64,000 nucleotides of DNA from Cliona cf. orientalis (lineage: Eukaryota > Porifera > Demospongiae > Clionaida > Clionaidae): NCBI GenBank assembly GCA_963930775.1, contig OZ005702.1, positions 5,828,001-5,892,000 on the forward strand. Direction: 5' to 3'. The notes under the pieces are model-generated. The model had not been told where the DNA came from. It made no database searches and saw only the letters and a list, made by a program, of their open reading frames with translations. The position numbers and the translations under genes were made by a program. Positions 1 through 64,000 of the stretch are shown here, piece by piece (the first letter of the stretch is position 1; each line of letters starts with the position of its first letter).

Positions 1-3000
1 CAGCAGCCTTTAGACTTGCCACCTGTTCCTGCTAAACACCATCAAGGTTTTATTGAAGTAGAGTGTGGAATCATGGAAGAGCCTTCAGGATACACCTGTG
101 ATAAGATTTTAAGTATCAAAAATTCCATCTGTGCAGAGATTGACTTTAGTGGATTTATGCTTACCATGAACAATGTCAGAAAACCACTAAGTGATTCATT
201 TTTTATTAGGTGGCTTACTCCTAATCATTTTGTCCCAAACCTGATAGAATCTGCCAATCATAATATAGATAGTGCATTGTACGTACAAAAGAGCATAGCA
301 TCACTATCTGTTGGTAACCAATGGGTGTACAATCCAAAATTAATTTCATTTGGTTACAAACTAAAGGAGAAATACCAGCAGTCCCAGGGTTCACCATCTC
401 CAATTCATTGGATTCCTTCACCAACAAAGAAAATATTCCGACTAGCTATGATCCAGAGAGAGAGAGTGCAACGAGGTCATATTGAAGACAGATTTGTACA
501 AATGACCGTCAGTGGCAGGGTAGATGATATTCTTCATGCTAAATCTCCAGTGGAACTTGAACACATCTTCAGAAAAACACTACATGGAGGTGAGATCATT
601 TTGATTGAAGGAGCCCCAGGGTCTGGTAAGAGCACTCTAACAGTCCACATCTGTCAGAGATGGGGCAAAGGAGAATTGTTTCAAAAATTCGCTATTGTGA
701 TCCTTGTCCAGTTACGAGACCCAGCAGTGCAAAGAGCACAGACCATAGCTGACCTGCTTCCTGTTGGAAATGCTGAGGAGATAGCTACTGAAATAATAGC
801 TACTAATGGACGTGGTGTCCTGTGGGTTCTTGACGGGTGGGATGAGCTCCCATCTCACCTACAGCAAGACTCCATATTTTGTCAACTTATTAAGAAAATG
901 TTCAGTGAAAGTTCAGTTATAGTCACCTCTCGTCCAATTTCATCAGGTGACCTACACCCAGTGGTCTCTTCGCGAATTGAGGTGCTGGGGTTCACCCCAG
1001 AAGAGCAGAGACAGTACTTCACTGAGTGTCTCAAGGGAGACACCAAAGCTTTAGAAGCCCTACTTAAGATGATCCAAGAGAACCCTGTGGTACAAAGCAT
1101 CTGCTACCTTCCACTCAATGCTGCTTTCATAGTACACACTTTCAAATACAGGGATCAATCACTACCCAACACTGAGTATGAGATCTACTTATCAGTCGTT
1201 CTCAGCTGCATTCAACGCCATTATGACAGGGAGGGCAGAGGTCATGACCTACCTAGAGAGCTAGCATCTTTAGATGATCTTTCCAGGAGTGAAGCAGTGA
1301 GAGAGCCTTTTCAGTGTCTCTGTGAGCTTGCCTATCGTGGTGTGATGGAGAACAAAGTGACCTTCTCTTCCAGTGACTTGCCTCAAGGATCCAACACACT
1401 CAGTCTTCTTCAAGCAATAGAGAGCTTTCTCCAAAGAGGCAAGTCAGTGTTCTATAACTTCCTTCACCTGTCGATACAAGAGGTTTTGTCAGCCTATTAC
1501 ATAACCACAAAATTGTCAGATAGTGAGCGGGTGTCTCAATTCCAGCGATTATTCATGCAGCCTCGTTTTACTGCTGTGTTTCAGTTTTATGCTGCCATCA
1601 CCAAGTTGAAGAGTCCAGGGATACGCCAAGTTATTGATAGAATAGTAAAAGCTAAATCCAAGCCTCTCTTAGTGTCTCTTCTTCGCTGCTTACACGAGGC
1701 TCAGAATCCTACCCTCTGCCTTTATGTAGCTGAGAGACTAGGATACAGGCTAAATCTTAGTGAGACCTCACTCAGTCCACTAGAATTTCTATATATTGAA
1801 TACTTTTTTTCATTACTTCCCGGTAAGGAATTTGCTGTTAACCTTCAGCAATGTTATATTGATGATCTAGGTGCAAAATGTTTGACAAAGTTTCTCAGTA
1901 GTGATGTGCACCATGCCAGTAATTTAGCTATTGACCTTTATGACAGTAATCTCAATCAGAATGATGCTTTACATATTGTTAAGATAATTTACTTTATTGA
2001 ACATCTGTACTTGACTGATAACCGAATTGGAGACACTGGAGCATCCTTGATATCTGATGCTGTAAGAGAAACTGCTACACTCAAGACTTTAAATCCTGAA
2101 CAACTGTGGCATCACTTCAAGAGGGGCTGAAGATCTTTCAAGATCACTAGCTCAAAATCATTCCCTGGAAAAGTTGGACATTAGTTGGAACAATAATATA
2201 GGAGATGGGGGAATAAACCACGTTGCTGAGGCCCTCAAGCAAAATAAGCAACTGAAGGAACTCTGGATTGGTGGATGTGGAATAACAGACGAAGGAGCAG
2301 CTTCTCTGGCCAGTGCTCTCACTGTCAATAACTCTCTCAAGATGTTGCATATTGGTGGATTTAAAGGAGCACTAACAAATGGTGGGCTCTCAACAATAGC
2401 TCATTCATTAGCTAGCAACTCGGTGTTTGTGAAACTAGCAGTCCCTGATATTTTCGGCTATACTACTACTACTGCTCATTTAAGTCAGGAGGTCAATGAA
2501 GCAAGGAAGAGAAATGGACTCCCACCCTTTGAAATTAGAGGTGAGTATACTACATACTGTATAGGTGTGTCATACTAATTGCTAAGCACTAATATTAGTG
2601 TGAGGCTTTGGATCGCAGATAAGTGGGCCAGGGATTGGCAGCTAGCGTTGTATGTATGTATGTATGTCACCTTTTTGGAATGCAATTAAAGATCGCTCAG
2701 GATACAGCAATGCATGCTACGTTGTGCTCGAAAATGTGGCACAGAAAGACGGGAGGACTTGGAGTCTTGCAAGTTGGAGGACGTACATGTACTTTCGTGC
2801 TAGAGCAGCAGCCAGAATGCTAAGTAAACCAGATAGACTCTGAAGCAGCTTTGGAAGAGTAGTCATTTTAAGACTTAGCCTTGTCCCCTTGCCTCTGTCT
2901 TCTCTGGTCGTCCCCAGGCCCTTTCTTCTCTTCGAAGAAGCTAGATACGAGGCTAGAGAGATGGACACAAGATGAAGTCTCAGTAGCTCTGCTAGTTTAT

Positions 3001-3393
3001 AAGTATAGCTATAGTAGTCTGTGAAGGCTACAAACAATCTGTAACTTTCGGATTTAGGTGAATGTCAGAAGGTGAGACTGCTGCTACATACTTCAGTATG
3101 GGCCCATCAGGGCCAGAGCCACTATGATTCTTCAGAAAGGGAGGTGCTTTTTCGAGGCAGAGTCTCTCCACCAGCTATCGAGAGTAGCTCGTGCATGCTC
3201 ACTCATTCCTTTGCTCACGCAAGGCACTATTTGCATTATGTGCACTCCTAGTTAATTTGTATGCTTAAAGAATCAGTGTGGTTAAAGATTCTCAGCTGAT
3301 TCACACTGTGGATGTTTCATTTGTATAGTTACAGCTTTTAATTAATATGCAGCTGCTGTATTTATTACACGTCGTGCTCCATCCAAGCACTGA
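1..3393 (+). CDS. NLR-like receptor copy 1 (NACHT + LRR), 5' end outside the window, one frameshift
   Basis: The reading frame is open from base 1, so the upstream exons lie outside the window. It starts within the last copy of an N-terminal module also seen in copies 2 and 3. A NACHT NTPase follows: Walker A GAPGSGKS at about base 610, Walker B LDGWDEL at about 830 and a TSRP sensor motif at about 924. Then come an all-helical region and leucine-rich repeats from about base 1840. Compared with copy 2, one extra base near 2097 shifts the frame and gives a stop at 2128-2130. The LRR then continues in the next frame to a donor at 2540|GTGAGT. The last exon, 3353-3393, encodes a short basic tail ending TRRAPSKH. 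NLRs are cytosolic STAND ATPases that sense danger signals. The frameshift may be a real lesion or a sequence error; otherwise the copy looks recent and complete. Confidence 0.85.
2541..3352 (+). other. last intron of NLR copy 1
   Basis: This 812 bp stretch lies between the conserved donor GAG|GTGAGT and the acceptor before the small last exon. It contains a GTAT microsatellite near 2650-2668. The small ORFs here are not conserved in copies 2 and 3. I see no gene in it. Confidence 0.6.
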
Positions 3394-3528
3394 TCCTTTC
3401 AGTCCCCCCTCACTTGCTGATGTCACATGCCCAGCAACTGACCAACATAAGTCAAACTTTTAATGGTAAGTGTTATCATACGTCAACAATTATAATAATA
3501 TATATGTGTATATTATATGCAATGTATA

Positions 3529-3745
3529 CTATAAAGCGACATTTTTCTGCGAGAGTTTTGTTTATGTGAATTATGCGAGTCAGGCGGCGGTTGCATAAAT
3601 TTCTATCGCAAAAATATTATTGCGCCATATGTTTCCAATGCATGCAAAGTTTAAATGCATGAATAAAAATTGCATAAATTTTTCAAAAGGCCCGTTTGAC
3701 CGATTTGCAAAAATTTTTCACGTACAAAAAAATGTTCCTTTACGG
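3529..3745. mobile_element. TA-flanked MITE (217 bp), Tc1/mariner-type target site
   Basis: It is flanked by TA on both sides (3527-3528 and 3746-3747). The termini are imperfect inverted repeats: CTATAAAGCGACATTTTT at the left and, reverse-complemented, CCGTAAAGGAACATTTTT at the right. The paralogous sites near 19430 and 50010 lack the insert, which gives natural empty sites. There is no coding capacity. Confidence 0.7.
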
Positions 3746-4408
3746 TATCCCACTAAATCCCAAGTGACCCCTGACCCCCAGTCTGACGATGTTTTTGCAT
3801 GGACACACAGTCTGTCCCAGTCTTACAATGCAATGCATCTGTTCTTGTTCACATGCAGACCTCTCCATGTGCACAGTTAGCTACTTAGTAGTAACTTTGA
3901 TGTTGACTGGAGCCCACAGTTTCAGTCCGGGCAGTGAGCATGTCAGCAGTGACAATAACTTTGTCCTTGTTCTCTGACTCTGTGATGTTTGTCTTATTTA
4001 GTTTTGTTAGTTGTGTGGTTCCATTCTCAGTCCGGCCGGGCCATCACACTCCAGTCGTCATGGTTTGTGCTGAGTCAGCAGGGGTTGTGGCAGGGTTCAG
4101 AGGTCATTAGTGTTGTGTTTGGTTAGTTGGTCGTGGTTTTAGTGTGTTCATGTGATGTCATTCACTAGCTTTGTTGTCTTGTTCCATAGTCTTGTGTGTG
4201 CACATGTCTGTGGTTTGTCTGGTCATTTTCCATTCCTTTTTGTTGTCCCTTTAGCCTACAGTTTCATTGCTAGTTCACTGACACCACATCTCATCATACA
4301 CCACAAAACAGTAGATCTGTTTCATCTTCATTAATACATGTAATTTATCATAATATTATCTTGGTGTAATTTGACGTTTCTAATGTTTACAGTGTTTTTT
4401 ATACTTGT

Positions 4409-4655
4409 CATAGTATGACCATAGAGTGTGTACTAACTGTACGCAATGTCCTTTATGCATGTAATTTTTTCATAAACCAGCCAGCCTTTATTCCTTCACA
4501 ACATTCAATCATAAATAATATTATTATTGATATCATAGTCATAGTATGACCATAGAGTGTGTACTAACTGTACGCAATGTCCTTTATGCATGTAATTTTT
4601 ATTCTCATAAACCAGCCAGCCTTTATTGCTTCACAACATTCAATCATAAATAATT
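4409..4655 (+). repeat. two-copy tandem duplication of about 131 bp
   Basis: The sequence beginning CATAGTATGACCATAGAGTG occurs at 4409 and again at 4540, followed by near-identical text ending in CAATCATAAATAAT. Copy 2 of the array has the corresponding sequence only once (near 20117), so the duplication is specific to copy 1. Confidence 0.75.
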
Positions 4656-5887
4656 GATAATTGATATGCATGTTGTGTGCATTGTATAACATAGTATATT
4701 CCTTGGTGTCAAGCATATATGTATATAAAATAATATTATAGTGTGGTGTTTATTGAGTCGCTGAACTGAAGGCATTATTGACCTTTAGAGCTTTGGTGTT
4801 GCCACTTGTTTTTTGCCTAGCCTGTGCGTCCGCCCCCTCCCACCAAGACACAGAATGATAAGACTAAGGAGAAGACGAATCGAAGGAGCGTCCCCCTGCC
4901 CCAACAAGACCCCAGGACTCGGAGCCAGCCATCATGCAGCCCGACCAGGACCTGCCTCCTGCATACGCTCCTGCTATACGTTTTTAAATGTCACAAGTAA
5001 TGTATTGTACCTGTGGGGAATTCCCGTGGGCAAACGAGCCTTAATACTTGAGGCTAGGCACCTAAGTGGTTCTACCTTTGCTGGGATTAAGTAGGCTTTC
5101 CTGCCTTGGGTTTAGGGTAGTAATAGAAGATAGCTACTATATACAGTAAGTTTTCGTGTGCGTAATGAAATTTTTGGTAGTTTGGCTTCGAATATTTACT
5201 GTATACATTGTTTTCCATACATGAGCGACAGTGTTGGCTGGCAATCCTCTGCTACTGGTAGCAAGACTAGTGATACTTTGCTATAATAATATGATCTGAC
5301 TACTAGTATGTGATATGAAATTTTTTCCTACACAGCCAAATAATTTTCAAGATGATGAGCTAAGAAAGAGAGAAGAGGTAAAAAAATTTTATCGTTTCAA
5401 TTGAAAACCTTATTAATAGAGTGATTTTCTCATTTCCGAATCTGTTTCATACTGGCTTGGACAATAGGCAGTGTTCTTATTAGAGAGTTGTGGTTGTTTC
5501 GGAGTTCCTTAATAGAGAGACTCCACTGTATACGAGTGATACTATGTAAATCCATTTGGGTGGGATTCATTGTGGAAGATGAAGCTCATGACAATTGTGT
5601 ATTCATTGTATCCATTGTTATAAATGTTTAGGAGATAGCTCATCGAGTGGCTGCACTGAGCGAGAGAGAGAGAACATCGAGCGGCTCGGCGTTGGAGAGT
5701 GTCCCAACAACTTCCCCCCGTTCCCCAAGTTTTGCCCCGCCCCCTTTAAGCCGTGCTTCTACATCAATATCAAGGTGGAGGTCCCTCCATCTGAACAGTG
5801 GAAGGTCTACCTGCTGCTGGCACTGCTAGTCTGTAAGTCGGCTACTGACGGGTGCTATTGTAATATTGATGTGCCGACTTTTGATCC

Positions 5888-5910
5888 TCCTCCCTCTCTC
5901 CTCCCTCCGT

Positions 5911-5992
<82 letters not shown>

Positions 5993-6005
5993 TTCTCTCT
6001 CTTTC
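5888..6005. repeat. (CT)n microsatellite in SCAMP copy 1 intron
   Basis: A long CT run merges into the polypyrimidine tract of the following acceptor TTTCAG. Copies 2 (about 22705-22760) and 3 (51722-51878) have related tracts of very different length. ORFs reading poly-Leu-Ser or poly-Arg-Glu through it are artefacts. Confidence 0.9.
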
Positions 6006-6874
6006 AGACACTTGGTTGCTTCTGATAATCAATGTTATCGTGTATCATTGGTGCTATCATTGATCCGAAATAGCTTGTGACAGTGGGTGTGTCTATTCTC
6101 TACCTTGTGCTGTTTGCACCAGCCGGTCTGTTCTACTGTTTCCTACCAACTTACTGTGCCTACAAGTGAGTGGACTTAATTATTGTTATTGGTGGTTACC
6201 ATCTCTCTCTCCTTCTCCCCTCCCCCCGTAGCTTTCTCTTTCCCATATCTCCCTCACTCCCTTTCTCCGTCCACCCTCTCTCCTCACACTCACAGGAGGA
6301 ACAGCTCTAGATCTTTGGCATTCATGTGGATCTTCTTTATCCTGTTCTTCCAAGGACTCAGCTTTATCCTTAATGCCGTTGGGAGTACCTTAGTTTGGAG
6401 CAGCGTAAGTAATTAGTGTACGCTAAAAATTCCCCCCTGGCTGACAGCATTCATGATCACAATTGAACTCTATATCTCTCCAGTGGTTACTTCGATGGTG
6501 CCCAGTTCTTCCAAGGTGAGCGCACTGAGCTGAAGAATGCTGCTGGTGGTATGTACATCATCATGGGGTTCCTCTGGCTCATCGGAATACCAGTCCTCAT
6601 AGTGGCCATTGTAATGGTGAGGATTACACAACATTTAGTAATGATGATATGCATGTATTGTTAGCCTAGTATGTGACCAAACTTGAACTTATGCATACTG
6701 AATATTCACAAAGGTATATAGGGAATACTGAGATTTTTCTAGCATATGAAGTGTAATACACCGTATCTTACAAGCACTACCGAGATTATAGAAAATTGCC
6801 TTAATAGTGCAAGGAGTAGGGTTTGTATAATTTTGCTGCTCTTACGCTAAAGTTTGCTCCGCCTTATCTCTCTA

Positions 6875-7529
6875 CCATATAGCGGGAAATTTTCGAGGGT
6901 ATTAATTTTCGCTGTTTTCGCAGATCAGGGTGAATCCGCGAAATTTTATACCTCGAAAATTTCCCGCTATACGGTATGACTTGACGTTCCTACACTGACT
7001 TAGTTCGAGCATGCGCAGTCCCAGCAGCATATGATATCAGTAGAATGGGTGTGGTCGATATAAACCATAAGGCATGCTGAACAGAAAATGCACTATTTGT
7101 AGCGTTAGCAAGCCATTTTCGAAGAAAGAGCGAACCTATAGCTGACATTTTTCTTGGGCTGTGTCCAACTATTGTTGAAGACTCGGGTTTTGTGACAGCT
7201 ACAGCGTAGGGGTCACGGACATTGCCGGGCTCTCGGATACACGTCAGATTTTCTCCAACTTCAGCCTCCCAAATGCTTTGATACTCGTGGTAACCACGGA
7301 TCATTGTCTCCACAACACAGCTTCGTAGTTCAGACATAGTTAGCTCGTGTTTAACACTATCTGCTATGATTTCCACGCACGTGTGAAAGAAGAGGGGCGT
7401 GGTTTTTATTGCATCCAATTTGGGGATGTGGCTTTGTCTCAGGGCTGATCCTCGAAAAATAAAACGCGAAAAAGTTCAAAATCCCACATCCGCGAAAATT
7501 GCTACCCTCGAAAAATTCCCGCTATACGG
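6875..7529. mobile_element. TA-flanked non-autonomous transposon carrying a gene fragment (655 bp)
   Basis: It is flanked by TA at 6873-6874 and 7530-7531. The paralogous copy 2 intron reads straight through the site (CTCTCTATTTATCC near 24390), a clean empty site. The termini are inverted: CCATATAGCGGGAAATTTTC at the left and CCGTATAGCGGGAATTTTTC at the right when reverse-complemented. The first 99 bp (6875-6973) already form a complete foldback with both termini, so the element looks like a small foldback joined to a longer segment with a second right end. The central part carries a HIRAN-like coding fragment on the minus strand. Confidence 0.75.
6990..7418 (-). pseudogene. HIRAN-like domain fragment carried by the MITE
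   Basis: The minus-strand frame encodes RGYHEYQSIWEAEVGE, then REPGNVRDPYAVAV, then IVGHSPRKMS. This is the spacing of HIRAN-type domains (W..VGE, then RE..N..D..AVAV, then VGH.PR), which are small DNA-end-binding modules often found with helicases. The frame is 142 codons with no obvious complete gene around it, and it sits inside a non-autonomous transposon. I read it as a captured fragment. It could be a short expressed exon, but nothing shows that. Confidence 0.5.
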
Positions 7530-7719
7530 TATTTATCCCTCCCCCCTTTTTCTTCAAAATAATTTATTGTAGATCCATCGGTACTACCGTTCATCTGGCC
7601 ACACCATCAACAGTGCCATGTAGGAAGGGGTGAGTGGAGCAGACAAGAACAAGTATGTGCGTGGAGCGGTCAAGTCTAGCGTCAAGGCTGGGGTATCAGC
7701 AGCTTATGACAGCAAGTAA

Positions 7720-8168
7720 CTCTCCTATTGTTAGTCTATTGTGCTTACTCTATTTCTGGTGTTTTTTTAAGCTATCTACATAAGTAGAGATGTTCCTTTA
7801 GAGTGTTTAATTTTTGATTCCACCTTGTTATTTGTACTGATGCATGCATGTCTGGTGTTGAAAGAAAACAATTATCTTGTGTGTTCAACTTCATTCTAAG
7901 CTTACCATGATCAACTATTGCCATGTTTTGAAAATTAAGCATCCACTAAATAACATGGCAATTCGTCCCTAAACGGTTTATACACGCTTCTTTTATTAGA
8001 TGATAATAAACATAGGTTTGCATGTTAATATCTGGATCCGGATTCAGATATTTTGGAATGGAATGAGCAAGTAATGGAACCGGATCCCTGGAATTGTGCA
8101 TATCCAATCACGTGACTAAATCATCGACTGTACTATCGTATACCGTACTCCTAGATCCCATAGCTAGG
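7720..8168. other. spacer downstream of SCAMP copy 1
   Basis: This spacer aligns with 24593-25060 and 52035-52500 (shared GGTGTTTTATTTTGAAG-like and GATCCGGAT stretches). It probably contains the SCAMP 3' UTR and the NLR copy 2 upstream region. No gene is seen. Confidence 0.5.
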
Positions 8169-8810
8169 TAGTCTCGTGCCCAGCCTCTTTATCGCACGCG
8201 GAAAAAGAGTCTGGTGAAACGCGTATTCAATTTTGGTTCCATACGTACGTGACGTATTCTGACACGGGCACAATGAATGTCATTATAAGCGATGGCGCAA
8301 TCACTGTTTAATATTATTATTCGCGCAAAGTGTTTGAAAAGCACCTACCGTAGGCTATGGCGCCAGCGGGATCCTTGGACAGTGGAGTCCGAGTGCTATG
8401 CTTGTCTCGTTGCCTGATTTGTACCCAAAAGGACGGCGGTAAGCTTTCAAAAACACGAAAAAATTTCTCCTGGTAGACTAAGTCTAAGAGAGATAAACAC
8501 ATTCTTGCTGGCTAAAATGTAGCTTACCACTTTCGCCTAAACTTCACAGACACTAGCATGATTCAAACGTGGGATAGTTTCGATGATCGCTTGCTGAATG
8601 TCAGTTTCGCTGTCCAACAACTACATGTAGCCATCTCCTACAAGTAAAGTGCAAAGTACACGGTGAAGCATCGCAATCTTTTCTTGATGACGTGGCACCG
8701 TTCTGCAATCTGATTGGACGCGGCCAATCTCACCGCGCGGAACCAAAATTGAATACGCGTTTCACCAGACTCTTTTTCCGCGTGCGATAAAGAGGCTGGG
8801 CACGAGACTA
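8169..8810. mobile_element. MITE with perfect 72 bp TIRs and 9 bp target duplication
   Basis: The left TIR 8169-8240 and right TIR 8739-8810 are perfect 72 bp inverted repeats starting TAGTCTCGTGCCCAGCC. The 9 bp target duplication ATAGCTAGG lies at 8160-8168 and 8811-8819. The perfect arms imply a recent insertion. No transposase is encoded. The terminal TAGT and the 9 bp duplication match the RecQ/DUF6589 element at 29331-35217. Confidence 0.9.
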
Positions 8811-8819
8811 ATAGCTAGG

Positions 8820-8910
8820 ATCATGCAGCCGATCTTATTGGTGTCTTTCGAGTGAAAAAAAAATCTCCTGTTTGATGATCATCGCTCGCTACCAGGTCCA
8901 CCGCTTAAAG
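8820..8910 (+). promoter_or_regulatory. conserved 5' leader of NLR copy 2
   Basis: The roughly 70 bp before the CARD start share the block TCTTTCGAGTGAAAAA and the stretch GGTCCACCGCT..AAAGATGGC with the leader of copy 3 (25065-25129). This is probably 5' UTR and core promoter. No TATA box is evident. The MITE at 8169-8810 inserted immediately upstream, which may alter the promoter of this copy. Confidence 0.4.
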
Positions 8911-9220
8911 ATGGCTTCTATAAATCAATCGCCTGAAGTCAAGTCGATCTTAGAACAAACTCACGATCTCACAACAGCGTTGTCCAATGATCCACTGGGC
9001 GTGGCAGGGAGACTGCTCAGCAAAGAACTGATTTGTGAAGAAGAGCACTCAAAAATGTTGGTACAAGGTTACACTCCAGCAGAGAAAGCGGCTATTCTGG
9101 TCAGAGCAGTCAGAAACACAATCAAAATAGCTCCAGACAAGTTTCAGTGGTTTCTTAAGATTCTATCAGAGGTATCGGGCGCTAAAGAGGTCATGGAGGA
9201 ACTGCGCTCTACCTACCAAA
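8911..9220 (+). CDS. first exon of NLR copy 2: CARD-like death-fold domain
   Basis: The ATG at 8911 is chosen because MASINQSPEVKSIL is shared with copy 3. An upstream in-frame ATG at 8872 is not conserved. The exon encodes a helical death-fold pattern: LTTALSNDPLGVAGRLLSK, then EKAAILVRAV and FQWFLKILSE, ending LRSTYQ. This looks most like a CARD, the homotypic adaptor domain at the front of many animal NLRs. It ends with CAA A|GTGAGT (phase 1), which fits the phase of both the 9692-9769 exon and the large NACHT exon. The DED and Death domain are the alternatives, because death folds are hard to separate by eye. Confidence 0.75.
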
Positions 9221-9691
9221 GTGAGTTAAGTTCACTGGCACATGATAAGATGTGTCAGAGCAGATGGGTGGCTAGATTCAAACAGTGGGAGGGGCTGGTA
9301 CTCAAGTTAATAATATGCCAGGTCCTTTATACATGTGCTGCATGCCGGGGAGTTTGAGCGTGTGCAGTAGTAATAAGACTTGGAAGATACTAAGGCCACT
9401 CCAATAATGTTATGATTCACTGTTTCCCCTTTCATCAGAAAGCCTGGGGCATGCGGGCGGTTGGTTCATTATTATTCATGATTACTGTACATATTAGAGT
9501 GCCAGCAACATTGATGACCCATGCCGAAGCTACTGTAAGACAATGAGATAAGAGCGGGTATACTATTTTGAATAAAATTGTGGGAAATGGGAAATAACTA
9601 ATCATATTGGAGTAGCCTAAATCTTAGTGCACATGAGCACGAACAACAGTTGCAAGTCTGTACAATCAAGTTCTCTCTGCATACAACTCAG

Positions 9692-9769
9692 TTAAAAAGA
9701 GGCCAAGGGAGCAGTCTGGTGGTGCTGGAGCCGTGGACGAGCCTCCTAAGAAGAAACAAAAGACTGAAG
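9692..9769 (+). CDS. candidate exon of NLR copy 2: bipartite nuclear localisation signal
   Basis: This is a 78 bp phase 1-1 exon between acceptor ACTCAG and donor GAAG|GTTTGT. It joins in frame to the CARD exon upstream and the NACHT exon downstream. It encodes KKRPREQ, a 10-residue Gly/Ala spacer, then PPKKKQKTEG, a textbook bipartite basic nuclear signal. The donor is weaker than GTAAGT. I found no matching exon in the copy 3 intron. The exon assignment rests on phase, splice sites and the composition of the peptide. Confidence 0.6.
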
Positions 9770-10691
9770 GTTTGTGATGTAGCTACATGTACAGTTATAT
9801 TTGTATATAAGCCTAAGATCTATACCTTCTATTGGACATTATGGTTGGCTACAGCTGAAATACAACTCACTTTGCTTCTTGCTATCTTTCTTCCGACATC
9901 AGTAGTGTTTACAGTTGTTGAACCTAGACATGTGAATAAAACAATAGCAGTGAGCAAAAATACATGCACCTACATAATATAAGTAGAGAGTCCAAAAGAA
10001 GCAGAAAATTAAAAGAATGCATGTGTGTAATCATGCACTACCCTGCTCACTAAAATTAGATTCTTAATTATTGAAGTGCAGACCTCATGAACCAGCCATT
10101 TGAGTTATAATTGCCGTTAGCGTAAAGTATTAGCCAGATGGCCACCGATTAGTAACCATATTTGAGCAAGGCCAAAATCAATAGTAGCTGCGGCTACTAT
10201 TCAAGTAATGAAGACTACCCAGATAATTAATCTGGTAGTAGCTCTTTCGCTTCTAAATGCGACAGTGATACTTTGAGTACCCCCCCCCCCCCCCCCAATC
10301 TAGATCCAGTGTAGGGTGCACTCCCTTTTTCATGTAGGTAGGGTATTATTGCTTATAACAAGGGGAGTATCTAACTGCATGGGCAAGCAAACTTTACGTT
10401 GAGAAATGGTGGCATCATCCTTCGCGTGCCAGACTAACTATAGCTATGCAGAAGTCATGTTTCATTTACGCTGTGATTGTACACATGGCTGCATGGTTGC
10501 AGGTGTACTGCACAGTGTCTGGTCAGAACTACCCTACTAAGGGACTGCCCTACAAGAGGAAGAGGAGAAAGGGCCTGATACGCACTGTGTGCGCATGTGC
10601 TAAGGTCTCCACGTAATGACCAATCACGTTACCATAGAGATCATTCATGTGTTTTGCATGGCATGCATTTCTATGGACGATCAAATTAACA

Positions 10692-11083
10692 CTGTGTCTA
10701 CCGTACCGGCAAGGCTATTAGTATAGCTATAGATCCTTCGGGGGCTGGGAGCTATAGCTGTATAATAGCCACAAATACTGAGGGGTTGGGTTTCGGTAAT
10801 CGGTTAGTGACGAGGGGTTTGGGTTTAGGCTATGGTTGTTGACGAAGGGTTAGTATTATAGTGACTAAGTGTATAAAACGGCATCCAGCAGCGGCGAGGT
10901 GGGTTGGCAGAGCGGGCTAGGTCTGGGGCTGGTGGAGTGGTGGTCATGGGATCGAATCCCACTTGATCTTTGGATTTTTTTTTTCTTCCACTTTCAAATA
11001 ATTTTCTAAGTTTTTTGGCGGGCTAGTTTGCCAGTGCTCGAAATGCTAAATTTTCAGTACCGGTGCCGGTACGGTAGACACAG
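10692..11083. mobile_element. inverted-repeat element (392 bp) with internal pol III-like boxes
   Basis: Perfect 20 bp inverted repeats CTGTGTCTACCGTACCGGCA occur at 10692-10711 and, reverse-complemented, at 11064-11083. I cannot identify a target duplication. The interior carries tRNA-like A and B boxes (see 10900-10968) followed by a T run. Confidence 0.5.
10900..10968 (+). ncRNA. tRNA-like sequence (SINE head or tRNA-derived relic)
   Basis: The A-box-like TGGCAGAGCGG lies at 10905-10915. The B-box-like GGATCGAATCC at 10949-10959 sits in a T-arm that pairs TGGG with CCCA. A T run suitable for pol III termination follows at about 10975. I cannot form a convincing acceptor stem or pick an anticodon, so this is not called a functional tRNA. 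Confidence 0.35.
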
Positions 11084-13030
11084 CCTAAATTTAATAGAGA
11101 GTATACATAGTACAGTATAACTTCTTGTAATGGACAGCAGCTATGGAACGGATTGAATTTGTCATAGAATTAGTGCATCACTAACCTCCAAGGAGCAGAC
11201 AAACTCCCAATTCACTATAATGGACGATTTTTCAGACCTGATCAAATTACTCAGTATAATTTTACTTCTTAAAAGTGGACAAACCTGAAGTCACACCCCT
11301 TTCACGGCCAGTGACACAATTGCTGGCCTGGGTATACCAGTACTGGTAGCCAGCCGTTTGTGGGAGGGGCTGCACTGGTGCGCGAGACTATCTCAAAGAT
11401 AGGGTCTCAGACCGGGGCGAGACTCATAATACTGCATATTGCATAAACAGTTTAAGTGTACACAGTAGATCAAAGTAGACTCAACTTCAGTCCATATTCT
11501 GCTTTCCTGTTGCCTCTTTCTCCAGTTGTCTCTGCAAAATACTAACTAGCTATATAGCTAGAATATCATTATGATGTGTAGACTGAATAGTACATAATAA
11601 TCACTATTACGATTATGTACATGTATGGCATCATACTTGGATCAATTTTGTCTCCACTTCTGTAAACGGACAACCTGCATAATTATAAAGGACAAAAGGT
11701 CTGCTCCCAATGTGTGCCATTATTTGGAAGTTCTACTGTAGCCAAATACCCCGCTTTTTCTGGGTGTTCCCCCCCCCCCCCCCTCCGTGCATGCATGCAC
11801 AGTGTGTACCAGGCCCTTTCTCCTCTTCTTGAAGGGCTTGGGTATGAGGATGTACAGTGGAAGCTGCCAGGAAGATGAGTGCATAAGCTGAGCTCCCAAT
11901 AGCCCAAACAGCAGGTTTAAGTACTTTATTTTCTTTCTAATTTATCAAAAATAATATTGAATTTCAAGTTTTCTTACCAGTTCTAATCAACCAAACGGCC
12001 ACACTGCACGGCATTTATACATGGCAGGAGCTCGAGACAACTTTTCCACATTCATCTATATAAGAATGTGGCTATCACACCTTGGACAGCATCTAAGCCT
12101 GAACGGAATGGTACGTAACACGAACTCATACTGATAATTATTTTGTGATCGCTCAGAAAGCACAGCAACAATACAGCTAACGACGATAAACCTATAGTTG
12201 TGATATCGACTGCTGTTTCTTCATCCCTAGTGCTTTCTCCATTTTTTTTGTTCTATTTACACTCGAACAAGCAATTGTAGAATTTATTTACTTTCTACAT
12301 GTCATGTATATAATGCCGAACTACAATATATTTTTGGCCATTTGGATAATTAGAACGAGTACAGTAATAAATTTTATGTATTTCATGGATAGCTGACGAA
12401 TAACCTACACACCCTCACATTGTATTTCCCTAATAATATGCTATCGTACCCCTCGCGCATGTGCTGAGCGATCAAGTGTGGCAGTGTAGGTCAAAGTGTA
12501 AACACTGGTGGGCATGCAGTACAGGGAAAGAGGATGGACTACTAAAATGTCGCCAACCACACCTAGACACCAGCACGGGGGTGGGGCTTATATGACTGAC
12601 CACACCCATCACTCTAAACAGTAGAATTGCTCAAGCCAACTGTCTCCACGTCCCAGTGTTCGAGGTGCATCGTCAGTATAGATAATGAGTTCATTATTGC
12701 TTAATACTGGAGTTTGTGTGTTATCATACCAGCTTGGACTGTAAACATTTGAGGATTATTGGATAACTATGCCCTGCCCTATAGCTAGGCACATACTCAA
12801 ATTCAGGGTTGTCCAGTCACAAGCTGGTCAGACTCTGTTGCTTATGTCATGCAAATGGATAATTGTGTGATCTAGATATCTCTGTTGTAGTATTGCTATC
12901 TTTATGTGTTACTGTATTCATATAGCTATGCCCTAAATTTGTGTATGCACTCAATTACGATCATAAAGTCCTAAAAAATATTGGTACATTGAGTTCTCCT
13001 ACGTGAATTTAAAGTGTGGAAATTCACTCT

Positions 13031-13735
13031 GGACTGTTAAGGCAGCCTTAGCTGATGATTGTGCAGAGACTTGTAAAACACTTGTATTCAGCTCTTATCA
13101 CTAATTATTGCCAATTACATGATCGTGAATGTCATTAAATCTGAAGCGCATGTGATCACATCCCCATAGTCAGTATACAAGCGACTTGAGTTTCAAAATG
13201 CACTCAAGAAAACGGCTTAGGCGGGTACCAAAATCCTTTTAGCACCAAAGCTTTTGAGGATACTGAAGTCCATTAATGATTGTTCATCCATTAATGATTG
13301 TTCAAGGTAAAGTGAGGTGGAAAGACTGTCCAAACTTTAGCAGTTGTCTGCGGTAAGGTCATGAATATTTAATAAGATCAATTTCAGCCCAAAATACGTA
13401 CATATCTGTCCGTAACTTTCGAGTGCTTAGTTGGTTTCAACCATCCCACCTCTTTTAGTTATCACTCTTTCGTTTGAATCCTGAACCTTGTATATTTGTG
13501 GCCATTTTGGTACCCTCCTAGTCGAAAATAGTCGGTTAAGGAAAAAACTTTGATCCTCCTAATTTAAATTAATTAACAATGTTGCCATGGTAACTCACAA
13601 TTTTAATAAACTACTTCCTTTCCTCTTCAACATGAATACCTTAGTCAGTGATCCATGACTACACCAACAGGTTTTGTGTTGCCATGTTAGCAGAATTGTC
13701 TACTTACAATCCAAGTGAGGCTGCCTTAACAGTCC
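13031..13735. mobile_element. inverted-repeat-bounded element (705 bp) before the NLR copy 2 NACHT exon
   Basis: Perfect 17 bp inverted termini GGACTGTTAAGGCAGCC occur at 13031-13047 and 13719-13735. There is no coding capacity and no clear target duplication. It ends about 95 bp before the NACHT exon acceptor, so it sits close to the splice signals. Confidence 0.5.
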
Positions 13736-13830
13736 TGAGCAAGTGCAAGTGGAAATAGTTGGCGATTCAAGAGTATGATATATAATTATGATTTCCTTTT
13801 ATAACATTTAATTTAATTTTTTGGTTGTAG

Positions 13831-16800
13831 GTCAACTGGACCAAGTTGACGACAGAGGCAGTCATGAATCAGTGGATGTAGCCAGCAAAATTAAAATTTT
13901 AGAAAACAAGTTTGATGATCTCCAAACTAGAATTATAAATGAATTATCTACTAAGCCTGGCATAACCGCAAAAGAGGTATTGAGCAAATTAACACGACTA
14001 CCACTGTCACTGAGGAAAGACTACGAATCATCAATAGAAAAACGTATTCACAGAATGCGAACTGAGACACGGATTGATGATCTATTTATTGTTCACCTCA
14101 ATCCTCTAAGCTCATTTTTAGACTATGGATTAATTGACTATCTTATTCAAAAATTTGGCAGTGATGGGTTAAAGCAAGATATGCTATCATATTGCAATGA
14201 AATGGTAGTGTTTATGAAAGAGACAACAATTAAACAGCTGATAGAAGCTGATCATTTTCCTGGCCAAACTGAAATTCCACCAAAGTTTTCTCTAATAGAG
14301 GCCAAAATTGGTGAAGATGCTAGCAGGTGCACTTTAGAGCAACTTAATAGACTTAGAAAGAGATATTGCAGTGAAGTAAAGCTGTCAGACATTGTCTTTC
14401 ATCTGGTGGCAGTTGTAGAATCAAACTCCTTCATTATTAGGTGGCTAGTACCATCAGCCCTTGTTTCTGATATAGTGAAGTTTACCAGATATATTGTCAA
14501 AAATATTGACCAAAGTTTCTACCAGGAGTACAAGATCACCTCCCTTACCCTGGATGGAATGTGGCTATATATAAGTAAATCTGAAATTGATGCAATGTGG
14601 TCACAGATGCATGTGAGTGACACAAAATTTGAAGGCCAGTTCCACACCATGTACAAGCAAGTTGTGTATGAATTAGGACTTGCACAGATAGCAAGGCACG
14701 AATTGTCATCATATTTTAAGAGATCACTGAAGTGTCACCAAAGCACAAGCAACTCATTAAGCCATGAGCTTTTGAATCATAAGCTTCCTGTATCTATTGT
14801 AGACTTCAGAGTTCTTGCTGCTGCAATAGAAGGGTTTGGTAGTGATTGTTTAAAAAGTGTGATGAGTTCATACTGCAAGTATATATCAACCTTTTTGGAG
14901 AAATCCACTGCACAGCAGTTAATAAACTTGTCAGCCATTCAACTTCAGCCTTCTGGATATTCTATAGTTAAGTGTAGAATCAAGGAGGAGCCTTCACAGT
15001 ACAGAATAAATAAATTTTTCAGTTTTCAAACCGGATTCTGTGCGAGTGCTGACCTCAGTAAACTCTGTTTTGTTATGAATAAAATTAACTCAGAAATGAG
15101 TGGCTCATTCACTGTTAGCTGGCTTGTACCACCAGCTTTTTTTTCTGGCATAATGAAATCTAGCAGGAATGTTGACCAAAGCTACCAGGAGCACCAAATC
15201 ACCTCCCTTACCCTGGATGGAATGTGGCTGCTTATGAGTGAGGCTGAGATTGATGCAATGTGGTCGCAGGTGTATGTGAGCGACACAAACTTTAAAGATC
15301 AGTTTTTCACCATGTGCAAGCAGATAGTGTGTGAAATGAAAGTGCAAAGTGTGTCACAGGATCATTTATCATCACACTTTCTATCACTAAATTATCAAGA
15401 GCAAATAAGCGATCAGTTAAGTCTGGCACTTTTGGAAGAAGAGTTCCCTGCATCTTTTGTAGACTTCAGAATCCTTAAGGCTGTCATAGAAGAGTTTGGT
15501 AGTGATTGCTTGAAGAGAGTGATGGAGTCCTATTGCAAGTACATGTTAATCTTCACAAAGGAGTCAACTGTACAGCAGCTAGTTAACATTGGTAGCATGT
15601 CAGCAATCCAGTCTACAGATTTCAAACATTTCAAAATAGCACAATGTAAGATCATGGAAGAGCCTTCAAATTACAAATTAGAAACACTTCTCAGTTTTCG
15701 AACCAGATTCTGTACCATAACCAACCTTAGTGAAGTGTGTTTTATTATGAGTGAAGTCAACACAGAAACAGAAGGTTCATTCACTATCATCTGGCTTGTA
15801 CCACAAACCTTGGTTACAAATATAATAAAATTTAGCAGTAATTGTGGCCAAAATTTTTATCAGGAGAACAAAATTACCTCCCTTACCCTGGATGGAATGT
15901 GGCTGCATGTGAGTGAGGCTGAACTTGAAGAAATGTGGATACACATGAGCAATGCAAAACTTGTTGATCAGTTTCAAATTGTACATAAGCAAATTGTACT
16001 TGAATTGAAAATTCAAAACACACCAATAGATGAGCTATCACGGTGTTTGATGAATCAGCATCCAATTCTTCAGAAAGATGCAAGTATTTTTTTGAGTGAT
16101 GCAATCGTAAGTATTTCTTTCCCTCCCGCTGGATTCTTTCTAGACTTTGATATGCTTAGTGTCATCATTAAAGAATTTGGTAGTGATTGCTTAAGAGATG
16201 TGATGATATCATATTACAAGTTCATGTCTGGCTTTAGTAAGCAGTTAACTGTACAACAGCTACTAGACCTACAACCTGTTGCTACTAAACACCATGAAGG
16301 TTTTGTTGAAGCAGAGTGTAGAGTCATGGAAGAGCCTTCAGGATACACCTGTGATAAGACTTTAAGTATCAAATATTCTATCTGTGCTGAGACTGACATT
16401 AGTGGATTTATGCTTACCATGAGCCATGTCAGAAAATCACTAAGTGATTCATTTTTAGTCAAGTGGCTTATTCCTACTTCTTTTGCTCCAGAGCTGATAG
16501 AGTCTGCCAATCATAATATAGACGGTGCATTTTATGTAAGAAAGAGCATAGCATCATTGTCTATCAGCAACCAATGGGTATATAATCACAAATTAGGTCT
16601 ATTTGGTTCCAAACTAAAGGAGAAGTACCAGCAGTCCCAGGGCTCACCATCTCCAGTGGAATGGATTCCTTCACCAACAAAGAAAATATTCCGATTCGCT
16701 ATGATCCAGAAAGAGAGAGTGCAACAAGGTCATATTGAAGACAGATTTGTACAAATGACCATCAGTGGTAGGGTAGATGATATCCTTCATGATAAATCTC

Positions 16801-19321
16801 CAGTAGAACTTGAAGACATCTTCAGTAACACACTACATGGAGGTGAGATCATTTTGATTGAAGGAGCCCCAGGGTCTGGCAAGAGTACTCTAACAGTCCA
16901 CATCTGTCAGAGATGGGGCAAAGGAGAATTGTTTCAAAAATTTGCTGTTGTTATCTTAGTCCAGTTACGAGACCCAGCAGTGCAAAGAGCACAGACCATA
17001 GCTGACCTGCTTCTTGTTGAAAATGCTGAGGAGATAGCTGCTGAACTAATAGCTACTAATGGATGTGGTGTCCTGTGGGTCCTTGACGGGTGGGATGAGC
17101 TCCCACCTCACCTACAGCAAGACTCCATATTCTATCAATTTATTAAGAGAATGCTCAGTGAATGTTCAGTTATAGTCACCTCTCGTCCAATTTCATCAGG
17201 TGACCTACACCCGGTGGTCTCTTCACGAATTGAGGTGTTGGGGTTCACCCCAGAAGAGCAGAAGCAGTACTTCACTGAGTGTCTCAAGGAAGACACCAAA
17301 GCTTTAGAAGCCCTGCTTAAGATGATCCAAGAGAACCCTGTGGTACAAAGCATCTGCTACCTTCCACTCAATGCTGCTTTCATAGTACACACTTTCAAAT
17401 ACAGAGATCAATCATTACCCAACACTGAGTATGAGATCTACTTATCAGTCATTCTCAGCTGCATTCAGCGCCATTACAACAGGGAGGGCAGAGGTCATGA
17501 CCTACCTAGAATGATAGCATCTTTAGATGATCTTTCCAGGATTGAAGCAGTGAGAGAACCTTTTCAGTGTCTCTGTGAGCTTGCCTATCGTGGTGTGATG
17601 GAGAACAAAGTGACCTTCTCTTCCAGTGACTTGCCTCAAGGATCCAATACACTCAGTCTTCTTCAAGCAATAGAGAGCTTTCTCCAAGGTGGAAAGTCAG
17701 TGTTCTATAACTTTCTTCACCTGTCGATCCAGGAGGTTTTATCAGCCTATTACATAACCACAAAGTTGTCAGATAGGGAGCGGGTGTCTCAATTCCAGCG
17801 ATTATTCATGCAGCCTCGTTTTACTGCTGTATTTCAGTTTTATGCTGCCATCACCAAATTGCAGAGTCCAGGGATACGCCAAGTTATTGATAGAATAGTA
17901 AAAGCCAAGTCCAAGCCTCTCTTAGTGTCTCTTCTTCGCTGCTTACACGAGGCTCAGGATCCTGCCCTCTGCCATTATGTAGCTGAGAGACTAGGATACA
18001 GGCTAAATCTTAGCGAGACCTCACTCAGTCCACTAGAATTTCTATATGTTGGGTACTTCTTTTCCTTATTTCCCGGTAAGGAATTTGCTGTTAACCTTCA
18101 GCGATGTTATATTGATGATCTAGGTGCAAAGTTTTTGACAAAGTTTCTCAGTAGTGATGTGCACCATGCCAGTAATGTAGCTATTGACCTTCATGACAGC
18201 AATCTCAATCAGAAAGATGCTTTACATATTGCTAAGATACTTTACTTCATTGAACATCTGATAATCCAATTGGAGACACTGGAACATCCTCAATATCTGA
18301 AACTGTAATAGAAACTGCTACACTCAAGACTTTAAACCTTAACAACTGTGGCTTTACTTCAAGAGGGGCTGAAGATCTTTCAAGAGCACTAGCTCAAAAT
18401 AGTTCCCTGGAAAAATTGGACATTAGTTGGAACAGTATAGGAGATGAGGGAATAAGCCACGTGGCTGAGGCCCTTAAACGAAACAAACAACTTAAGGAAC
18501 TCTGGATTGGTGGATGTGGAATAACAGACAAAGGAGCAGCTCTTCTGGCCAGTGCTCTCACTATCAACAACTCTCTCAAGATGTTGCATATTGGTGGATT
18601 TAAAGGAACACTAACAAATGATGGGCTCTCAGTAATAGCTCATTCATTAGCTAACAACTCGGTGTTTGTGAAACTAGCAGTCCCTGATATCTTCAGCTAT
18701 ACTATATACTACTACTGCTCATTTAAGTCGGATGGTCAATGAAATAAGGAAGAGAAATGGACTCCCACCCTTTGAAATTAGAGGTGAGTGTGCTACACGC
18801 TATGTAGATATGTCATACTAATTATCGAGCTCATTAGCGCAAGGCATTGGATCGTGGATGCATGTAGTGGGCCAGGGATTAGCAGCTAGCGTTGTATGTA
18901 TGTATGTATGTATGTATGTATGTCAAGCTTTTGGAATGCAATTAATGTTTGGTAAAGATCGTTTATCTTTCTGGTAAAGATCACTCGGGGTACAGAAACG
19001 CATGGTATATTGCGCTTGAAAATGTGGCACAGAAAGACATGAGGACTTGGGAGTCTTGTAAGTTGTAGGACTGGCAGAGTTTGTCTACCAGCTATTAAGA
19101 GTAGCTCGTGCATACTCACTCATTCCTTTGCTCGCACAAGGCACTAGTTGTACCATGTGCACTCCTAGTTAATTTTATGAAATCAGTGTGATTAAAGATT
19201 TTAAAATTTTCACTTGATTCACACTGTGAATATTTATTTGTTATAGTTACAGCTTTTAATTAATCTGCAGCTACTATATTTATTACACGTCGTGCTCCGT
19301 CCAAGCACTGATCCTTTCAGT
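13831..19321 (+). CDS. NLR-like receptor copy 2, large NACHT-LRR exon plus last exon; frameshifted
   Basis: The exon begins after TTGTAG at 13831 with GQLDQVDD. About 90 linker residues precede four tandem copies of a roughly 220-residue module, starting near bases 14095, 14790, 15446 and 16140. Each runs from a FGSD..K..M.SYC helix region to a WLVP core and SLTLDGMWL. Walker A GAPGSGKS is at 16863, Walker B LDGWDEL at about 17080 and TSRP at about 17180, followed by the helical region and LRRs. A 10 bp loss near 18260 and a 4 bp gain near 18705, judged against copies 1 and 3, break the LRR frame and give a stop at 18306-18308. The donor at 18783|GTGAGT and last exon 19271-19321 (ending TRRAPSKH) are preserved. 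A truncated CARD-NACHT protein could still be made. Confidence 0.85.
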
Positions 19322-20867
19322 CCCTTCACCTTGCTTGCTGATGTCACATAGCCAGCTAAGACCACAACACTGCAACTGACCAACATAAGTCAACTTTTAA
19401 TGGTAAGTGCTAACGCACATCAACGATAATATATTCCACTAAATCCCAAGTGACCCCTGACCCCACAGTCTGACAATGTTTTGCATGGACACATGCACAG
19501 TCTGTCCCAGTCCTTCAGTGCAATGCATCTGTTCTTGTTCACTGCAGACCTCTCCGTGTGCACAGTTAGCTACTCAGTAGTAACCTTGATGTTGACTGGA
19601 GCCCACAGTTTCAGTCCAGGCAGTGAGTTGGACTCCAGCTATTGAACATGTCAGCAATGGCAATAAATTTATCCTTGTGCACTGACTCTGTGATGTTTGG
19701 CTTATTCAGTTTCGTTAGTTGTGTGGTTCCATTCTCAGTCCGCCCGGGGCATCACACTCCAGTCGTCATGGTTTGTGCTGAGTCAGCAGGGGCTGAGGCA
19801 GGGTTCAGAGGTCATTAGTGTTGTGTTTGGTTAGTTGTATGCTGGTTGTGGTTATAGTGTGTTCATGTGATGTCATTCACTAGCTTTGTTGTCTTGTTCC
19901 ATAGTTTTGTGTGTGCACATGTCTGTGGTTTGTCTGGTCATTTTCCATTCCTTTTTGTTGTCCCTTTAGCCTACAGTTTCACTGCTAGTTCACTGACACC
20001 ACATCTCATCATGACAGTACATCAGTTACAGTCTCTAATGATTAATTTATCATCCTGCTTCTTTGTCCGAATTTGACACTTTTTAATGTTTACAATGTTT
20101 TTTACGCTTGTATCATAGTATGACCATTGAGTGTGTACTAACTGTACGTAACATAATTTTAATTATTAATTGCCTGCATGTAATTTCAAGTTTATTCATA
20201 TCAACCAGCCTTCATTTCTTGACAACTTTCAATCATTGCAATAATATTAATGTCATGTACACCAGAGATGTGTGTGTGTGGGTTCGATTCCCACTCAAGT
20301 CCTAAGATCAAGTTTGTCATCAACCTTTTTGTTATTTTATTGACATTCCATGATCATGGTATTTTTTCTTTTTGACATCCACCTTATATTGTATTCACTA
20401 ATTTTGACTCATTCCAGTAATTCAGAGGTGGGTTTAGTATAACAGTCACATGTTGATCTAGTTTAGAAGCTAGACTCAGAAGAGGACAGCAGTTTAAACA
20501 TGTCGAGAGGTTTGAGCTGTGAAACTCTGCCCACAGACACACCCTCTTCCTCCTCCCACTCCCCAGTGCACAGTGGACCAACATATGTTCATCTGTTGAC
20601 TACATCTGCAAGTGCGCAGTCTGTGTACATGTATTATGTACATGTATGTAAATAGCAGTGTACATGTAGCCTAGCCACATGCATGTGAGTGTACCCAGCC
20701 AGTCATATAAGTACTTATGCCTAAGGCTCTAAATTATCTAACACTCGTGTCTGTAGCATATGCGAGTACTAGGTCTTGAAATTTGCTACTCACATACTTG
20801 TATATAATAATTATGCTACTGCCTATTTCATACATGTACACACATTACGATTACTTATGTTATATAG
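19322..20867. other. spacer between NLR copy 2 and SCAMP copy 2
   Basis: It is homologous to 3394-4820 and 49890-51000. A T-arm-like B box GGTTCGATTCC lies at 20281-20291, preceded by a TG microsatellite, without a recognisable A box. The block near 20440-20560, containing AAACTCTGCCCAC, matches 51010-51080 and may be the SCAMP promoter or first exon. I cannot decide between them. Confidence 0.5.
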
Positions 20868-23800
20868 GTTCCATCAGTGACAGCTGCCACATCCGCCCAG
20901 CCGGGGGCAGGTCAGGATGACTACAACCCCTTCGCAGATGAGGGAGTCAAGGAAAAGGAACCAGAGGTATAAAGTTACAATACCTACATATTATATCATC
21001 CGTAGGGAAAGACCATGCTTAGTGTCTGATTTTAAAACAAAATTAATGATATTAATTCACATTTCAGAGCTAGTTTTATACACATACTGTATCTCGGAGT
21101 GTTCTACTAATTTGCATTCCTATATCTAGGATAGGAGTCCTGGATCAGTTGTTAGACCCTGGGGATTTTTGTGATCCCTAGTGAGATTCAGGTGTCCTAT
21201 CAGTGGAACCTAGGCTTGGTAGTAAATTTATCCTCCACCCACCTTAGTTCCAAATGACCCTCATGTGATATCAGGTGACTGTCTGCTTTCGAAAGTTAAG
21301 TGATCAGCAGGTTGATGTCTATTTCAGGTTGTGATGTTCACCTATGCATGTTGCATGCATTGTAAAACATAGGAATGTAAACATATTCCTTGGCATCAAG
21401 CATACTGTACATGTATGTAAAATAATAATATTATAGTGTGGTGTTTATTGAGTAGCTGAACTGAAGGCGTTTTTGACCTTTAGACCTTTGATGTTGGAGT
21501 TGTCCCCTTTCAAGCATAGGTATATTACATTATTATATACATGCATGATAACTGTGCATAATGTATGCACTATGTACAGACGGGTTATCATTCGTAGTCA
21601 CAGTCATTTTTGCTGATTCAGCAGATTAGTGGTTATGTATATTATTTATTTCCCCCCCTTACATGTGTGACTCATCTCACCACTTGTTTTTTTTGCGTAG
21701 CCGATGCGTCTGCCCCTCCCACCAAGACAGAGAAGAAGACTAAGGAGAAGAAGAAATCGAAGGAGCGTCCCCAGCCATCATGCAGCCTGACCAGGACCTG
21801 CCTCCTGCATACGCTCCTGCTGTACGTTTTTAAATATCACAAGTAGTGTATTGTACCTATGGGGAATTCCTGTGGGCAAGCGAGCTTTAACTATCCTTAG
21901 TACTTGAGGCTAGGCACCTAAGTGGCATGGGATTAACAAGTTAGGTAGGCTTGCCTGCCTTGGGTTTGGGGTAGCAATAGAAGACAGCTAGGGGTATTTG
22001 CAGTGTGCCTAATGAAATTTTTTGGTAGTTTGGCTTTGAATATTTACTACATTGTTTTCCATACATGAGTGGCAGTGTTGGCTGGTAATTCTCTGCTATT
22101 GGTAGCAAGACTTGTGATTCTTCGCTATAATAATATGATCAGACTACTGTCTATAGTATATTCATGATATAAAATTTTTTCCTCCATAGCCAAATAATAA
22201 CTATTTTCAAGATGATGAGCTAAGAAAGAGAGAAGAGGTAAAATCTTTAACGTAATCTTATACTCGCTTGGACAATAGGCAGTGTTCATATTAGCGGAGA
22301 GATATGGTTGTTCCTTAATAGAGACTCCACTGTATACGAGTGATACTATGTGAATCCATTTGGGTGGGATTCATTGTGAAAGATGAAGCTCATGACAATT
22401 GTGTGTTCATTGTATCCATTGATATAAATGTTTAGGAGATAGCTCATCGAGAGTCTGCACTGAGCGAGAGAGAGAGGAACATCGAGTGGCTCAGAGTTGG
22501 AGAGCATCCCAACAACTTCCCCCCGTTCCCCAAGTTTTGTCCCGCCCCCTTTAGGCCATGCTTCTACATCAATGTAAAGGTGGATGTCCCTCCATCTGAA
22601 CAGTGGAAAGTCTACCTGCTACTGGCACTGCTAGTCTGTAAGTTGGCTACTGATAGTTGATACTGTGATATTGATGTCATGTTTACTTTGATTATTTACA
22701 CATAATCTCTCCCCCTCTCTCTCTCCCTCTCTCTCCCCCTCCCTTTCTCCCTTCTTCTTTTAGACATTTGGTTTCTTCTGATAATCAATGTTATTGTGTT
22801 TATCATTGGCGCTGTCATTGATCCGCAACAGCTTGTAACGATGGGTGTGTCTATTCTCTACCTTGTGCTGTTTGCACCAGCCAGTCTGTTCTGCTGGTTC
22901 CTACCAACTTACTATGCCTACAAGTGAGTGGACTTGATTATTGGTATTTGTAGTTATCATCTCTCTCTCTCTCTCTTCCCCTCCCCCCCTCTGTGGCTCT
23001 CTCTTTCCCATTTCTCCCTCAATCCCTCTCTCCGTCCACCCTCTCTCCACACACTCACAGGAGGGACAGCTCTTTTGCATTCATGTGGGTTTTCTTTATC
23101 CTGTTCTTCCAAGGTCTCAGCTTTATCCTCAATGCTATTGGAGTACCTCAGCTCGGAGCAGCGTAAGTAATTAGTATACCCTAAAAATTCGCCCCTTGTA
23201 ATTATTCAGCACTCTTTACTGCATGATTGAAAATAGTCCCTAATTTTCGGCAATGGTCGTCATATCGGGGTTGCATTTGGAGGGGGGGGAGGGGGCACTC
23301 CCCCCCCCCCTTGGAAGCTGGCTGCCCCCCCTCCCTTGAGAGTAGCCACCATCCATACACGCAATACATGTACAAGAAAAAGGTTTAAATGGTGAAAGTG
23401 TCCAAAGCGGCAGTTTTGCTCATTTTTAACCCATAAAGTAACTGAAGCTTCACGCTATGCGCGGTAGGAGACACATCCCACATCCTTGCAACATTTGACT
23501 TGAAATAGAGGGGAACCAGTGGATATTACTGACAGACTTCCCCCATCCGAGTGCTCAGAAGCCACCAGAAATAGTCGCAGAGTTTGAAACGTTAAAAAAT
23601 TTTCCTGGGGGAGCATACCCACAAACCCCCCTAATATAATCAAGTTAATGAGCACAACATCGTTCTTCGCAGATGGAAAAATATACTATAGTCTTAGCCC
23701 TCCTTAACCCTGCAATTGTCGTGTTTGCCCCTACCCCCATTATGAAAATCCTAAATGAAACCCTGCATTTGTATGCTGTATATGGGGAATAGAATGTGAA

Positions 23801-24592
23801 GTGAATGGAATGCTGACTAATAAGCTAAAAATTCAGTGAACTTATTATTTCATGCCAAAGAAACACTGTAAGTGGAAAGGTAATATTAATTTGCTTGCAC
23901 ATATAATCACACCCACAAATATTTGTCTGGCTGACAGCATTCATGATCACGATTAAACTCTATTTCTCTCCAGTTGGTTACTTCAATGGTGCCCAGTTCT
24001 TCCAAGGTGAGCGGACTCAGCAGAAGAATGCTGCTGGTGGTATGTACATCATCATGGGGTTCCTCTGGCTCATTGGAATACCAGTCCTCATAGTAGCCAT
24101 TGTAATGGTGAGGATTACGCAACATTTAGTTACTGTAATGAGTATTGTTAGCTTAGGATGTGGGTTATGAGCCAGGTTTTAACTTGTACAGACTGTATTT
24201 ACAAAGTAGTGAGTACTGATAGCATGAAGTGTAATACACCGTGTCACTGCCTTTGATTTAATCACACTCTTACCAGCACTACCGAGATTATAGAAAATCG
24301 CCTTGATAGTGCAATGCTTACTTCTTGTTTTTACAAGGAGTAGGGTTTGATATTTGCTACTCTTATGCTAAATTTTGCTCCACCTTATCTCTCTATTTAT
24401 CCCCCCTCCCCCCTTTTTTCTTCAAAATAACTTGATTTGTCCTAGATCCGTCAGTACTACCGTTCATCTGGCCACACCATCAACAGTGCCATGGAGGAAG
24501 GGGTGAGTGGAGCAGCCAAGAACAAGTATGTGCGTGGAGCGGTCAAGTCTAGCGTCAAGGCTGGGGTATCAACAGCTTATGACAGCAAGTAA
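20868..24592 (+). CDS. SCAMP (secretory carrier membrane protein) copy 2, mostly intact
   Basis: Candidate exons with canonical splice sites are 20868-20966 (DDYNPFADEG, the NPF EH-domain-binding motif), 21701-21821 (Pro-rich, IMQPDQDLPPAY), 22190-22237 (ends LRKREE), 22436-22637 (PNNFPPFPKFCPAPF then the first span), 22764-22923, 23061-23162, 23974-24107 (remaining spans) and 24446-24592 (cytosolic tail ending AAYDSK-like, stop). This order is that of animal SCAMPs: NPF repeats, coiled region, four transmembrane helices, tail. Relative to copy 1 the second exon has lost 31 bp, which shifts its frame, and its phase does not join cleanly to the first listed exon. A missing exon or a lesion is possible. 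From 22190 onward I see no stop. Confidence 0.8.
23195..23926. mobile_element. unclassified insertion in a SCAMP copy 2 intron (about 730 bp)
   Basis: In copy 1 the intron reads directly from AAAAATTC..CCC to CTGGCTGACAG. Copy 2 has about 730 extra bases between the same points, including poly-G and poly-C runs near 23281-23330. I find no clear terminal repeats or coding region, so the class is unknown. Confidence 0.5.
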
Positions 24593-25129
24593 CTCTCCTA
24601 TTGTTGGTCTAGTGTGCTTACTCTATTTCTGGTGTTTTATTTTGAAGCTGTCTACATAAATAAAGAGATAATTCCTTTAGAGTGTTTAATTTTTTATTCC
24701 ACCTTGTTATTTGTACTGATGCATGCATGTCTGGTGTTGAAAGAAAAGGAATATCTTGTGTGTTCATTCTTATATCCATGCTTTTAAATTTAAATGTCCA
24801 TATGAAACACGAGACAGTCAATTCCTAAAGAGGACGCCTTAAAATTAATCAGTGCTAGCCCTCTTATGTATTTGACTGCTGTAGCATGAATACTTCCCTA
24901 TATTATTGTTATTGTGATCGAAAACTCAGTGACTGAACTAGGCACCCAGATTCGGTGCATCCGGATCCGAATGATGGATATTTCGGAATGGATCGAGCTA
25001 GGAATGTATGCACTGTCACACGTGATCTATAATATTCTCTATGAGCACTTGAGCTAGCTCATCTCTTTCGAGTGAAAAAGAACTCTCCTATTCGAAGATC
25101 AACTCTCGCTGCCTGGTCCACCGCTAAAG
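24593..25129. other. spacer and 5' leader of NLR copy 3
   Basis: It aligns with 7720-8168 plus 8820-8910, without the 642 bp MITE of copy 1. The leader block TCTTTCGAGTGAAAAA is at about 25065. No gene is seen. Confidence 0.5.
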
Positions 25130-25445
25130 ATGGCGTCTATAAATCAATCGCCTGAAGTCAAGTCGATCTTAAAACAAACTCACGATCTCACAACAGCGTT
25201 GTCCAATGATTCACTGGGCGTGGCAGGGAGACTGCTCAGCAAAGAACTGATTTGCAGACAAGTCTACTCGAAAATGTTGATAGGTTCTTATACTCCAACA
25301 GAGAAAGCGGCCATTCTGGTCGAAGCGGTGGGAAACACGGTCGAAATAGCTCCAGTCAAGTTTCAGTGCTTTCTCGAGATCCTTTCAAATTCAGAGGTGG
25401 TCTGTGCCAAAGAGGTGGTGGAGAGACTGCGCTCTACCTACCAAA
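25130..25445 (+). CDS. first exon of NLR copy 3: CARD-like death-fold domain
   Basis: It begins MASINQSPEVKSIL and parallels the copy 2 exon throughout (LLSKELIC, EKAAILVEAV, FQCFLEILS, ending LRSTYQ). It is two codons longer because of small in-frame differences. The donor CAA A|GTGAGT is phase 1 and matches the large exon at 38690. Between them lies a 13.2 kb intron filled with nested transposons. Whether the exons are still joined in mature mRNA cannot be told from sequence. Confidence 0.75.
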
Positions 25446-26187
25446 GTGAGTCACTGAGTTCACTGGTACATGTCAGAGCAGATGGGTAGATAACATCAAA
25501 GAGTGGGAGTGAATAGGAGCATGAATTTGGTACGCTGAAAGTTAGTGCTCAGACCCCCTCCTCCTCCCTCCCCCTATTCTTAATGCCACACTTGGAAATA
25601 AATAACATGGTAAACTATTATTACCCCGCACGTGCATGTGCAGCAAGGGATGAAGCAATTGGTTTGTGTGTTAAGTATTATTATTGTCAGCATGAAAATC
25701 GCCAGATTTTGAGATTCAGAGCAATTCATGACAAATCTGTTGAAATCATCAAAAAATTTGCAACATTATATGCTTCGAATCGTTTGATAAGTCGCGCGAG
25801 TGTCATAAACACTGCATTGGCCACGCCTATCGACCGCACCCCCTTATGCTTTCTGCTCATGCACACAACCCAGAAGAGGTTGGCCACACATCATGATACG
25901 TCATGTGCATGTGACTAAAATTAGCGTTCGTGCATAATTTGTGATATAGTACTGTTTCGATCGCCGATTTAGTCAAAGACGACTTTCTTGGCCTGACAGT
26001 CTACACTAAGACCACCCGTTTAACCCTCTCGCGGGCAACGTCGCAATTTTGCACCACGCGTTGCTTCATTGAATGGGCGGGGGCGCAATTCTGCACCAGC
26101 TGCTATAGTGGCGGCTGCTTAGCGCGAACGGCTCCACGATCGATTGCAAAGCAGTAGCGTCTATAAAGGCTAACTACTATCTGAACG

Positions 26188-28359
26188 ATGGCCCGCTCAA
26201 TGAACCGGCTGACACACACCTACTTGCCGTCTGACCCCGACTTCATTCTCGAGTACATGGCTGGACTGGCGTCCGATGATAGCGACGATGATTTTGATGG
26301 TTATTTACTATCGGATGACGAACCAGAAGGTAAGCTGTAGTATATTATTTACATTATAATCTTCATGAAAATGTAGTAAGAACATTACATAAATGCTAGC
26401 TACACTATAAGCCCTTGATAAGGCTACATAAATGCTAAACTATAAGGCATGGCTATAAATGCTGAACTACCTATGATATAAACTACACACCAGAACCAAG
26501 CAGCTCCAGCAGCAGCTCCTCCCCCTCTGGACACTCCTCTCCTAATCATCCATCCAGTGACTCTTCCTGTATGGACACCTCCCACAGCCTGTCCGGTAGC
26601 TCTTCCTCCTCTTCTCATGGTTCCATGTCCAGCAGCTCATCCTCCACTCACCGCTCCTCCAATGGCTTGTTCTCGTCTCATGGCTCCCCTGCAACTGATG
26701 ATAGTGGTACTACCTCAACTCCCAGAAGTGGCCCAACCCCATTCACAGGCAGTCCTGGTGTGGCAACTCACATGACGAACACGATGTCCCCAGTTGATTG
26801 CTTTCTCCAGCTGTTCGACGAGAATATCCTGGAGCATATTCATAAAGAAAGTCTTCGCTACCTTGAGCAATACATAGAGGACAACAAGGAGTACCTGGAT
26901 CAACATCCAAAGGCACGCGTCCACGAGCTCTCACGACATCCCATCACTCCGGAGGATATAAAGGCATTCATAGCAATTCTTATCGGCATGGGTTTGTGTG
27001 GATTTCCTTCAATCAGGTAAGTCACTATCAAAAATACAATAAAAATAAATGTTTGCCATGCCATGCTATCATACGAATAATATTATACAGGAGCTATTGG
27101 AGTAACAGCTGGCCTTACCAGAACAACAATTTCCGTGACATCATGTCAAGTCACCGATTTGAATTGCTGCTGAAGTTCTTGCACCTCAACGACTCGAAGA
27201 AACAGCCAGCACGAGGGCAACCTGGGTACGACAAATTGTACAAAGTACGTCCTTTGCTTGATGCAGTGGTTAAGAATTTTCAGGCCAACTACACACCATC
27301 CGAGAACCTATCAATTGACGAGAGCATGATAGGTTTCAAAGGGAGGCTTGCTTTCCTGCAGTACATGCCAAAGAAGCCACAAAAGTGGGGGATGAAGGCC
27401 TGGGTACTTGCGGATGCTGCTAATGGGTATGTTTGGAATTGGAAGCTGTATACTGGTAAAGAAGAAAACATACCTACTTCTGATCTCGGACTGGCACACC
27501 GGGTGGTGCTGGATTTGCTGGACGATGCTAGGCTGAAGAACAAGGGCTACCGTGTCTTCGTAGACAACTTCTACAGCAGTCCAGCCCTCTTTCAGGATCT
27601 GCTAGAGGAGGGGTTCGAGGCCTGCGGCACGCTGAGGTCTAACAGGAAGGGAATTCCAGAGGATGTGAAGACCGCAAAACTGAGAAAAGGGGAGAGCCAC
27701 TTCAGCAAGAATGATTCCTTGCTCTTTATGTAGTGGAAAGATAAGAGGGACGTACTGATGTTGAGCACCTTTCATGATGACACGTTCATTGAGAAGCGGC
27801 GGCGCACACGCTTGGCCACAGATGGAGTAGAGGTGATAGAAAAGCCTGCAGTTGTGGAAGCATACAACCAGAACATGGGAGGTGTGGACAAAGGTAAGTA
27901 CCCTAATAAAATTACATATTTCAACTTACCACATGTTTATCTTTAGCTGATCAGATGATCCTATATTATGGATTTGCACACCGCTCCATCAAGTGGTGGA
28001 AGCGTGTGTTTTTCCATATTCTTGACACGGCCATCGTCAACGCTCACATCCTCTACAACGCAATGTCAGATGTAAAGCTCACTCAGCTTGAATTTCGACG
28101 GGCAGTTGCGGAGGGTTTGCTAGGAGAGTACGAGACAACTCAAGTCCGTTGTCGCGCACAAGATCCTAACCTTCCACTCCGACTGAGAGGAAGACCATTT
28201 CCGGAGCCTGTACCAGATGGTCGTCCAGACTGTCACGTCTGCAGTGACAGGAGAGCAGGTCACAGACATCAGACACAATACCGCTGTAAAGTGTGTAAAA
28301 CTCCCCTTTGCCTTTATCCGTGCTTTGAGAAGTATCACACTCTCCTCAACTACAAGTAG
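26188..28359 (+). pseudogene. piggyBac transposase, four exons, one internal stop codon
   Basis: It catalyses DNA cut-and-paste transposition at TTAA. The exons are 26188-26329, 26494-27016, 27091-27893 and 27947-28359, all joining in frame with GT-AG introns. An acidic and Ser-rich N-terminus precedes the core, which carries the three catalytic Asp: NLSIDESMIGFKGR, VFVDNFYSSP and NMGGVDKADQ. The C-terminal Cys-rich domain (CHVC, CKVC, CLYPCFEKYH) is complete. A single TAG at 27731-27733, between SLLFM and WKDKRDV, interrupts an otherwise intact frame. Without readthrough this copy cannot make full-length enzyme. Confidence 0.92.
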
Positions 28360-28679
28360 TATAGACGTTATCTCCTGACATCATAATCCTAATCATGAGA
28401 TTGTCAAGATATCATTCACTCATATTATTATTATGCATGTAGTCACATTTACATGTATGGTTGATTTCAAGCCTATCTCCTCACAGATGACGATGGCTAG
28501 ATACAAAACTAGGTATTGTCATTCTCACCTTGCACCTGAAACATTGCACATAGCCATCACCATCTGTTTACTGACCAACGTGATGGGGAGAGAGAATCCA
28601 CCCGATAAGATGGCTTCGAGCAATAAGAATGCCACACTTCAATTTTATGACCAGGAGCCTTCCCCTACACTTGTTGATC

Positions 28680-28855
28680 TGACCACTCCCACCACACAGC
28701 ACTGGATAATACATCCAGCGCTGTGTGGTGGGAGTGATCAGGGCAACAAGAGTAGCCCTAGGGCCCCACCCCCTCCCCTACTATTGTTGATCTGATCACT
28801 CCCACCACACAGTGCTGGATACAATTCATCCAGCACTGTGTGGCAGGAGTGATCA
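28680..28855. repeat. two tandem foldbacks inside piggyBac
   Basis: Two near-identical perfect or near-perfect hairpins lie at 28680-28740 and 28793-28855. Each has arms of about 27 bp built on TGATCACTCCCACCACACAG and a loop of 5 to 7 bases. They are tandem copies with a period of about 113 bp, followed by a poly-C run near 28884. They could be subterminal structure or a small foldback element. Confidence 0.7.
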
Positions 28856-29498
28856 GGTCAACAAGAGTAGCCCTCCCTCTCCCCCCCCCCCCCCCCACCC
28901 CCTAGCTTAGTAAATATTCATATGAATGAATGAGACTAGAGTACATGAACCAGCTATAAACCTCACAGCAACCAACTGCTGTTTACATGCATATCCTTCC
29001 AGCTATAAATAACTGCCAACTTCATTATTTTCCCATAGTTGATTCTTGGGTTATACAACCTTTCTTTAGTAGAGTTTAGCTACTCTTACCTTTTCAACCT
29101 GCCGTTCTTATCTCCTAGCCATGCCATCGCTCCAGAAAGCCAACGGACACGCTCGCGATCGAAGAGTATAGTTGAACAACGGTCTACAGAACGAGAACCG
29201 TTTGAATTTATGGCCGATTTTATACTCAAGGCTTACCTTGTCAACCCTTCTCTCTCTGTGTGAAGTTTCAAATCTTCAGGACAACGTATCTTCGACGTGG
29301 ATAGCCAGAAACGTCAGCGAGTCACGCGCTTAGTTGGGCGGAGCCCAACCTTCGCGGGGAGAGGGGGAAGGTTGGGAATCACGCGTATACCCGGATTTGT
29401 TCCAACTGCAGAAAAATTGCAGTCCAATCAGATTGCAGGATTCAAGTGGCTCAAGTGGCTGTTAACCGCGAGCTTAGCGAGAAGCGTGAATCGGCTGG

Positions 29499-30853
29499 TT
29501 GGTGATGTTCACGGCGAACGCAGTTCGGGAAGCGGCTGTTGCTGCCAGTAGGACGATGGGCTACGAAGGGATGAAGTCAGAGCAGCTGCAGATCGTGGAA
29601 TCCTTCGTGACTGGCCATGACGTGTTTGGAGTGCTTCCAACGGGATACGGGAAGAGTCTGTGCTATGCCTGTCTACCAGCGGTGTTTGATTGCTTGCTTC
29701 AAAAACCTACCGGATTCAGTATCGTGCTAGTTGTCTCCCCACTTGTAGCCCTCATGAAAGACCAGGTAACAAATGTCAGCCTTGTGTGATGTTGGAATAC
29801 TTCATAAAACCAATCTACATGTATGTACAGGTGGCTAGTTATTCTGCTAAAGGGCACAGAGCCGCCAAGGTCACAGGAGACAGCAACAAATCCCTGAGGA
29901 GAGCGGTGCAAGAGGGTGAATACCAGTTGGTGTACATCACTCCTGAGCTGTTGGTCACTGTTGGCGTGTGGAGAAAGATGCTGGTTGGAGAAGTTTACAG
30001 TGAACGGTTGAGGGCTTTTGTTATAGACGAAGCACATACTGTGAAGAAATGGTGAGCATTAATTAAAGTTTATAGAGGTGGATAGACCAAGTATTGCTGT
30101 CTAATGCAGGGTGAGAGTTTTCGTGCCATCATGGAGAGGTTAGGAGAAGTAAGAAGCTTGCTGCCGCAACATGTGAATATACTAGCCTTGACTGCCACAG
30201 CTACCAAGGAAGTTCGCATAAAAGTTGGAAATACCTTAGGCATGGTGAGACCTGTTGTAGTTGCTCTCTCTCCTTGCAAGAAGAACCTGTGTTACAGCGT
30301 TGTGGCATTTACGACCGTCAGTGAGACGTTCAAACCGTTGCTCGACCGACTGAAGAAGGACAGGAAAACTTGTCCAAGAACAATAGTTTACTGTCAATCG
30401 TTCAACACGTGTGCGGACATTTACCTTTATCTAGCTCATGGTTTGGGTTTTCAACTTACTGAGCCGATGGATGCTCCGAACGTTCCAAGGTTTCGACTTG
30501 TTGACATGTTCACAAGCGTTACAGACCAACACCATAAAGAGGAAATTATTTCCTTGTTCACTAAGCCGAGTCAATTAAGGGTAGTCATTGCAACCATTGC
30601 CTTTGGACTAGGACTTGATTGTCCCGATGTACGGCAAATCGTCCATGTTGGGTTGCCAGAGGACATTGAGTCCTACATCCAAGAAACTGGACGTGCAGGG
30701 AGAGATGGGAGGCCAGCGCTAGCAACTCTGCTGAAAGCAAGGACTTATCACCTCTGTGAGAAAAGCATGAAAGAGTATGCAGCAAACACTACGGTGTGTA
30801 GAAGAGATGTTCTTTTCCAGTCTATGGAGAAATACACACGAGCATTTAGGTAG
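29499..30853 (+). CDS. RecQ-like DEAH helicase of the 5.9 kb transposon
   Basis: The exons are about 29499-29765, 29831-30051 and 30110-30853. Superfamily 2 motifs are present in order: I LPTGYGKS, Ia SPLVALMKDQ, II DEAH, III ALTATAT, a V-like motif near IAFGLGLDCPDVRQ and VI QETGRAGRDG. At about 415 residues it is a bare helicase core without RQC or HRDC domains. RecQ enzymes unwind DNA 3' to 5', and in a transposon it may process ends or forks. At the second intron, GT-AG splicing leaves the frame off by one: the exon ends AAATG before GTGAGC, where AAATGG would be expected. A one-base loss in a G run, real or a read error, would explain this. The start codon (29499 or 29505) is uncertain. 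Confidence 0.85.
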
Positions 30854-31039
30854 TAGCTGTATGTACTGTGACATTTGTGCTCATTCATGTAATTGTGAAT
30901 GTTGTCATGAAAATTTGGCTTCCTTTGTTACTTTGTAAAGTTAATCAATACTACTACCTCTGGAGTCATTCAAGTTTGTTCAGTTTTACATGCACGTTTA
31001 TGTGTTGATAATTATTATTAAATTTTAAATGTGTTGAAG

Positions 31040-34000
31040 TTACTGACCATTAGCACGACAAGTGTGGTCAAAGGTATGAATGAAGAGAATTACAATTATC
31101 CTGATGACTAATGTCATTATGAAGTTATTATGACAGTGTAACACATAGAGTTTAAGTCGTTGTGTCATCCAATCAAGCAGGTCTTTTCGGGGTACGGACT
31201 GCAGCAAGTCCTTGCCCTTAGGAAAGTGTTGGTGCCTTCTACCCTCTTGAATGGAAAATGCTTGTGAACTGACCAACTCCTCCACGGCAATGGCGATGTC
31301 CTTTGTCGCACGGGGCTTTTTGTACTTGCTAGACCCAAAATTAAGAGATATTTCACAATCAAATTGGTCCAACACATGCGACAGGGTACCAATGCATCGA
31401 CCGACTCTTGCAATTGCCCCCACAGTTTTGTTAGAACTGAGGTTCTTGATCGCATCCTTCGCCAGGCGATTCAGGTGTTCCATGTGAAGGTCAAGTGGTA
31501 TGTTTCTCCCCGGCCGACCATGCACATTGACAAAGCGACTCCACATCAACTGATTGGAGAGTCTTGGTGATAGGGCGTACAAATGCTGGTAAAGCAAGTT
31601 GAAGGACTCACATGCATAGTTGGTGCACTGAGCTGCACGAAATACTGGCATAAAATATCGCCAGCATCGGACAACACGCTCCCCATCACCCTCTCTTATA
31701 GCATCGGCAAACTCCATATAGAGACATCCAATTCTTAAAAGCTGAATGGAGTAGCTCGATACACCATCATCTGCTGAGTGAACGTAGCTGGTCGATGTCA
31801 ACATTGTGCCAAAGCTAAGTGAGATGAACTTGTCAAACACCTGCATACACAGCTCCTCCATAATCACCTTCCTCTCTTCCTTCTCTTTCATCCACACTTG
31901 ATCAGCATCTTTTAGCACTGAATCATCTGGAGTATCATTAGTGGACTCTAATTTGAACGTGGCCATAGCAGCTGCAACGACGTGACTTGAAATCACTGTA
32001 TCAAGGAAGTCTTCGCACGCGTTGAAGTCCTTCTTTGGCACGTTTGGGACATTGCTGCGATGAATCCGATTTCTGAGCTGGTATAGTGTGCCACGATCTC
32101 CAGCAGAACGCAGAGAGTAGAAATACTTCCAAATGATCTACAAAGAAGAATAACGGAAACTTATATTGAACCGGGTTTTTAAGGCAGTACAGCAATATTT
32201 TCAATACAGTAGCCGATCTAATTAACGCGCCTCGCTAATAGATGCGCCACCTAGGCCTAAAGTGCAATTTTTACGTTCTATTTAAATGCACCCACCCACA
32301 CGTCTCTATACTTTCGTGTACAAATTTTGTGCGCAAACGCTAATTTCCACGCTCTAATAGCGCGCCACCCAGCACTTGTAATTAGGCTCGTTAATTAGAA
32401 CGTGTACGGTACCTATTGTTCTTACCCCAAGTAGTGCTTGCTTGGTATGCCAGTCAGTTGCAGTTGGTATAGGCCTTCAAACCTGCTTGTAGGTGAGTCA
32501 GAATTGCACTTTGCCTTTTTAGCACCTCGAGCTCTTGCCGCTGTGAGTTGATCACCAGCGACAATAATTGGGAAAGATCTGGCTTTGTAAAACTCGACAT
32601 TTTCATCCAGGCTTGGCACATAAACCTCCTCTGAAGACTCAACGATTGGTATGTACTGGTGCATATGTGCCATGATGTCCACCATCTCATCATTCTTCGT
32701 TTCGTTTTTTGGTATAATTCCCAATGGCACCTAATGGTAGATTGCACACCTCATCAAATGTAAAAACAACAACATTAACAGCTCACCACATCTGACTTCA
32801 TCGACATCTCCTTGTAATATGCGTGCTCTATATGCCACTCCACTACACCATCGAAGGCCACCTTGAAAAAACCCAAGTTGTTGTATAGGATCCGTGAAAT
32901 AAGGACGCATATGTTTCTCCGTATAGCCACGTCATCCTCAGTAGATGGAAGTAGCGATAATGCCAGCTGCAGTTGATCAGCTCCATCACACACAATAGTC
33001 TTTTCTCCTAGGTCACCAAAATCAATTCTATCCTTCACAGCGTAGAAGTGGAAGTAGTGTAGTGATGTGGCAGTGGCATTACTATCGGTACGGATATAGC
33101 GACGCCGGATGATCTTGTCAATGTTGTCTCCACACAAGGTGTAAATAGGCACTATAACAGAGTGAACAATACTATGATAACACCAGGGCATTGTTACCTT
33201 GCTCCAATTGTTTCACTAAGGTATTACAAGAATGTACCTAGATCATCATCAACTGAATGTGGTGGAGATGCTTTTTGCTGAGAACTGTCATGTGTTTGTA
33301 GGATGAGAGACGATGATTGAGGGAGTTGTGAAGTCTCCGCACCGTCAGCATCTGTGTGTTATTACAATGATTACATGACAATGTACATGTAATTAACACT
33401 CATTATGCTATAATTATCATTCCCCTACTTTGAGACCGTCTAGTACATGATAAATCCTTACCACATGATTGGAAATCGTCACCATCGTCAACATGGCTGT
33501 CCTCTTCTTCATCACCAGAGCCATCACTGTCCATGCTGCTGTCACTAGACGAGTAGTATTCATCATCTGAGGTGAGCGGTGAGAAACTACGAAAAGAAGC
33601 ATCTGAATCGGAATCATCAGAGTCATCACTGGAGCTGAGGTCTTCAAAATCATCCATTTCCTCCGGCAAAAGCGGGGTTGACTCTTCAGTGCCGCAAGGA
33701 TGTCCCTGTATGTCACGTAAAATGGATAGTGACAAAACAACCTGTCTAAGAGTGACAAGTAAAACGATCTCAGATGAGTTGTCGACCATGGACTTAGCAA
33801 TGCTATATCCTCACAAAGTAACATGTACGCATGGAGTTAATAACTTTTGTTGTCGCCCATCGTACTGGAGCTATAAACCTACACAAGTTTCAGAAGTCTG
33901 GAGCAAATTCAGCAGGCCATCTCTCCACTTCTTTGCTTTTTCATCAAATGTAGACCCAACCTTGTTTAGAAGACGGATCAAACTTGGGTGAGACACCGTC

Positions 34001-35015
34001 AAATTTTGCTTTTGAAGACGAGTATAGGTCTGCAACATAATTAATAGTCATTTTCATGATAATCTAAATCAATGCTGTGTTATTCACAGACACTGTTAGG
34101 CACACAAACGTACCTGCTTGGATGAATGACCTCCATAGAGAAGTAGGGAGATGATTTTCTGGATGAGATTCATTCTTGGATCGCGGTTTCGCAGAAGAAG
34201 AGCCACGCAGACACACATCACAACATTGAAGTTGGTACTGCTCACTCTTATCTTACAAGTAGCTTGGAGAATACTCTTTAGCACTGGTGCAAACTTAGAG
34301 ATCTCACAGTTGAAACTCTCCCAGGAGAAGGTCTTAATACACTGGGGATCATCACGTTTGAGAATGGAATTTGCGCTGTGCGAACAGAACTTCTTTATCT
34401 CGGCATGTACCATCTTTCCCACTAACTTCAGAATGTGCTTTTGAACAGCGCGATCCTTCATACACTCAGCTGCTATGGCTGTCTTGCTCCTGCGTGCAAC
34501 AGCTTTGCCTAGATGTTTACGTTGAGGAGTTAAAAGAAACATCCTCGGCCTCTTATATCCAACACGCACCTAGGAATAAAAAATGGGTAATGTACACTTT
34601 ACAACACAACAAGCGTGATTCATACCGATACTAATGGTGAATTTCTGCTTTCTCCAGACTGAGAGGGCAAACCAGCAGCGTCCCTCTTCTCCACCCTTGG
34701 CCTCTTTCTTCGCTCCTGCTGGGTTTCTTGGCTAAGTTGGCTTTCAATAGCTCTAGCAATATTGTCATGCAGGGTCTTGTGGAGCTTGGAGAACCTCTCA
34801 TAGCCCGAAAAGCACTTTCTGCACATTTTCCCTGGGACTTCTCGACCAGCAAGCAGGGTGTCGGCACATAGCCTGTCGTCATCGTCTTGCACATTTTCAA
34901 ATACTGCCTTCCAAGCATCGACTACTCCTTCTGCCGGCGGACCTTGAAGCGCTCTCCTATCTGCAGCACGTTGCGCTAAGTCTTTGCCGCACCCCAAGCA
35001 CAACAAAGCCGACAT
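31040..35015 (-). CDS. DUF6589-family protein, candidate transposase of the 5.9 kb element
   Basis: Eight exons read leftward: 35015-34626 (N-terminal CxxC...CxxC zinc-finger-like region), 34569-34114, 34029-33883 (LLLYGGHSSKQ|TYTRLQKQNL across the junction), 33705-33462 (acidic), 33351-33238, 33151-32787 (GDNIDKIIRRRYIR and SLHYFHFYAVKDR), 32730-32426 (VAGDQLTAARARGAKKAK) and 32137-31040 (NYACESFNLLYQH). The protein is about 1,040 residues. The GDNxD, GDQLT and CESFN blocks are the conserved acidic positions I recognise from DUF6589 proteins, which recur in many invertebrate and fungal genomes. They could be the D-D-E set of an RNase H-fold transposase, which is inference. Six introns keep frame. 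The last is off by one, again at a G run beside the donor. Confidence 0.75.
32207..32409. mobile_element. TA-flanked MITE (203 bp) in an intron of the DUF6589 gene
   Basis: It is flanked by TA (32205-32206 and 32410-32411). The termini are CAGTAGCCGATCTAATTAAC at the left and CCGTACACGTTCTAATTAAC at the right when reverse-complemented. It lies between exons 7 and 8 of the DUF6589 gene and is the innermost level of the nested stack. Confidence 0.65.
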
Positions 35016-35282
35016 TTTGTAGCCACGAGGTCAGAGAAGAGTTATTTCACACCCCTAGCTGCACGTTGTAAGTACTGGGCGGAGCCTCAGCTGAGCCTCG
35101 CGGTTTCTCACCTACTTGAGATTACAAGTTACATAAGTGGCAGTGGAACAAATCCGGGTATACGCGTGATTCCCAACCTTCCCCCTCTCCCCGCGAAGGT
35201 TGGGCTCCGCCCAACTATCACGCGCTATGGTCGCCTTGCCCACCGGGTAAAAACGCAATAATTATCGCTGCCCGCGAAAGGG

Positions 35283-36098
35283 TTAATGGCAAAACGGAAA
35301 TGATGTTTTACTGCGTATGATTACGCACGCACGCACGCGTACGTATTACGCGAGTACACGCAATAATCTCGTATACGTCCGCATATCTATCCGTGTACCG
35401 CGCCCTACCCAGGACAGAATGAATTTTTCTCGTTTTCGAAGGTTCGTTTCTCGAAGCGCCAATTCAAAGTTCCATTCAGCCAGAAAAGATCGAAAAATGG
35501 ACGAGCGAGTTGAAGTATCACGAAGAAAGTACTCAAGACGAAGAGTTGGTAGCTATAACCTAGCTAGTTTAGTAGCTAAAGTTTAGTATTTTCTTTGGTT
35601 GACAGTCTAGTTAACTACTACTAAGAAAATAGAACAGACTAAAGTGATAAATTATTTTCGATCTTCAAAGAGCGCTCATGGTGGCAGAGTGGTCCTGGAA
35701 GACTCGGGATTCAGCGGAATAACTGCTCTAGTACTTACCTACTTGTGGACCAAGTCCCCTAGCGCTGGTTTGATAGTTACTGATTTGCCCCCAATTCAAA
35801 GATGCCCTCAGCCATACGCAACCGAAATCTTTGTCATCTCTACATCGGTCATCTTGGCACGCTTAGTCTTGTTCTTGGTATCAAAGTGAAGCTTAGCTCT
35901 TCCTCTTTTCAATGGTACTTGAGATAGAACGATAGCTACCTCACACTAGAAGATACAGTTGTACATAGACATGCACTATTTTTGACCCCACATGCATGGC
36001 ATGCATATCATTAACCCCCATAGGCGCCATGCAAACCGCGCGTTGACATTAAAATGTATTGTACGTATATGGACTTCCGGTGGTCTTAGTGTAGACTG
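35283..36098. other. right part of the outer short-TIR element
   Basis: This is the sequence between the right TTAA of piggyBac and the right 20 bp terminus. Short open stretches (for example a basic peptide around 35420-35586) show no recognisable domain. An A-box-like TGGCAGAGTGG lies at about 35682 without a matching B box. Function is not evident. Confidence 0.4.
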
Positions 36099-38689
36099 TG
36101 ATTTCAAATCCAGAGAGGGGGAACAGATGAACAAATCCTTAATCGGCCTAAAATGCTGACTTTTGACTTTTTTATGAGCAACAATAAAGCCTCAGTGCTC
36201 GCTTATTTAGCTGGGGTTGAAAGGTTAGTTCGTCAAGCTCACCGAAATCTTTCCCAACAGCATCCTTCACGAGGCACAGGAGTGCGCAATTGATACCTGC
36301 CATATGTTTCTGTATATTTATGTTGGTGCATGTGACACGTTGGTGACATTAATTTTGATTATGCATGACATTGTCCAACCTCATATAAAAAATTACCAGC
36401 TTGGTGTATGTGACTTGCATGATAATAATAAGAAAGTTATTATTATGTTATAGTTTACATTATGAGTACTTCCGGATTTAGTGATGATTCCAGATATGTG
36501 ACCGTCCACGACAAAACCAACCATATTGCGCTGGATATCAATCTGAGATACAGGCCTATTTAGTTGCCCAAGGTGATAATTATCATTTTTCACTTTTTGG
36601 CATAGATCGATAGAGGAATCATTCCTCTACACAAAAATCTGCTTCGTAGCTTCTAGAACGCTATACTTACTGAGTTATGGCTCGAAGAAGTCGGCCGAGT
36701 AGCTAACATTTGACCGTCCATGATACGGAGCCGTTGCCATAGTTGCAGGTGGGCAAGCACGGCAGCTGCACAGAAAAAACTCTCCAGACACTTCTTTCTT
36801 CGATTTTGTGTACTAACGATCTATAGGCATGCTTATCTTTTCGTTCTTTTCCATCAAAACGCCGGCTGCTGCTTTCTTTCCAACGTTTTGGCCACCATCT
36901 GGCTCTTTGACTTAGTGGGGTGGCCACGTATTTTGCATAAACGGCGAGTATACGGACTTCCGCGTGCAACGTACGTAGCAATGTTTCATTGAGCTTGCTG
37001 AACATTTTTATTACGGGCGATCCGGGTACATTTTGGCTCATATCTCCATGACTACATGGGCTGGAGACTTCAAATTTGCAAGATCAATAGTTCAAAGGTT
37101 GTATTTGGTAATGGTGGCCTTAACTAAAAATCGGTTGTCAGCGTAATATGTCATGGAAGGTCAATTATTATTATATCCCAGGTTGGCCACATCGGTACCT
37201 TGTCCTTCCTGTGGCCTGTCATCATAAGTAATAGATATACATGTATAATATGTAGCATGTGGTGGATATCACTATGTATACGACATTGCACTTGTCTCCG
37301 TTTGAGATGAATCTTCCAGATTATAGTCATCAATATCAGACACCACCGCAAGGAAAATTCAAGCAAAGAATGGCATCCCTCCTTCAATTTTCGCTTATAA
37401 CCCCCGCATCTTATTTTACTGTATTTTGCATTAATAATATTATGAACCCTTGACCATCTCCCCAGTAGCTGCACAGTGTAATGGTGCATGTGGTAAAAGG
37501 TCGTCAATAGAATGCGTACACATCGATCGATGCTGGCCCCAGAAATCATGGAGATGGCGTCTAAGATCGACTCTCAACCTTGATAGCGACAAGTTTCGAT
37601 GCTTCAATCACAGAGACGAACTCGATAGCACAGTATTCCTTCCGAACTTCAGGTTGGTCGCGCTGCTGCAGTCTCGCACGGGCCAGGCCCTCGTGACAAT
37701 GATGCGTGCTATATATAGCGCAAGGCTATCCACCGCATTACGTAAGCCAAGAAGACACGTGAAGTTCAACCAACAGTGCTTCTCAGAGAAAGAAGCGCTC
37801 AGCTTGTAATCTATTCGCTGGATACACGCGTAAGATACTCTACATATTTACTGACCTTCAAGTCCCAGAAAGGCTCCAGCGAGGCCCTGGATTTTTTCAT
37901 GATTACCTCATAGGTTGCATCATAATTTCATCATAATTTCATCATAGATTACACCACAATTACCTCATAACCACAGAAAAGTAAATTGCTACTGGGGAGA
38001 TAATAATTATATTGTACACTAACTTAAATTGCTTCTTAAATAGGTTTTCAAGGAGATTAGTAGATGTATAGAGCTCGTATCTTGCTGGATGCTATAGTTG
38101 ATAATATGTTGATTATCTTGCTAGAACCTTAATTTCGAGGTATAATAATTATTATTAGTAAACACGTCACAGGGTTCTCCCCAAGGCGTAACAGATGAGC
38201 TAGAATTTGTGATCACATCTACTAACATGTACCATTTTGGTCTTATTGAAGAAAGATGGAGGCATTGGGGGGGGGGGGGGGGGGGGAGACAGGATGGAGG
38301 TGATGGCTGCCCTGCCCCATAGCTAGGGACATGGCTAGCGAGAACACCGAAACAGTAGGCCACAAAATTAATTGAATTGTCACTATGGCCGGGGGGGAGG
38401 GGGGGGGGACTTGATTATTAAATATGTACTTCATGTATAGAGGATGAAGTGGGAGGATATAACACAACATAATATTATCGTCTTATCACATTTTCAAGAT
38501 ATATATATACACGCTACTTGTGGCCAAGTGCATGCATACCAATTGTAAATTGCACAAGTGCAATCAGTGATTACCCTCCTCCTAATTAAGAGATATGAGG
38601 CTAGAAAGCATAATTATTGTTTGAGTACATGTATATATAATTATTATTTGGTGTGATATACACTTCCTTTTGGAACATTTTGGTTGTAG
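36099..38689 (+). other. right part of the NLR copy 3 intron
   Basis: There is no convincing gene. TGACCGTCCATGA near 36711 and a near-complement TCATGGAAGGTCA near 37150 may mark another small inverted-repeat element. Poly-G runs lie at about 38267-38287 and 38391-38410. Repeated ATAATTTCATCAT units lie near 37920-37950. The last bases are the acceptor TTTTGGTTGTAG for the large NLR exon, nearly identical to the copy 2 acceptor. Confidence 0.5.
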
Positions 38690-41600
38690 GTCAACTAGAC
38701 CAAGTTGAGGACAGCGGCAATCATGAATCAGTGGATGTAGCCAGCAAAATTGAAAATTTAGTAGATCGGTTTGATAGTCTCCGAACCAGGATTAGACTTG
38801 AACTTGAAGCTAAACCTGACATGACTGTGCCAACATTATTAGATAAATTAACAGGTCTACCACCATTGTTAAAGAAAGAATATTATGACTCATCCATAAA
38901 AAAGGAGATTCCAAGAATGTGTAGAGAAACACAAATTAATAAATTATTTATTATTCACCTCAATCCTCTCACATCGTTTATAGACTATGGATTGATTGAA
39001 TATGTTATAAAGAAGTTTGGTAGTGATGCCTTAAAGCGAGATATGCGGTCATACTGTAGTGAAATAAAAATGTTTATGAAAGAAACAACAATTAAACAGT
39101 TAATAGATCATTTGCCAGGTCAAGCTGAAGTTCCACCAAAGTTTTCTCTGATAGAGGCCAAAATTGGCGAGAATGCTGGTGAATACACTTTAGAACAACT
39201 CAATACGATCAGAAAAAGATATTGCAGTGAATTAAGGCTGTCTGAGATTGTCTTTCATCTGGTGGCTATAGTGGAATCAAACTCCTTCATTGTTAGGTGG
39301 CTAGTACCATCAGCCCTAGTGTCTGATATTATAGTGAAAGCTGACAGATATGTTGGCCAAAGCTTCTATCAGGAGTACAAAATCACCTCCCTTACCCTGG
39401 ATGGAATGTGGCTGTTCTTGAGTGCAGCTGAGATTGATGCATTGTGGTCACGGCTGCATGTGAGCGACACAAACTTTAAAGTTCAGTTCCATGCTATGTA
39501 CAACCAAATTGTGTATGAACTAGAAATGGCACAGGTAACAGGGCTCCAATTGTCATCATATATAAAGAGATCGCTGAAGTGTCACCAAAGTACAAGTAAC
39601 TGGCTAAGTCATGAGCTTTTGAATGATAAGCTTCCTGTATCTGTTATAGACTTCAGAGTCCTTGCTGCTGCAATTGAAGGGTTTGGTAGTCATTGTTTAA
39701 AAAGTGTGATGAGTTCATACAGCAAGTACATGTCAACCTTTTTGAAGATATTCACTGCACAGCAGTTAATAAACTTGTCAGTTGTTCAACTTCAGCCTTT
39801 TGAATATTCCATTGTCAAGTGTAGAATCAAGAAAAAGCCTTCACAGTACAAACTAGGAAAAGTTTTCAGTTTTCGAACCAGATTCTCTACAGTTGCTGAC
39901 TTCAGTGAATTCTGTTTTGTTATGGATGAAGTTTCCACAGAAATGAGTGGCTCATTCACTGTTAGCTGGCTTGTATCACCAGCCTTTGTTCCTAACATAA
40001 TGAAATCTAGTAGGAATGTTGGCCAAAGCTTCTGCCAGGAGTACAAAATAACCTCCCTTACCCTGGATGGAATGTGGCTGTTCTTGAGTGAGTCTGAGAT
40101 TGATGTGATGTGGTCAAAGATGCATGTGGGTGACACAGAATTTAATGATCAATTCCATATCATGCACAAGCAAATATTGTGTGAGGTAGATAGAATAGGA
40201 AGATCAGCAGCCACTGATAAGTTGTCATCATATTTGATAGACCAGCAGTCAACCCTTCAACGGGATGTATGTATCAACATAAGCAAGGCCTTTTTAAATT
40301 CCAATTTTCCTATATCTTTGATTGACTTCAGAATGCTTACAATTGTAATAGAACTGTTTGGTAGTGATTGCTTGAAGAGGGTAATGGAATCATATTGCCG
40401 CTTTATGTCTACCTTTGTAAAGCAGTCAACTATAGAACAGCTTATAGACTTGCTGCCCATCCAATCTGATTCAAGATCTTCTGAAGATTTCCTTGATATT
40501 TACTTGCCACCCATCCAATCAAGAGTTCCTGAACACTTCCTTGATATAGACATGTCACCCATCCAATCAAGAGTTCCCGAAGGTTTCCTTACAGTTACGT
40601 GTAAAATTAAAGGTGAGCCTTCAAAATATGGATTAGAAAAGCTTCTCAAATTTCAGACTAGATTCTGCTCCATGGTGAATATTGACAAAGTATGTTTCGT
40701 TATGGGTGAAATACGCAAGAAAATGAGTGATTCATTCACTGTTAGCTGGCATATGCCATCAGCTGGTTTATTTGTTGTTAAGTGGCATATACCATCCAGT
40801 ATAGCATTGGATATATTGAAATCTACTAATCAACTAGATCTCAAGCAGACTGAGCTCTTTCAAGAAATGAGCATACCCTCACTACAGCTTGGTGGTATGT
40901 GGTTGTATAATTATCAACTAATACCAATTGGTATTCAACTAAGGAAACGATACCAGCAATCCCAGGGCTCACCATCTCCAGTTGAATGGATTCCTTCACC
41001 AACAAAGAAAATATTTCGACTAGCTATGATCCAGAGAGAGAGAGTGCAACGAGGTCATACTGAAGACATGTTTGTACAAATGACCATCAGAGGTAGGATA
41101 GATGATATTCTTTATGCTAAATCTCCAGTGGAACTTGAGTACGTCTTCAGAAATACACTACATGGAGGTGAGATTATTTTGATTGAAGGAGCCCCAGGGT
41201 CTGGCAAGACCACTCTAACAGTCCACATCTGTCAGAGATGGGGCAAAGGAGAGTTATTTCAACAATTCACTGTTGTGATCCTTGTCCAGTTACGAGACCC
41301 AGCAGTGCAAAGAGCACAGACCATAGCTGACCTGCTTCCTGTTGAAAATGCTGAGGAGATAGCTGCTGAAATTATAGCTACTAATGGACGTGGTGTCTTA
41401 TGGGTCCTTGACGGGTGGGATGAGCTCCCACCTCACCTACAGCAAGACTCCATATTCTGTCAACTTATCAAAAAAATGCTTAGTGAATGTTCAGTGATAG
41501 TCACCTCTCGTCCAATTTCATCAGGTGACCTACACCCAGTGGTCTCTTCACGAATTGAGGTGTTGGGATTCACTCCAGAGGAGCAGAGGCAGTACTTCAC

Positions 41601-44600
41601 TGAGTGTCTCAAGGGAGACACCAAAGATTTAGAAGCACTACTTGAGAAGATCCAAGAGAACCCTGTGGTACAAAGCATCTGCTACCTTCCACTCAATGCT
41701 GCCTTCATAGTACACACTTTCAAATACAGGGATCAATCACTACCCAACACTGAGTATGAGATCTACTTATCAGTCATTCTCAGCTGCATTCAACACCATT
41801 ATGACAGGGAGGGCAGAAGTCATGACATACCTGGAAAGCTAGCATCTTTAGATGATCTTTCCAAGAGTAAAGTAGTGAGAAAACCTTTTCAGTGTCTCTG
41901 TGAGCTTGCCTATCGTGGTGTGATGAAGAACAAAGTGACCTTCTCTTCCAGTGACTTGCCTCAAAGATCCAATACACTCTGTCTTCTTCAAGCAATAGAG
42001 AGCTTTCTCCAAAGTGGAAAGTCAGTGTTCTATAGCTTTCTTCACCTGTCAATCCAAGAAGTTTTATCAGCATACTACATAACCACAAAATTGTCAGATA
42101 GTGAGCAGGTGTCTCAATTCCAGCAGTTGTTGAACCAGCCTCGTTTTGCTGCTGTGTTTCAGTTTTATGCTGCCATCACCAAGTTGAAGAGTCCAGGGAT
42201 ACGCCAAATTATTGATAGAATAGTACAAGCCAAGTCAATTCCTCTCTTACTGTCTCTTCTTCGCTGCTTACACGAGGCTCAGGATCCTGCCCTCTGCCTT
42301 TATGTAGCTGAGAGACTAGAGTATAGGCTAGATCTTAGTGGGACTTCACTCAGTTCACTGGACTGTCTATCTGTTGGTTTTTTTCTCTCCTCGGTTGCTA
42401 GTAAGCATATTATTACTCTTTATCTTGCCCAATGCCAAATTGGTGATCTTGGTGTGAAGTATCTGACAAAGAATGTGTCAACGAGCGATTATACAAACCT
42501 AATTATTATTAACTTAAAAGGCAATGACGTTCACGATGAAGGAGCTTCACATGTTGCTAGAATACTTTACTTTATTGAACACTTACATCTAGATGTATCA
42601 GAAAATCCAATAGGAGATGCTGGGGCTTCCTTAATATTGGATGCTGTAAGAACAACCACTGTATTAAAAACTTTAACCCTGATGGGATATTCGGTCTTTT
42701 CAAGAAAGGTTGAAGATAATTTATTTGCATTTGGTCGAAATAATTCCCTAAAGAAATTTGACGTGTTTTGGAACAATCCAGCAGACAAACAAACAATATA
42801 TCCATCTCTCCAACTAATAGCTAGTGTTGATAAACATGCAAAAATGTATGCGTTCACAAACCTAGACATAGTTACAAAACATGCAACAAAATTTTCAATG
42901 AATCTTGCTTCTTGTCTTTCTGCTTCAGAGGAATTAAATTCCTTCATCATTAATTGGCATATACCATCAGTCCCTATTTCCTATTTGATAGAATCAGCCA
43001 ATCAAATTGGAAGAGGCTACTTTGAAATGAAACACATACATTCACTATCTGTCGGTAATCGATGGCTATACAATCCAAAACTAAGTGCATTTAGTTCTAC
43101 ACTAAAGGAGAAATATCAGCAGTCCCAGGGCTTACTGTCTCCAGTTGAATGGATTCCTTCACCAACAAAGAATATATTCCGACTAGCTATGATCCAGAGA
43201 GAGAGAGTGCAACGAGGTCATATTAGAGACAGATTAGTACGATTGACCATCAGTGGTAGGGTAGATGATATTCTTCATGCTAAATCTCCAGTGAAAATTG
43301 AAGATATCTTCAGTAACACACTAGTTGGAGGTGAGAACATTTTGATTGAAGGAGCCCCAGGGTCTGGCAAGAGCACTCTAACAGTCCACATCTGCCAGAG
43401 ATGGGGCAAAGGAGAGTTATTTCAACAGTTCACAGTTGTAATCCTTGTCCAGTTACGAGACCCAGCAGTGCAAAGAGCACAGACCATAGCCGATGTGCTT
43501 CCTGTTGAAAATGCTGAGGAGATAGCTGCTGAACTGATGGCTACTAATGGGCGTGGTGTCCTGTGGGTCCTTGACGGGTGGGATGAGCTCCCACCTCACC
43601 TACGGCAACAATCCATATTCTGTCAACTTATCAAGAGAATGCTAGGTGAATGTTCAGTGATAGTCACCTCCCGTCCAATTTCATCAGGTGACCTACACCC
43701 AGTGGTCTCTTCACGAATTGAGGTGTTGGGGTTCACCCCAGAGGAGCAGAGGCAGTACTTCACTGAGCGTCTCAAGGGAGACATCAAAGCTTTATTAGCC
43801 CTACTTGAGAAGATCCAAGAGAACCCTGTGGTACAAAGCATCTGCTACCTTCCACTCAATGCTGCTTTCATAGTACACACTTTCAAATACAGGGATCAAT
43901 CACTACCCAACACTGAGTATGAGATCTACTTATCAGTCATTCTCAGCTACATACAACGCCATTATGACAGGGAGGGCAGAGGTCATGACCTACCTAGAGA
44001 GCTAGCATCTTTAGATGATCTTTCCAGGAGTGAAGCAGTGAGAGAGCCTTTTCAGTGTCTCTGTGAGCTTGCCTATCGTGGTATGATAAAGAACAAAGTG
44101 ACCTTCTCTTCCAGTGACTTGCCTCAAGGATCCAACACACTCAGTCTTTTTCAAGCAATAGAGAGCTTTCTCCAAAGTGGAAAGTCAGTGTTCTATAACT
44201 TTCTTCACCTGTCAATCCAAGAGGTTTTATCAGCCTATTACATAACCACGAAGTTGTCAGATAGTGAGCAGGTGTCTCAGTTCCAGCTGTTGTTCAACCA
44301 GCCTCATTTTGCTGCTGTGTTTCAGTTTTATGCTGCCATCACCAAGTTGAAGAGTCCAGGGATACGCCAAGTTATTGATAGAATAGTAGAAGCCAAGTCC
44401 AAGCCTCTCTTAGTGTCTCTTCTTCGCTGCTTACACGAGGCTCAGGATCCTGCCCTCTGCCTTTATGTAGCTGAGAGACTAGGGTATAGGCTAGATCTTA
44501 GTGAGACCTCACTCAGTCCACTGGACTGTCTCTCTGTTAGTTATTTCTTCTCCTCTCTTGCTGGTAAGGAAATCAGTTTTAATCTTGCCCAGTGCCAAAT

Positions 44601-47600
44601 TGGTGATCTTGGTGTGAAGTGGCTGACAAAATATCTGTCAATGAGAAATTATACTGACCTTGTAACTATTAACCTTAAAGATAATGACATTCATTATGAA
44701 GGTGCTTCTTATGTTGCTAAGCTATTTTACGTCATTGAAAGTTTACATCTAGATGTATCAGAAAATCCATTAAGAGATACTGGAGCTTCTTTTATATTGG
44801 AAGCCTTAAGAATGACCACTACACTAAAGTCTTTAACTCTGGTGGAGTATGCAGTCTTTTCAACAAGGACTGAAGATATTCTGATTGCACTTGGTCAAAA
44901 TAATTCCCTCAAGAAATTTGACGTAATTTGGAACAATCCAGCAGACAAACAAACAACACATCCATCTCTCCAACTAATAGCTAGTGTTGATAAACATGCA
45001 AAAACATATGCGTTCACAAACCTAGACATAGTTACAAAAGAAGCAACAAAATTTTCAATGAATCTTGCTTCTTGTCTTTCTGCTTCAGAGGAATTAAATT
45101 CCTTCATCATTACTTGGCATATACCATCAGTCCCTATTTCCTATTTGATAGAATCAGCCAATCAAATTGGAAGAGGCTACTTTGAAATGAAACACATACA
45201 TTCACTATCTGTCGGTAATCGATGGCTCTACAATCCAAAACTAAGTGCATTTGGTTCTACACTAAAGGAGAAATATCAGCAGTCCCAGGGCTCACCATCT
45301 CCAGTTGAATGGATTCCTTCACCAACAAAGAAAATATTCCGACTAGCTATGATCCAGAGAGAGAGAGTGCAACGAGGTGTAATTGATGACAGATTTGTAC
45401 AAATGACCATCAGTGGTAGGGTAGATGATATTCTTCATGCTAAATCTCCAGTGGAACTTGAACACATCTTCAGAAGCACACTACATGGAGGTGAGATAAT
45501 TTTGATTGAAGGAGCCCCAGGGTCTGGTAAGAGCACTCTAACAGTCCACATCTGTCGGAGATGGGGCAAAGGAGAGTTATTTCAACAATTCACTATTGTG
45601 ATCCTTGTCCAGTTACGAGACCCAGCAGTGCAGAGAGCATTGACCATAGCTGACCTGCTTCCCGTTGAAAATGCTGAGGAAATAGCCACTGAACTAATAG
45701 CTACTAATGGACGTGGTATCTTGTGGGTCCTTGATGGATGGGATGAGCTCCCATCTCACCTACAGCAAGACTCCATATTCCGTAAACTTTTACCACCAAA
45801 GCGTAGTAACCAAAATCTAGCAGAAATTGAAAAAGATGCTGTGTCTCGAACACAGTTTTATAAGAATAGGTTGCTGTATGAGACATCAATTATAGTCACC
45901 TCTCGTCCAATTTCATCAGGTGACCTACACCCAGTGATCTCTTTACGAATTGAGGTGTTGGGGTTCACCCCAGAGGAGCAGAGGCAGTACTTCACTGAGT
46001 GTTTCAAAGAAGACACCAAAGCTTTAGAAGCCCTACTTGAGAAGATCCAAGAGAACCCTTTGGTACAAAGCATCTGCTACCTTCCACTCAATGCTGCCTT
46101 CATAGTACACACTTTCAAATACAGGGATCAATCACTACCCAACACTGAGTATGAGATCTACTTATCAGTCATTCTCAGCTGCATTCAACGCCATTATGAC
46201 AGGGAGGGCAGAGTTCATGACCTACCTAGAAAGCTAGCATCTTTAGATGATGTTTTCAGGAGTAAAGGAGTGAGAGAACCTTTTCAGTGTCTCTGTGAGC
46301 TTGCCTATCGTGGTGTGATGGAGAACAAAGTGACCTTCTCTTCCAGTGACTTGCCTCAAGGATCCAACACACTCAGTCTTCTTCAAGCAATAGAGAGCTT
46401 TCTCCAAAGTGGAAAGTCAGTGTTCTATAATTTTCTTCACCTATCAATTCAAGAGGTCTTGTCAGCCTATTACATAACCACAAAGTTGTCAAACAGTGAG
46501 CAGGTGTCTCAGTTCCAGCAGTTGTTCAACCAGCCTCGTTTTGCCGCTGTGTTTCAGTTTTATGCTGCCATCACCAAATTGAAGAATCCAGGGATACGCC
46601 AAGTTATTGCTAGAATAGTAGGAGCTAAGTCCAAACCTCTTTTAGTGTCTCTTCTTCGCTGCTTACACGAGGCTCAGGATCCTGCCCTCTGCCTTTATGT
46701 AGCTGAAAGACTAGAGTATAGGCTAGATCTTAATGAGACTTCACTCAGTCCACTGGACTGTTTCTCTGTCAGTTTTTTCCTCTCCACACTTAGTTGCAAG
46801 GAAATCAGTTTTAACCTTTCCCAATGCCAAATTGGTGATCTTGGTGCAAAGTGTCTTACAAAGTATCTATCAATGAGCAGTCATACTGACCTTGTAACTA
46901 TTAACCTTAAAGGTAGTGACATTCATGATGAAGGTGCTGCATATATTGCTAAACTTCTACACTTCACTGAATGTCTACATTTAGATATATCAGAAAATCC
47001 AATAGGAGATACTGGAGCTTCCTTTATATTGAAAGCTTTAAGAACAACAACTACACTAAAGTCTTTAACTCTGGTGGGGTATGCGATCTTTACAAGATGG
47101 ATTGAAGATATTCTGATTGCACTTGGTCAAAATAATTCCTTGCAGAATTTTGACGTATTTTGGAACAATCCAGAGAGTAAGGAAATAACACACCTGTCTC
47201 TTGATGTAATGGTTAGTATAGATAAACATGCAAAAATGTATGCATTCCAATATCTAGACAGAGTTATGAAAAAAATAACGAAACTTTCACTGAATCTTGC
47301 TTCTTGTCTTTCTGCTTCAGAGGAATTAGATTCCTTCATAATTACTTGGCGTATACCATCAGTCCCTATTTTCTACTTGATAGAATCTGCCAAACAAATT
47401 GAAAGAGGCTACTTTGAAATGAAATACATACATTCACTATCTGTTGGTAATCGATGGCTATACAATGCAAAACTAAGTGCATTTGGTTCTACACTAAAGC
47501 AACGATATGAGCAGTCCCAGGGCTCACCATCTCCAGTTGAATGGATCCCTTCTCCAACAAAGAAAATATTTCGACTAGCTATGATCCAGAGAGAGAGAGT

Positions 47601-49889
47601 GCAACGAGGTCATATTGAAGACATGTTTGTACAAATGACCATCAGAGGTAGGATAGATGATATTCTTCATGCTAAATCTCCAGTGGAACTTGAGTACGTC
47701 TTCAGAAACACACTACATGGAGGTGAGATTATTTTGATTGAAGGAGCCCCAGGGTCTGGCAAGAGTACTCTAACAGTCCACCTCTGTCAGAGATGGGGCA
47801 AAGGAGAGTTATTTCAGCAATTTATTGTTGTGATCCTTGTCCAGTTACGAGACCCAGCAGTGCAAAGAGCACAGACCATAGCTGACCTGCTTCCTGTTGA
47901 AAATGCTGAGGAGATAGCTGCTGAACTGATGGCTACTAATGGACGTGGTGTCCTGTGGGTCCTTGACGGGTGGGATGAGCTCCCACCTCACCTACAGCAA
48001 GACTCCATATTCCGTAAACTTATTCAGAGAACATTTAATGAGTGTTCAGTGATAGTTACTTCTCATCCGATTTCATCAGGTGACCTACACCCAGTGGTCT
48101 CTTCACGAATTGAGGTGTTGGGGTTCACCCCAAAGGAGCAGAGGCAGTACTTCACTGAGTGTCTCAAGGGAGACACCAAAGCTTTAGAAGCCCTACTTGA
48201 GAAGATCCAGGAGAACCCTGTGGTACAAAGCATCAGCTACCTTCCACTCAATGCTGCTTTCATAGTACACACTTTCAAATATAGGGATCAATCACTACCC
48301 AGCACTGAGTATGAGATCTACTTATCAGTCATTCTCAGCTGCATTCAACGCCATTATGACATGGAGGGCAGAGGTCATGACCAGCCTAGAGAGCTAGCAT
48401 CTTTAGATGATCTTTCCAGAATTGAAGCAGTGAGAGAGCCTTTTCAGTGTCTCTGTGAGCTTGCCTATCGTGGTGTGATGGAGAACAAAGTGACCTTCTC
48501 TTCCAGTGACCTGCCTCAAGGATCCAACACACTCAGTCTTCTTCAAGCTATAGAGAGCTTTCTACAACTACAAAGTGGAAAATCAGTGTTCTATAATTTT
48601 CTTCACCTGTCAATCCAAGAGGTGTTGTCAGCCTATTACATAACTACAAAGTTGTCAGTTGGTGAGCAGGTGTCTCAATTCCAGCAGTTGTTCAACCAGC
48701 CTCGTTTTGCAGCTGTATTTCAGTTTTATGCTTCCATCACCAAGTTGAAGAGTCCAGGGATACGCCAAATTACTGATAGAATAGTAGAAGCCAAGTCCAA
48801 GCCTCTCTTAATGTCTCTTCTTCACTGCTTACACAAGGCTCAGGATCCTGACCTCTGCCTTTATGTAGCTGAGAGACTAGAGTATGAACTAGATCTTAGT
48901 GAGACCTCACTCACTCCACTAGACTGTCTCCCTGTTAGTTTTTTTCTTTCCTCTTTTTCTGGTAAGAAAGTTACTGTTAACCTTAGGCGCTGCTATATTG
49001 GTGATCTTGGTATAATAAAGTGTTTGACTAAATTTCTTCATAGCAGTGTGCACTATGCCAGTAATGTAGTTATTGACCTTCGTGATGGTAATCTCAATCA
49101 AGAAGATGCTTCATATATTGCTAGGATGGTTTACTTCACTGAACATCTATATTTGTCTTATAATCCAATTGGAGACACTGGAGCATCATTGATATCAGAA
49201 GCTGTAAGAGAAACTGTTACACTCAAGACTCTGATCCTTTTCAACTGTGGTATCACTATAACAGGGTCTGAAGATGTTTCAAGAACACTAGCTCAAAATA
49301 GTTCCCTGGAGAAGTTGGACATTGGCGGTAATAAACTAGGAGATGAGGGAATAAGCCACATGGCTGAGGCTCTCAAACAAAACAAACAACTGAAGGAGCT
49401 CTGGATTGGTGGTGGTGTAATGACAGACAAAGGAGCAGCTTCTCTGGCCAGTGCTCTCACTGACAATAACTCTCTCAAGATGTTGCATATGGGTGGAAAA
49501 AAAGGAGCACTAACAGAAGATGGGTTCTCAGCAATAGCTCATTCAATAGCTAACAAATCATTGTTTGTGAAACTAGCAATCCCTGGTATTTTTGGGTCTG
49601 CTACTGCTGATCGTTTAAGTCAGGAGGTTAATAAAGCAAGGAGGAGAAATGGACTCCCACCCATTGAAATTGAAGGTGAGTATACTGTATGTTGTGTGGA
49701 TGTGTTATACCGGTACCAATTTTCTGTGTTCTACACTTTGTTTGCTTAATGTAGTTAACACCAATTAAGCATTAAAACCTGCAGCTGATTCACACTAGCT
49801 GTAGATAATTCTCTTTTTATAGCTAGTTGCAACTTTTTTTTCATGCAGCTACTGGAGTTACTTCACGTCGTGTTCCGTCCAAGTACTGA
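38690..49889 (+). CDS. NLR copy 3: giant exon with three N-terminal modules and four NACHT-LRR modules
   Basis: One open exon (38690-49675, 3,662 codons, phase 1-1) is followed by last exon 49849-49889 ending TRRVPSKY. The order is linker, three copies of the roughly 220-residue module (near 38951, 39625 and 40300), then four repeats of [module tail - NACHT - helical region - short LRR] with a period near 2.16 kb. Walker A motifs lie at 41188, 43351, 45511 and 47743, each with LDGWDEL. NACHT 3 has about 25 extra residues between Walker B and the sensor. NACHT 4 has TSHP in place of TSRP. The final LRR is longer and matches copies 1 and 2. No stop or frameshift interrupts 11 kb, so it is probably under selection or very young. 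The preceding exon should be the CARD at 25130-25445. Confidence 0.88.
40456..40585 (+). repeat. three-copy tandem repeat coding for PIQSRVPE-like units
   Basis: Within the third N-terminal module of NLR copy 3, a unit of about 50 bp coding for a peptide like PIQSRVPEHFLDIDMS occurs three times in frame. Copy 2 has a single equivalent. It is an in-frame expansion in a linker of the module. Confidence 0.7.
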
Positions 49890-51811
49890 TCCTTTCAGTC
49901 CCTCCTCGCTTGTTGATGTTACATGATCAGCTATGACCACAACACTACAACTGATCAACATAAGACAAATTTTATAATGTAAGTGCTGTAACAAGTCAAT
50001 AATAATATTGCTTGATATCCCACTCAATCCCAAGTGACCCCTGACCCCCAGTCTGACGATGTTTTGCATGGACACACAGTCTGTCCCAGTCTTTCAATGC
50101 AATGCATCTGTTCTTGTTCACTGCAGACCTCTCCATGTGCACAGTTAGCTACTCAGTAGTAACTTTGATGTTGACTGGAGCCCACAGTTTCAGTCCGGGC
50201 AGTGAGTTGGACTCCAGCTACTAAACATATCAGCAGTGGCAATAAGTTTATCCTGACTCTGTGATGTTTGTTTTGTTAGTTGTGTGGTTCCATTCTTAGT
50301 CCGGCCGTGCCATCACACTCCAGTCGTTATGGTTTGTGCTGAGTCAGTAAGGGGTGGGGCAGGGTTCAGAGGTCATTAGTGTTGTGTTTGGTTAGTTGTA
50401 TGTTGGTTGTGTTTTTAGTGTGTTCATGTGATGTCATTCACTAGCTTTGTTGTCATGTTCCATAGTTTTGTGTGTGCACATGTCTGTGGTTTATCTGGTC
50501 ATTTTCCATTCCTTTTTGTTGTCCCTTTAGCCTACAGTTTCATTGCTAGTTCACTGACACCACATCTCATCATACACCACAAAACATTTTCACACTACAT
50601 CAGTTGCAGCTTCATTATCATCGTGCCCCTTCATCTAGTGACACTTTTGTGATACATGCAGTGTTTTTACGCTTGTACATGTATCATAGTACCACCATTA
50701 GTTTAGTGTGTATAGCTGTATACAGCCATTTCTTCGACTTATACTCGTATAGCAATTGTTGTATGTAATTTTTGTTTGTACCAACTCTTTTTTTCACAAT
50801 TTTCAATCATCACAATATTAAGTATATTATTATCAAGGCCTTGTTATTTCTCGACATTTAGTCATCACAGTATTGTTCTTTTCATCTTCCACTGTAGCTA
50901 TACTTTTGGCTCAGGAATTGCACTCCAGTTATTTGAGGTGAGTACAGTATCAGTCACATGACCAGCTCTTAATTATTATTTTTTTTTATGTATTCAGGAG
51001 CCATACTCTCTAGTAGAGGACAATGTTCGTTTTGAACACATTGAAAGGTCTGACCTGTGAAACTCCGCCCACAAACACACCCCTTCCTCCTCACACACCC
51101 CCAATCTCTTCGTTTGTTTACCGGGTATGTGTGCACATGTGTAGTGTAAATGATACTCTGAGAGGGAAGCTCGCCCCCCCTTCGGTAATGAAGGCATAGA
51201 AACACATTGTTTAAGTGTAACTAACATGTTTACGTCCGTTTGAATACATGACTGGGTAAATTTAATGCACGAAAGTGCAATTGAAATTGTTAGGCTTGTT
51301 TATATAAACACATCATTGAGCTAAATCACCAATTGCAGCTGGGGAATTGCCATAGAGTATCATAGTGGCTACTGGAATGGTACATTCCTACACATATTAA
51401 GTATATTATATGAAGGCTATGAAGCATGCAAAGCAATTAACTACTATCCCACAAACCAATGATACTTGATACGTCTCTCCCACATACACTCACCTCAGCC
51501 TCTATAGATTTACTGTATAATTTATTGTGTGCAGCTACTACTCTCTTTCTCTTGTGGTATTCTTCAAGTGCTGGACATTTCATGAATGTTCTTAGGATCG
51601 ACCAATAAGTGAAGAGAATGATTATACTGGTGAGTGGTGATAAAATGTTCAACAGTACAGTCCTATGATCATGCATTAACATGTATTGCGCTGTATTTAC
51701 CCCCTCTGCCCCCCCCCCCCTTACTCTCTCTCTCCCTCTCCCTCTCCCTCTCCCTCTCCCTCTCTCTCTCTCCCTCTCTCTCTCTCTCTCCCTCCCTCTC
51801 TCTCTCTCCCT

Positions 51812-51870
<59 letters not shown>

Positions 51871-51887
51871 CCTCCAATTTGCCACAG
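49890..51887. other. spacer and residual SCAMP copy 3 upstream region
   Basis: It is homologous to the spacers after NLR copies 1 and 2 up to about 51080, including the possible SCAMP promoter block near 51010-51080. The middle SCAMP exons are missing, and the sequence jumps to a CT microsatellite before the last exon. No other gene is seen. Confidence 0.5.
51722..51878. repeat. (CT)n/(CCCT)n microsatellite before SCAMP copy 3 last exon
   Basis: A long pure to near-pure CT tract is immediately followed by the acceptor TTTGCCACAG. It lies at the likely deletion junction of the SCAMP gene. Long ORFs through it are compositional artefacts. Confidence 0.9.
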
Positions 51888-52034
51888 ATCCATCGGTACT
51901 ACCGTTCATCTGGCCACACCATCAACAGTGCCATGGAGGAAGGGGTGAGTGGAGCAGCCAAGAACAAGTATGTGCGTGGAGCGGTCAAGTCTAGCGTCAA
52001 GGCTGGGGTATCAGCAGCTTATGATAGCAAGTAA
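51888..52034 (+). pseudogene. SCAMP copy 3 remnant (last exon only)
   Basis: This 147 bp exon encodes IHRYYRSSGHTINSAMEEG and so on to AAYDSK and a stop, identical in frame to copy 2. The membrane-span exons are absent. A functional protein is unlikely unless the exon is spliced from elsewhere. Confidence 0.8.
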
Positions 52035-52512
52035 CTCTCCTATTGTTGGTCTAGTGTGCTTACTCTATTTCTGGTGTTTTATTTTGAAGCTGTCTACATA
52101 AGTAAAGAGATGTTTCTTTAGAGTGTTTAATTTTTGATTCCACCTTGTTATTTGTACTGATGCATGCATGTCTGGTGTTGAAAGAAAGCTATTATCTTGT
52201 GTGTTCATTCTTACATCAACTATTGCCATGCTTTTGAAAATTAAGCATTCACTAAACAACATGGAAATTCTTCCCTGAAAAATGCTCCCCAATATACATC
52301 CCAATGCAAGCTTCTTTTTAACCTAGATGGCATGCATAATAATACAAATAATACTGAAGTGCATAATGGATCCAGATCCGGATGACAGATATTTCATATT
52401 AATGGTCGAGCAAGGAATGGAACCAGATCCCCGCAGCTAGCTAGCGCTGATGTTATCCAATCACGTAATAAATAACCAATTGATTGTACAATGTATATAT
52501 CTATTCACTGGA
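52035..52512. other. spacer downstream of SCAMP copy 3
   Basis: It aligns with 7720-8130. The alignment is cut at 52512 by insertion of the P-like element. No CARD exon of a fourth NLR appears beyond that element. Confidence 0.5.
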
Positions 52513-52522
52513 TAGGCCTTGG

Positions 52523-52655
52523 CACATTATGCTCAAAAATTGAGCTATTATGCTTTGCTCCTATGCTCTAATATTCACACCATTATGCTTCCTAGTCCTA
52601 CGTAGCCCTGGTCATTATGCTCTCAATGTAACCCATTATGCTCCATTATGCTCAT
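52523..52655 (+). repeat. left-end ATTATGCTC iterons
   Basis: About seven copies of (C)ATTATGCTC or close variants lie within 130 bp of the left end. Three more, on the same strand and in the same orientation, lie at about 60628-60690 near the right end. These are candidate transposase-binding sites. Confidence 0.7.
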
Positions 52656-52834
52656 TTAAAGTGACCTTTGTCCGTGTCATGTGATCTCAATGGCCAAAAC
52701 AGAGTACTAATTTAATTGACTATCAGTACACAGTACAGTACACATGCACGTGTTCATGGCTTCAGGTTCACCACCAGTGGATACTGAGGCTGATAAAGGT
52801 AGGAAAGAGATGCTTGAATTTAACAACATTTAAC

Positions 52835-52913
52835 CAAGAGTAAATAAAGGGGGAGGGAGAGTGTCGAACTGCGCATACCCGCGTGCAAACACCGTGTACA
52901 AAGTAACGTGACA
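52835..52913. promoter_or_regulatory. left subterminal 79 bp inverted repeat, probable promoter of the transposase
   Basis: It matches 60494-60572 in inverted orientation, with only one mismatch seen. The left arm lies about 240 bp before the transposase ATG and the right arm just upstream of the minus-strand ORF start. A shared promoter or regulator-binding region is the simplest reading. Confidence 0.6.
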
Positions 52914-53152
52914 CGCACGTGATAAAACGCCGTAAAACTACTCGGAATCTGTTAGTATATCTCAACCGTGACGTCAGGAGAGGGCGTGGGCGCACGGAAT
53001 ACGTTTCACGAATTCACGCGCGCTGCTTGGCGCGATAATTATTACAGCCCGCGCGCGCGAAACTTGTATTCTCGATTGTGCAGCTGTCAGATCGTACCGT
53101 AGCCCAGCTGAGGAGAGCGCCTCTGTCTGCAAGCAGAGTTATCATCCTCATC

Positions 53153-54116
53153 ATGGAGGACATAACAAATGTACTTGGGAAACGAAAGAAAACCGATAAC
53201 CCGCTTGAAGGAAGTGAAAAAAGGCCCAAGGTTGTCTCCTTCACTCTGGGCCAACTGGAAGAAGCTGGTAAGCAGCTGTATCCTGATCTTGCGTTTATGT
53301 CTTGCACAAATGAATGTGGAGATAGTGTACTAACGTGTTCTAGAAGGGATCTTCATAATCACCCTCCTCTAGGCTTGGTTAGTCGGGTTCAAGTTGTTGT
53401 TAATCAGGACGGTAAATATGATTTCCAAGTTATCCTGTTCAGCAAGGAGAAAGGAAGCATCACCACCATTGATGATTATCTAGCATTGTGTGAACAGATT
53501 GCAGGCAAAGGTGGGTACAAATTCTGTCCAGGGATCGATCCCAACACATACAAGACCACGTATTATGATATAATTCGATATGACCCAAAAAGTTTGAGGC
53601 GTACGATGCACCCTGTCCAACGGATAGATTCTTGTAAGTGCATTCTATGGCACAAATTAGCAAAGAATGCTAGTATCTTTGAAAAAGATATGGATGCTGT
53701 AATGTGCCCAGCCTGCAAACGTCTGCGTAATGATCTTGATCAGCGGTTGAAGAAAATGAGATCCACTAACCTCCAACAGAAAGAAAATAGGGTGCAACCT
53801 TCTTCACATTTTCCAGAGAAATATCTGTCACCAAAAAGCCTCAAGAAGAAGCGACAGAACATGCAACAGGAGCGATCAAAGCTGCTTAAGAAATATTCAC
53901 ATATGGAAGTCAGCCTCAACGAAGATCAGCATGACCAAATGTGCAATGTCATAGAAAATGTTGCACAGATTGGAGCCAAGGAGCTTGAATCGGCATTTGT
54001 AGAAGGTGATAAGCATGGAGTTGGACCAGCTATTAGAACAATATGGAAAAATGACCTCCAAAACATCAAAAAGGAATTTGATCAAGATCAGAAGCAAAAC
54101 AGTGAGTTCACTCAAA

Positions 54117-54160
<44 letters not shown>

Positions 54161-57100
54161 TCTGTTCCTCTTTCTCTCTCACTCAATCTCTCCCTCTCTC
54201 TTGTACACAATGTCATACACAGATTTATCCCTTGTTATATTAAATCTGAGCACCCTACCTTTACCGATATTCATTTTCATAACAGCTACTGGTAACCGAA
54301 GAAATCGTTGGAGTATGGTAACAATCAGGCTGGCATTGGCTGTCTACACTAGAAGCCCTGCAGCTTATGATGCATTAAAAAGTTTTGGTCTTATTCAGCT
54401 ACCTTCACGGGCCACATTGCAGGCATATACTGGAGCATTTCGTGATGACGCAGGTGAATGCAATTAAGGTTAAGAGAACCCAGTAATGCTCCCCTACTTG
54501 ACACCCCCCCCCCCCTCCTTCAAAAATACTGTACAGGGATTTATTTAGAGGGTGAAGAGAATAGGAATTTCCCACCCCTGAGGTTGATCCCCCGCTCCCT
54601 TTATCAACAATCACACCTGCTGTATGTACATGATTATACACAAAATTATACTTGGAAGTGTGTGATTTATTATTATGCTTGTTTTAGGAACCTCCCATGA
54701 TAGACTCGCACAAGAAGCAAAACGCTTCCAAGAGTTTAAGTTACAGAGATTAGCACAAAATTTGAAGGCACCCCAAGGTGACGGTGTGTTAATTTTTGAT
54801 GAGGTAAAGGTCGTGTGCCGATTAATGTGGAATTCTCGTAGCCATCAGCTAGTTGGTCTTGCTATGAGTCATGAAGAGCTTGCTTCTCTCACAGACATCT
54901 ATCAGCTACTAGATTCAGAGTGTCGATCAAAGCAAACTACCTACATCCTTCAATTTTTGTGGCGTGATTTGACTTCACCCTTCGATGTAGTTGGCCCCTA
55001 TTTCACAAGTTCCGGATCACTGGAAAGCAAATTTATTTTATCCTGTGTATTAGAGTCCATGAAGGCATTTCATTTGTATGGGTTCAAGACATATGCCTTA
55101 GTTTGTGATGCAGCTGCTCCTAATGTATCAGTTATCAAGGCTACAACAGGAGTTCATGGTGCCTATGGGAACAGCGAAGTGAAGCCTGAATTCAAGAACC
55201 CTTTTGATCCAACCAGGACCGTTTATTGGATTATTTGTCCCAGCCACCAGGTATGGAAAATGTATACATATTAAGTTTTTGCATGCATCATACTATTGTA
55301 CAGAATCCTTGCAACAGTATTGTATGTGTTGCTGTACAAGTACTGTGCTTTGCAGACCAGCAGTCTAAAGGCACCTGGCCATGTCACTATATAAACTGAA
55401 AGCCTTTGTAATGTATAGGTTAACTGAATTTAGAAAATTTATAAATATTCAAGCTTTGATGTGTGACACCACAATGAGGTTGTTGACCTGGGTAAAATAG
55501 CCTGTCTAGCTAGTTAGAGACCTACCTGCAGGTCTCTAACTAGTGACTAAGAGACCTAGTGAATATCATTAACTGTACAACCCACAACCCACATCTGATT
55601 CAACTCTACAACTCCATGTCTGAGAAAGAGTTATCATAGTATCAACAGCAAAATAACAAGCTGTATGTATGTACAGGTGTGTATGCAAGGATGAACAGTA
55701 CTGAGCAAAAAGTTAAGAACTTGAATTGATGTTGATGGTAATGTTCGTTCCACCAGTGATTTGAATAGTTGGAAGTTGAATCGAATTTTCCTTATTCTCA
55801 ACTCCTACTACACAAGGTCGCTTCACTGGGTCTGGGTCTGGTTCCTTCTCTGGGACACTGGGTTTAGCATTATTAAGAACATCTGAGGTGACCTTTTTTA
55901 GGTGGCTCGAGGCTCTTTTATAGGCTCTGACTCCATCCGTGCTGGAATGCCCAGTTCTGCTCATGATAAGCTGCTCGTCTACTTGAGCATCAAAAAGCCT
56001 AGTTGCTAGTGAAACTCTGAGTGAGTGATTCGTGTAGTGGCCATCATATCCAGCTTGCTTCATCATGTCTGTAACAATCTTTCCAAGCACATTGTGACCT
56101 AGAGGGGTCCTCGAGTACCACACCGACTCTTTTGGTCTCCCCAGTGGAGTCAAATAAAAAGCATTTTTTGGTCGATCTGTGGGACACTTGCTATTGTAAA
56201 GTTTGTATATCCTTACAAAGCACCTCGAGGGATTTTCCAGATTGGCATACTGGTAGACCTCTTTAGGCTTTCTCTTGCGACTAGCCAGACCCCCCTGATT
56301 AGTTTTGGAGACATCTTCACGGTAGACTAGATACGCTCGTTCACCTGGTGGTTCAAAAAGCTGAATTTGAGCAGGTGAATGTCTTAGTCGTCTGTGCTCA
56401 TTCCCACTTCTCAGAGCAAAAAAAAAGCCAACCTGGTAGACCAACGTATTTAGCAGAACTTGAGCACTGTGGTCTCCCAATAACCCCAGTTCCCACAAAC
56501 GGTTTTCTTGTTCTGGTGAAATTGGTTCGGCTTGCTTCTTGTTGATGTATTTTCCTGTAGCGTTTAGTCGCTTCATTTCTCCATCTAACGTGGAACGAAA
56601 ACCATGAAATGCTGGGTTATCGAACAGCTTGATATCCGCACGTCCATGGTTGCGAAGATATCGTTGCAAACCGCACACTATCTGGTAGAGGCTATTGGGA
56701 GGATAAGCATCTCCATTACTCTTACGTACCTCTAGTACGAACCTTGAAAGCCAAAAATCAATCTCTGTTGTTGTCAATTCAAAGAATTGGCTGCTAAAGG
56801 GGTCTTCTCCGTGCAGCAGCTTCGAGTTTCTCGTGATAGCCCAGTCTGTCCACACACGAACAGCCCAATCAGTCTGACCTTGGGTTTTAACAGGGATGCT
56901 GCTGGCTTTGGCAGCCTCCACTGCCTTATTTCCTTTTGGTGAAGCATACACGCGTGTAGAAGTGAGCGCAGCAGGTGTAGCTATACCTGCAGCGGGGGTT
57001 GTGACACAAGATGTTGGCTGGATGTTAGAAGGGTAAGTACCAGAAGTATCAGCCATAGTGCTAGCGCCAGAATAGGAGTCATACTGGGACAAAACTTGCT

Positions 57101-58981
57101 CAAAATCATAGTCCAGTTTAGGGAATAAGCAATCATCATCAATTCTAGACAAAAAATCGGCTGTCTGTTGTGTCGACAACTCACGATCAGGATTTTCGAC
57201 TTGAGAGCAGGTTAGATTCACTCCACATACAGTAGAGCCACCATTGAGCGGTTCAGAATCCTCCAGTAGCCTCTCCCATCCTAGTTCAATTGGATTGTCT
57301 TTTCGCCAAGCGCAAAAGCTGCATTCTGATCCACTGCACTGGTGCATCAGTGTGCTTAAATCATCAGGAACTGGTTGACCAGCGAGCCGAACTCCAGGGT
57401 AAACCTCAAAACTGGACATAGCTAGTCTAGTTGACTTGATCAGTTCACTATTGCTTCGAAAACTGCACTGAGAAATTTGCTTGCGCGCTTAAATTTTCTA
57501 AGCCAGATAGAGTATGCAACCTGTGGTCTCTCAGCTGCATAGAAGCCCTCGTGGTGCGTAGTGGCTTCAGCCAGACACACTAAATGACCTCGGCTCCGCC
57601 TCGGTCATTTAGTGGTCTGGCTTCAGCCACTACACACCACTCGGGCTTCTATGCAGCTAAGAGACCTCGGTTACATACTCTAACTAATACTAAGCACCTG
57701 ACCATTCCAATTGACAACTGACCTGCAAGCACAGTATATAGACCCTGTGTATGTAGTTTGCCATCTCTTTGCGGAGGTGTTGTAGAGAGTAACTAATTAC
57801 CTTTGGGACTCCATACTGGTATTCAGTTGAAACCATGAAGCCTGCATACTACCAGGATTATGCAAATTTCATGTATGACATTGTGCCACATTCTTTAAAT
57901 ACAGCTAAAAAATATGATCAATGCCTTGTATTCCTCACAAAGAGGAGGGACTAAATGCTTTGAAATGGATGGCATTAACTTTGGATGGAAGGCAATATCT
58001 GACATGTACAAGCGTGAGATTGAAAGACGAAATTTGGGTGCTGCAAGGATGGTACCCCGCCTTAGGGAATCCTACGTCCTGCGTGATGCTTGGACAAAAT
58101 TGAATGTGGCTCCTGCAAAAGTGATGCAGGTACAGTAACTATTAAATGTTCTGGTATTATGTGCCTATTCTGACATGCATGTATACATGCTTTAACAGCA
58201 GGAGCAAGTTCTGACAGAATTGTTCCATTATACATCCCAAACCCCGGCTCCAGTGGATGCCCTCTCAGTTCAGAGTACCAGGAAGTATTTAGAAGGTTGT
58301 AATAGGCTCTTTGAAAGGGGTCTTCTCTGTCACACAAAGATCAGAGACGAAAACAGTGAAGTGCTCAAGAGTATCCATGAAGGATATTTGTTCTTTTTGA
58401 ACTGGATAGAATCTCTGATGAAAAAATGTAAATTTAATTATTTTCTATGTTTGCATGAGTTGACTAACTTAACTTTATACTTGCAGATAGAACATTCAAC
58501 TCTTGTGATACCAAGCAGAAGTTATTCCTCTCATGGCAAAGTAAGTTATTCACCCACCCACCCCCCCCCCCCCCCCCATTATGTCACGTATAAGGTATAT
58601 ACATAGTACCCTTCCCTCACACCCAACACCATATACATATATGCACACACTAAATATGCAGCTTGGGATAATCTTCGTATTGATGTATTTGGTTTCAATC
58701 TACTTTGCAAGGATTTTTTCACTCGTTATCCTGGATATTATGTAGTCCCTCTACGTGTTTCAGGAAGTGCTGTCGAAACTCTATTCGCACAGTATAAGTA
58801 CTTAAGTGGAAACAAGCTAGACAGCGTCAATTACACCACTGCAAGAGCCAAGTACATATGCAATAAGACAGTCACAGCCAGTCACCATAGTGGAAAGTAC
58901 TATCGAGATATGCCCCTTTTCATTCCCAGTATTCAACTCAAGAAGAAACAGTATGGAGAAGAGGTACAAAATGAACAATGA
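53153..58981 (+). CDS. P-element-like (THAP9-like) DDE transposase, seven exons, intact
   Basis: The exons are 53153-54101, 54286-54453, 54688-55250, 57905-58129, 58199-58427, 58487-58540 and 58662-58981, and all phases join, giving 835 residues. The N-terminus has a basic KRKK/KRPK stretch and a CxxC region (CKCILWH, CPACKR) in place of a recognisable THAP finger. RWSMVTIRLALAVYTRSP opens the core. The acidic triad is probably FDEVKV, VCDAAAPN and GSAVETLFAQYK, as in P-type transposases. The GTKCFEMDGINFGW block, joined across the 2.65 kb third intron by SHQ|LKNMINAL, is typical of the family. That intron contains the tyrosine recombinase on the other strand. A start at GTG 53078 is possible but less likely. 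Confidence 0.85.
55510..55543. repeat. perfect 14 bp hairpin downstream of the recombinase gene
   Basis: Arms CTAGTTAGAGACCT (55510-55523) and AGGTCTCTAACTAG (55530-55543) are separated by 6 bases. The motif CTAAGAGACCT follows at about 55547 and recurs at about 57656 on the other side of the recombinase gene. Confidence 0.75.
55713..57419 (-). CDS. Crypton-type tyrosine recombinase (DUF3504-like), intact
   Basis: This is a single exon of 568 residues. The C-terminal half has the tyrosine-recombinase set: Arg in FALRSGNEHRRLR, HSLR in TNHSLRVSLATRLFD, His in SRTGHSS and the nucleophile Tyr in VRAYKR. The spacing and wording match Crypton recombinases and the DUF3504 regions of domesticated ZMYM/QRICH1-like proteins. 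The N-terminal half is Ser/Thr-rich with several Cys (CSGSECSFCAW). These enzymes cut and rejoin DNA without a DDE mechanism. It lies antisense in an intron of the P-like transposase, flanked by hairpins. It could be a nested Crypton or an integral part of the element. Confidence 0.88.
   Translation of the reverse strand: MSSFEVYPGVRLAGQPVPDDLSTLMHQCSGSECSFCAWRKDNPIELGWERLLEDSEPLNGGSTVCGVNLTCSQVENPDRELSTQQTADFLSRIDDDCLFPKLDYDFEQVLSQYDSYSGASTMADTSGTYPSNIQPTSCVTTPAAGIATPAALTSTRVYASPKGNKAVEAAKASSIPVKTQGQTDWAVRVWTDWAITRNSKLLHGEDPFSSQFFELTTTEIDFWLSRFVLEVRKSNGDAYPPNSLYQIVCGLQRYLRNHGRADIKLFDNPAFHGFRSTLDGEMKRLNATGKYINKKQAEPISPEQENRLWELGLLGDHSAQVLLNTLVYQVGFFFALRSGNEHRRLRHSPAQIQLFEPPGERAYLVYREDVSKTNQGGLASRKRKPKEVYQYANLENPSRCFVRIYKLYNSKCPTDRPKNAFYLTPLGRPKESVWYSRTPLGHNVLGKIVTDMMKQAGYDGHYTNHSLRVSLATRLFDAQVDEQLIMSRTGHSSTDGVRAYKRASSHLKKVTSDVLNNAKPSVPEKEPDPDPVKRPCVVGVENKENSIQLPTIQITGGTNITININSSS
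57510..57680. repeat. 171 bp foldback upstream of the recombinase gene
   Basis: The sequence is a near-perfect palindrome with arms of about 80 bp, from GAGTATGCAACC at the left to GGTTACATACTC at the right, centred on a CGGCTCCGCC core. It lies 90 bp upstream of the recombinase start. It may be a foldback MITE or a recombination site. Confidence 0.8.
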
Positions 58982-59052
58982 CATAATTAGAATTGTGGAT
59001 GCATAAACAAATGTCATGTACATGTATATAGTGTGTGTATGTTTGCATATGT

Positions 59053-60459
59053 TCAATTGAGCAATGATTTCATTTTTATATGTGATGTCAATAATTCATC
59101 TCTTAAATTCACACCAGCAAGTGTCGATTTGCCTTGTGCAGCAGCGAGTTTTTGTTGCGTAGCACTGATAAATTCACCAAGCCGAGTATGGCAAAGTTTA
59201 CGACTAAGTTCCTTGTACACCAACTTGATAGCAGGGTCAAACTTCGTCACATTAACATCAGTATCCCGTTGCAGTAGGCAGTCGGTAATGAGAGACTTGA
59301 ATTGCTGTTGAAACTCTCTAGTAGCTTCCATTTGCTTCACTGCAACATCTATCATTTCAGGCCCGTACTTTTTAAATGTACACTCATTTGCATTTTCCAT
59401 CACACAACTATCGAGCCCCCTCAGAAATGACAAAAAATCCTTGGAAGGGAAATACATGTATCCTCTATCGCGATATTTTAATTCTTCAGGAATGTGGCTC
59501 TTGTCTGTACACTGAATGCATTTTAGCACCTGTATTTCCTGCTCCAGAATTTCCTTTTGCTCCTGTTTGCAGGAGTGTCGCTTGTCGTATCGAGTATGTA
59601 GCATATTTGCGATTGCAGCCCCACAGAATCTGTAATAAACTGAATCTGCATCCTGGGATAGTGGGCTGGTTGAGCTTGTGGGTTCCAATATCGATTGCTG
59701 AACTGTCGATACACGCTTGAGAAAATAGTTGTATACAGCACCGCAAACAGATATCATAACAGCATCTCTATCCTGCTTATTGACTGACTGCCCTTCACAG
59801 TATCCAAGCCATCGCTGTTGCAAACGGACAAGATCCACATTCTTTTTGGCATCGACGCCTATGTCTGACAATTCTTTGTCAGGGGGCAATAGAAATATAC
59901 TACAATACTGGTGCCACTCTAGTTGAAATTTCATGTATTTTTCTTTACCCTTGTCACAGGATTTGTATAGTGCAGCAAATAAACTTGACAAGGTACGCAG
60001 CAATTCATTTACCAACTGCTTTCCAGAGTTCTGTAGGCATGTCCAAAATCCATTCCGAGCGCTGTTTTCTGTGATGTGTGTCTCACTACTGACTGCCTCT
60101 TTCACGTGCGAAAGAACATCGTCCACATTCACGTCACAAATCGAGAGCATGACTTGAGCCTTTTCCTCCTTGTTCAGCATTTTTCGCTTCCTTTTAGAGC
60201 CCCCCTTAGCGGCGGTATTTTTGCCACGCTTATGTCCTGCTTTTGCCGAGGTAGACGCTTGGCTGCAGCTACCTTGATCTTCGTCTCCATTTGCTCCAAC
60301 TTCGATCTCTTCGCAAAAATCATCTAGATAGAGACAAAGAAAGTCACTCTCGCTCTCGACCTCACCGCTCATTATCGACCGCGACCTCGTTATTTTACTG
60401 CGGTACGCAATGTATAAATTTTTACGCGCTTGCGAAAGTGCTACGTTAGATCGCGTCAT
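59053..60459 (-). CDS. 468-residue protein of unknown function, third gene of the P-like element
   Basis: This is a single open exon. I do not recognise a family. The N-terminus is acidic (SEVESESDF-like region, LYLDDFCEE), followed by a basic Lys/Arg-rich stretch (KRGKNTAAKGGSKRKRK) that looks like a nuclear signal. The rest is helical and Cys-containing with no clear catalytic motif. The start may be the Met at 60459 or the internal one about 28 codons later (MSGEVESESD). Its convergent position opposite the transposase, and the 79 bp repeat upstream, suggest it belongs to the transposon. It could be an accessory DNA-binding or regulatory protein. Confidence 0.65.
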   Translation of the reverse strand: MTRSNVALSQARKNLYIAYRSKITRSRSIMSGEVESESDFLCLYLDDFCEEIEVGANGDEDQGSCSQASTSAKAGHKRGKNTAAKGGSKRKRKMLNKEEKAQVMLSICDVNVDDVLSHVKEAVSSETHITENSARNGFWTCLQNSGKQLVNELLRTLSSLFAALYKSCDKGKEKYMKFQLEWHQYCSIFLLPPDKELSDIGVDAKKNVDLVRLQQRWLGYCEGQSVNKQDRDAVMISVCGAVYNYFLKRVSTVQQSILEPTSSTSPLSQDADSVYYRFCGAAIANMLHTRYDKRHSCKQEQKEILEQEIQVLKCIQCTDKSHIPEELKYRDRGYMYFPSKDFLSFLRGLDSCVMENANECTFKKYGPEMIDVAVKQMEATREFQQQFKSLITDCLLQRDTDVNVTKFDPAIKLVYKELSRKLCHTRLGEFISATQQKLAAAQGKSTLAGVNLRDELLTSHIKMKSLLN

Positions 60460-60493
60460 CTGTCGTATCTACCTCACGTGAGCATACATAGGA

Positions 60494-60572
60494 TGTCACG
60501 TTACTTTGTACACAGTGTTTGCACGCGGGTATGCGCAGTTCGACACTCTCCCTCCCCCTTTATTTACTCTTG
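60494..60572. promoter_or_regulatory. right subterminal 79 bp inverted repeat, probable promoter of the 468-residue ORF
   Basis: This is the partner of 52835-52913. It contains GCGCATACCCGCG and CAAAGTAACGTGAC on the minus strand and lies 35 bp upstream of the annotated start at 60459. Confidence 0.6.
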
Positions 60573-60946
60573 ATTTAACTGTTTATAACTTTTGTACATG
60601 TACATTAGTTTTTATTGTGACATTGACTCATTATGCTCACAAAATGTTGCTATTATGCTCAAGTCAGAGAAGAGAGCTATTATGCTCAAAATTATGCCGG
60701 CATAATGTGCCAAGGCCTACCACTGGACTGGACTACTGGACTCACCTTTGACCCCAAAATATCTGTAATTTTGCACTGATTGGCAATCCTAGAATGCTGT
60801 CGACCGTCGTATCCCTTCTCTGGTCGGGAAGACACAGATTTTATGCTTACTTGCTCTAAATCAGATCAAGTATTCATGCATCAGGCAGGTGAAATTCAAG
60901 CTGGTCAGCCTAGCATCTGAATAATATTATAGCTATATATCTTAGC

Positions 60947-61202
60947 CAGTGGTGTCGCCAAAGGGTGCATATGGGTTCATTTGCACCCAATCCATGCAGC
61001 TGTACACCCGTCCTATGCATGACATGTGTAGTTCTGTTTACCTATAGCCTATCACAGTGCACATTAATTTTCACTACACTAATGATGTATATTATCACTA
61101 TACATGTACATACATAGACTGTCTAATACTACAATATCATATTATATACTATAATACACTTCCACTAGTGTGTGCATGTGCAACTACCTAGAGACGCCAC
61201 TG
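60947..61202. mobile_element. hAT-type MITE (256 bp)
   Basis: The termini are CAGTGGTGTCGCC at the left and CAGTGGCGTCTCT at the right when reverse-complemented, the usual hAT form. A perfect 8 bp target duplication ATCTTAGC lies at 60939-60946 and 61203-61210. It has no coding capacity. Confidence 0.88.
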
Positions 61203-62696
61203 ATCTTAGCTATTCTGTGGCGATGCATAATTATACTCTTTCCTAGCCTGTATCTGTGCTGTAGCTACCAAGTGACAATACACCAAGTAGTGAACTGGTT
61301 AAATTTAGATAGCATCGTGACTAAAGTAGCTTAAAACTTACTCAAGATATATAATACGTAGCTACAACATGGGTATACACTCATCATGCTAGCTACATAT
61401 GTCTCTTATGGTGATTATTTTTTTGCTGACAAGGAGCTCTAGTATATAGTATTAATAATCTTGAGTATCAAGGTATGGAGTTGGTAAATTAATTAAAGTT
61501 TCGTACATATTATATCTGCATCCAGGGTCATTTGGCAAGCATAGGACAACTAGTGGCACAGGAGGCTCATGATCAAAGATCAGCTACAGTGTAGTCCACT
61601 TAAATCGAATCTCAAAATCCATGAAAAATATTTGAATTAAACAAAATTTTGAATTAGCTACAGAGATCCATATAAACTACTGTATTGAGACCCTGCAATG
61701 CTTATTAGTGGAGCATGATTCAACAATATATGAAGCTTTAGAATTGTTCTGAGAGTGATTTAGGTATTAAATAGACACTAAGTTTTATAGTTTCATATCT
61801 CAAGGATCGAGGATTGTATAGTGATCTATGTTATAAATAATATTATGTGTACTTTTGTATGCATGCTAAAGCTGGCTGTACTTTTTCTCTAATTAAGAGA
61901 AAAAACCAATTCAAATTAATTAAAGAATTTGAATTATACGAAAATTCCTTTTCTCTCAGACGACCCTTACCACTTAACACAGGACGGACGCGCCAAACGA
62001 TTGCAGTAACCCTCCGCCTACGCTTTGTGGCGAGGGTTAAAAATTACAAGATGGACGGCTCTTCTGGCTTCTGGCCCATGGGCCACCCTATAGGTTTGTA
62101 CAATGCATTAATAGCTGATCGGGTTTGGGTTGTCGAAAATAAAACTTCTTGTAAGAGTGCATTATTGGCAAACTGCATGTTTGCAAAAATGCAAGTTTAA
62201 AAAAACATACAAGTTTGCAAAAGTACAAGATTGAAAAAATTATAGCAAAATTCAACTTTGAAAAATTATGGTATGGAATGGCCCTTCTGGGCCACCGTAC
62301 GTCCCAGTCAGGTTTCATACAGGCTGATTTTAATAGACAGAAACAATAATTAAATTTCTGTATTGCTGTGGTTTTGTCATAATATTGTTTGGGGGGGGGG
62401 GGGGGCGAGCTTCCCTCTCAGGCCTGTTCCCCTGACTCTGATCTACAATTGTGGATCTGTGGCGATTTAGCTGTTGCACTGAGAGAGACTAGACTGTAAA
62501 TTAGTTATATATTATAGACTTTGAGATGTTTGTATCATTATTAGTACCACTACATGGTACAATTACTGTTTGTTAATACACCAATGGAGAAAAATATAGG
62601 AATAGTACAAAATTATAGTATGTATGAAAATGATTACTGATGCTCATGTTTATGTGTGTAAATAATTATTTCTTTCCAGTATGTTGACAGTAATAC
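61203..62696. other. intergenic region without recognisable genes
   Basis: It is AT-rich. Repeated GCAAGTTTGCAAAA-like units lie near 62165-62220. An inverted pair, GGCCCATGGGCC near 62076 and GGGCCACC nearby, and a poly-G run near 62390-62405 are the only structures seen. No coding region is supported. Confidence 0.5.
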
Positions 62697-64000
62697 TTAG
62701 CTATTGTGATCACTTTTAGTTTCATCTTTTTCTAACTCTACTTCCACTGATTCTCGTCGTCCTCTCTTGTAGAAGGTCAGAACAACACACGTCAACACTA
62801 CCGTCAGTGTCATCAGAATGGCTATCAAGACAATCGTCACTGAGGCACCAATCACAGCTAGTATTACGGACGACATCTCCTTTCTTTCTTCCATCACTGA
62901 ATCTATGAAAATATATAAGTTTTGGTAGCTGGATAGTATTGGTCGTCTTTATATTATACAGGCATATCATGTACCTTCGTTTGAACGAACTATACTGTAC
63001 TCCATTGTCTTGACTAGAGGTGGTGAATCAGTGCTGTAGGACAGCACAGCCTTGCACAGCAGTTTGTTACCACACAATTCCGATGGAAACTGAAACATGG
63101 TACAGTAATTGTTTGCGGCCATCACTCGCTGTAGATGAAAGTCGCCTTCATTGGAAATCATTTGCCCGCTAGCATTATACCAATTGATAGTAGGCATAGA
63201 AGTGATTCCTTGAACTTCGATTGAAACACAGCAGGAGATATTGTGGTGCTGTTGTGGCTCACTGGAGTCTTTATTGATGTAGGTAAGTTCAGTAATTTCC
63301 ATTGTGATGGCACTGTCAGGCACTGGATACAAATTAACAGTGATTGTATTACTACATGTTCAAATATGTAGCATGCTAAGCAATGGAGTGCCTATGTATC
63401 GTAATAACATAAAGCTAAGATCTCTTTACAAACTTTTCAAAAAAGTCCCCAACGTAGGTATACATAAGGTATTATTGTCACTGCACTTCACACTTACCAT
63501 AGGTAAGGACCATATAGTGTTTGTAAACTTTGTTGCCATTTGGATTTCGAGCTTGGCATCGAAATTTTGTTCCATGGAGTGAATCGGTTACTGAGAAGGA
63601 AAGCAGTGCTAAGTTGCGTTTTGGAGAAGAGCTGCTGGAATGCTTGAGTGTGTCTGGCAGTATCCACTCAGTGGTATTGTGGTCTGGGGGGAAGAGACAC
63701 TGTAGTGTAGCTGTATCACCAACTTCTTTTATCAAAAATTCTCCAGTCACATCTATAGGGGACAAAATTTAATATACAATAATATTTGGCATTCATTCAA
63801 CCTGGTATTTCAAAATTAATGAGCTGCAAACTTTTATTTCAAGCGCTAAAGTAAAATTTCTGATGTGAATTTTGTGCTTTTCCACATACGCTGGCGTCCT
63901 AAATTAGATTGATTAGCCAACGCCCATTTGCTGTAGACATCACACGTTAGTGTGCAATCCTTGAAACTGCTAAGATCAACATTTTGCATCATCAGCTCTG
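62697..64000 (-). CDS. Ig-domain single-pass membrane protein (partial)
   Basis: The exons read leftward: a partial exon from beyond 64000 to 63890 (CTLTCDVYSKW, probably an Ig strand region), 63752-63498, 63322-62975 and 62902-62697 with the stop. The internal exons are phase 1-1, as usual for Ig domains. The first complete domain has the canonical Cys-Trp-Cys arrangement (ATLQC, TEWIL, FRCQARNPNG). The second has INWYN and LLCKAVL. The last exon encodes a hydrophobic span beginning SVILAVIGASVTIVLIAI and a short charged tail, RGRRESVEVELEKDE. It would sit in the plasma membrane with Ig domains outside, as an adhesion or recognition protein. The N-terminus lies beyond the window. Confidence 0.85.

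What the first reader, a model, noticed from the sequence alone, without database searches (positions are those of the whole stretch)
29331..35217. Possible new transposon superfamily: RecQ helicase plus DUF6589 with 74 bp TIRs and 9 bp target duplication
The boundaries are exact: perfect TIRs and the duplication TCACGCGCT, inserted in a piggyBac. The only proteins inside are a compact RecQ-like helicase and a large DUF6589 protein with conserved GDNxD, GDQLT and CESFN blocks. No known DDE family is recognised, so DUF6589 is the likely transposase and RecQ an accessory. This would give a function to a domain of unknown function.
Basis: partly seen in the sequence, partly recalled or inferred. 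Interest (0 to 1): 0.92.

Follow-up and report, generated by a model that had tools for sequence, protein, structure and literature searches.

The report
An AcademH (Academ) helicase-encoding DNA transposon
This is a real and recently mobile jumping gene that carries its own RecQ helicase, but it belongs to a kind already described (AcademH); what is added is good evidence that the protein family of unknown function DUF6589 is its transposase.

Summary
Window 29331-35217 is a 5,887-bp element with perfect 74-bp TIRs and a 9-bp duplication, inserted in a piggyBac copy; two sister piggyBacs show the empty site. It carries two convergent genes: a RecQ-type helicase (+) and a DUF6589 protein (-).

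A new superfamily is not supported. RecQ in Academ transposons is in print, and AcademH is reported as helicase-encoding with 9- or 10-bp duplications. In the host genome I examined 27 places and found both ends in 21 elements. All 21 run TAG...CTA: 18 have perfect 9-bp duplications, one a 9-bp with one mismatch, two 10-bp.

DUF6589 as transposase is well supported. Of 102 DUF6589 loci, 73 have a RecQ match within 2 kb, each downstream on the opposite strand (random mean 1.06). Three of the 29 others were sampled; all three carry a convergent, more diverged helicase. The predicted core of a homologue (pLDDT 87) is RNase H-like with a helical insertion, nearest P element and Hermes. The triad is probably GDN, GGDQ and the E of DLHxEHxN rather than CESFN.

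As assembled the window copy looks broken, but near-identical short derivatives show recent mobilisation. Direct comparison with Repbase Academ transposases was not possible.

The parts
26020..35286 (+). host piggyBac copy (TTAA to TTAA) that the element interrupts near its right end
   Evidence: TTAA-CCC and GGG-TTAA ends; PF13843 and zf-Tnp_2; sister copies diverge just after the right GGGTTAA
29322..29330 (.). left target site duplication TCACGCGCT
   Evidence: single copy in two empty sites
29331..29404 (+). left TIR, 74 bp, begins TAG
29505..29765 (+). RecQ-type helicase, exon A (DEAD part; start codon and splice site inferred)
   Evidence: PF00270 39.3 bits on ORF 29499-29786; exon ends read from the sequence
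29831..30051 (+). helicase, exon B (DEAH box)
   Evidence: ORF 29690-30055 matches DEAD at 24.4 bits, below the cut-off of 26; splice sites inferred
30110..30853 (+). helicase, exon C (Helicase_C)
   Evidence: PF00271 54.1 bits; best solved relatives WRN, BLM and RecQ, E about 1e-20. Small length differences from the C15 copy alter the frame
31040..35015 (-). DUF6589 transposase gene, 8 inferred exons: 35015-34626, 34569-34114, 34029-33883, 33705-33462, 33351-33238, 33151-32787, 32730-32426, 32137-31040
   Evidence: GT..AG exon ends; PF20231 128 bits on the last exon and 30.6 on exon 7; as assembled the frame is broken in exon 7 relative to the C15 copy
33126..33128 (-). proposed catalytic D1 (GDNxD)
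   Evidence: 35 of 36 in alignment A5; beta-strand 72-83 of the model; position
32551..32553 (-). proposed catalytic D2 (GDQLT)
   Evidence: 49 of 51; just after strand 237-241; position
31478..31480 (-). proposed catalytic E (DLHMEHLN)
   Evidence: 118 of 118; helix 495-512; position
35144..35217 (-). right TIR, 74 bp, ends CTA
35218..35226 (.). right target site duplication TCACGCGCT

Best explanation
It is an AcademH-type DNA transposon of a sponge-like animal genome. The DUF6589 protein is a DDE transposase with an RNase H fold and a large helical insertion; it is inferred to bind the TAG...CTA TIRs, cut the element out and join it to target DNA with a 9-bp (at times 10-bp) stagger, which gives the duplication after gap repair. 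The convergent RecQ-type helicase is an accessory of transposition, inferred to unwind ends or gaps and perhaps to influence the stagger. Shown by sequence: element, ends, duplications, empty sites, both genes, their linkage and recent spread of short derivatives. Inferred: catalysis, cut-and-paste, the role of RecQ.
For: 74-bp TIRs and 9-bp duplication; empty sites. 21 elements with both ends among 27 places examined (window, L009-L021, L046-L049, L056-L064): all TAG...CTA; 18 perfect 9-bp, 1 9-bp with a mismatch, 2 10-bp. 73 of 102 DUF6589 loci with a RecQ match within 2 kb, all 73 downstream on the opposite strand, random mean 1.06 and maximum 6 in 200 trials; of the 29 others three were sampled and all three carry a convergent helicase (RecQ identity tested for one). 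RNase H-like predicted fold. Printed descriptions: RecQ in Academ (PMC3627910, passage); AcademH with helicase and 9- or 10-bp duplications (PMC10045372, passage).
Against: No Academ transposase sequence was at hand, so membership by transposase phylogeny is untested. Kojima 2020, which defines AcademH, is not held. Foldseek alone finds no significant match to the model (none at E <= 0.001; P element rank 19, E 1.2), and the first, shallow model (pLDDT 55) matched nothing meaningful. Duplications were found by scanning lengths 8-11 and 7-12 near the TIR ends. Six of the 27 places lack two recognisable ends (L019, L020, L021, L049, L057, L062).
Confidence: 0.93

Rival explanations
1. A new superfamily: RecQ plus DUF6589 with 9-bp duplications, unrelated to any described one.
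For: No held paper contains DUF6589; no Pfam DDE family other than DUF6589 matches the 8 ORFs scanned.
Against: RecQ in Academ and AcademH with 9- or 10-bp duplications are in print and match on the features that could be compared.
Confidence: 0.04
2. A KolobokH-like element: Kolobok transposons with a RecQ helicase.
For: KolobokH encodes RecQ, and one rhodophyte Kolobok has RecQ on the complementary strand (PMC9587614, passage).
Against: Kolobok makes TTAA-specific 4-bp duplications; here 21 of 21 elements with both ends have 9 or 10 bp and no TTAA target.
Confidence: 0.01
3. RecQ is the mobilising enzyme (a Helitron-like or peel-off mode) and DUF6589 is the accessory.
For: RecQ is a constant partner in the loci tested.
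Against: TIRs with fixed-length duplications and an RNase H-like DUF6589 with conserved acidic residues point to DDE catalysis.
Confidence: 0.02

Closest known systems
AcademH (lineage of the Academ superfamily)
   Same: helicase gene of RecQ type, TIRs, 9- or 10-bp duplications (PMC10045372 passage; PMC3627910 passage); DDD/E transposase superfamily (PMC9587614 passage)
   Different: no difference found; transposase phylogeny not compared
AcademX (Academ with XPG nuclease)
   Same: same superfamily by report
   Different: 3- or 4-bp duplications and a nuclease by report (that the nuclease is XPG is recalled); here 9-10 bp. The 4 XPG_I matches in this genome lie in loci of about 3.1 kb without a DUF6589 or RecQ match to my queries
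KolobokH
   Same: RecQ helicase with a DDD/E transposase
   Different: TTAA 4-bp duplications, fungi only by report
P element and hAT (Hermes) transposases
   Different: 8-bp duplications (recalled); no RecQ partner (recalled); a shared fold is not membership

Membership tests
AcademH | RecQ-type helicase gene inside the element | tested here: met
   PF00270 and PF00271; WRN, BLM, RecQ nearest; 73 of 102 DUF6589 loci
AcademH | 9- or 10-bp target site duplication | tested here: met
   21 of 21 elements with both ends, one with a mismatch
AcademH | terminal inverted repeats | tested here: met
   74 bp perfect; inverted ends in the other families
AcademH | DDD/E transposase | tested here: met
   RNase H-like predicted fold of a homologue (P0018) and conserved D, D, E; catalysis itself untested
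AcademH | transposase groups with Academ in sequence | not testable with these tools
   no Repbase Academ sequences; defining paper not held
AcademX | 3- or 4-bp duplication and nuclease | tested here: not met
   9-10 bp; RecQ instead
KolobokH | TTAA 4-bp duplication | tested here: not met
P element or hAT | 8-bp duplication (recalled) | tested here: not met
   18 of 21 perfect 9 bp, none 8 bp
P element or hAT | RNase H fold with helical insertion | tested here: met
   shared fold only

The most novel reading that the evidence does not exclude
DUF6589 (PF20231), now a family of unknown function, is as a whole the AcademH transposase: an RNase H-like DDE enzyme nearest in fold to P element and Hermes, with the catalytic E in DLHxEHxN; and the obligate convergent RecQ takes part in end processing and sets the unusual 9/10-bp stagger, so that AcademH is a helicase-assisted transposition system.
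Probability: 0.35. Interest if true: 0.45.

Novelty: new member of a known kind. Interest (0 to 1): 0.27.

Why it matters
It ties a Pfam family without function to a described transposon lineage and gives testable catalytic residues, so that genes annotated as DUF6589 domain-containing proteins can be recognised as transposases. The sponge-like genome holds many families with recent short derivatives, a good source for asking why a DNA transposon carries a RecQ helicase. The element itself is ordinary once recognised.

Tried and rejected
New superfamily: rejected after the paper passages. KolobokH: rejected on TTAA duplications. AcademX: rejected on duplication length; 4 XPG_I matches in the genome have no DUF6589 or RecQ match in their loci of about 3.1 kb.

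Led nowhere: first fold of P0001 on 12 sequences (pLDDT 55); Foldseek on the second model (no E <= 0.001 in PDB or viral library; the P element chains rank 19 and 26 in PDB); second homologue search from the Clytia protein (3 proteins). Paper searches: 8 used; DUF6589 in 0 papers, PF20231 only in an unrelated optics paper. P0007 was left out of alignment A5 (126 of 127 proteins). In one search, 20 of the 122 rows were dropped as second pieces of the same loci; only 102 of 338 and 150 of 246 first-look candidates had been scored, so counts are lower bounds; the lengths of contigs C3, C8 and C18 in the random control were guesses. NCBIfam was not searched (one search failed).

Full report
Element. 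Window 29331-35217 (5,887 bp) has perfect 74-bp inverted ends and the 9-bp duplication TCACGCGCT. It sits in a piggyBac. Two sister piggyBac copies show the uninterrupted site with one TCACGCGCT.

Copies. A search with the first 90 bases gave 25 matches in the window's own 217-Mb genome. I took the 13 other places: one near-full copy of 6,175 bp on C15, about 99% identical, eight derivatives of 315-331 bp and one of 123 bp with both ends, and three places with one end. The derivatives' aligned pieces of 100 bp or more are 93.6-100% identical to the full element. Four share one structure (227 bp of the left end and 105 of the right: L010, L012, L014, L016), so a deleted form has moved several times, inferred to be in trans.

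Genes. The plus strand holds a RecQ-type helicase in three inferred exons; the minus strand holds a DUF6589 gene in eight inferred exons. As assembled, both genes of the window copy carry small length differences from the C15 copy that break frames, and the C15 copy has a 279-bp insert and a small length difference in its last DUF6589 exon. Decay and assembly error were not told apart.

Linkage. The 20 best DUF6589 loci include 17 with a convergent RecQ match within about 4 kb, two of the 17 weak (L035 3e-4, L037 2e-5); L029, L040 and L041 had none. A wider region around L041 does carry one (L061). Genome-wide, 73 of 102 DUF6589 loci have a RecQ match within 2 kb (69 within 1 kb), every one downstream on the opposite strand; 200 random placements gave a mean of 1.06 and a maximum of 6. 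Of the 29 others I sampled three (L062-L064): all carry a convergent DEAD helicase exon, and one of these, the only one tested, is nearest RecQ.

Ends of other families. Of 13 wider regions (L046-L049, L056-L064), ten gave both ends, all TAG...CTA, nine with 9-bp and one (L058) with 10-bp duplications; L049, L057 and L062 gave none. Over all 27 places examined, 21 have both ends: 18 perfect 9-bp, one 9-bp with a mismatch (L013), two 10-bp (L015, L058). In the 18 the first base is a purine in 17 and the last a pyrimidine in 14, strand as held, not by element orientation.

Known or new. PMC3627910 (passage) lists RecQ helicase in Academ, citing Kapitonov et al. PMC10045372 (passage) states that AcademH generates 9 or 10 bp duplications and AcademX 3 or 4, and that the difference seems related to helicase and nuclease. 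Kojima 2020 (AcademH) is not held, so its details were not seen. The window element meets the features that could be tested. The name DUF6589 was in no paper of the library; the identity of DUF6589 with the AcademH transposase is therefore inferred from structure, linkage and ends, and may be known outside that library.

Host. All but one of the ten nearest proteins are from sponges or carry a label I take as Ephydatia (P0007); the other is from Clytia.

Noticed in passing
genome contig C1 (37.5 of 216.8 Mb): Holds 45 of 102 DUF6589 loci and 8 of 10 matches to the piggyBac flank: an unusually transposon-rich contig.
   Followed up: no
L009 (C15 copy): The 279-bp insert has inverted ends TGTGACG...CGTCACA and what looks like a 4-bp duplication: probably another short non-autonomous element (read by eye).
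   Followed up: partly
window 28665-28870: Alternating inverted 43-bp repeats, 88-91% complementary, inside the piggyBac.
   Followed up: no
window 29331-29404: The TIR strand folds on itself (-29.9 kcal/mol with RNA parameters, no shuffle control).
   Followed up: no
L062, L063, L064: A diverged DUF6589 lineage whose helicase escaped the RecQ search; two of the three show TIRs and 9-bp duplications.
   Followed up: partly
L011, L013, L015: Derivatives whose two halves both come from the left end of the element.
   Followed up: no
L064 7746-8975: An open frame that looks integrase-like by eye, next to the element.
   Followed up: no
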